A stretch of 35,594 bases of DNA from Oscillospiraceae bacterium (GTDB lineage: Bacteria; Bacillota; Clostridia; Monoglobales; Monoglobaceae): contig SVKC01000017.1 of NCBI GenBank assembly GCA_015068655.1, positions 1 to 35,594 on the forward strand, in the 5' to 3' direction. Position numbers and translations under genes: made by a program. Position 1 is the first letter of the stretch. Each line of letters opens with the position of its first letter. Positions 1 to 35,594 of the stretch are shown here, piece after piece. A model generated the notes under the pieces. It saw only the letters and a list, made by a program, of their open reading frames with translations. It did not search any database and had not been told where the DNA came from.

Positions 1-58
1 ATTTCAGATATTCATGCCATACACCTTCCAGATAAGCTGTAAGCAGAGGACTACCCAT
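1..58 (-). other. Possible start of an unidentified transcript or gene running off the left edge
   Basis: A sigma-A-like promoter at 72-100 points leftward into this stretch. From an ATG at 58 the frame stays open to the window edge (first residues MGSPLLTAYLEG), but there is no Shine-Dalgarno sequence and the ATG lies only about 10 bases after the predicted transcription start. It could be a leaderless gene, a longer leader with the real start outside the window, or a small RNA. I recognise neither the peptide nor an RNA family. Confidence 0.25.
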
Positions 59-71
59 AATTAACTTAATG

Positions 72-100
72 AGTATACCACACTTCAAACAAAAATGCAA
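72..100 (-). promoter_or_regulatory. Sigma-A-type promoter facing the left edge
   Basis: On the minus strand there is a -35 TTGCAT (95-100), a 17-base spacer and a -10 TATACT (72-77). A small AT-rich hairpin (AAAAATGC and GCATTTTT, 91-108) overlaps the -35 and is followed by T residues, so the same bases could act as a weak terminator for mgsA. Spacing and box quality are good, but no confirmed gene follows in the window. Confidence 0.55.
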
Positions 101-165
101 GCATTTTTTTGAATTTTTTTTATTTTGTATAGTTATACGTTTGTGGCTTGAAAAAACTCAAAATA

Positions 166-576
166 TCATTTTGAATTTTTGGGGTTCACAATATCACGCC
201 AAGCAAGATCACCGCGTTCCAGACCTCTAATCATTACTTCAGCAGTTGCACTGTTGGTAGCGAGAGGTATGTTGTGAACATCACACAATCTGAACAAAGC
301 CGAAACATCAGGTTCATGCGGCTGTGCTGTCAGAGGGTCACGGAAAAACAGAACAAGGTCAATTTCGTTGTATGCAATTCTGGCACCAATCTGTTGGTCT
401 CCTCCCTGTGGTCCGGACAAAAACAGACTGACATTCAAGCCCGTTGCTTCGGCAACAAGACTACCTGTTGTTCCGGTAGCACAAAGGTTGTGCTGGGCAA
501 GAATACCCTTGTAGGCAATACAGAAATCTACCATAAGTTCCTTCTTTTTGTCGTGCGCAATTAAAGCTATATTCAT
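166..576 (-). CDS. mgsA: Methylglyoxal synthase
   Basis: This cytosolic enzyme converts dihydroxyacetone phosphate to methylglyoxal plus phosphate, a bypass that releases phosphate when triose phosphates build up. The 136-residue length is normal for the family. Visible hallmarks are AHDKKK near the N-terminus (residues 7-12), the phosphate-binding GTTGS (35-39), [12 protein letters not shown] (54-65), which holds the catalytic aspartate of the family, and [12 protein letters not shown] (79-90). A GGGAGGAC ribosome site lies just before the ATG at 576. It is the last gene of the morphogenesis cluster, about 70 bases after minE, and probably shares the minDE promoter. A link to cell division is not implied; this looks like operon tail placement. 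Confidence 0.97.
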
Positions 577-645
577 TTTTGTCCTCCCTCATTTTGTAAT
601 GTAACAAACAATCACAATTTTCTGATTGCTTCACCAAAGACAGTT

Positions 646-924
646 TTATGCCTTGTGTTTTATGCTCTTTATGGGAATATTTGCCGTAATGGCAGGTACG
701 GATGATTTTCCGTCCTCACTCTGAGCTGTGGTAATATTTATATCAAGTTCGCCGTCAGATACGTCAACGTACTTTGCGATAACCTGCATTATTTCATCCT
801 TTATTTTTTCCAGAAACTCCGGAGACACATTTGCTCTGTCATGAACAAGAACAAGCTTCAGCCTGTCCTTCGCTGTGTCCTTGGAGCGATTTTTTTTGCC
901 AAAAATCTTAGACAAATCCAGCAT
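646..924 (-). CDS. minE: Cell division topological specificity factor MinE
   Basis: MinE stimulates the ATPase of MinD at the membrane and drives MinCD away from midcell, so that the Z ring forms there. The 92-residue protein has the usual N-terminal amphipathic, MinD-binding segment (start MLDLSKIFGKK, then a basic stretch with DRLKLVLVHDRA around residues 20-31) and a C-terminal topological-specificity half containing DGELDINIT. It follows minD by about 40 bases. MinE marks this as a MinCDE-type clostridium, not a Bacillus-type MinCD/DivIVA system, though a DivIVA elsewhere in the genome cannot be excluded. Confidence 0.95.
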   Translation of the reverse strand: MLDLSKIFGKKNRSKDTAKDRLKLVLVHDRANVSPEFLEKIKDEIMQVIAKYVDVSDGELDINITTAQSEDGKSSVPAITANIPIKSIKHKA

Positions 925-963
925 ATATCATTCTCCTTATCTCTTAATACTATAAAACATCAG

Positions 964-1758
964 TTACTGTTTCTTTCCGAAAAGCTTCTTGAAGAAACCA
1001 AAGAAAGATTTATCATCAAGATCCATAAGCGGAACATTGTTTCCGTTGAGTCTTTCCGTAATATTTCTGTAACCCTGACCTGCAAGAGATTTTGGATTCA
1101 CAACTGCCGGCTCACCTTTGTTGGTGGATACGATTATTTCCTGATCGTCAGGAACAATACCAATCAAATCTATATTCAATACTTCAATAACATCATCAAC
1201 ACTGAGCATATCACCGCGTTTCACCATATCGGGACGAATTCGGTTTATGAGTGCATAATGGTCTTCAATACCGTTTGCTTCCAGAAGACCTACAATTCTG
1301 TCCGCATCACGTACAGCCGACACCTCCGGAGTTGTAACAATCAAAGCCTTGTCTGCACCGGCAATGGCATTTTTGAAGCCCTGCTCAATACCTGCCGGAC
1401 AGTCAATAAGAATAAAGTCGTATTCTTCTCTCAGCTTGTCACAAAGCTCCTTCATCTGTTCTACGGTAACAGCATCCTTGTCCTTTGTCTGTGCAGCAGG
1501 AATCAGGAAAAGTCCGTCATAACGCTTGTCCTTGATTGCAGCTTTTTTGTGTTCACAAACACCTGTCACAACATCAACAAGGTCAAAAACAATTCTGTTT
1601 TCAAGTCCGAGAACAACATCAAGATTTCTAAGACCGATATCTGTATCAATCAAAACTACCTTCTTGCCGAGCTTTGAAAGACCAACACCAATATTTGCTG
1701 TTGTAGTTGTCTTTCCAACTCCGCCTTTTCCGGAAGTTATAACTATTACTTCTGACAT
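964..1758 (-). CDS. minD: Septum site-determining ATPase MinD
   Basis: This ParA/MinD-type ATPase recruits MinC to the membrane and is cycled by MinE. The 264-residue protein carries the deviant Walker A GKGGVGKTTT at residues 10-19, a switch region VVLIDTDIGLRNLD around residues 34-47 and the IDCPAGIEQG motif near residue 120. The C-terminal SFFGFFKKLFGKKQ is a typical amphipathic membrane-targeting sequence. The ATG at 1758 has a strong GGAGG site. It is separated from minC by 85 bases that contain a consensus-like promoter (1811-1839), so minD-minE may be transcribed independently of minC. Confidence 0.97.
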   Translation of the reverse strand: MSEVIVITSGKGGVGKTTTTANIGVGLSKLGKKVVLIDTDIGLRNLDVVLGLENRIVFDLVDVVTGVCEHKKAAIKDKRYDGLFLIPAAQTKDKDAVTVEQMKELCDKLREEYDFILIDCPAGIEQGFKNAIAGADKALIVTTPEVSAVRDADRIVGLLEANGIEDHYALINRIRPDMVKRGDMLSVDDVIEVLNIDLIGIVPDDQEIIVSTNKGEPAVVNPKSLAGQGYRNITERLNGNNVPLMDLDDKSFFGFFKKLFGKKQ

Positions 1759-1810
1759 ATAAAAACCTCCATAACTCTAAACTAATTTTTAGTCAGCACA
1801 TACACATTTG

Positions 1811-1839
1811 ATTTTACCACAAAATATGGCAAATGTCAA
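1811..1839 (-). promoter_or_regulatory. Internal promoter for minD-minE-mgsA
   Basis: On the minus strand there is a -35 TTGACA (1834-1839), a 17-base spacer and a -10 TAAAAT (1811-1816). It begins only five bases after the minC stop codon and leaves an untranslated leader of about 50 bases before minD. The match to the sigma-A consensus is strong, making this one of the best promoters in the window. Confidence 0.75.
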
Positions 1840-1843
1840 AATA

Positions 1844-2530
1844 TTATTTGCGTTTTTGCAAAAATTCTTCGATAAAGATAATATCATCCTTGATATAAGC
1901 AATCTGCGGCACAATTACGTGGTTTTCATCCTCATCAGGTGACCTGGTAATCAAATCCGCAATTCTGAGCTGTATGGGTGATAGATTGAGTGCACAGACA
2001 ATTGCACTGCGATTTCCCTTTGCACCTGCATGAACTCTTCCCTTTACTGTACCCATAACAATAATATTTCCCTCTGCCACAAGCTCCGCACCGGGGTTCA
2101 CGTCTCCCACAACAACTATGTTGCCTTCTGATTCAAGGAGCTGACCCGAACGGACTGTCTTCGTATAAAACTTTGTTTTTTCGTCTTCAAGCTCAATTTT
2201 GAAAGCTTTCGAGAGAATTTGTTCCGCAGAAAGACTCTTTTTCACCTTTTCCTCTGTTGTTTCCTCAAAGGGCTGAGGATTCTCCCAGAGAACCGCCTTG
2301 CAGTCAAGGACTTCGGAAATTGCATCAACCAGTTCAAGAAGCTGTTCCATATCAAGAGCAGCACCCTTGAATCCAACACGAAGGGTCAGACCCTTGAAAA
2401 AGTTTTCTGATTTTTTGAACTTTGTTGTCACTACCTTTTTTATTTCAGTAAACGAAATCGGCTTGTTTATATAAACAACCATTCCTTCTCTGTAAAGCTT
2501 CAAAACAACAGTTTCAACTGTTTTTGCCAT
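1844..2530 (-). CDS. minC: Septum site-determining protein MinC
   Basis: MinC is the FtsZ polymerisation inhibitor that MinD brings to the membrane. The 228-residue protein has the two family domains. The N-terminal FtsZ-inhibiting domain spans roughly residues 1-105. The C-terminal right-handed beta-helix domain (about 115-220) is recognisable from glycine-rich rungs such as VVGDVNPGAELVAEGNI and VKGRVHAGAKGN, followed by LSPIQLRIAD. The start has a GAGGCG ribosome site. It lies 16 bases after mrdA and is the last gene before the internal min promoter. Confidence 0.95.
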   Translation of the reverse strand: MAKTVETVVLKLYREGMVVYINKPISFTEIKKVVTTKFKKSENFFKGLTLRVGFKGAALDMEQLLELVDAISEVLDCKAVLWENPQPFEETTEEKVKKSLSAEQILSKAFKIELEDEKTKFYTKTVRSGQLLESEGNIVVVGDVNPGAELVAEGNIIVMGTVKGRVHAGAKGNRSAIVCALNLSPIQLRIADLITRSPDEDENHVIVPQIAYIKDDIIFIEEFLQKRK

Positions 2531-2546
2531 ATTTTCGCCTCATTTC

Positions 2547-4592
2547 TCACATCAAAAGTGTATTCATTCTGTTTACAGTATCATTAACCTCAGAAAGTCC
2601 GAGATAATATTCAAACATATCCCTTGCAACCTGAGCCGCATAACTACTGGTTGCACCATGCTCCAGAACAACAGCAACCGCAATCTGCGGTTTGTCATAA
2701 GGAGCAAAGCCCACAAAAAGAACCGTATCGCTGCCGCCGGTTACTTCAGCAGTACCTGTCTTTCCGCCGACCGCAATAGGAAAGTCTTCAAACACAGCCT
2801 TCGCCGTACCGTCTTCGGTAACACGCCTCATGCCATCCTTCACCGCTTCAACGGTTTCATCCTTAATTTCATAATTGGAAATTACCGACGGAACATTTTC
2901 ATATACTATTTCTCCCGTTTTGTAGCTCCGTATGTCCTTCACAAGATGAAGAGAATATCTTGTACCCTTGTTGATTATTGTACTGACATAGCTTGCAAGC
3001 TGTGCAGGAGTATACATATTATCCGACTGTCCGATTGCCGCCTGAAGAGTATCACCGGGATACCATTTTTCACCTCTGGACTCCTTGAACTCCGCACTTG
3101 CAACAATTCCGTCTGCTTCCGCAAGCTCAATACCCGTTTTTTGACCAAGCCCAAAGGCTTTTGCGTAATGGGATATTTTGTCAATGGTGAGTTGTCTGCC
3201 GACTTCATAGAAAAAATAGTTACACGAAACTCCTATGGCTTCAGAAACGTTTATGGAGCCGTGAGTTTTGCCGGTGTTTTTCCATATGAGACAAGTCGGC
3301 TGATACGAAGGTGCATAATACTTGTACACACCAAGGTCTTCAATTCTTGTATTGGGGGTTATAAGACCCTCCTCCAGTGCCGCAATTGACGTCAGTGGTT
3401 TGAAGGTTGAACCGGGTGTATAAGCACCTCCAAGAGCACGATTCAAAAGAGGTGTATGGGGGTCATTGAACAGAGCATTGTAATTTTTCGAATACTCCAT
3501 GGGACTATACCCCGGAAGAGATGCCATGGCAAGAACTTCACCCGAGCTGATTTCAACAGCAACCGCCGCACCGCTGAAACAATCCTTTCCATTTCCCTCT
3601 CTCGCTTTTTCAATACTTTTCGCAAGGGACTGCTCTGTAATACGCTGAAGCTCCGAATCAATTGTGAGAACTGCAAAATTCTCGGTTTCTGCAGGCTTTT
3701 CATTCAAGGTCTGAGATACCGAACCGGACTTTGTCTGTTCAACTCTCTTGTACCCATCCGTTCCCTTCAAATATTTTTCAAGAACCTTTTCAAGACCGTC
3801 TTTTCCAATTATATCGTTCATTCCATAGCCTTGATTTTTCAGTTCATCATATTCTTCCTTGTAAATAATTCCCGTTCTTCCCAGGATGTGTGCCGCCATT
3901 GACCCGTTTACATATTCTCGGACAGGCTCGATTTCGACGCTCACTCCTTCAAGCTCAAAGGAACGTTCTTTTATTTTCTGAACCATATTTATATCTATAT
4001 TCTCCGCAAAAGAATAAGGATTCATAACGCTGAAATTCTTCGTTTTCATTGTATAACGGACTGCAACAATATTTCTTGCATCAACGGGAGTATATTCCTC
4101 AGAAATGTTGTACTCCTCAAAATAATAATTCATAATTTCCTCTGCAGTGTTGTAATCCTCAAGCTTGTTTTCCTCCTTCCACACCTTTAATGCCTCATCC
4201 TGATTTTCAGCATCCTCAAAATCAAACTTATATGGTGCATGTGTAATGGGAAAATCATCAAAATATTCAAGATTATTCTCTTCGAACATTTTTATCAATC
4301 TGTTGATAGTTCGGTTCAGGGTATTATCATCACTTCCGATATTCTGGATATGAACATAATATCCCATACTATTTGTAACCATCGGACGACCGAAACGGTC
4401 AAGCATTTCACCTCTGGGTGCTTTCACAGGATATGCACGGACAAGTCTGTTTTCCGCTCTTTCACGGTATTCGTCACCGTGAACAATCTGCAAGCTGAAA
4501 AGCCGTGCCACACAAATTACCGTGAACACAGCAAGAAAGCAGAATATAAAAACAAAACGAGCTCTCAGACCTCTTTTATCCAATTGCATCAC
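2547..4592 (-). CDS. mrdA: Penicillin-binding protein 2 (elongation-specific D,D-transpeptidase)
   Basis: This class B PBP cross-links peptidoglycan during side-wall elongation in the Rod complex. The 681-residue protein has one N-terminal membrane helix (about residues 12-32), a dimerisation domain beginning near APRGEMLDRFGRPM, and a transpeptidase domain. That domain carries the catalytic SxxK in PGSTFKP (about 394), the SxN motif in GVSCN (about 457) and KTGTAEV (about 612). The reading frame begins at a GTG (4592) directly followed by an ATG (4589); either may be the true start. It overlaps the end of mreD by 17 bases, which suggests translational coupling. The gene order mreBCD-mrdA supports elongation, not sporulation or division, as its role. 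Confidence 0.94.
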   Translation of the reverse strand: MMQLDKRGLRARFVFIFCFLAVFTVICVARLFSLQIVHGDEYRERAENRLVRAYPVKAPRGEMLDRFGRPMVTNSMGYYVHIQNIGSDDNTLNRTINRLIKMFEENNLEYFDDFPITHAPYKFDFEDAENQDEALKVWKEENKLEDYNTAEEIMNYYFEEYNISEEYTPVDARNIVAVRYTMKTKNFSVMNPYSFAENIDINMVQKIKERSFELEGVSVEIEPVREYVNGSMAAHILGRTGIIYKEEYDELKNQGYGMNDIIGKDGLEKVLEKYLKGTDGYKRVEQTKSGSVSQTLNEKPAETENFAVLTIDSELQRITEQSLAKSIEKAREGNGKDCFSGAAVAVEISSGEVLAMASLPGYSPMEYSKNYNALFNDPHTPLLNRALGGAYTPGSTFKPLTSIAALEEGLITPNTRIEDLGVYKYYAPSYQPTCLIWKNTGKTHGSINVSEAIGVSCNYFFYEVGRQLTIDKISHYAKAFGLGQKTGIELAEADGIVASAEFKESRGEKWYPGDTLQAAIGQSDNMYTPAQLASYVSTIINKGTRYSLHLVKDIRSYKTGEIVYENVPSVISNYEIKDETVEAVKDGMRRVTEDGTAKAVFEDFPIAVGGKTGTAEVTGGSDTVLFVGFAPYDKPQIAVAVVLEHGATSSYAAQVARDMFEYYLGLSEVNDTVNRMNTLLM

Positions 4593-5085
4593 CCTTATCA
4601 GTATACAAAGATTTAGAAAACTTATTTATTATAAAATAAACCGGCAATGATATTATCACATTATAAACACATTCAGGAAGTATGCTCTTCACAAACATTG
4701 CTCCAAAATGAACGTTATCAACAGTCAGGAACGCGATGAAGTAATATACAACCTCATAAAACAGCGACATAACCAAAACAAAAATCATTGCAACGAGAAA
4801 ATTACTGTTTCTCAAGACCTTTTTGCAAAAGTGGGCAATGAAGAATCCCGAAAGCATTCCCAAAAGAGCATTCATTCCCCAAAGTCTTCCTATCAGCATA
4901 TCCAGAACAAAACCGAAAACCAGACCTACCGTAGCCCCCTCTGTCCTTCCGCAAAAACAGCAAACAACAATTATATATATCAAAAACAAATTTGGTTTCG
5001 TGCCGAAAATCTCAATACCATTCAACCAAGTTGGCTGAAGTACAGAAAACAACAGCAAAAAAACACTATGCATCAAAGCTCTCAT
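4576..5085 (-). CDS. mreD: Rod shape-determining protein MreD
   Basis: This small integral membrane protein of the elongasome helps anchor the MreB/MreC complex. The 169 residues are almost entirely hydrophobic with about five predicted membrane helices, and the segment WLNGIEIFGTKPNLFLIYI is typical of the family's N-terminal part. A GGAAAGG ribosome site precedes the ATG at 5085. It lies 37 bases after mreC and its last codons overlap mrdA. Assignment rests on hydrophobicity, length and strict mreB-mreC-mreD-mrdA order as much as on sequence. Confidence 0.92.
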   Translation of the reverse strand: MRALMHSVFLLLFSVLQPTWLNGIEIFGTKPNLFLIYIIVVCCFCGRTEGATVGLVFGFVLDMLIGRLWGMNALLGMLSGFFIAHFCKKVLRNSNFLVAMIFVLVMSLFYEVVYYFIAFLTVDNVHFGAMFVKSILPECVYNVIISLPVYFIINKFSKSLYTDKGDAIG

Positions 5086-5122
5086 TAGCCTTTCCTCTCA
5101 TCCATCCGAATTGTTCTCAACT

Positions 5123-5965
5123 CTACTGTTCACCCGCAGGATTCAGAACAACCAGAACAGCCTTAAGCTTGTCCACTCTTGCCTGAGGACTTATGACAGC
5201 ATACTGAGAAATTCCCTGCATATCAGGACGTATTTCCAGAACCTTCCCGATTGTCAATCCCTTCGGGTAAATCCCTCCAAGTCCCGAAGTAACAATCTTG
5301 TCACCAACAATTATATTTGCATTTTTTGAAATAAAGGTAAGACGACATGTTCCCGAAGTGGAAAATGAGTATTCGCCTTCAACAATGCCAAACTCACCTG
5401 AACGCACAACCTCTGCTCCCACAGAGTGAGCGGGATCTGTCAGGGTGGTAACTCTTGACCAGGTTGTTCCGACCTCACTTATTCTGCCCACAAGGGTTTT
5501 GTCTTCGGATACAACTGGCTGATTGAGTGCCATTCCGTCAATAGAACCCTTGTCAATGGTGAAGGTATTATACCAGTTTGAAGGGTCTCTGGCAATAACC
5601 TCAGCCGTCATAAGTTCTAGCTCAGGATAGGCGTTTTTCATATCAAGAAGCTTTCGGAGCTCCTCATTTTCATTCAGGCTTATTTTTGCTTTATCCAGTT
5701 CGGTCTCCAACGCCGCTTTTTCGCTTTGAAGAGCCTTGTTTTCAGCCTTTATCTTATCCACATCCGAAAAATATGTCCATACTCCCGAAAAACCATTCCC
5801 TATCTTTGTGAACAGCTTCTGAACAGGCGTAATAACTATTTGAACAATATTTTCCGTAAAAGGCACTTCATGCTTTGCCGCATTGATAATTCCAACAACA
5901 ACGCTTACCAGTAAAACAAAAATTATCAGTCCGAAAACACATCTGTTTTTTAAAAACTTTTTCAA
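5123..5965 (-). CDS. mreC: Rod shape-determining protein MreC
   Basis: MreC is the extracytoplasmic scaffold of the elongation complex and links MreB to penicillin-binding proteins. The 280-residue protein has a short basic N-terminus and a membrane helix (about residues 11-28). A coiled coil follows at about 68-110 (KAENKALQSEKAALETELDK), then the beta-rich MreC domain with VIARDPSNWYNTFTIDKGS. The start appears to be TTG at 5965, with AGGAG nine bases upstream and no good ATG nearby. It follows mreB by 31 bases. Confidence 0.95.
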   Translation of the reverse strand: MKKFLKNRCVFGLIIFVLLVSVVVGIINAAKHEVPFTENIVQIVITPVQKLFTKIGNGFSGVWTYFSDVDKIKAENKALQSEKAALETELDKAKISLNENEELRKLLDMKNAYPELELMTAEVIARDPSNWYNTFTIDKGSIDGMALNQPVVSEDKTLVGRISEVGTTWSRVTTLTDPAHSVGAEVVRSGEFGIVEGEYSFSTSGTCRLTFISKNANIIVGDKIVTSGLGGIYPKGLTIGKVLEIRPDMQGISQYAVISPQARVDKLKAVLVVLNPAGEQ

Positions 5966-5996
5966 AAGATGTATCTCCTCTCAAAAACAAAGTAAA

Positions 5997-6995
5997 TTAT
6001 TCAGAAATAAGAAGTGCATGAAGAGTTTTGATTTCTTCAAGAGCTTTTCCCGCACCAATGGCAACACATTCAGCCGGAGACTCTGCAATAAAGATAGGAA
6101 TATCTGTATGAGCATTGATAAGTCTTCCCAGACCCTTGAGAATAGAACCGCCGCCTGTGAGAACAATACCCGATTCAATTATGTCAGCCGCAAGTTCGGG
6201 CGGAGTTTTTTCAAGAACAGCCTTGATACCATCAATAATTGTTGCAAGGCTTTCCTGAATTGCTTCTCTGATTTCCTCGGATGTAACCTTTGCTGTTCTG
6301 GGAAGTCCCGAAACAAGGTCACGACCCTTTATCTCAATAGAAAGTTCTTCCTTGAGCGAGCAAGCTGAGCCAACTTCCATTTTTATTTCCTCTGCAGTAA
6401 TATTACCAATAATCAGATTATGATTTTTCTTCATAAAGAGAATTATATCACTATCAAAGGTCTGACTTGCTACCTTGAGACTCTGTGTTGCAACAATTCC
6501 CCCCAGAGAAACAACAGCAATTTCTGTAGTACCTCCGCCAATATCACATACCATAGAGCCTACAGGTGCATTTACGGAAATACCCGCACCGATTGCCGCA
6601 GCCATAGATTTTTCAAGAAGAAAAACCTCCTTCACGCCTGCCGCAAGAACAGCGTCTCTAACTGCACGTTTTTCAACATCTGTAATATGTGACGGAATAC
6701 AAACAACAGCTCTCGGCTTCAAAAAAGATGCACCGATGGCTTTTTTGATAAAATATCTAAGCATCGAAACAGTTATATCAAAATTTGCAATAACACCCTC
6801 TTTTATGGGAGTTACAGCACAAATATCCACAGGAGTTCTGCCAAGCATCTCTCCTGCTTCCTTTCCTATTGAAAGAATTTTGCCTGTTGTACGGCTCACA
6901 GCAACAACTGTCGGCTCATTCACAACAATTCCTTTTCCTTTCAAATATATAATTGTATTGGCAGTTCCAAGGTCAATTCCGATTTCGTTTGCCAT
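5997..6995 (-). CDS. mreB: Cell shape-determining actin-like protein MreB
   Basis: MreB is an actin homologue that forms membrane-associated filaments and directs side-wall synthesis. I chose the ATG at 6995 (MANEIGIDLGTAN), which has AAAGGAG upstream. The frame stays open a further 12 codons, but those overlap the end of maf. From this start the protein is 332 residues, normal for the family. The phosphate-1 loop IGIDLGTANTIIYL, the phosphate-2 motif VCDIGGGTTEIAVV and the adenosine motif VLTGGGSILKGL are all visible. The last coding bases of maf contain the mreB ribosome site. Confidence 0.97.
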   Translation of the reverse strand: MANEIGIDLGTANTIIYLKGKGIVVNEPTVVAVSRTTGKILSIGKEAGEMLGRTPVDICAVTPIKEGVIANFDITVSMLRYFIKKAIGASFLKPRAVVCIPSHITDVEKRAVRDAVLAAGVKEVFLLEKSMAAAIGAGISVNAPVGSMVCDIGGGTTEIAVVSLGGIVATQSLKVASQTFDSDIILFMKKNHNLIIGNITAEEIKMEVGSACSLKEELSIEIKGRDLVSGLPRTAKVTSEEIREAIQESLATIIDGIKAVLEKTPPELAADIIESGIVLTGGGSILKGLGRLINAHTDIPIFIAESPAECVAIGAGKALEEIKTLHALLISE

Positions 6996-7000
6996 AAAAA

Positions 7001-7609
7001 TCACTCCTTTATGTAATTTGTTAAAACGCATATACCAAAGTCCTTTGAGAGAACCTCCCCAAGCTTCGGTATGGGGAGACCCACAACATTAAAATAGTCG
7101 CCGTTTATTCTTTCCACAAACAGTGAGCCAAGGTTCTGAATACCATATGCACCAGCTTTATCCATTGGCTCCCCAGTATTAATATAATCTTTTATTGTCT
7201 CAATGTCAAGGTTTTTGAAGAATACTTCCGTTTTTTCACAAAAACTTTTTGATTTTTTTGTGCATAAGTCCTTCACATATACCCCTGTATATACACAATG
7301 CATCCGACCGCTGAGAGTTTTGAGCATGGTTTCAGCTTCCTGAACCGAATGAGGCTTGCCAAGAATTTTTCCGTCTATTGCAACAACCGTGTCAGCGGCA
7401 ATAACAACAGCATTTTCATTTTCCTCCAAACCTTTAATAACATTCTCGCCCTTGAATCTCGCAAGAAAGGTAACTGTATTTTCGGGTGATGCATTTTCGG
7501 GAACGGGTTCAGGAGTATTATCTGCAATAACACTGAATTCCAGTCCTATATTTGCCAAAAGCTCACGCCTTCTGGGTGAATTTGATGCAAGTATAATTCT
7601 TTTGTTCAT
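7001..7609 (-). CDS. maf: Maf-family nucleoside triphosphate pyrophosphatase
   Basis: Maf proteins hydrolyse non-canonical or modified nucleoside triphosphates (dTTP/UTP or m7GTP type). In Bacillus, Maf overproduction blocks septation. The 202 residues begin with the family signature ASNSPRRRELL (residues 8-18) and include VIAADTVVAIDGKILGKP (about 68-85) with the conserved aspartate. Its ATG overlaps the stop codon of the upstream Gx transporter gene (ATGA), and its stop codon touches the mreB ribosome site, so it is tightly built into the operon. Substrate class cannot be fixed from sequence alone. Confidence 0.94.
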   Translation of the reverse strand: MNKRIILASNSPRRRELLANIGLEFSVIADNTPEPVPENASPENTVTFLARFKGENVIKGLEENENAVVIAADTVVAIDGKILGKPHSVQEAETMLKTLSGRMHCVYTGVYVKDLCTKKSKSFCEKTEVFFKNLDIETIKDYINTGEPMDKAGAYGIQNLGSLFVERINGDYFNVVGLPIPKLGEVLSKDFGICVLTNYIKE

Positions 7610-8121
7610 ATTTTTTCTCCGATGCTTAAAATTCTTTTTCCGAAAATCTGCGCCCCTACGCCCGTAACAGTTCCGCTCACCAATGCAACAACAAGCAACA
7701 TAGGGAGATACGAAAAGAGATATACCGAACCGAACACAATAGACGCAACTGCGAGCTGTGCAATATTATGAGCACAAGCCCCAAGAATACTCATTCCAAC
7801 CATACTCACCTTTGGATATAAATACTTTTTCACAAAGCACATTGTTAACGTTGCGAAAAGTGCACCGACAATACTGTAAGGCAATGCAGTTACACCGCCT
7901 GTAAGAAATGTTCCGAGAAATGCTCTCAAAATTGAAATAATTACAGCATTTCCTCCGCCGAAAATGAATATGTTTATAATAGTAACTATATTGGAAAGTC
8001 CAAGCTTTCCTCCGGGAACAGGGCTAATGAGAATCCTGCTTTCAACATATTGCAGAATAATACCAATTGAAACAAAAAGCGCCATTATTCCTATATTTTT
8101 TGGTGTAAATGTTTTTTTCAT
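7606..8121 (-). CDS. Gx transporter family protein (heptaprenyl diphosphate synthase component I-like)
   Basis: This 171-residue membrane protein has about five hydrophobic helices. It resembles the family annotated as Gx transporter or heptaprenyl diphosphate synthase subunit I, with motifs such as LGLSNIVTIINIFIFGGGNA and FLTGGVTALPYSIVGA. The family resembles S-components of small-molecule uptake systems, and the substrate is unknown. It overlaps maf by four bases (ATGA) and its start overlaps the stop of the NusG-II gene (TGATG). The companion NusG-II gene is a commonly observed partner in clostridia (established observation); their joint function is unresolved. Confidence 0.82.
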   Translation of the reverse strand: MKKTFTPKNIGIMALFVSIGIILQYVESRILISPVPGGKLGLSNIVTIINIFIFGGGNAVIISILRAFLGTFLTGGVTALPYSIVGALFATLTMCFVKKYLYPKVSMVGMSILGACAHNIAQLAVASIVFGSVYLFSYLPMLLVVALVSGTVTGVGAQIFGKRILSIGEKI

Positions 8122-8501
8122 CAGTAAGTCACCTTGTCCACATTACTTTTGCTCTTTCCGACAATTCTGACCGTTACCCGGTTCGGAACGCAGACAAGCA
8201 TTTGTCCGGGCTTTGTTATTTCTCCGCTCTGTATATCAACCTTATCCTTGCAGGAGGCATCAAGCATTCTGGCACCATGTGCTGATATTTCAAGAACATT
8301 ATATCCGAATTCAGAATTGATTTCAACGGTTTTTGTGTCGGAAATTGCCGAAAGCTTATATGTTGCATACTCTTTTCCGTCAACAAAAACCGAAACCGCT
8401 TCTGCCTGACCTTCAAAGAGACAAAAAGCAAATACGCAGTAAACAGCCATTGCCGCAAAAACAACAACAATCATAATAACCTTGTCGCCACGTGTAAGCA
8501 T
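8121..8501 (-). CDS. NusG domain II-containing membrane-anchored protein
   Basis: The chosen ATG at 8501 (MLTRGDKVIMIV) gives 126 residues. A longer open frame to 8633 overlaps the U32 peptidase gene and is unlikely. The N-terminus is a single membrane helix (about residues 8-28), followed by an extracellular small beta domain of the NusG-II type with YNVLEISAHGARMLDASCKDKV and a C-terminal NRVTVRIVGK. Despite the name this is not the transcription factor NusG; only the second domain fold is shared. It sits between the U32 peptidase and the Gx transporter, with a stop/start overlap to the latter. Function unknown. Confidence 0.85.
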   Translation of the reverse strand: MLTRGDKVIMIVVVFAAMAVYCVFAFCLFEGQAEAVSVFVDGKEYATYKLSAISDTKTVEINSEFGYNVLEISAHGARMLDASCKDKVDIQSGEITKPGQMLVCVPNRVTVRIVGKSKSNVDKVTY

Positions 8502-8520
8502 CCGTCTTTCCTCCTGATTA

Positions 8521-10617
8521 TTAATCCTTTTCTTTTGTAACACCCTTGAAAAAATGCCCCTTTGTGAAATCTTCGGGTCTGTAATTTCCCCCCGAAAGAA
8601 ATGCCTCACAAACCTTTCGGCATTCCTCGGCACTCTCGTCCGAGAAATAAATCCTGAAATAATTTATTCCGGCATTTCTGAGCTTTTCCATATCATTTGC
8701 CATATAAGTTTTCTTGCAGTTCAGTACAACACTTCTGCAAATTTCCCCGTCCTTTATAACAGGAAATTTCATTCCCATTCTGTCAGTTATATAATTTTCT
8801 CCGTTACAGGGACATTGGTTTCCGTTTCTGATTATGCAGTTTTCTGTAACCATAAGGGGAAGTCTGCCGTATACCATAACCTGTACGGGAAGTGTCTTTT
8901 TTATATCCCTTAACTGCCATATGGTCAATTCAGGAGAAAGTTCTGCAGTCTTTACGTTGTTTTTCTTCAAGAAATTCAGTGCATTGCTACCAAAAATGTT
9001 CAATCTGAAACCGCCATAAATCTTATACTTCGAAAAAGCACTGATTTCCGAAGGATTTTGAACCTGAACGCCATGATAACCTTCATCAAGAAGCTTTTTT
9101 GCATTCATAGTATATTTTTCAAATTCTTCTTCTCTCAAAATTGCGGGAAGAACAATAACTGTTTTTTCCTTTAAGGAATCACAGATTTTTTTTCTTCGCC
9201 TTATAATCTCAATAGGAATATACAACTTTTCAAAAGGGAAGCCGCAAACCTCATCCAACTGGCTTTCATTGGTTATCTCACAAACAAAACCGTATTCTTC
9301 GCACTCCGAATCTCTCAACGTCTCAAAAAATGTATTATCGACTTCTCGCTTGAATGAAAAAAGATATGTCTCTTCAAGCATTTCAAGAGCGTTTCTTCTT
9401 ATGCTGTTTAGCTCTCCGGCACTCAAAAAAAGTCCGTCATCAAGTTCAACGCTTATGTTCTCAAACTCAAAAGACGTTGCACCGGTTTTCACAAGCTGTG
9501 CAATTACTGTTTTTTTTTCAAGTGCCTTTTTCTGTGCGGTTTCCGTAGTCTTGTGATGAACATATTCACAGAAAACATTCCCTAATCTCAATTTGAATAT
9601 GGGGTATTCGTCCTTTCTTATGACAATCTCCCCGTCAATCTTCAATTTTCTGTTTTCCTCGTTCAAAACCGAAAGAAGCTCTTTTTCAAGGTTTGAGCTT
9701 CCCTTTCGGTACGGATTGTCGGGCTTGTCAAGAGCAAACATATCACGCCCGCAATTTCCTGTGAGGTATCCGTCGGTCAAACCGCCCCTGTTGAATATTG
9801 TATCCAGAAGTTCCATATCTTTTTGAGATACAGGCATAGGATTATCAAGATACTTTCTGTAAATCCCGACTACCGCCGCAACATAGGCAGGACCTTTCAT
9901 ACGCCCTTCAATTTTCAAAGACGAAACACCGGCATTTTCAAGCTCTTTCAGGTGACAAAGGCTCGAAAGGTCTTTGAGGCTCATATAGTATGCCTTTGCA
10001 GTGCTGTTGTTTATGCTGTACTGAAGTCTGCAGGGCTGAGCACATTTCCCGCGGTTTCCCGAACGTCCGCCGATTATACTGCTGAGCAAACATTGACCCG
10101 AATAACACATACAAAGTGCACCATGTCCGAATACCTCCAGCTCTGCATCGGTTTTTGATGAAATCTCTTTGATTTCCCTCAATGAAAGCTCACGTGAGAG
10201 AACAACACGCTTTATGCCGTATTTTTCTACAAATTTAACACCTTCAGAATTATGAATTGTCATCTGTGTACTTGCGTGAATTGGAAGCTCAGGAACAAGC
10301 TGTGTGGCAATTTCCGCAACACCAAAATCCTGAACAATAATTGCATCTACACCGATTTCCGACAAAAGCCTTAGATAATCCCCGAGTTCTTCAATCTCTG
10401 AATCCGCAACAAGCGTGTTCACCGTAATATAAATATGAACACCGCGAATATGGCAATAGTCCACCGCTTTTTCAAGCTCTTCTTTGTCAAAGTTATCCGC
10501 AAAGCTTCTTGCTCCAAAGCTTTTCCCCGCAAGATACACTGCATCTGCACCGCTTTGTACCGCCGCAACAAGGCACTCAAAATTTCCTGCCGGAGCAAGC
10601 AATTCTATATTGCTCAT
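8521..10617 (-). CDS. U32 family peptidase (with C-terminal DUF3656-like region)
   Basis: The protein has 698 residues from the ATG at 10617, chosen because AAAGGA lies eight bases upstream. An ATG three codons earlier is too close to that site. The N-terminal half has the U32 opening LLAPAGNFECLVAAVQSGAD and the family signature ELEVFGHGALCMCYSGQC with further cysteines in GNRGKCAQPCR. The cysteine pattern fits the iron-sulfur site proposed for RlhA/UbiU-type U32 proteins. RlhA hydroxylates 23S rRNA and others act as collagenase-like proteases, so peptidase activity here is not proven. The C-terminal half matches the long U32 form. It follows zapA by 18 bases. Confidence 0.92.
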   Translation of the reverse strand: MSNIELLAPAGNFECLVAAVQSGADAVYLAGKSFGARSFADNFDKEELEKAVDYCHIRGVHIYITVNTLVADSEIEELGDYLRLLSEIGVDAIIVQDFGVAEIATQLVPELPIHASTQMTIHNSEGVKFVEKYGIKRVVLSRELSLREIKEISSKTDAELEVFGHGALCMCYSGQCLLSSIIGGRSGNRGKCAQPCRLQYSINNSTAKAYYMSLKDLSSLCHLKELENAGVSSLKIEGRMKGPAYVAAVVGIYRKYLDNPMPVSQKDMELLDTIFNRGGLTDGYLTGNCGRDMFALDKPDNPYRKGSSNLEKELLSVLNEENRKLKIDGEIVIRKDEYPIFKLRLGNVFCEYVHHKTTETAQKKALEKKTVIAQLVKTGATSFEFENISVELDDGLFLSAGELNSIRRNALEMLEETYLFSFKREVDNTFFETLRDSECEEYGFVCEITNESQLDEVCGFPFEKLYIPIEIIRRRKKICDSLKEKTVIVLPAILREEEFEKYTMNAKKLLDEGYHGVQVQNPSEISAFSKYKIYGGFRLNIFGSNALNFLKKNNVKTAELSPELTIWQLRDIKKTLPVQVMVYGRLPLMVTENCIIRNGNQCPCNGENYITDRMGMKFPVIKDGEICRSVVLNCKKTYMANDMEKLRNAGINYFRIYFSDESAEECRKVCEAFLSGGNYRPEDFTKGHFFKGVTKEKD

Positions 10618-10635
10618 ATCTTTCATCCTTTAACA

Positions 10636-11019
10636 TTATTTTCTGTAACCTGTACCAGTATTCTTTCCGCTGATTCTCGCAAGCTCTATTTTCAGCTCCT
10701 GAACCTGACTTTCCAGCTCCTTCACCCTCAGGGTTCGTTCATCAAGTGCCGCCGAAAGCTTTGATTCATTTTTGGCATACGCCGCAACCTGCTTTCTCAG
10801 ATTGTTCGATGAATCCTCGAGCTTTATGTATTCATCCGAGAAATTTATGGCAGTGAGCATCGCTGCCATAACATTTGTAAGCTGTGGATTTTCCGACTTG
10901 ATTTCTGAAAGCTTTCTGTCAACACGTATTGCAACTCTCTGAACATACTCTGCGGGTTCTGCCGAAACAAGAGTATATTCTGCACCGTTTATCAAAACCT
11001 TCACCTTGTTTTTTTCCAT
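10636..11019 (-). CDS. zapA: Cell division protein ZapA
   Basis: ZapA bundles FtsZ filaments and stabilises the Z ring. The 127-residue protein has the N-terminal globular part with KVKVLINGAEYTLVS and VQRVAIRVDRKLSEI, followed by ALTAINFSDEY-like helix sequence and a long C-terminal coiled coil from about residue 68 to 118. An AAGGAG site overlaps the stop codon of the Nudix gene and serves the ATG at 11019. Its presence in the same strand cluster as MreBCD and MinCDE fits a division role. Confidence 0.9.
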   Translation of the reverse strand: MEKNKVKVLINGAEYTLVSAEPAEYVQRVAIRVDRKLSEIKSENPQLTNVMAAMLTAINFSDEYIKLEDSSNNLRKQVAAYAKNESKLSAALDERTLRVKELESQVQELKIELARISGKNTGTGYRK

Positions 11020-11032
11020 AAGCTCACACTCC

Positions 11033-11569
11033 TTAAAACAGCTTCATAGCTTCACACTTCAAAAATGCCGCAACCGTTTTGGCATCATTGATTTCGTTTG
11101 ACAAAATCATATTTCTCACCTCGTCAACAGTGAAGCTCTTTACGTCCAGAAATTCATCCTCATCGGGATGAACCTCTCCCTGTGACAAATCCTTTGCAAA
11201 GAACATATGCGTCACTTCATTGACAAATCCAGGTGACGGATAAATATAACCTAGAGAAATAAGTTCTTCAACCTTGTAACCCGTTTCTTCCTCAAGCTCG
11301 CGTTTTCCGCACACAATAGGCTCTTCACCCTTGTCAAGCTTTCCCGCGGGAATCTCCCAGGTATAGTCCTCAATGGGCTTTCTGTACTGTCTCACAAGCG
11401 GAATCCTTCCGTCAGGCAACACCGCCAGAACGCCCACTCCGCCCGGATGGTCAACCAGCTCCCTGTAAGCCGTTTTACCATCAGGAAGCTCAACAGTTTC
11501 TATTCTCAAATCAATTATTTTTCCTTCAAACACTTTTTCAGAGGTAAGGGTTTTTTCTTCATAATTCAT
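11033..11569 (-). CDS. nudF: Nudix hydrolase, ADP-ribose pyrophosphatase type
   Basis: The family cleaves ADP-ribose to AMP and ribose 5-phosphate. The Nudix box is complete: GKLDKGEEPIVCGKRELEEE then TGY, with the required spacing and both catalytic glutamates, near residues 79-101. The N-terminal EKTLTSEKVFEGKIIDLR and the downstream YPSPGFVNEVTHMFFAKDL match the ADP-ribose subfamily. I chose the ATG at 11569 (178 residues), which has GAAGGGA upstream. A TTG at 11596 would extend it nine codons and overlap the preceding gene by seven bases. The exact substrate is inferred from subfamily resemblance. Confidence 0.9.
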   Translation of the reverse strand: MNYEEKTLTSEKVFEGKIIDLRIETVELPDGKTAYRELVDHPGGVGVLAVLPDGRIPLVRQYRKPIEDYTWEIPAGKLDKGEEPIVCGKRELEEETGYKVEELISLGYIYPSPGFVNEVTHMFFAKDLSQGEVHPDEDEFLDVKSFTVDEVRNMILSNEINDAKTVAAFLKCEAMKLF

Positions 11570-11589
11570 CCTGATTTTCTTCCCTTCAT

Positions 11590-12831
11590 TCAACAATTAT
11601 TTCCCGCAAGCACGCCGGTAGAAAAAGCAATCTGCAAATTAAAGCCACCGGTGTATGCATCAACATCAATAATTTCTCCGGCAAAAAACAAACCGGGAAT
11701 TTTTTTCGATTCCATGGTAGACGGATCAATTTCCTTTACCGAGATTCCGCCTGATGTTATTATTGCCTGTTCAATGGGACAAAAGTCTTTTACATTAAGT
11801 TCAAGACCCTTTATTATTTCAAGAAGTCTGTGGCGCTCCTCTTTCGTAACCGAATTTACCTTTTTGCGAGGGTCAATGCCCGAAAGAGCAACAACCGGTT
11901 CAACCAAGCCCGACGGAAGCAAGTCCGCAAGAGAATTTACAAAATCCTTGTTTGCATACTTTTGAAAGTCTCTGACCAGACGTGCATCAAGCTGTTTTTC
12001 ATCAAGAGCAGGCTTCAAATCTATCAGTATTTTGTATTTCCCCGGAAGCATAGGTCGCATATGCGCCGACGCACTTAATATAACAGGTCCGCTCAGCCCG
12101 AAATGAGCAAACATCATTTCTCCGAAATCGGAATATATCTTTTTGTTTTTTTCATCAAGAACCGTAATCCCGATATTTCTGAGGGAAAGCCCCATAAGGT
12201 CATAAGCCCAAGACTCTTCCACCTCTACGGGCACAAGTGATGGTACAATATCAGTAACAGTATGTCCCAGTCTGCGGGCAAAATCATAGCCGTCACCCGT
12301 TGAGCCCGTTGCGGTATAGGACATTCCGCCGGTTGCAAGAATTACAGCTCCGGAAGATATTTTTCCGTTTTTCTGGGTTTTGATTCCGCACACTCTTGAA
12401 TTATCATCGGTGACAATACCAAGCACCTTGTCATGTATTATCTTCACTCCTGATTTTTTCACAAATCCCACAAGTGCATCAACAACAGTCACACTCTTGT
12501 CCGAAACGGGAAAAACTCTGTTTCCCCGTTCAACCTTTGTGTCAACACCAAGGCTGTTGAAAAAGCTTATGGTATCATAGTTTGTGAAGCCGTAAAACGA
12601 GCTGTAAAGAAAGGAGCTGTTCTTTGTCACATTCGAAATCAGCTCTTCTACCTCCTCACAGGCATTTGTAATATTACATCGTCCCTTCCCTGTGATAAGA
12701 AGCTTTTTTCCAAGTATTCTGTTCTTTTCAACAAGAGCAACAGACAATCCTCGCTTTGCCGCTGTTCCTGCAGCCATAAGTCCTGCCGCTCCGCCGCCTA
12801 TAACAATAACATCATATCCCAAATCAGTCAT
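11590..12831 (-). CDS. HI0933/BaiN-family FAD-dependent oxidoreductase
   Basis: This is a 413-residue flavoprotein of the family annotated as aminoacetone oxidase or BaiN/RdsA. Its N-terminal dinucleotide-binding site reads VIVIGGGAAGLMAAGTAA (residues 9-26) and is followed by GKKLLITGKGRCNITN (about 41-56). The later GGMSYTATGSTGDGYDFARR and the C-terminal GLFFAGEIIDVDAYTGGFNL are signature stretches. The true substrate of most members is unknown; the BaiN name comes from a proposed bile-acid role in one species and should not be transferred on sequence alone. It overlaps rluB by eight bases. Confidence 0.93.
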   Translation of the reverse strand: MTDLGYDVIVIGGGAAGLMAAGTAAKRGLSVALVEKNRILGKKLLITGKGRCNITNACEEVEELISNVTKNSSFLYSSFYGFTNYDTISFFNSLGVDTKVERGNRVFPVSDKSVTVVDALVGFVKKSGVKIIHDKVLGIVTDDNSRVCGIKTQKNGKISSGAVILATGGMSYTATGSTGDGYDFARRLGHTVTDIVPSLVPVEVEESWAYDLMGLSLRNIGITVLDEKNKKIYSDFGEMMFAHFGLSGPVILSASAHMRPMLPGKYKILIDLKPALDEKQLDARLVRDFQKYANKDFVNSLADLLPSGLVEPVVALSGIDPRKKVNSVTKEERHRLLEIIKGLELNVKDFCPIEQAIITSGGISVKEIDPSTMESKKIPGLFFAGEIIDVDAYTGGFNLQIAFSTGVLAGNNC

Positions 12832-13639
12832 TTTTTCTTACCTGCTTTTTTGCGGTTGTACGTTTTGTATTCTTTCTCGCATATGCTTTCTGTCTTCTCG
12901 GTACAGAGGATTTCTTTTCTCCTGCCGCCTCAATCTTTTTCAGCATATTGACTTCAGATTCACTCAACTTGCGCCACTTTCCCAACGGAAGATGACCAAG
13001 GGTCAATCCCGCTTCCTTTGTACGTTTCAGCTTTTTCACAATACATCCGAGAGCCTCAAACATTTTTCTTACCTGACGGTTTCTGCCCTCATGTATGGTT
13101 ATTTCAACCTTTGTGCCATACTGCGTTGCACCCACAACCTCAACCTCCGCAGGGCTTGTTTTCTGTCCGTCAACAACAACTCCTCGTCTGAGCTGGAGAA
13201 TTGTGTCCATTGTTATGTTGCCCGTAACCTCCGCAACATATGTCTTTGAAATATCGTGCCTCGGGTGGGTTATTTTGAAGGTGAGGTCTCCGTCGTTGGT
13301 CAGAAGCAAAAGCCCTTCCGTATCATAGTCAAGTCTTCCCACAGGATAAATACGTGCAGAAATATCCGAAACCAGCTCCATAACAGTCGGTCTGTCCTTG
13401 TCATCCGAAACTGTTGTAACAAAGCCCACAGGCTTGTTGAGCATAATGTAATACTTCTTCTCATTGTTCTTCACCACAGCTCCGTCAACTTCAATGGTAT
13501 CATAGTCTTCATCAATCTGCACACCCATTTCGCGGATAATCTCACCGTTAACCGAAACTCTGCCCTCGCTTATCATTTTTTCAGCCGCACGCCTCGAAGC
13601 AACTCCGGCATTGGCAAGAAATTTTTGTAATCTCATCAT
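12824..13639 (-). CDS. rluB: 23S rRNA pseudouridine synthase, RluB/RsuA family
   Basis: The enzyme isomerises specific uridines in rRNA to pseudouridine. The 271-residue protein has an N-terminal S4 RNA-binding domain (RLQKFLANAGVASRRAAEKM, residues 3-22, through about 60). The catalytic domain follows, with the active-site aspartate in GRLDYDTEGLLLLTNDG (about 101-117) and HEGRNRQVRKMFEALG (about 193-208). A lysine/arginine-rich tail of about 30 residues follows. Two adjacent ATG codons (13639 and 13636) follow a strong AAAGGAGG site. It is the first gene of the large cluster after the prs unit. Confidence 0.94.
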   Translation of the reverse strand: MMRLQKFLANAGVASRRAAEKMISEGRVSVNGEIIREMGVQIDEDYDTIEVDGAVVKNNEKKYYIMLNKPVGFVTTVSDDKDRPTVMELVSDISARIYPVGRLDYDTEGLLLLTNDGDLTFKITHPRHDISKTYVAEVTGNITMDTILQLRRGVVVDGQKTSPAEVEVVGATQYGTKVEITIHEGRNRQVRKMFEALGCIVKKLKRTKEAGLTLGHLPLGKWRKLSESEVNMLKKIEAAGEKKSSVPRRQKAYARKNTKRTTAKKQVRKND

Positions 13640-13671
13640 AAATATATCCGCCTCCTTTAACAGTCAAACAA

Positions 13672-13704
13672 GCTGCTGCAAACAGTTTTCCCGTATGCAG
13701 CAGC
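13672..13704 (-). terminator. Hairpin downstream of prs, possible terminator
   Basis: A perfect nine-base inverted repeat (GCTGCTGCA and TGCAGCAGC) with a 15-base loop lies 21 bases after the prs stop codon. The tail on the minus strand (TTGTTTGACTG) is only moderately T-rich, so termination may be partial. It is the only strong hairpin between prs and rluB. Confidence 0.5.
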
Positions 13705-13724
13705 CGTATTTTTATTTTTCAAAA

Positions 13725-14855
13725 TTATTCACTTTTGTATTTGTCAAGAATCTTTTCTATCCTCTTTATAGGATTGAGCAGCTCGCTGATTGAATGTTCT
13801 GCATTAAGCTCGTTGATAAGAAGCGCTACATACTTTGACATATCAACCTGATGATACCATTCCTTTGTGAGAAGCTCAGGCTTTGCATAAATCAGGTTTG
13901 TAGTGAACACACCTTCAATCAAACCTTCTTCGTAGGCCTTGTCAAAACGGTCAAAGCCTTCCGTAAACAATCCAAAGGTTGAGAACATAAACACTCTTGC
14001 AGCCTTTCTCTTTTTGAGTTCTCTTGCCACATCTATCATTGAATCACCGGAAGAAATCATATCATCAACAACAATAACGTTTTTGCCGTCAACTGAAGAA
14101 CCAAGGAATTCGTGAGCAACAATGGGATTCTTGCCATTCACAACTCTTGAGTAATCACGGCGCTTGTAGAACATACCCAGTTCCATTTCAAGAACGGAGG
14201 AATAATACATACATCTTGACATTGCACCTTCATCAGGAGAAATAATCATCGTATTTTCCTTGTTCAGGATAATTCCCTTGTCATATTTGAGGCACGCCTT
14301 TATCATCTGATATGTAGGCATAACATTTTCAAAGCCCTTGAAAGGAATTGCGTTCTGAACTCTGGGGTCGTGCGCATCAAAAGTAATAATATTATCTACG
14401 CCGATGTTGCAAAGCTCCTGAAGAGCCATTGCACAGTCAAGAGACTCTCTTGATGAACGCTTGTGCTGACGACCTTCATAAAGCATAGGCATAATAACAG
14501 TAATTCTCTTCGCCTTTCCGCCGATAGCAGAAATCGCACGTTTGAGATCCTGATAGTGGTCATCAGGGCTCATTGGAACCTCCTGACCGTAAAGCTTGTA
14601 GGTTTCTCCATAGTTGAAGCAGTCAACTATTATATAAACATCATAGGTTCTCGCAGAGTGAAGAAGGGTTGCCTTCGCCTCACCTGTTCCGAATCTTGAA
14701 GTTTTTATGGGGAACAAAAACGTACCATGGTCTTCTATGTCGTCGTCATTGAACTTTTTGAGATAATAGTCCACCTTTGAACAGAATTCGTCGCAGCCGT
14801 TCATTCCTATAACGCCCAACTTGCCGAGGTTGTAGGATTCGATTGATGATTTCAT
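13725..14855 (-). CDS. prs: Ribose-phosphate pyrophosphokinase (PRPP synthetase), long clostridial form
   Basis: The enzyme makes PRPP from ribose 5-phosphate and ATP, feeding nucleotide, NAD, histidine and tryptophan synthesis. At 376 residues it is longer than the usual 310-320. The extra length is mainly an N-terminal extension and insertions such as DCFNYGETYKLYGQEVPM. The catalytic flexible-loop region MPMLYEGRQHKRSSRES (about 120-136) and the PRPP-binding loop NVIVVDDMISSGDSM (about 258-272) are clear. It has its own consensus promoter and a GGAG site before the ATG at 14855. Its neighbour pncB consumes PRPP. Confidence 0.95.
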   Translation of the reverse strand: MKSSIESYNLGKLGVIGMNGCDEFCSKVDYYLKKFNDDDIEDHGTFLFPIKTSRFGTGEAKATLLHSARTYDVYIIVDCFNYGETYKLYGQEVPMSPDDHYQDLKRAISAIGGKAKRITVIMPMLYEGRQHKRSSRESLDCAMALQELCNIGVDNIITFDAHDPRVQNAIPFKGFENVMPTYQMIKACLKYDKGIILNKENTMIISPDEGAMSRCMYYSSVLEMELGMFYKRRDYSRVVNGKNPIVAHEFLGSSVDGKNVIVVDDMISSGDSMIDVARELKKRKAARVFMFSTFGLFTEGFDRFDKAYEEGLIEGVFTTNLIYAKPELLTKEWYHQVDMSKYVALLINELNAEHSISELLNPIKRIEKILDKYKSE

Positions 14856-14902
14856 TTGATTTCTCCTTTGATTGATTATTTATGTTATATAAAGATAGAT
14901 TA

Positions 14903-14931
14903 ATTATACTTCAAATATGACAAAATGTCAA
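14903..14931 (-). promoter_or_regulatory. Perfect consensus sigma-A promoter of prs
   Basis: On the minus strand, TTGACA (14926-14931), a 17-base spacer and TATAAT (14903-14908) match the sigma-A consensus at all twelve box positions. It lies in the 102-base gap between pncB and prs and leaves a leader of about 40 bases. It predicts strong, largely constitutive expression of prs. Confidence 0.85.
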
Positions 14932-14957
14932 CAAATTCGAGTAGAGTTTTCTTATTA

Positions 14958-16391
14958 TTATAAATCTCTGTACTCGGACAAAAGTTTGTACTTTATATTC
15001 CAGAGCTTTTCCGACAAATCCACATAATACCTATGGGGATTTTCAAATCTTTTCACTTCGTCCCAAATTGTATTTATCTGCTCTTTGCAGTATTCTCTTA
15101 TTTGAGAGAGCTCAGGCGATGTATAAACACATTTGCCCTTCTGGAAAATCGGCACAAGAAGCTCTACCGCTTCAAAATCATATACAAGCTTTCGTTTCCA
15201 AGTATGTTCAGGGTCAAATATTTCGTAATCCCTTGAGTCATCAATTTTTTCTTCCGCAAGAGTAATAACATCAGCAATAGCCTTTCCCGTATCCTTTGCA
15301 AAAAGCCTGTATACTTTTTTGAAGCACGGATTGGTTATCTTTGCAACATTTTCGCTTACCTTTATTTTGGGTATAATATCCCCGTCTTTTTCCATTGCAA
15401 CAAGCTTGTATACGCCGCCGAAAACAGGCTCCGACCGTGATGTTATCAGTCTTTCACCAACTCCAAACAAGTCTACCGCCGCTCCCTGCTTCAAAATATC
15501 CCGTATAATATGCTCATCAAGAGAGTTTGAGACAACAATTTTCACATCACTATAGCCCGCATTATCAAGCATTTCTCTTGTCTTCCCCGACAAGTAGGTA
15601 ATATCACCACTGTCTATCCTGACCCCCTTCGGTCGTTTTCCCATAGGCTTCAGAACCTCGTCGAAAACTCTTATTGCGTTGGGAACACCTGATTTCAACA
15701 CGTTGTAGGTGTCAATCAAAAGAGTGCAGCTATCGGGATACGCAAGGGCATAAGCTTTGAAGGCTTCATATTCGGAATCAAATGACTGAATCCAGCTGTG
15801 AGCCATTGTGCCGAGAGCAGGAACACCAAACATTTTGTCCGAAATAGTGCAGGCTGTTCCTGAAACACCGCCGATGTACGCCGCTCTTGCGCCATAAATC
15901 GCACCGCTTGCTCCCTGAGCACGGCGTGAGCCGAATTCCATAACAGTACGTCCCTCTGCTGCACGGACAATTCTGTTCGCCTTTGTAGCAATGAGGCTCT
16001 GGTGATTTATTATGAGAAGCAGCATTGTTTCAATGAACTGTGCCTGAATGAGAGGTCCTCTCACCGTAATGACGGGTTCGTTCGGAAAAACGGGAGTACC
16101 TTCAGGAACTGCCCATACATCACATTCAAACCTGAAACTCTTCAAATAATCAAGGAATTCCTCGCAAAACATATTCTTTGAACGCAAAAACTCTATATCC
16201 TCATCCGAAAACTCAAGCTCTTTTATATATTCTATTACCTGCTCCACTCCCGCCATAACAGCAAATCCGCCATTATCGGGAACACGCCTGAAAAACAAAT
16301 CAAAATACGCAATTTCGTTCTGCATATTGTTTTTCAGATAGCCATTCGCCATTGTTATTTCATAAAAATCAGTAAGCAACGTATAATTCAT
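14958..16391 (-). CDS. pncB: Nicotinate phosphoribosyltransferase
   Basis: The enzyme joins nicotinate to PRPP with ATP hydrolysis to form nicotinate mononucleotide, the salvage entry to NAD. The 477-residue protein begins with the family opening TLLTDFYEITMANGYL and contains EFGSRRAQGASGAIYGARAA (about 151-170), GTMAHSWIQSF (about 193-203) with the phosphorylated histidine of the family, and GVRIDSGDITYLS (about 257-269). A CGGAG site precedes the ATG at 16391. It follows the DUF512 gene by 51 bases. The ADP-ribose-type Nudix gene nearby also touches NAD turnover, but it lies in another transcription unit. Confidence 0.96.
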   Translation of the reverse strand: MNYTLLTDFYEITMANGYLKNNMQNEIAYFDLFFRRVPDNGGFAVMAGVEQVIEYIKELEFSDEDIEFLRSKNMFCEEFLDYLKSFRFECDVWAVPEGTPVFPNEPVITVRGPLIQAQFIETMLLLIINHQSLIATKANRIVRAAEGRTVMEFGSRRAQGASGAIYGARAAYIGGVSGTACTISDKMFGVPALGTMAHSWIQSFDSEYEAFKAYALAYPDSCTLLIDTYNVLKSGVPNAIRVFDEVLKPMGKRPKGVRIDSGDITYLSGKTREMLDNAGYSDVKIVVSNSLDEHIIRDILKQGAAVDLFGVGERLITSRSEPVFGGVYKLVAMEKDGDIIPKIKVSENVAKITNPCFKKVYRLFAKDTGKAIADVITLAEEKIDDSRDYEIFDPEHTWKRKLVYDFEAVELLVPIFQKGKCVYTSPELSQIREYCKEQINTIWDEVKRFENPHRYYVDLSEKLWNIKYKLLSEYRDL

Positions 16392-16442
16392 AACAAAATC
16401 TCCGTTTTTTCTTTTATTTGCACGGGCATTAACTTTATATTT

Positions 16443-17717
16443 TTATTTCAGCAAGGCATCAAGCAGCTCAAAACCGTCATTGTTGACAGCAATAACTTCA
16501 ACATTCAATTCACGTTCAACATCTTCCACGGTAACATTATCCAGAAAAACTCTTTCTTCGTGTCTGAGCATAGATGTCGGTATAACCAGATATTTTCCGA
16601 GCTGTTCGCCTTTCAGCTGATTTATTATATCACCGCCGGTGACAAGTCCGCTTACTGTTATATTCTCTCCGAAAAAGTTGTTTTTCACCTTGAAAACCTT
16701 TATTTTTTCACTATTCAGCTTTGATACAAGCTTTGATATGAAATCGTATGCAAGATAGCCCGTAACGAGAGTTTTCTCACTCTTCACGGTTTTTTCTTCA
16801 CAAAGCTCCAAGGCTTCATCAAACTCCCATTTCAAAGAAGCACAAAGTCCCACTCCGTTTTCTATTTGCGGAAAACCGTCATATTCCCCATCATCAGGAA
16901 TGGGCTTTTCAGCCATAATATAAAACTCATCCGAAAGATAAACAAAATTAATATCGCGTTCCTTTTTGAATTTTTTCTGCCAAGCCGAAACCTGCTCAAT
17001 AACCTTTTCCGAGCTTTCCTTGTCAAAAGGAACAAGCTCTGTCAAACCATCACGATGTGCAGAAATGCCGACAGGAACGATTGAAAGACTTTCAACAGAG
17101 TCACCGAGAGAATAAATATCTTCAATGGTTCTGTCCAGCTCTTTTCCGTCGTTATAGCCTCTGCAAAGTACAATCTGACAGTTTATCAGCATTCCGCTTC
17201 CGGAAAATTTTTTCATTTGTCCCATTATTCTCCCCGCAAAACGGTTGTTCAGCATTTTGCACCGAAGTTCAGGATTGGTTGTATGAACAGAAACATTTAT
17301 TCTCGGGATTGCATAATCCAAAATTCTGTCAAGGTCTTCATCCGACATATTTGTCAAAGTAACATAATTCCCCTGCAAAAACGAAAGCCTGTAATCATCA
17401 TCCTTGAAATAACAGGTTTCACGCATATTTTGGGGAAGCTGGTCAATAAAACAGAAAATGCACTTGTTCCGGCAAGAACGTGGCTCGTCAATAAGCAGAG
17501 TTTCAAACTCAATTCCAAGCGGCTCATAATCCTCATTGGAAATGCAAACCGTCCTATCCTGAAGCTCTATCTCAACTTCTTCATTTGCCGAAAGAAACAT
17601 ATAATCAAGATAGTCTCTTATGTCTTTTCCGTTTATACGCATTATTATATCATTGGCTTTTATGCCGTACCTTTCAGCAATAGAACCCGGCATAATACTG
17701 TTTATTCTCGCTGACAT
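16443..17717 (-). CDS. DUF512 radical SAM protein with N-terminal PDZ-like domain
   Basis: A 424-residue conserved clostridial protein of unknown function. Residues 1-60 form a PDZ-like domain (GSIAERYGIKANDIIMRING). A cysteine cluster CRNKCIFCF follows at about 82-90, giving the CxxxCxxC spacing of radical SAM iron-sulfur sites, then FLQGNYVTLTN. The C-terminal DUF512 region contains VTGYLAYDF and LVIPTSMLRHEE. In many firmicutes this gene neighbours the GTPase der, but here it sits between an amino acid transporter and pncB. AAAGGAG lies 11 bases before the ATG at 17717, and the gene follows the ABC ATPase by 17 bases. Confidence 0.88.
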   Translation of the reverse strand: MSARINSIMPGSIAERYGIKANDIIMRINGKDIRDYLDYMFLSANEEVEIELQDRTVCISNEDYEPLGIEFETLLIDEPRSCRNKCIFCFIDQLPQNMRETCYFKDDDYRLSFLQGNYVTLTNMSDEDLDRILDYAIPRINVSVHTTNPELRCKMLNNRFAGRIMGQMKKFSGSGMLINCQIVLCRGYNDGKELDRTIEDIYSLGDSVESLSIVPVGISAHRDGLTELVPFDKESSEKVIEQVSAWQKKFKKERDINFVYLSDEFYIMAEKPIPDDGEYDGFPQIENGVGLCASLKWEFDEALELCEEKTVKSEKTLVTGYLAYDFISKLVSKLNSEKIKVFKVKNNFFGENITVSGLVTGGDIINQLKGEQLGKYLVIPTSMLRHEERVFLDNVTVEDVERELNVEVIAVNNDGFELLDALLK

Positions 17718-17734
17718 TTACCAAAGGACTCCTT

Positions 17735-18469
17735 TTATCTTGTAAAGTGTTTAAGAAAGGCTTTTGTCCGTTCATTCTGCGGATTGTCAACAACCGCATC
17801 GGGAGAGCCTTCTTCAACAATGTACCCATCTGCCATAAATATAATTCTGTCCGAAACAATTTTTGCAAACTCAATTTCGTGAGTAACAATCACCATTGTC
17901 ATTTTTCTGTTTGCAAGGTCACGAATAACCTTCAGTATTTCTCCCGTGAGTTCAGGGTCAAGAGCCGATGTTGGTTCATCAAACAAAATTGCTCTCGGTC
18001 GCATAGCCAAAGCTCTCGCAATTGCAACTCGTTGTTGCTGACCACCCGAAAGCTGATATGGATATGCGTCAATTTTGTCCAGAAGCCCAACAGATTCAAG
18101 AAGCTCACGTGCGTAGCCTTCAGCCTCATCCTTCGTTTCCTTGTTCACAAGCATTGGTGCAAGAGTGATATTTTCAAGCACCGATTTGTGGGGAAACAAA
18201 TTGAAATTCTGAAAAACCATTCCAAGCTTTTGAAATGCGTTGCTTTTCAGGTATATACCGTTCGCAACAACCTCTTCACCGTCAATGGATATAGAACCTC
18301 CGTCAACAGTTTCGAGATGTATCATAGAGCGCAGAAATGTACTTTTTCCCGAACCGGAAGGACCAATAATAGAAACAACCTCTCCCTCCTGCACATCCAG
18401 GCTTACATCCTTCAAAACTTCAAGCTTTCCAAAGCTTTTTTTGATATTTTTTGCAGAAATAACAGACAT
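17735..18469 (-). CDS. Polar amino acid ABC transporter, ATP-binding protein (GlnQ type)
   Basis: This is the cytosolic ATPase that powers the importer with the permease and binding protein encoded upstream. The 244 residues contain Walker A GPSGSGKST (about 36-44), the Q-loop in VFQNFNLFPH, the signature LSGGQQQRVAIARAL (about 140-154), Walker B AILFDEPTSALDPE and the H-loop VIVTHEIEFA. The pattern matches the GlnQ/HisP subfamily. It starts 12 bases after the permease stop codon. Substrate identity cannot be taken from this subunit. Confidence 0.95.
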   Translation of the reverse strand: MSVISAKNIKKSFGKLEVLKDVSLDVQEGEVVSIIGPSGSGKSTFLRSMIHLETVDGGSISIDGEEVVANGIYLKSNAFQKLGMVFQNFNLFPHKSVLENITLAPMLVNKETKDEAEGYARELLESVGLLDKIDAYPYQLSGGQQQRVAIARALAMRPRAILFDEPTSALDPELTGEILKVIRDLANRKMTMVIVTHEIEFAKIVSDRIIFMADGYIVEEGSPDAVVDNPQNERTKAFLKHFTR

Positions 18470-18481
18470 TACAGCACCCCC

Positions 18482-19129
18482 TTAACCCTTGTAGTAATCA
18501 AGCTTCTTTTCAATGTAACCAAAAAGAAGTGTAAGAATACCACAGAACGCAAGATAGAATACACCGGAATAAAACAGCGGCCAAAGAATATGCTCACTGT
18601 TCATAAAGCGTTTTGCATTCCAGGTTATTTCATAAATCATAATGGTATTCGCAAGAGACGTATCCTTCACAAGTGTAAGAAACTCATTGCTCATAGGAGG
18701 AACAATTCTTTTCACAACCTGCATCAGTACCACATTAAAGAAAATTTCCTTTTTGCTCATACCAAGCACCTGACCGGCTTCGTACTGTCCCTTTGGTATT
18801 GATTCGATACCGCCTCGGAATATTTCGGAGAAATAACAAGAATAATTCAGTATAAACGCAAGCATAACCGCAACAAAGGTAGACATTCCGTTTATGCCCA
18901 AAAGTCCGGGACCAAAACCAAATACAATCAATTGAAGCATCAGTGGTGTTCCTCGGATAATCCATATAAGCGTTTTTATTGGCCACTTTATAATCTTGAT
19001 TTTGCTCATTGACCCCAAAGAAATCAAAAGACCGAGAGGCAGTGCCGCAAGAAGCGTCAAAGCAAAAATTTTAAATGTTGTCCAAAGACCTTCAAGAAGG
19101 CTCAAGGTAACTGTTATAAATAAATCCAT
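18482..19129 (-). CDS. Polar amino acid ABC transporter, permease protein
   Basis: This integral membrane subunit of the His/Glu/Gln/Arg/opine class forms the translocation path. The start is the ATG at 19129 (MDLFITVTLSLLEG), with AAGGA seven bases upstream. A longer frame to 19234 runs into the inverted-repeat element and is rejected. The 215 residues have about five helices. The cytoplasmic EAA-type loop reads EAGQVLGMSKKEIFFNVVLM, followed by PPMSNEFLTLVKDTSLA. It is separated from the binding protein gene by the structured element at 19151-19296, which may lower its expression relative to the binding protein. Confidence 0.93.
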   Translation of the reverse strand: MDLFITVTLSLLEGLWTTFKIFALTLLAALPLGLLISLGSMSKIKIIKWPIKTLIWIIRGTPLMLQLIVFGFGPGLLGINGMSTFVAVMLAFILNYSCYFSEIFRGGIESIPKGQYEAGQVLGMSKKEIFFNVVLMQVVKRIVPPMSNEFLTLVKDTSLANTIMIYEITWNAKRFMNSEHILWPLFYSGVFYLAFCGILTLLFGYIEKKLDYYKG

Positions 19130-19150
19130 TTCTATATCCTTTTCGTTAAA

Positions 19151-19296
19151 AAAGGGGCTGTAGCAAAACGAAATTTTCGGGACGGGATGGAACCTATCCC
19201 CTACATACATTGTGTACATCAATTTTTGCGACACAATTTGTAGGGTTCGGTTTCCACGCCGAACCGCTTTTTTTCATTTTACTACAGCTCCTTTTT
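19151..19296. repeat. MITE-like inverted-repeat element between ABC binding-protein and permease genes
   Basis: The ends form a terminal inverted repeat of over 20 bases with three mismatches: GGGGCTGTAGCAAAACGAAA at 19154-19173 faces the complement of TTTCATTTTACTACAGCTCC near 19272-19291. Inside are three further stems. GGGAT/ATCCC lies at 19184-19200, a two-part stem joins CCCTACA and ATTGTGT (19199-19215) to ACACAAT and TGTAGGG (19231-19245), and the perfect hairpin GGTTCGG/CCGAACC lies at 19244-19265. There is no ORF of note. It resembles small non-autonomous elements; no target duplication is obvious. Confidence 0.7.
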
Positions 19297-19322
19297 ATTT
19301 TTTATTAGAAGTCTTTCAAATC

Positions 19323-20117
19323 TTAGAAAGCAAGATTGAGTTCATACTTTTCAGCAAGAGCCGGAAGTGTTCCGTCAGCATTGAGTTCGGCAATGATTTC
19401 ATTTACCTTTGCAGCAAGGTCAGAACCCTTTCTGAAACCGATTCCATATTCTTCTGTTGTGAGCTCCAGTGAATAGCCAAGTCCGTCATAGCTTGTGCCG
19501 TCTGCTGTCATTGCCTTTGCCATTGTTATATCAATAACACAAGCATCAGCCTGACCGCCGATAACCGCAAGAAGAGCATCTGTCTGTGCAGCTACAGGTG
19601 AATATTTTTCGTCAAGACCATTGTCTTTGATTGCAGTTTCACCGGCAGAGCCAGCTTCTGCTGCAAACTTGAGTCCCTTCAAGCTTTCAACATCCTTGTA
19701 GCTTTCAAGAGCATCTTCCTTCATTACAACAACCTGTGCATTCTTCACATATGCATCAGAAACATCACAGTTTTGCTTTACTTCGTCAGAAATTGTCATA
19801 CCGTTCCAGATACAATCAATCTTGTTTGAATCAAGTGTAACGAATTTTGTATCCCAGTTGATTTCAACAAATTCAGGTTCAACACCAAGCTTTTCACAAA
19901 CAGCTTCCGCAAACTCTGTATCAAAGCCGGTAAGCTTTCCGTTTTCTTCATAGTTCATAGGCTCATAAATTGTGTAACCGATAACCATTTTCCCGTTTTC
20001 AGTAATCTTCGCAAGCTCCGAATCCTTGTTTTCAGCAGTTTTTCCGCCACAAGCAACAAGTGCAACACACATAACAAGTGCCATCATAAGAGCAAAAATT
20101 TTTGTAAGCTTTTTCAT
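19323..20117 (-). CDS. Amino acid ABC transporter substrate-binding lipoprotein
   Basis: This secreted binding protein captures a polar amino acid and delivers it to the permease. The 264 residues start with a lipoprotein signal: a basic MKKLTK, a hydrophobic core, then a lipobox ending at cysteine 23 (CVALVACGG). The mature part has the family-3 solute-binding sequence MVIGYTIYEPMNYEENGKLT and GFDTEFAEAVCEKLG, followed by the DSNKIDCIWNGM segment. It is the first gene of its operon, with an AAGGAGAG ribosome site and its own promoter carrying an overlapping palindrome. The amino acid bound (cystine, glutamine, arginine or other) cannot be decided here. Confidence 0.95.
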   Translation of the reverse strand: MKKLTKIFALMMALVMCVALVACGGKTAENKDSELAKITENGKMVIGYTIYEPMNYEENGKLTGFDTEFAEAVCEKLGVEPEFVEINWDTKFVTLDSNKIDCIWNGMTISDEVKQNCDVSDAYVKNAQVVVMKEDALESYKDVESLKGLKFAAEAGSAGETAIKDNGLDEKYSPVAAQTDALLAVIGGQADACVIDITMAKAMTADGTSYDGLGYSLELTTEEYGIGFRKGSDLAAKVNEIIAELNADGTLPALAEKYELNLAF

Positions 20118-20161
20118 TTCAAAAAACTCTCCTTTTATGTAGAAATTTAAATTACTATGTT

Positions 20162-20190
20162 AGTTTAGCACACTAAACCGATAAAGTCAA
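20162..20190 (-). promoter_or_regulatory. Promoter of the amino acid ABC transporter operon
   Basis: On the minus strand there is a -35 TTGACT (20185-20190), a 17-base spacer and a -10 TAAACT (20162-20167). It lies between the ZIP gene terminator and the binding-protein gene, leaving a leader of about 40 bases. A perfect palindrome overlaps the spacer and -10 box. Confidence 0.65.
20163..20178. promoter_or_regulatory. Operator-like palindrome overlapping the -10 box
   Basis: The inverted repeat GTTTAG-CACA-CTAAAC has perfect six-base arms and a four-base centre. It covers most of the -10 box and the end of the spacer, the position expected for a repressor site. No matching regulator is encoded in the window, so the binding protein is unknown. 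Confidence 0.45.
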
Positions 20191-20194
20191 TAGC

Positions 20195-20225
20195 AAAAAG
20201 AAAAATACCGCAGATTTCTCTGCGG
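20195..20225 (-). terminator. Rho-independent terminator of the translation operon
   Basis: On the minus strand, CCGCAGA and TCTGCGG form a perfect seven-base stem with a four-base loop (20208-20225), followed by TATTTTTCTTTTT. It lies about 50 bases after the ZIP transporter stop and before the ABC transporter promoter, so it cleanly separates the two units. Confidence 0.85.
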
Positions 20226-20276
20226 CAAAATAACTCTTTTACTTTGACCTCAACCATTTACAGCGAGCCAAAATTC

Positions 20277-21029
20277 TTATCCAAGAAAAACATCCGAAAC
20301 AAGCATCACACAAAAGCCTGCCAAAAGAGCGTATGTTGCACCTCTTTCACTTCCGTGAGCATGAGTTTCGGGAATCATTTCATCACTCACCACATAAATC
20401 ATCGTTCCTCCCGCAAAAGCAAGAGCAAAAGGAAGAATTGCAGAAGAAAGGCTTACAGCAAAATATCCCACAAAAGTTCCGAGAACCTCCACAAGACCTG
20501 TCATCATTGCACACACAAAAGTCTTTGACGGTGAAACGCCTGCCGCAATCATCGGTGCAATAATAACCATTCCCTCGGGAATATTTTGAAGAGCAATACC
20601 TCCCGCAATCATCAGTGCCTGAGAAGTATTTCCCGAACCAAAGCCCACACCTGCCGCAATTCCTTCAGGCAAATTGTGTATAGCGATTGCAAGAACAAAA
20701 AGCAACACCTTGTTCAGATTTGCATTATGGTGCATTTCCTCTTCTCCGCCCATAAGCTTGTGAAGATGCGGAACAAGCTTGTCAATAAGATTCAGGCACA
20801 ATGCCCCGGCAAAAATCCCCGCAATCGTAACCATAATTCCGTATTTCCCTCCATATTCCAATGAAGGTATAATCAGCCCCAGAACAGCCGCAGAAAGCAT
20901 AACTCCCGCCGCAAACGAAAGTATAATATCCGAAAATCTGTGTGAAAGCTTTTTGAACAAAAAGCCGATTAATGCTCCGAAAACTGTTGCACCGCCAACA
21001 CCGAGTGCCGTAATCAATATCATTTTCAT
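20277..21029 (-). CDS. ZIP family divalent metal transporter (GufA-like)
   Basis: This membrane importer of zinc or related metals has 250 residues from the ATG at 21029, which has GAGGTG eight bases upstream. A GTG three codons earlier is possible but too close to the ribosome site. About eight hydrophobic helices are visible. The metal-binding motifs are HNLPEGIAAGVGFG (about 138-151) and the second QNIPEGMVIIAP (about 168-179). The cytoplasmic loop PHLHKLMGGEEEMHHN is rich in histidine. It is the last gene before the operon terminator, 41 bases after ribF, an unusual tail for a translation operon. Confidence 0.92.
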   Translation of the reverse strand: MKMILITALGVGGATVFGALIGFLFKKLSHRFSDIILSFAAGVMLSAAVLGLIIPSLEYGGKYGIMVTIAGIFAGALCLNLIDKLVPHLHKLMGGEEEMHHNANLNKVLLFVLAIAIHNLPEGIAAGVGFGSGNTSQALMIAGGIALQNIPEGMVIIAPMIAAGVSPSKTFVCAMMTGLVEVLGTFVGYFAVSLSSAILPFALAFAGGTMIYVVSDEMIPETHAHGSERGATYALLAGFCVMLVSDVFLG

Positions 21030-21070
21030 TCTGTCCACACCTCAATTATTTTATATTAGAAAATACACAT

Positions 21071-21982
21071 CTAAGCCTTTTTTTCTTCTTCCGCAAGCAC
21101 CATTAATTTCTTTTCGTCATCCATCAACTGAGCCTGCAACGAGTCAAGACTTTCAAACTTCTGTATATCTCTTATTCTTCTGAGAAACTGAATTTCCACT
21201 TTCTTTCCGTAAAGATTTCCTCTGTAATCCGAAATATAAGTTTCTATATTCTTTTCATCAACTTCGACAGTTGGCTTTGCACCAACATTGGTAATACCGA
21301 AAAAAACTGATTCATCAAAAAGAACCTTTGAAAGATAAACCCCGTCCATTGGCACAACAAAGCCACGGAGAAGATTTATGTTTGCCGTTGGAAATCCGAT
21401 TGTTCGTCCAAGCTCTCTGCCGTGAACAACCTCTCCCGATACAGAAAAAGGTCTTCCCATATATTCAATGACCTTTTCCATTTGTCCCTCTGTTACAAAT
21501 CTCCTTATTTCCGTACTGGAAACAATGTTATCGAGTCTTACACATTTTTCCGTAAAGACCTGTATTCCATATTTTCCGCACTCCTCGGAGAGCTTTTGAA
21601 TATCGCCCTCTGCCATATGTCCAAAACGATAGTTTTCTCCCGAAAACACCGCCGCCGCATTATACCTTTCTGCAATATACTCCGCTACAAAATTATCATA
21701 TTTTACCGACTTGAATTCCGTAGTGAAATCTTCCTTAAGAACAACATCCACGCCAAGTCTTTGAAGTATTTCCAGTTTTTTCTCATCACTGTTTATCTTT
21801 TGTACATTGGGTATATCCACAAGCTGAACAACAGCCAGAAGATTGTTGTTTTCAGCATATTTTTTCATAGCAGAAATAACCTTGATATGCCCTTTGTGAA
21901 GAGCATCAAAGGAGCCCAGAGCAACTGCTGTCTTTTTTTCTGTTTTGGAAAATCTTATATCCTTTCCATTCAAAACCGTCAT
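21071..21982 (-). CDS. ribF: Bifunctional riboflavin kinase / FAD synthetase
   Basis: The enzyme phosphorylates riboflavin to FMN and adenylates FMN to FAD. Within the 303 residues the N-terminal FAD synthetase part has the nucleotidyltransferase motif GSFDALHKGH (about 23-32) and the signature VSSTEIRRFVTEG. The C-terminal riboflavin kinase domain starts near PFSVSGEVVHGRELGRTIGF and includes PTANINL. It begins two bases after the truB stop codon, the usual truB-ribF arrangement of firmicutes. Confidence 0.95.
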   Translation of the reverse strand: MTVLNGKDIRFSKTEKKTAVALGSFDALHKGHIKVISAMKKYAENNNLLAVVQLVDIPNVQKINSDEKKLEILQRLGVDVVLKEDFTTEFKSVKYDNFVAEYIAERYNAAAVFSGENYRFGHMAEGDIQKLSEECGKYGIQVFTEKCVRLDNIVSSTEIRRFVTEGQMEKVIEYMGRPFSVSGEVVHGRELGRTIGFPTANINLLRGFVVPMDGVYLSKVLFDESVFFGITNVGAKPTVEVDEKNIETYISDYRGNLYGKKVEIQFLRRIRDIQKFESLDSLQAQLMDDEKKLMVLAEEEKKA

Positions 21983-21984
21983 AG

Positions 21985-22866
21985 CTATGCACCGCCGTAA
22001 AAGCTTTTTATTATTTCAAAATCTTCCCCATTCTTTCTTGCCAAAGCAAGAAAATCATTTTTTTCATCAAATACCCGATAAGTCTCACCGTCACAAAGTC
22101 CCTCTACTTTGATTTTTATGCCGTTTCGTACACGCCATGCATTGCGTCCGCCCAACACTATACGTCTGTATTCGGGAAGTGCCTCCGAAACATGAGTCAA
22201 AAAACTGTAATCTCCCTTCTCGGTCATTGTTTCAATTTGCTCAAGAGAAAACGCTTCAGAAATAGAGAATCGTCCGCTTCTTGTGCGTTCCAATGCAGAC
22301 ATATGTCCGCCGCAACCGAGAGCTGCTCCTATATCATTGCAAAGAGTTCTTATGTAAGTTCCCTTTGAACAATCCACAAGCATATCTACTGTTCCATCCT
22401 CAAGATTTATGTTTTTTATCTCAATTCCATTAATAACGACCTTTCTCGGCTCTCGCTCCACAGTTTTTCCCTCACGGGCAAGCTCATAAAGCTTTTTTCC
22501 TTCGATTTTTATTGCCGAAAACATCGGAGGAATCTGGGATATTTCACCGACAAAGCTATTCACTGCATCACAGATTTCATTCTCCGTTACATTAACATCA
22601 AAGCTTTCAAGCACCTCACCCGATGCATCCTGCGTGTCAGTGAAAGCACCCAGTTGAAGGCGTGCCATATACTGTTTGTCTGAAGCTGTGAGGTATTCCG
22701 CAAGCTTTGTTCCCTTCCCGATGCACATTGGCAAAACGCCTGAAGCATCAGGGTCAAGAGTTCCCGTGTGTCCTATTTTTTTTATATTCAAAATCTTTCT
22801 CAATCTGTAAACTACGTCGTGGGAAGTTATTCCAAGTGGCTTGTTCACATTCACTATTCCATCCAT
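21985..22866 (-). CDS. truB: tRNA pseudouridine-55 synthase TruB
   Basis: The enzyme converts U55 in the T-arm of tRNAs to pseudouridine. The 293-residue protein begins DGIVNVNKPLGITSHDVV, and the catalytic aspartate lies in GHTGTLDPDASGVL (about 33-46). The later DCSKGTYIRTLCNDIGAALG and the GxGGHMSALERTRSG stretch are also family hallmarks. The C-terminal region looks PUA-like but is short. It follows nrnA by 27 bases. Confidence 0.96.
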   Translation of the reverse strand: MDGIVNVNKPLGITSHDVVYRLRKILNIKKIGHTGTLDPDASGVLPMCIGKGTKLAEYLTASDKQYMARLQLGAFTDTQDASGEVLESFDVNVTENEICDAVNSFVGEISQIPPMFSAIKIEGKKLYELAREGKTVEREPRKVVINGIEIKNINLEDGTVDMLVDCSKGTYIRTLCNDIGAALGCGGHMSALERTRSGRFSISEAFSLEQIETMTEKGDYSFLTHVSEALPEYRRIVLGGRNAWRVRNGIKIKVEGLCDGETYRVFDEKNDFLALARKNGEDFEIIKSFYGGA

Positions 22867-22893
22867 TTTTGCTTCTCTTCTCTGTTTAATTTT

Positions 22894-23832
22894 TTAAAGC
22901 TGTTTTTTTATTTCAGCAACAAGCTCCTCTTTCACTATTTCAAGCTCCTTGCGCAAAAGAAATCCGCTTGCCTTTATATGACCGCCGCCACCGAAAGCAA
23001 CAGCCGCCTTTGCAACATCAACATCACCGTTTGAGCGAAGACTTACCTTGAAAGCTCCGTCCTCACGCTGGCGAATGTATGCACCAACCTCAGCACCCTC
23101 CACAGACCTGGGCAGCTCAACAATACCGTCTATTATTGTTTCATCCACACCAAGCTCTTTGAAATCCTCTTCTGTAATGGAAAGAACCGCAATCTTACCA
23201 TTTTCGAAAAGTTCAAGACTATCAATGCCCTTTCTGTATGCACGAAAATAATCGAAGCTTTTCGTATCGAATACGCACTTTGAAATATAACCTATATCAA
23301 CACCCTTTTCCAGAAGCTTTGCAGCTACAACGTGTGTTTTCGGGGTTGTTGATGAATACTTGAAGCTTCCTGTATCGCAGGTAATTGCAACATATATATT
23401 GTGCGCCATATCGTGTGTAAGCTCAACACCAAGCATCTCTGCCAAATCAAAAATTATTTCTCCTGTTGCAGGAGCATCAACAAGCAAAGTACTTTCTGCA
23501 AACTCTACGTGTGTCATATGATGGTCAATTGCCGCCGTGTTGCCCGAAAAAAACTCTTTCATAGTCCCCAGCCGCTTTATGTCAGCGCAGTCAACTGCAA
23601 CCTTGAGATCACATTCTTCAACAGAAAGTCCGTTGTTTTCTGTACCTTTCACAAGCTTGTATTCCCGTGTGCGTTCATCTCCCTGACGAAGAAACACTTC
23701 CGCTTTCTTTCCCAATGCAATCATAATAAGCTTTAGGGCAAAAGCACTTCCCAAGGCATCGCCATCAGGATTTTCGTGATTGAATATTGCAATTTTCTGT
23801 GCATTTTTTATCTTTTCTACAATACTTTTCAA
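22894..23832 (-). CDS. nrnA: DHH-family phosphoesterase, NrnA-type oligoribonuclease / pAp phosphatase
   Basis: It degrades short RNA oligomers and dephosphorylates 3'-phosphoadenosine 5'-phosphate; both activities are known for the family. The 312 residues show the DHH motifs FNHENPDGDALGSAFAL (about 18-34), VAVDCADIKRLG, AIDHHMTH (about 96-103) and CDTGSFKYSSTTPKTH, and the DHHA1 motif GGGHIKASGF near residue 287. The start appears to be TTG at 23832, with AGGGG eight bases upstream. A small hairpin (23844-23857) includes part of that ribosome site. Confidence 0.93.
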   Translation of the reverse strand: MKSIVEKIKNAQKIAIFNHENPDGDALGSAFALKLIMIALGKKAEVFLRQGDERTREYKLVKGTENNGLSVEECDLKVAVDCADIKRLGTMKEFFSGNTAAIDHHMTHVEFAESTLLVDAPATGEIIFDLAEMLGVELTHDMAHNIYVAITCDTGSFKYSSTTPKTHVVAAKLLEKGVDIGYISKCVFDTKSFDYFRAYRKGIDSLELFENGKIAVLSITEEDFKELGVDETIIDGIVELPRSVEGAEVGAYIRQREDGAFKVSLRSNGDVDVAKAAVAFGGGGHIKASGFLLRKELEIVKEELVAEIKKQL

Positions 23833-23843
23833 AGTTACATCCC

Positions 23844-23887
23844 CTGTCTAAAGACAGCAAGCGTTGAACCCTAAAGCATTCAACGCT
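23844..23887 (-). promoter_or_regulatory. Two hairpins in the rbfA-nrnA gap, one next to the nrnA ribosome site
   Basis: On the minus strand a nine-base stem (AGCGTTGAA and TTCAACGCT, 23860-23887) is followed by a six-base stem CTGTCT/AGACAG with a two-base loop (23844-23857) whose 3' arm runs into the AGGGG ribosome site. There is no T tract, so this is probably not a terminator. Translation control or RNA processing is possible, but neither is shown. Confidence 0.4.
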
Positions 23888-23894
23888 CACCTCG

Positions 23895-24236
23895 TTAAAG
23901 ATTTTTCAGAACCTCATTAATATGCGCACCATACTCAATTGAATTATCAAGAACAAAGGTAAATTCAGGAGTATTCCGAAGATTTATACGTCTTCCTACT
24001 TCCTTTCGTATAAATCCCGAAGCATTTTTCAGGGCATCCATAGCACCCTTCTGCACCTCTTCATTGCCGAGAACACTGATATATGCCTTTGCAAACTTCA
24101 AGTCCTTCGTAACGCTGGCATTCACAACCGACACAACAGCCTTTGAAAGTCTTGGATCCTTCAATTCACGAATAATCATACTGAGCTCACGCTTGACCTC
24201 CTCTGAAATTCTGTCTATTCTGTTATAAGCAGGCAC
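23895..24236 (-). CDS. rbfA: 30S ribosome-binding factor RbfA
   Basis: RbfA binds the immature 30S subunit and helps mature the 5' end of 16S rRNA. At 113 residues it has normal length. It shows the N-terminal RIDRISEEVKRELSMIIREL and DPRLSKAVVSVV, plus the KH-like fold sequence DLKFAKAYISVLG, ending in INEVLKNL. The start is a GTG at 24236 with GGCGGTGG close upstream. In most relatives it follows infB directly; here a 182-base structured element separates them. Confidence 0.94.
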   Translation of the reverse strand: MPAYNRIDRISEEVKRELSMIIRELKDPRLSKAVVSVVNASVTKDLKFAKAYISVLGNEEVQKGAMDALKNASGFIRKEVGRRINLRNTPEFTFVLDNSIEYGAHINEVLKNL

Positions 24237-24298
24237 AATTCCACCGCCTTTCCAATTACTCGGTTTTCATTCTTTTTGCTCCTATGAACGAGCTTCAT

Positions 24299-24480
24299 AA
24301 TAGTCGTCGGTGAAACGCATTTGCGTTTTTTGTTTGCGATGTATCGCAAACTCCTTTGAAAACTGTGGTTTTCAAAGGCCGACACTATTGCAATCATGCG
24401 TGGCTTTCAAGCCAATAGCTTGAAAGTAGCGGAACGTGTTCCACTTAAAACGGCACTTTGCCGTTTCCACGACAATGATT
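24299..24480. repeat. Two-unit, six-hairpin structured element between infB and rbfA
   Basis: Unit 1 (24299-24389) is closed by AATAGT and TCGG pairing with CCGA and ACTATT. It encloses three perfect hairpins: AAACGCA/TGCGTTT (24313-24328), GTTTGCGAT/ATCGCAAAC (24332-24351) and an 11-base stem CCTTTGAAAAC/GTTTTCAAAGG (24353-24378). Unit 2 (24392-24480) is closed by AATCAT and CGTGG pairing with CCACG and ATGATT. It encloses CTTTCAAGC/GCTTGAAAG (24404-24426), GGAAC/GTTCC (24431-24442) and AAACGGC/GCCGTTT (24448-24466). The outermost ends are also similar inverted repeats. The element begins one base after the infB stop codon. Confidence 0.8.
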
Positions 24481-24481
24481 A

Positions 24482-26788
24482 TTATTGCGGCTGAATTTGT
24501 TCCATAACATAAACTTCAACAATATCGCCTTCCTTTATGTCATTGAACTTTTCGATACTGATACCGCATTCGTATCCGCTGTTCACTTCCTTTACGTCAT
24601 CCTTGAAACGTTTCAATGATGCGAGCTCGCCCTCATGAATAACAATACCGTCACGAACAATACGGACAAGGCTGTTTCTCTGAACCTTACCGTCAGTAAC
24701 ATAAGCACCACCGATTGTACCAACACCTGAAACCTTGAAGGTTGTTCTGATTTCCACGTGACCCGTGATTGCTTCACGGAACTTGGGAGCAAGCATACCC
24801 TTCATAGCCGCTTCAATATCTTCAATAGCATCATAAATTACACGATAAAGACGAATATCTACCTCTGAGCTTGCTGCCGCAACAGTTGCACCAGGTGTTG
24901 GACGCACGTTGAAGCCTACAATAATTGCATTTGATGCACTTGCAAGCATAACGTCAGACTCATTCACCGCACCAACAGCCCCGTGAATAACATTTACACG
25001 AACTTCCTCGTTGGTGATTCTTTCAAGTGACTGACGAACCGCTTCAACAGAACCCTGAACGTCAGCTTTCACAATAATGTTCAGGTCTTTCATCTTTCCG
25101 GCTTCAATGTGTTCAAAGAGATTTTCAAGGGAAACAGCCTGATTTGCCTTCTGTGCTTCCTGTTTTGCCTTGAACTTTCTTGCTTCAACAACATCTCTTG
25201 CCTTTCTTTCGTCCTCAACAACGTAGAACACGTCACCGCCATCAGGAACCTCTGAAAGGCCGAGAATTTCAACAGGTATTGAAGGACCGGCTTTTTTGAT
25301 TGCCTTGCCCTTGTCATCATTCATTGCACGAACTCTGCCCACTGCAGTGCCCGCAACAACAATATCGCCAACCTTGATTGTACCGTTCTGTACAAGAAGT
25401 GTCGCTACAGGACCTCTTCCCTTGTCAAGCTGTGCTTCAATAACAGTACCCTTTGCCAAACGATTGGGGTTTGCCTTCAACTCCTTCATTTCTGCAACGA
25501 GAAGAACCATTTCAAGAAGACCGTCAATGTTGATTTTCTGCTTTGCTGAAACCTCAACACAGATTGTGTCGCCGCCCCATTCTTCAGGCACAAGTCCGTG
25601 CTCTGTAAGCTCCTGACGAACTCGGTCAGGGTTTGCACCTTCCTTGTCAATCTTATTTATTGCAACAATAATAGAAACATTTGCCGCCTTTGCATGGTTG
25701 ATAGCTTCAATTGTCTGAGGCATAATACCATCATCTGCCGCAACCACCAGAATCGCAATATCCGTAACAAGAGCACCTCTTGCACGCATAGCCGTGAAGG
25801 CTTCGTGTCCCGGAGTATCAAGGAAGGTAATTTTCTTGTCATTAACACGAACACGATAAGCACCAATGTGCTGTGTAATACCACCAAACTCACCTTCTGT
25901 TACGTTTGCATTTCTGATTGTATCAAGAAGAGATGTCTTTCCGTGGTCAACGTGTCCCATAACTACAACAACAGGTGAACGTGGAACAAGAGCTTCAGGA
26001 GCATCCTCAACATCATTAAACAGTTTATCCTCTTCTGTAAGAATTATTTCTTTTTCAACCTTAGCACCAAAATCTTCCACAATCAAAGATGCTGTATCAA
26101 AATCAAGGCTTTCGTTTACGGATGCCATAATACCAAGCATCATCAGCTTTTTGATAACCTCAGTAGAAGACTTTTCAAGACGTTCAGCAAGCTCACCTAC
26201 GGTAATGGAGTCAGGAACAAGAACAACCTGTGCCTCCTGCTTCTTCTCCTTCTTTGCAACCTTCTCAAATTCCTTTGAGTCGTTCTTTTCTTTCACAAGC
26301 TTGCTCTTTTTGTTGCCTGTCTTGATTTTCTGCTTGCCACCGCCCTGAGCCTTTACGTTTTCGGGCACAAGCTCTTCCAGTCTCTCATTGTCAAGACGGT
26401 CAAGGTCAACATTATTTGCACGTGTATCAACCACACGTGTCTTTCTTGCAGGTCCATCACTTGCAAAGCCACCCTCTGATTCTATTATTTCAGGAGCAGC
26501 CGCCTCCTCCTGAATCTCAGTTGTTTCGGAAACACTATTCTCTTCAACAGCCTTTTCCTTCTTTTCCTTTTTGGGTTCTTCCTTTTCTACCTTTGCAAAT
26601 AACGCAGAAAAATCCTCAACCTGGTTTTTCTGTGTTATATATTCAAAAATCACATCAAGCTCTCTTTCGTCAAGAGCGCTCATATGGCTCTTTTCCGAAA
26701 TACCGTAATCACTGAGGATTTTAACAATTTCCTTACCGGGAATTCCAACAAACCCCTTTGAAAGTTCATATGCTTTAATCTTTGTCAT
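24482..26788 (-). CDS. infB: Translation initiation factor IF-2
   Basis: This GTPase brings initiator tRNA to the 30S subunit. I chose the ATG at 26788 ([12 protein letters not shown]), with AAAGGGG upstream; the frame extends 13 codons further but overlaps ylxQ. The 768 residues have one IF2-N helix motif at the start, then a charged low-complexity linker of about 100 residues and a second IF2-N ([20 protein letters not shown]). The G domain follows with [12 protein letters not shown] (about 276), DTPGHEAF (about 324) and NKID (about 378). The C-terminal domains are complete. The stop codon directly abuts the six-hairpin element. Confidence 0.97.
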
Positions 26789-26827
26789 AATATATCCCCT
26801 TTCTGCCGACAGCATACGCCGACACAA

Positions 26828-27145
26828 CTATTCTGAAAACATACGAAAGCACTTTTGAAGTTCCTCCGCAATACCTTTGTTCAACACCGCAAGAACAACA
26901 GCAAATTCCCTTCCGGTGTATTTTCCGAGAGTGAGTTTTTCACCAAATTCCAACAAACTTACCTCATAAAACTCACAACTGTTTTTGAATTTCTTTTTTG
27001 TATTCCCGGATGCGTCCTCCGCAACAATCACAAGTTCTGCCTTTCCTGACCTTATGGCATCCTTGACAGCTCCCTCGCCGAAGGTTATTCCCCGCATCCG
27101 TGCCGCAAGTCCCAGCATCCTGAAAAACTTTTCATCATTCGCCAA
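26828..27145 (-). CDS. ylxQ: YlxQ, L7Ae/L30e-family RNA-binding protein
   Basis: This small kink-turn-binding-like protein is found between ylxR and infB in firmicutes; its target RNA is unknown. The best start is TTG at 27145, giving 105 residues beginning ANDEKFFRMLGLAARMRG. A strong GGAGG site lies nine bases upstream, inside ylxR. A longer frame to 27208 has no comparable site and would overlap ylxR extensively. The body shows FGEGAVKDAIRSGKAELVIVAEDASGN, typical of the fold. It overlaps ylxR by 11 bases and precedes infB by about 40. Confidence 0.88.
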   Translation of the reverse strand: MANDEKFFRMLGLAARMRGITFGEGAVKDAIRSGKAELVIVAEDASGNTKKKFKNSCEFYEVSLLEFGEKLTLGKYTGREFAVVLAVLNKGIAEELQKCFRMFSE

Positions 27146-27386
27146 AGTCCATAGCCTCCAATGTATCATAAATCTCTGCATCCACACGCCCCGAAAAGCT
27201 TCGTTCAAAAGCTCTGACCTTTCTTGCCTTCAGGATACATCCGGAAGCTTTGCAAACATAAGCTCCCCGACCGTCCGACTTTCCTTCAAGGTCAATTGAA
27301 ATAATTCCGTCTTTTCGTACAATACGCAAAAGTTCGCTTTTGTTCTTTGATTCTCTGCATACTGCACACATACGCTGCAACTTCAT
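27135..27386 (-). CDS. ylxR: YlxR family nucleic-acid-binding protein (DUF448)
   Basis: A conserved small protein of the nusA-infB operon; in some species it acts as a transcription regulator or binds RNase P RNA (family knowledge). From the ATG at 27386 there are 83 residues. A TTG two codons earlier also fits the GAAAGG ribosome site and cannot be excluded. The two signature stretches MCAVCRESKNKSELLRIVR and GRGAYVCKASGCILKARK are present. It sits between nusA and ylxQ. Confidence 0.92.
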   Translation of the reverse strand: MKLQRMCAVCRESKNKSELLRIVRKDGIISIDLEGKSDGRGAYVCKASGCILKARKVRAFERSFSGRVDAEIYDTLEAMDFGE

Positions 27387-27422
27387 ATTCAATCAACCTT
27401 TCTTTCAAATTCAAAAAACTCG

Positions 27423-28463
27423 TTATTCAGCGTTTGCTTCGCTGTCCGGCTTAAGATCTATCTTCCAGCCGGTAAGACGTGCCGCAAGACGTGCATTCTG
27501 ACCTTCTTTTCCGATAGCCAGTGAAAGCTGATCCGCAGGAACAATAACGCTGCACATTTTCTTTTCTTCATCAACAGTGATTGAAACAACCTTTGCGGGG
27601 CTAAGAGCCTGAGTAATATATTCCGCCGGATTCTCGCTGTATCTGATAATGTCAATCTTTTCGCCATGGAGCTCGTCAATAACCGCCTGAACTCTCATAC
27701 CCTTGGGACCGATACAGGTACCAACCGGATCAACACCTTCCATTGTTGAATGAACAGCAATTTTGCTTCTTGAACCGGGTTCACGTGTTAAACCCTTGAT
27801 TTCGATTATACCCTTCTTTATTTCAGGAACCTCAAGCTCAAAAAGTCTGCGTACCAGTCCCGGATGTGAACGTGAGACCACAAGGTGAACACCCTTAACC
27901 GAGTTTGCAACTTCAACAACAAATACCTTGTACTTTGCACCTGGCTTATAGTTGTCGTTTTTCACCTGTTCATTGGGCATAAGAACAGATTCTGTATCGC
28001 CGATTTCAAGCATAATGTTTCTTCTGTCGATTTTTCTGACTGTTGCCGTCATAATATCATTTGCACGGTCGGAAAACTCGTCAAAAGCTTTTTCTCTTTC
28101 TGCTTCACGGATTCTTTGAAGAACCACCTGACGCGCTGTTTGTGCTGCAATTCTGCCGAAGGCCGCAGGTGTAACCTCTTTTTCAAGAACATCGCCGGCT
28201 TCGTATCTTGCATCAACCTTCTTTGCATCCTCAACAGAAATCTCGCATTCTCTGTCCTCAACCTCTTCAACAATATTCTTGCGTGCATAAACCTTTATTT
28301 CGCCCGTATCTTCATCAATAATAACCTTTGCATCCTGAACAGCACCATAGTTTTTTCTGTAAGCACTGAGGAGCGCACCACTGAGAGCATCAAGAACAAC
28401 GTCCTTGCTTATGCCCTTTTCTCTCTCAATTTCTTCCAACAACAAAAATAATTCCGACTTCAT
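27423..28463 (-). CDS. nusA: Transcription termination/antitermination protein NusA
   Basis: NusA binds RNA polymerase and nascent RNA, and promotes pausing and intrinsic termination. The 346-residue firmicute-type protein has the N-terminal polymerase-binding domain (MKSELFLLLEEIEREKGISK onward, about 1-120), an S1 domain (about 130-200) and two KH domains. These include GPKGMRVQAVIDELHGEKID (about 247-266) and GKEGQNARLAARLTGWKIDL near residue 320. The C-terminal acidic repeats of enterobacterial NusA are absent, as usual in firmicutes. AGGAGAG precedes the ATG. It follows rimP by 39 bases. Confidence 0.97.
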   Translation of the reverse strand: MKSELFLLLEEIEREKGISKDVVLDALSGALLSAYRKNYGAVQDAKVIIDEDTGEIKVYARKNIVEEVEDRECEISVEDAKKVDARYEAGDVLEKEVTPAAFGRIAAQTARQVVLQRIREAEREKAFDEFSDRANDIMTATVRKIDRRNIMLEIGDTESVLMPNEQVKNDNYKPGAKYKVFVVEVANSVKGVHLVVSRSHPGLVRRLFELEVPEIKKGIIEIKGLTREPGSRSKIAVHSTMEGVDPVGTCIGPKGMRVQAVIDELHGEKIDIIRYSENPAEYITQALSPAKVVSITVDEEKKMCSVIVPADQLSLAIGKEGQNARLAARLTGWKIDLKPDSEANAE

Positions 28464-28502
28464 TTTTTTGAATCTCTCCTATTCTGTATAGATTATGTTA
28501 AA

Positions 28503-28967
28503 TTAAAAATCAAAATGTAATTTCACAAAAGTTGTCTCATCAAGAGCAAGAGAAAGCTCTTTTTCACCGAGGTCAAGAAGGATAACATTATTCTCATACT
28601 CCTTCAAAACGCCTGAAATACTCTTGCTGCCGTCAATTGCCTGATAAAGTCCCACATCAACAATATGTCCTGTATATTTTTCAAAATGAGCAGTGGTTCT
28701 GAGCTTTCTTTCAATGCCGGGTGATGATACCTCAAGAACATAATTTTCCTTTATGGGGTCATGCTTATCCAGTTCTTCACCAAGAGCACGGTTAATAATT
28801 TCACATTCATTGAGAGAAATACCACCTTCCTCTTTGTCTGCAAAAACTCTGAGATAACGTGCACCGCCTTCCTTGACGTATTCAACATCATAGATATAAC
28901 ACTCATTTTCTTCCGCAATGGGTGTTGCCAACTCGATAATCAACTTTTCAAGTTTTGAATAAGCCAT
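28503..28967 (-). CDS. rimP: Ribosome maturation factor RimP
   Basis: RimP is needed for 30S subunit assembly. The start is the ATG at 28967 (MAYSKLEKLIIELATP) with a strong AAAGGAGG site; a longer frame to 29027 would consume the leader hairpins and is rejected. The 154 residues include VEYVKEGGARYLRVFADKEE and ISLNECEIINRALGEELD, and the signature YVLEVSSPGIERKLRT (about 90-105). It is the first gene of the nusA-infB operon. Confidence 0.95.
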   Translation of the reverse strand: MAYSKLEKLIIELATPIAEENECYIYDVEYVKEGGARYLRVFADKEEGGISLNECEIINRALGEELDKHDPIKENYVLEVSSPGIERKLRTTAHFEKYTGHIVDVGLYQAIDGSKSISGVLKEYENNVILLDLGEKELSLALDETTFVKLHFDF

Positions 28968-28985
28968 TTTTTCCTCCTTTTGTGT

Positions 28986-29037
28986 TGCATTGTCTGTCGT
29001 CAACAGTAATGCAAAAGAGTGAGGCAAGCCTCACTCT
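28986..29037 (-). promoter_or_regulatory. Two-hairpin leader of the rimP-nusA operon
   Basis: On the minus strand, AGAGTGAGGC and GCCTCACTCT form a perfect ten-base stem with a two-base loop (29016-29037), followed by TTTTGC. A second stem, TGCATT plus CTGT pairing with ACAG plus AATGCA (28986-29013), follows at once. A GC-rich hairpin with a short T run in front of rimP is a recurring feature in many bacteria, so this may be an attenuator or processing site. The T run is short, so termination would be weak. Confidence 0.6.
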
Positions 29038-29063
29038 CACGATTATCATATTACGTTGATAAT

Positions 29064-29092
29064 ATACTACCACAAAACCCTTTAAATGTCAA
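29064..29092 (-). promoter_or_regulatory. Promoter of the rimP-nusA-infB operon
   Basis: On the minus strand there is a -35 TTGACA (29087-29092), a 17-base spacer and a -10 TAGTAT (29064-29069). The -35 box lies over the nrdR stop codon. Just after the -10, ATTATCA and TGATAAT form an inverted repeat (about 29042-29063) in the start-site region. The leader to rimP is about 90 bases. Confidence 0.75.
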
Positions 29093-29544
29093 GCTTTTTT
29101 TATAATTTTGGCAAGCTCGTCCATAAAGGAGTTTATGTCCTTGAACTGACGATACACCGATGCAAAACGCACATATGCAATATCATCCAGGGCCTGAAGT
29201 CTTTCCATAACCATTTCACCGATTTTTTCCGATGTAACCTCTCTCTCAAGCATATTGTAAAGCTTCGATTCAATATCATCAATAAGCTTTTCAATGTCTG
29301 CAAGGGTCACAGGACGTTTTTCGCAGGCACGCAAGATTCCATTGAGAACCTTTTCACGATTCCATGTTTCACGCAAACCGTCCTTCTTCACAACAATCAT
29401 AGGAATTGTTTCAATTTTTTCATATGTAGTAAAACGCTTTCCGCATTCAAGACATTCTCTTCGACGGCGTATAGTTGTACCTTCTTCGGTAGAACGTGAA
29501 TCTATAACCTTACTTTCAAGATGACCGCAAAACAAACAACGCAT
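29089..29544 (-). CDS. nrdR: Transcriptional repressor NrdR
   Basis: NrdR senses ATP/dATP through an ATP-cone and represses ribonucleotide reductase genes. The 151-residue protein has the N-terminal zinc ribbon [18 protein letters not shown] with the second pair in [12 protein letters not shown], and an ATP-cone starting near [24 protein letters not shown] lies nine bases before the ATG at 29544. No ribonucleotide reductase gene lies in the window, so its targets are elsewhere. Its end overlaps the promoter of the next operon. Confidence 0.97.
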
Positions 29545-29576
29545 TCAAATCAACTCCATATACAATATATAGTATT

Positions 29577-29605
29577 ATCTTAGCACAAATAAACAGATTT
29601 GTCAA
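29577..29605 (-). promoter_or_regulatory. Promoter of nrdR
   Basis: On the minus strand there is a -35 TTGACA (29600-29605), a 17-base spacer and a -10 TAAGAT (29577-29582), about 33 bases ahead of the nrdR ATG. The match to the sigma-A consensus is strong, so nrdR can be transcribed independently of the YhcN-like gene upstream. Confidence 0.75.
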
Positions 29606-29677
29606 CCAATTGAACAGTTGTAAAAAAAACACAACGAAAATAATTTGGCTTATTCGCTGAACTTTTCATACAATTCG

Positions 29678-30130
29678 CTATACACCCTTATTCATTTCCC
29701 TATTCTCTTTCATATCTTCACCTTCTGTTCTGTCTCTTTCCACCAAAAATTCAAATCTTTTTTTCAGCATTTTTTTATCCAGCTCGGTTTCAATAAATCC
29801 GCTTAGTTCAATTACATTCATAGCGTCGCTATTGCCTATATTTATACGGCATTTCCTTATTTTTGAAAAACGTTTTGCAACAATCTCCCTTGCCACACTG
29901 CCTACATTCTTTATGTCAGCATTCTCAAAAACGGTAATTCCTACCAGTATTTTTTTCTCGCAGCTTATTACAGCCACTTCCGCAACTCCCTCAATTCTGT
30001 TAAGTTCCTTTGCGACTTCAATGTGTGCCGCATCATTTCCGCTTTCTCTTATAAGCTCTTTTACTCCATAAACCGACTGAACAAGAACCGAAAAGGCCAA
30101 AACAAGTAAAACAAAAATTTTTTTATCCAT
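29678..30130 (-). CDS. YhcN/YlaJ-like protein, probably exported or membrane-anchored
   Basis: From the ATG at 30130 (MDKKIFVLLVLAFSVLVQ), which has a GGAG site, the protein has 150 residues. It has an N-terminal hydrophobic signal or anchor (about residues 4-21). The body resembles the spore-associated YhcN/YlaJ domain: KELNRIEGVAEVAVISCEKKILVGITVFEN, then a helix and SDAMNVIELSGFI. YhcN lipoproteins carry a lipobox cysteine, but none is visible here (LVQSVYGVKEL), so it would be an anchored or secreted variant. The family match is by eye and moderate. A sporulation role is an inference from the family only. Confidence 0.6.
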   Translation of the reverse strand: MDKKIFVLLVLAFSVLVQSVYGVKELIRESGNDAAHIEVAKELNRIEGVAEVAVISCEKKILVGITVFENADIKNVGSVAREIVAKRFSKIRKCRINIGNSDAMNVIELSGFIETELDKKMLKKRFEFLVERDRTEGEDMKENREMNKGV

Positions 30131-30267
30131 AACACACTCCAAAAAAATATTCAAAAATATTATTTACAAATACAAAACAAATATTCAAAACAATACCAAG
30201 AATATTTAAACGGAATATACGCCAAAATATAAGTGAACAAATCAATAAAAAAGGAGCGACTTTTGAC
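30131..30267. promoter_or_regulatory. Divergent AT-rich intergenic region with direct repeats
   Basis: This 137-base gap drives the YhcN-like gene leftward and the DUF378 gene rightward. It is very AT-rich. The 11-mer AATATTCAAAA occurs at 30146-30156 and again at 30180-30190, 34 bases apart, close to three helical turns, and a related GAATATTTAAA follows near 30200. No convincing sigma-A boxes stand out, although TTTAAA and TATAAG with a 17-base spacer lie near 30205-30233 on the plus strand. Confidence 0.4.
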
Positions 30268-30474
30268 ATGAATGTTATCGCATTGATACTTGTCATAATC
30301 GGTGCCATAAACTGGGGAAGCATCGGTCTTTTCGGAATTGACCTTGTAGCTTCGCTCTTTGGCGGACAGTTGTCTGTTATGAGCCGTATAATTTTTACAC
30401 TTGTAGGGCTCGCCGGTCTCTGGTCAATTTCCTTCTTCTTCAAGGAAACACCGATTATAGACAAAATGGACTGA
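30268..30474 (+). CDS. DUF378 small membrane protein
   Basis: This is the only plus-strand gene in the window. Its 68 residues hold two membrane helices, and the sequence (MNVIALILVIIGAINWGSIG, then FGIDLVASLFGG) is a clear match in pattern to the DUF378 family, whose function is unknown. An AAGGAG site lies 11 bases before the ATG. It is followed immediately by an inverted repeat and then by a bidirectional terminator, so it forms a single-gene unit between the YhcN-like gene and the SLH protein. Confidence 0.88.
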   Translation: MNVIALILVIIGAINWGSIGLFGIDLVASLFGGQLSVMSRIIFTLVGLAGLWSISFFFKETPIIDKMD

Positions 30475-30507
30475 TTTTGCAGAAAGTGATATTTTTCTGC
30501 AAAACAA
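30474..30507 (+). other. Inverted repeat directly after the DUF378 gene
   Basis: TTTTGCAGAAA and TTTCTGCAAAA form an 11-base stem around a short AT-rich loop, beginning almost at the stop codon. It may help terminate or stabilise the short transcript ahead of the stronger terminator at 30511. Confidence 0.5.
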
Positions 30508-30510
30508 AAC

Positions 30511-30539
30511 ACGAGCCTCAACCATTGGTCGAGGCTCGT
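30511..30539. terminator. Bidirectional terminator between DUF378 and the SLH gene
   Basis: ACGAGCCTC plus ACC pairs with GGT plus GAGGCTCGT, with one internal mismatch and a three-base loop. Rightward the tail is TAATTTTG. Leftward it is GTTTTGTTTTG. It lies 10 bases beyond the SLH protein stop codon and about 36 bases after DUF378, so it can end both convergent transcripts. Confidence 0.75.
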
Positions 30540-30549
30540 AATTTTGAGC

Positions 30550-33500
30550 TTATTTCCAATCTTCCCACTTGTATTCAAAGCCTGATTTATCGAGCCAGTA
30601 ATTGTGTGTAATAGTCGCTTCAAGAACAATTACATAATACCACTTTTCTTCCTTCAGGTCATTGTAGGGGTTGAAATTCAATGATTTCACATAGCTATCC
30701 AAAGGCTTTCTGCCAAGGATTTTATTCATAACCGTCATAACCTCGGCACGGGTTATACTTCTTTCAGGGCGGAAAGTATCATCCTCATATCCCTGAATAA
30801 GTCCACTTTCATTCAAAGCAAGAATTTCATTGTATGCCCAGTGAGATTCACTCAAATCATCAAAATGATTTTCTTTGCTCTTTGCATCGGCTATGTCAGT
30901 AAATCTGAATATCAACGCTGCAAATTCAGCACGTGTAAGATTTCCGCCGGGCTTGAATTCGCCGTTAGGATAACCGTATATCACACCCTTGTCAGTCATA
31001 TATTCAATTTCCTTTACCGACCAGCGTTCACGTTTTACATCGGGGAAAACCTCACCTGTTACGGTGAAGGGCTTTTCATATTCGTGATTGGTAACTCTGT
31101 AAAGAATTGCTGCAATCTCTTCTCTGGTTATGTTACCGTCAGGCTGAACACTGCCGTCGGGATAACCATTGATATAACCTACGTGAGTTGGATGCTCATT
31201 TCCAAAAATATCCTTGGTGTACTTTCTGGTTTTGTCGATTGTGGTGGAACCACCACCGCCGCCTCCGCCGCCACCTGTACTTACTTTTGTCGGAACAGTA
31301 TAGGTATATGTTCCAACCTTGCCGTAGATACCGTACCAGCAGTTTGTCAAATCAGGCTCCTTGCATTCAACACATTTCCCGCACGCACTGTAATATACCG
31401 CCTTGATAGTTGTTTCCTTTGTAAGCTTCAAAGCTTCACCGTCATATGCAATACGGTTCTCATTATCCGCATCTGTCGGATCACTGCCGTCCAACGTGTA
31501 ATAGAGAATAATACTTTCATCATCTGCATACTTGTCCAACAAAGTATATTCCGTATTTTTGGGGAATTCTACCTTGCCGCTTGCAGTGAGAGAAGTCTCA
31601 GGAACCTCCAGATGAACAAAGTCAATTTTAAACTCACCGTCTGAGCCGAGAATCTTTCCATTCTCATCCTCCAGCCATGCGTAAATTGTTATATCATCCA
31701 TGAGAGCCGTTGGAATAATCGGTCTGGTAATATGATACACAGCCGTATTTGTTGCAACGGTCTGCCCGTCAGACTTTTTGGTGTATGTGTAATAATAATG
31801 AATATCAGCGTTCTTATTTTGGCTGAGAAGCTTTATGCCCTCAGCGTATTCACCTGTTCCGAGAAGGTCAGCACTTATACGACTTGTGTCATAAGGATAA
31901 GCCACATAAACACTTCCGCTTGATGCATTTCCCTTTTCAATTATATAATAGTGTATTGCATTTTTACTGACTCTTCCGGTGTCCTTATTATGAACAAAAG
32001 CCTTAAAGGACATTGTGTGTGTTATATCTCTTTCAGCTCCTGTATACTTGAAATCCTCTTTATCACCATTTTGTCTGTACCAGATTGTATAAATACCATT
32101 TTCCCAGCCGTTAATCTTGTCAGTAGGTGCCATAGGGTCAAATTCAAGAGTAGTTGTTTTGTTGTCACTTTCGAGATATGTTCCCGATGGAAGCACAATC
32201 ACCGGAGGCAACGGAATGAAGTTGTAAACATAACTTACAACCGAGCTGTATTTGCCATCTCTTGCACAGCGAATCTGCAAAATTGTATCTTCCTTAAACA
32301 ACAGACCGCTTCCATCAGTGTATGTCTCCCAATCGCCCTTGTTGTTCAGTCTGTACTGAATTTCACCATCTGTATTCAGAGAATACAGCATAACCTTCAG
32401 CAGATTATTGGCATCATCAATACGTCTTTCCTCATAAATACCCGTTTCTTTGTCCGCATAAGGCGGTGCAAGCGTATCCTCATCATCGGAAAGAGCATAT
32501 ACATATCTGTTTGTGTCACTTTCAACTCCATCCATTTCTGAAAGAATTTCGAGGGTCACACTATCTCCCGTATTTTCGGTATCATTTTCGTCACCAAGGG
32601 GTTTTGTACATTCCTTGTCACGATATGCATTTCCCGTCTTTGTATCAATATAGAATCTTTCATCTTCATCATTGAGAAATTCATTTTCAAAACCGCCTAT
32701 TGTGTACTTCACAGTACTGCCCTTTACTGCATCAACGGGAACAACAGGAAAATCTTCCTCATACAATGACACTGAAGGTGCAGCCTTTGGTGCTTCAGGT
32801 GTCACAACATATGAAAAAATACCAACATCGCTCTTTACGCCAAAGGGATTTACCGCAACAGCCTTTATGACAGTTTTTCCCTTTATGTCAATAAATGATG
32901 TTCCGTCATAAAGATAAGTTCCATCCGTATTCGGAACAGGGTCGGGACAAAGTCCGCCGTCATAGCTCACCGTGTAATAAATCTGTGTTCCCTGAGGAAC
33001 AGGCATAAACTGTGTGGAATACCCATCGCCGCCGATTTCCAAAGTATAATATCCGGGAAGAAGAGTTGTAAGAGGCTTTACGGGCTTCATTTTCACAATA
33101 TCATATGAATGCTTTACAACAGTCGAATAAGTCACGCCGTCCTTCAAAACAACCGCTGTAATAACCTTATAACCATCCAAAATATCTACAACAACAGTAT
33201 CCGAATCCTCCGGAGCTTTCTTGCGTGTAGGGCTTGTTATTGGGTCAGTTCCGTCTGTTGTGTAAAAAAGTGTATAGCGCGTTGTATTATCTATCGTACT
33301 TTCAGGGGTATAAATCGTAACCTTATCTGCATTTGTAAACTGTGTACTTTCCGGAGCAAAAGCCGGCGGCAAAGGCTTGATTTCGTATGTGAAGGTATAC
33401 TCTTCACCTTCGTTGACAATATTGCCTTCATTATCGTATTCAACAGCCTTTGCTATAATATCCGTATCTGCATCAAGTGTAATAACATCCGTATATTTCT

Positions 33501-35196
33501 CCCACTTCCCGTCACCGGTATGGTAAAGAACCGTATATTCGGGGTTGTTGGGCGTAAGTGTTACGTTTACGCTTCCTTCGTAAACACCTGACGGATAGAA
33601 AGCATCTACTCCCAAATCATCAGGGTCACTGAACAGATAATAATAGGAGCTCTTTTCACTCCAAATATCATCATAGAAGCTTATCGCACGAAGGGTTGTG
33701 TCTTTTGCAATCGTAATGGGTATACCTGCATACTCACGTCTTGTGGGACTTGTCTGAGGGTCTGTTCCGTCGGTTGTATAATAAATTACCGCATCCTCTG
33801 TTTCACAAGAGAGCTCAACGTCAATTTTGCTGTCATATTCGCCGGAGTCCTTGTTTGCTGTGGGAACAGCCGGTCTCACGGACAGATAATAAGTTGCAGG
33901 CTCGCTGTATTCTTCAAGCTTTTTTGTAATAAGACGAACTGTTCTCTTTCGGTCAATTTCAATAACAGGATTCTGCTTTACTACCTGAACCCACTCATTT
34001 TCGGGGTCGTCTCCAAACACAGGATTTTCCGCATCAGCAGTTGAGGAGAAGGTGTAATAAACCTCACTTCCGTCTGAAATATCCTGAAAAACATTTTTAT
34101 CCGAAACAAAAACCTTGAACTTTGACTTTTCGCTGTAAATATCAGGTATCAAATCATTATTTCCTGTAACATTGCTGTGGAAAAGATACGGTCTGTCCGG
34201 AAGAATTTCATATTCATAGCTGACAGTATTACTATACTTGCCGTCACTTTCTCTGTATGCACAGGTCTTTATTTCAGTATAAATTTCAATATCAATAGGT
34301 GTTTTGTACTCAATTCTTGTATCGCTTGTCTGCGGGTCTGTTCCGTCAGTTGTATAATAAATCTTGCAGTTATCCTCCTGACTAAGCTCCACAGTAACCT
34401 TTTCCACATAGCTTCCCGATGTGGGGGTAGCAATAGGGGGTGCAGGCTTTGTTCTGTCTTTGATAAGTATGTGATGAACACCGCCGTTTATCGCACTGTA
34501 ATCAAAGGTCTGATCCGAGAGCTCATCCGATTTGTAATTCTTTGCAAAAAGTTCAAGAAGATATTCCTCGTCACGACCGTCTACGTCAATAAACACATCG
34601 GTACTACCCGCTTTTTTGGGAGTAAGGGATAGTTTTGCAAGGTTGTACCAACGCTGACTGTCTTTTTTCTGTGGAACAAAGCCACCGCTATAGAACACGG
34701 TAATGTAAGCCGTCTTGTAATTGTTTGTACCAACAGAATAGGTTCCGCTTCCGTGCTTGTAGACAAAGTATCCAACAGACTGAGGAACATCTGTTCCCGT
34801 ATCTTCGCCCAAATCTTCATCATCCTTGTCCGAAGTATTAAAGTTGAAGTCGGGAATAGCATAATCAATAGGAGCACCATTATCATCACCTGCAAAATCA
34901 AAATAAGCAGGGTCAAAACAGATACGAAGGGTATAACCGTTCATATCATATTGAGGCTCCTTGTGTACACCATTTTCAAAATCGCCCTTGTTGGGATTGT
35001 CAACAGCAAAATAAATATCTGCATCCTCACCCATATATATTGTACTGTTGTTTGTTGTAGTCTGAGGGTTTGCCCCCTGAGCATGTAAATAAACCGTCCG
35101 AAAGGTTTTGTCATTGCTTGCGGATGCAACAAATGAAAACATAGACAAAAGCATAACAATACTCAAAAATAATGATAAAACCCTTTTTTTCATCAT
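30550..35196 (-). CDS. Secreted SLH-anchored surface protein with chitobiase-like repeats and a cohesin-like N-terminal domain
   Basis: The 1548-residue protein begins with a signal peptide (MMKKRVLSLFLSIVMLLSMF, cut near ASA). Residues about 30-240 form a beta-rich domain with YTLRICFDPAYFDF and LAKLSLTPKKAGSTDVFIDV, suggestive of a cohesin-like fold. A chain of repeats of the chitobiase/hexosaminidase C-terminal type follows, marked by YYTTDGTDPQTS near residues 285 and 477, FYTTDGTDPITS near 649 and YYTLDGSDPTDA near 1238, with more divergent copies between. A nine-glycine linker (about 1312) leads to three SLH repeats with GYPDGSVQPDGNITREE, GYPNGEFKPGGNLTRAE and GYEDDTFRPERSITRAE. SLH repeats bind secondary wall polymers, so it is cell-wall attached. 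No catalytic domain is visible. Confidence 0.9.
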   Translation of the reverse strand: MMKKRVLSLFLSIVMLLSMFSFVASASNDKTFRTVYLHAQGANPQTTTNNSTIYMGEDADIYFAVDNPNKGDFENGVHKEPQYDMNGYTLRICFDPAYFDFAGDDNGAPIDYAIPDFNFNTSDKDDEDLGEDTGTDVPQSVGYFVYKHGSGTYSVGTNNYKTAYITVFYSGGFVPQKKDSQRWYNLAKLSLTPKKAGSTDVFIDVDGRDEEYLLELFAKNYKSDELSDQTFDYSAINGGVHHILIKDRTKPAPPIATPTSGSYVEKVTVELSQEDNCKIYYTTDGTDPQTSDTRIEYKTPIDIEIYTEIKTCAYRESDGKYSNTVSYEYEILPDRPYLFHSNVTGNNDLIPDIYSEKSKFKVFVSDKNVFQDISDGSEVYYTFSSTADAENPVFGDDPENEWVQVVKQNPVIEIDRKRTVRLITKKLEEYSEPATYYLSVRPAVPTANKDSGEYDSKIDVELSCETEDAVIYYTTDGTDPQTSPTRREYAGIPITIAKDTTLRAISFYDDIWSEKSSYYYLFSDPDDLGVDAFYPSGVYEGSVNVTLTPNNPEYTVLYHTGDGKWEKYTDVITLDADTDIIAKAVEYDNEGNIVNEGEEYTFTYEIKPLPPAFAPESTQFTNADKVTIYTPESTIDNTTRYTLFYTTDGTDPITSPTRKKAPEDSDTVVVDILDGYKVITAVVLKDGVTYSTVVKHSYDIVKMKPVKPLTTLLPGYYTLEIGGDGYSTQFMPVPQGTQIYYTVSYDGGLCPDPVPNTDGTYLYDGTSFIDIKGKTVIKAVAVNPFGVKSDVGIFSYVVTPEAPKAAPSVSLYEEDFPVVPVDAVKGSTVKYTIGGFENEFLNDEDERFYIDTKTGNAYRDKECTKPLGDENDTENTGDSVTLEILSEMDGVESDTNRYVYALSDDEDTLAPPYADKETGIYEERRIDDANNLLKVMLYSLNTDGEIQYRLNNKGDWETYTDGSGLLFKEDTILQIRCARDGKYSSVVSYVYNFIPLPPVIVLPSGTYLESDNKTTTLEFDPMAPTDKINGWENGIYTIWYRQNGDKEDFKYTGAERDITHTMSFKAFVHNKDTGRVSKNAIHYYIIEKGNASSGSVYVAYPYDTSRISADLLGTGEYAEGIKLLSQNKNADIHYYYTYTKKSDGQTVATNTAVYHITRPIIPTALMDDITIYAWLEDENGKILGSDGEFKIDFVHLEVPETSLTASGKVEFPKNTEYTLLDKYADDESIILYYTLDGSDPTDADNENRIAYDGEALKLTKETTIKAVYYSACGKCVECKEPDLTNCWYGIYGKVGTYTYTVPTKVSTGGGGGGGGGSTTIDKTRKYTKDIFGNEHPTHVGYINGYPDGSVQPDGNITREEIAAILYRVTNHEYEKPFTVTGEVFPDVKRERWSVKEIEYMTDKGVIYGYPNGEFKPGGNLTRAEFAALIFRFTDIADAKSKENHFDDLSESHWAYNEILALNESGLIQGYEDDTFRPERSITRAEVMTVMNKILGRKPLDSYVKSLNFNPYNDLKEEKWYYVIVLEATITHNYWLDKSGFEYKWEDWK

Positions 35197-35296
35197 AACC
35201 CTAATTCTCCTTTGATGTTCGTATTATATGAAGTTCAAGTTACAAAACTAAGAAAAACTTATTGCATTATACAGCAAAAGATTCAAATATATAATT

Positions 35297-35325
35297 ATAA
35301 TACACCTAAAATGTTTTTACGTCAA
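35297..35325 (-). promoter_or_regulatory. Promoter of the SLH surface protein gene
   Basis: On the minus strand there is a -35 TTGACG (35320-35325), a 17-base spacer and a -10 TATTAT (35297-35302), with a further TATAAT three bases on. The leader to the ATG at 35196 is about 95 bases and ends with an AAAGGAG site. Confidence 0.65.
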
Positions 35326-35367
35326 CCTATAACGCAAATTTACATAAAAACAATTTTTTCTCAATGC

Positions 35368-35434
35368 TCGTTCTCTTTCCCAAACGACAAATATTTATCG
35401 TTTGGGAAAGAGAACGAAGCAAAGCTTCGTTCTC
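35368..35434 (-). terminator. Mutually exclusive hairpin pair after the dockerin gene (terminator or switch)
   Basis: Two perfect stems share one arm. The 20-base stem joins 35368-35387 (TCGTTCTCTTTCCCAAACGA) to 35398-35417. The 11-base stem joins 35410-35420 (GAGAACGAAGC) to 35424-35434 (GCTTCGTTCTC). The motif TCGTTCTC therefore occurs twice and competes for the same complement at 35410-35417. On the minus strand the structure lies 15 bases after the dockerin gene stop, and an AT-rich GAGAAAAAATTGTTTTT tract follows. It may terminate the dockerin transcript. Confidence 0.65.
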
Positions 35435-35448
35435 CGGATAACCTTTAA

Positions 35449-35594
35449 TTATTTGCCCCAGGATACAAGCACGTATGCTACGTCCTTTGAGTCAATAACG
35501 CCGTCACGGTTCAAATCATACTTTGCATATGTTGAGTATGCATCTGTGTCAAGCTCCATGCTGAAGTATGATACTACTGCTGAAAGGTCATAGA
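35449..35594 (-). CDS. C-terminal end of a dockerin type I domain protein (5' part outside window)
   Basis: Only the last 48 codons are in the window, ending at TAA (35449-35451). The second dockerin repeat is clear: YDLNRDGVIDSKDVAYVLVS has the D-x-N-x-D-G calcium loop and the following F-helix. The preceding YDLSAVVSYFSMELD looks like the helix of the first repeat. Dockerins bind cohesin domains on scaffolding proteins, in cellulosomes and in other assemblies. The catalytic or binding part of this protein cannot be seen. It is encoded on the same strand as, and 252 bases upstream of, the SLH-anchored protein. Confidence 0.85.
   Translation of the reverse strand, partial: YDLSAVVSYFSMELDTDAYSTYAKYDLNRDGVIDSKDVAYVLVSWGK

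Follow-up and report, generated by a model that had tools for sequence, protein, structure and literature searches.

What is the densely paired segment that lies between infB and rbfA in this Oscillospiraceae genome, and does it serve these two genes? The window (the whole stretch of DNA analysed, 35,594 nucleotides) carries the upstream gene of the operon, infB, at 24482..26827 (minus strand; Pfam IF-2, IF2_N and GTP_EFTU) and the downstream gene, rbfA, at 23895..24236 (minus strand; Pfam RBFA). The gap between them measures 225 bp, versus 5-55 bp in seven congeners. A sequence-only reading had offered three explanations for it: a MITE-like element, a structure setting the infB:rbfA ratio, or a structured RNA. 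The first of these is backed by the dispersed occurrence of multiple copies, by their inverted ends, by empty sites and by the duplication of a 2-bp AT. The segment is best read as a single copy of a mobile, non-autonomous DNA element of MITE/REPIN-like type (probability about 0.8), and that it is mobile DNA in the broader sense can be stated with high confidence.

The segment 24297-24482 is laid out as AT-[AATAGT...ACTATT, unit A]-GC-[AATCAT...ATGATT, unit B]-AT. Its paired core, AATAGT...ATGATT, coincides exactly with the limits first assigned to it (24299-24480), and the adjoining ATs are the target duplication. Folding of both strands reproduced the two consecutive units that had been described, in each of which a closing stem encloses exactly three hairpins. 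Unit A (24299..24389, plus strand) has a 6-bp outer stem (AATAGT/ACTATT), a C bulge at 24305, a 5-bp inner stem (GTCGG/CCGAC) and hairpins 1, 2 and 3 at 24312..24329, 24332..24351 and 24353..24378 (all plus strand). The cloverleaf is supported by covariation as well as by folding, 22 A units having been extracted from the copies, and hairpin 3 shows compensatory changes at columns 58-81. Unit B (24392..24480, minus strand) is an inverted cloverleaf related to A, and B units were likewise extracted from copies. It has the outer stem AATCAT/ATGATT, a 3x1 internal loop, the inner stem CGTGG/CCACG and hairpins 3, 2 and 1 at 24404..24426, 24428..24445 and 24448..24466 (all minus strand). An asymmetric internal loop had been ascribed to both units; this holds for B, whereas A has a one-base bulge (AATAGT-C-GTCGG / CCGAC-ACTATT). 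In both units the bulge sits on the outer strand of the closing stem. Between them lies the GC (24390..24391) at the centre of the inner joint, ATT-GC-AAT. The left AT (24297..24298) and the right AT (24481..24482) represent the target dinucleotide, duplicated or left by a crossover: a single AT is found at empty sites and one on each side when the site is filled. The right AT shares one base with the infB stop codon (TAA, 24484-24482), in agreement with the reported start one base past that stop.

RNA folding of the element gave z values of -7.7 (plus strand) and -10.1 (minus strand), and single-strand DNA folding gave z = -12.1 on either strand, with energies of -55.7 and -58.8 kcal/mol for the two strands and none of 200 shuffles equally stable. 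The hairpin order of unit A is that of the reverse-complemented unit B and the hairpins are homologous; the element thus combines two diverged copies of one unit in inverted arrangement. Its outer ends form an inverted repeat, as had been noticed, although an imperfect one (AATAGTNGTCG at one end and AATCATTGTCG at the other). The element is 185 bp long, and the longest open frame within A-B elements is 36-41 aa.

The earlier reading had proposed a search for further copies with compensatory changes; copies were found, and their stems covary. The source genome (G000) contains about nine elements and its sister species G004 about 25. In G000, DNA searches located copies on contigs C31 (the studied locus), C39, C53 and C12, and further copies at the ends of contigs C14, C16, C46, C51, C68 and C70, a position expected of assembly breaks at repeats. 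A DNA search of 60 relatives gave matches in congeners only: about a dozen A-B elements in G004, one each in G001 and G003, and two diverged ones in G006, so that three congeners beyond G000 and G004 carry one or two copies each. A covariance model built from whole A-B elements detected the element in five of the nine species of the genus, and a single two-hairpin relative in G025, which belongs to another genus of the family. Among 291 class-level genomes the element was not found outside the source genome, nor was it found in the viral contigs searched. A pattern search with the inner joint returned element-bearing records that were Clostridia MAGs from the gut of goat, sheep, water buffalo and water deer. 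The copies are mostly intergenic according to a rough ORF call, lying at gene 3' ends, upstream of starts or between genes that converge or diverge, and both orientations occur. A structural scan for AA-starting bulged multi-hairpin units covered 0.92 Mb of G000, about half of the genome. Every bulged three-hairpin unit in it belongs to this element family, and the one four-hairpin match reads as a tRNA; with no unrelated bulged three-hairpin unit there, the architecture is not a product of chance. Two fold-back miniatures, L086 (G000:C14:16651-16684) and L083 (G004:C14:671-698), were also observed. They are near-perfect palindromes of about 40-50 bp, made of the outer end of unit A, hairpin 1 and an inverted outer end.

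Two additional unit types came to light in the flanks of the copies, C (AATGAATGTGCC...) and D (AACGAATGTCTTC...); together they make up C-D elements of their own. Every type has an outer stem of 6 bp that starts with AAY, an inner stem of 5-6 bp, three hairpins and a bulge, which measures one base in A, C and D. Hairpin sequences and lengths vary among the types, and unit length ranges from 89 to 105 nt. The unit-of-three architecture had been called unfamiliar, and neither Rfam nor the literature searched offered a counterpart to it. Units were observed in the pairings A-B, C-D, C-B (G000:C12) and A-D (G004:C67), alone or in the tandem arrays A-B-C-D, A-B-D-C and B-A-D-C. Outer joints read ATT-AT-AAT and inner joints ATT-GC-AAT; the inner joint ATTGCAA is present in almost every A-B and C-D copy (GT replaces GC once among C-D copies), and its GC is the breakpoint of the C-B and A-D recombinants. 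One orthologous flank carries A-B in G000 and D-C in G004, and a second carries C-B in G000 and a shortened C-D in G004.

Three independent comparisons of empty and filled sites showed a clean insertion with duplication of AT. At the first site, in G004, an A-B copy lies within another repeat, and the empty CTCAAC-AT-GACATT becomes CTCAAC-AT-[element]-AT-GACATT. At the second, an integrase gene carries the element and has an empty counterpart in G005. The disrupted ORF (WHDLRHTTASLL) is broken near HDLRHT, which we take to be a conserved motif of the catalytic domain. The third insertion was defined against an empty G008 repeat. The target dinucleotide was AT at all 20 tabulated sites, although copies L025 and L035 have AC at the right end, the AT tabulated for L035 being the left one. 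Flanks of the form T-AT-A occurred at 14 of the 20 sites, against a background of 9.5% taken from the moderately AT-rich DNA of the genome (binomial P about 1e-10). The resulting target consensus, TTATAA, matches the terminus of the element itself, and this mirroring explains the tandem arrays: each terminus is itself a TTATAA-like target, so elements would land beside each other. The junction at the empty site CAACATGACA lacks TA, so the TA duplication typical of IS630/mariner is not seen here. A 2-bp crossover would give a picture identical to that of an AT duplication.

The strong folds, the covariation in RNA terms and the position within the infB-rbfA gap could all be read as signs of a structured RNA, namely an attenuator, a processing site or a trans-acting RNA governing infB:rbfA expression; there is also one terminator-like hairpin, though on the strand opposite the operon. 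Among 19 A-B elements the structure was paired in 97% of cells. Double changes affected 17 of 72 pairs, in 54 cells compared with 14.1 in shuffles and 2-6 with the partners slid, showing that the fold is preserved or regenerated among copies. Selection on one RNA strand should produce an excess of G-U over A-C on that strand. No such excess was seen: departures were about equal (about 22 G-U and about 30 A-C, pairs with a G-U consensus having been removed by hand count), with no bias in either strand reading. The Rfam search gave no match at gathering or permissive thresholds, and the copies adjoin unrelated genes in both orientations. The absence of wobble bias, the mixed orientation and the absence from Rfam together favour a cause at the DNA level: either a folded single strand is recognised, or template switching corrects the palindrome arms. 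The covariation could partly stem from such correction rather than from selection on the folded form; the conserved bulge suggests that template-switch correction alone is not the whole explanation.

The gap itself speaks against an RNA in the same way. Seven of the eight congeners have no such insert between infB and rbfA, and in the eighth, G004, the gap holds an unrelated insert of 229 bp, L072 (G004:C112:1803-2031), a partial second copy of which was observed at G004:C78:6253-6376. Operon-specific regulation was rejected on these grounds. Control of the infB:rbfA ratio, as once proposed, is not supported, since copies elsewhere stand beside unrelated genes, and an RNA function of any of the kinds named above is very improbable. 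The element came to lie between infB and rbfA by a chance insertion, and an incidental local effect of it on rbfA is possible.

For the mobile DNA element, the proposed scheme comprises two inverted, bulged three-hairpin units joined at their inner ends via GC, with AT at each outer end. A recombinase supplied in trans would act on the terminal units at AT, these units probably being folded as single-stranded DNA, and deletion between joints in tandem arrays would yield the A-D and C-B mosaics. The chances that the element is recognised as folded single-stranded DNA are about even. As to the chemistry, a 2-bp (AT) crossover by a conservative recombinase and a 2-bp target-site duplication by a transposase are both possible on tentative grounds, while single-strand transfer of the HUH type is improbable, as is some other mechanism. 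In its most specific form the proposal is rather doubtful: it would make the element a class of mobile DNA not described before, whose recombinase recognises the bulged three-hairpin cloverleaf at each terminus in the form of folded single-stranded DNA, with AT at outer and GC at inner joints and with half-elements that can be exchanged as modules.

Three rival kinds of mobility compete with the proposed scheme. A MITE derived from a conventional insertion sequence of the DDE type, with incidental hairpins and an AT target duplication of 2 bp, would account for the terminal inverted repeats, the AT duplicated relative to empty sites and the intergenic bias. It is possible but tentative, since it leaves unexplained the bulge and the three hairpins with compensatory changes in four diverged unit types; moreover, the duplication differs from the TA of IS630 and the searched DNA yielded no parent IS. 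A site-specific recombinase of the serine or tyrosine type that shuffles modules at sites with a 2-bp core (AT outer, GC inner) is likewise a possibility to be held with reserve. The AT at 20 of 20 sites, a target mirroring the junction ATT-AT-AAT, the C-B and A-D breaks exactly at GC joints and the in-place replacement of A-B by D-C at one site all point to it; against this, there are just two mosaics, both of which could have arisen by deletion between the direct 7-bp repeats ATTGCAA of tandem arrays, and the serine recombinase of G000 and G004 sits in a SigG-like gene without such ends.

A REPIN/BIME proper, in which bulged stems in single-stranded form would be bound by a RAYT (Y1 HUH transposase) that cuts at the foot dinucleotide, is unlikely. 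It would suit the bulged palindromic units in inverted pairs, the fixed foot dinucleotide, the absence of strand preference and the BIME-like arrays. However, RAYT-like Y1 transposase genes of about 250 aa occur in the element-free genomes G002 (L046, G002:C5), G005 (L049, G005:C9) and G007 (L045, G007:C100) and are absent from G004, G001 and G003, with only a broken remnant in G000 (L047, G000:C29). The flanks of the congener Y1 genes hold simple hairpins only and no cloverleafs. No GTAG/CGTC foot tag is common to the A, B, C and D ends, GTAG occurring only inside type A; the foot is AT rather than CT, and the units have three hairpins rather than one simple hairpin. RAYT/Y1 was thus rejected as the mobiliser, no intact gene having been found in the element-rich genomes, which are incomplete.

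No larger or autonomous element and no transposase with matching ends was found by whole-genome DNA and covariance searches or in 0.92 Mb of G000. When that part of G000 and four pieces of G004 were scanned for an ORF enclosed by paired outer ends, known elements alone were returned. A missing mobiliser gene is weak evidence, because the genomes are MAGs only 68-89% complete. The serine recombinase common to G000, G004 and G006 was rejected, lying inside the SigG-like gene in G000 and G004 without matching ends. The SigG-like ORF stops after FSTYAVPM beside the 454-aa recombinase gene (L196, G000:C18:19111; L197, G004:C45:33263), as if sigG were interrupted by a skin-like element, and a similar recombinase is found at G006:C39. 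The IS110 family was set aside as well, being present only in G005 and G008 and in none of the element-bearing species examined; a weak sub-threshold IS110 match in G004 looks like a large ATPase of the two-domain activase type rather than a transposase.

Integron attC sites are imperfect palindromes with extrahelical bases that are recombined as folded single strands. The present units recall them as imperfect palindromes with extrahelical bases, and perhaps also in the folded single strand as substrate; they differ in that no R/L boxes were recognised, there are no cassette genes, the units form inverted pairs and AT is duplicated. The loci that were read showed no surroundings resembling an integron. 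Pneumococcal BOX elements consist of structured, interchangeable boxA-B-C modules in direct order, and several of the bacterial MITEs among ERIC, RUP, Correia/NEMIS, QMITE2 and Chunjie duplicate TA. As structured repeats built from interchangeable modules, BOX elements (PMC3049150) are comparable; here, in contrast, two inverted modules share one architecture and are inserted cleanly at AT. With the MITEs just named, reviewed in PMC10969869, the element shares a size of 100-250 bp, the lack of an ORF, terminal inverted repeats, intergenic location and target duplication. It differs in duplicating AT, in an interior made wholly of covarying hairpins in repeated three-hairpin modules, in module exchange and in that no parent IS was found in the searched DNA. 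TnpA-REP handles bulged palindromes as single-stranded DNA; the Escherichia coli enzyme requires the stem bulge and that of S. maltophilia cuts at CT (PMC8266576). REPINs (PMC3116915) and BIMEs are likewise small inverted pairs of bulged palindromes, dispersed, intergenic and mosaic, with a fixed foot dinucleotide, whereas here the units are 89-105-nt three-hairpin cloverleafs, the foot is AT (outer) or GC (inner) instead of CT, and the element-bearing genomes, incomplete MAGs, show no intact RAYT.

The nearest class is a MITE/REPIN-like element of new architecture; what is novel are its modules of three hairpins, its AT/GC joints and its exchange of modules. To the small mobile DNAs of bacteria it adds a type that is modular and highly structured. 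With filled and empty sites, mosaics, covarying stems and an invariant AT, it offers a test case for folded single-stranded DNA as a recombinase substrate. The chief precedent known for such a substrate is RAYT-REP; in the present case the RAYT gene seems to be lacking. A further lesson is one of caution: a mobile DNA palindrome can give rise to strong covariation of an RNA-like kind within an operon gap.

Other repeats were encountered in these genomes. A further dispersed repeat, about 150 bp long and with its ends near ...AAATGTTGGGG / CCCCAACATTTGTT..., has more than 20 copies in G004 (L145-L154), and one of them is split by an A-B element (G004:C37:1170-1578, L029 flanks). A repeat ending in ...GGCATCTAGATTATACAGTCT occurs many times in G008 and also in other congeners (L090 flank; L157, G008:C12). 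Within the window, positions 30550-35196 (minus strand) encode a surface protein of 1548 aa with SLH domains and CHB_HEX_C_1 / Fn3_assoc repeats.
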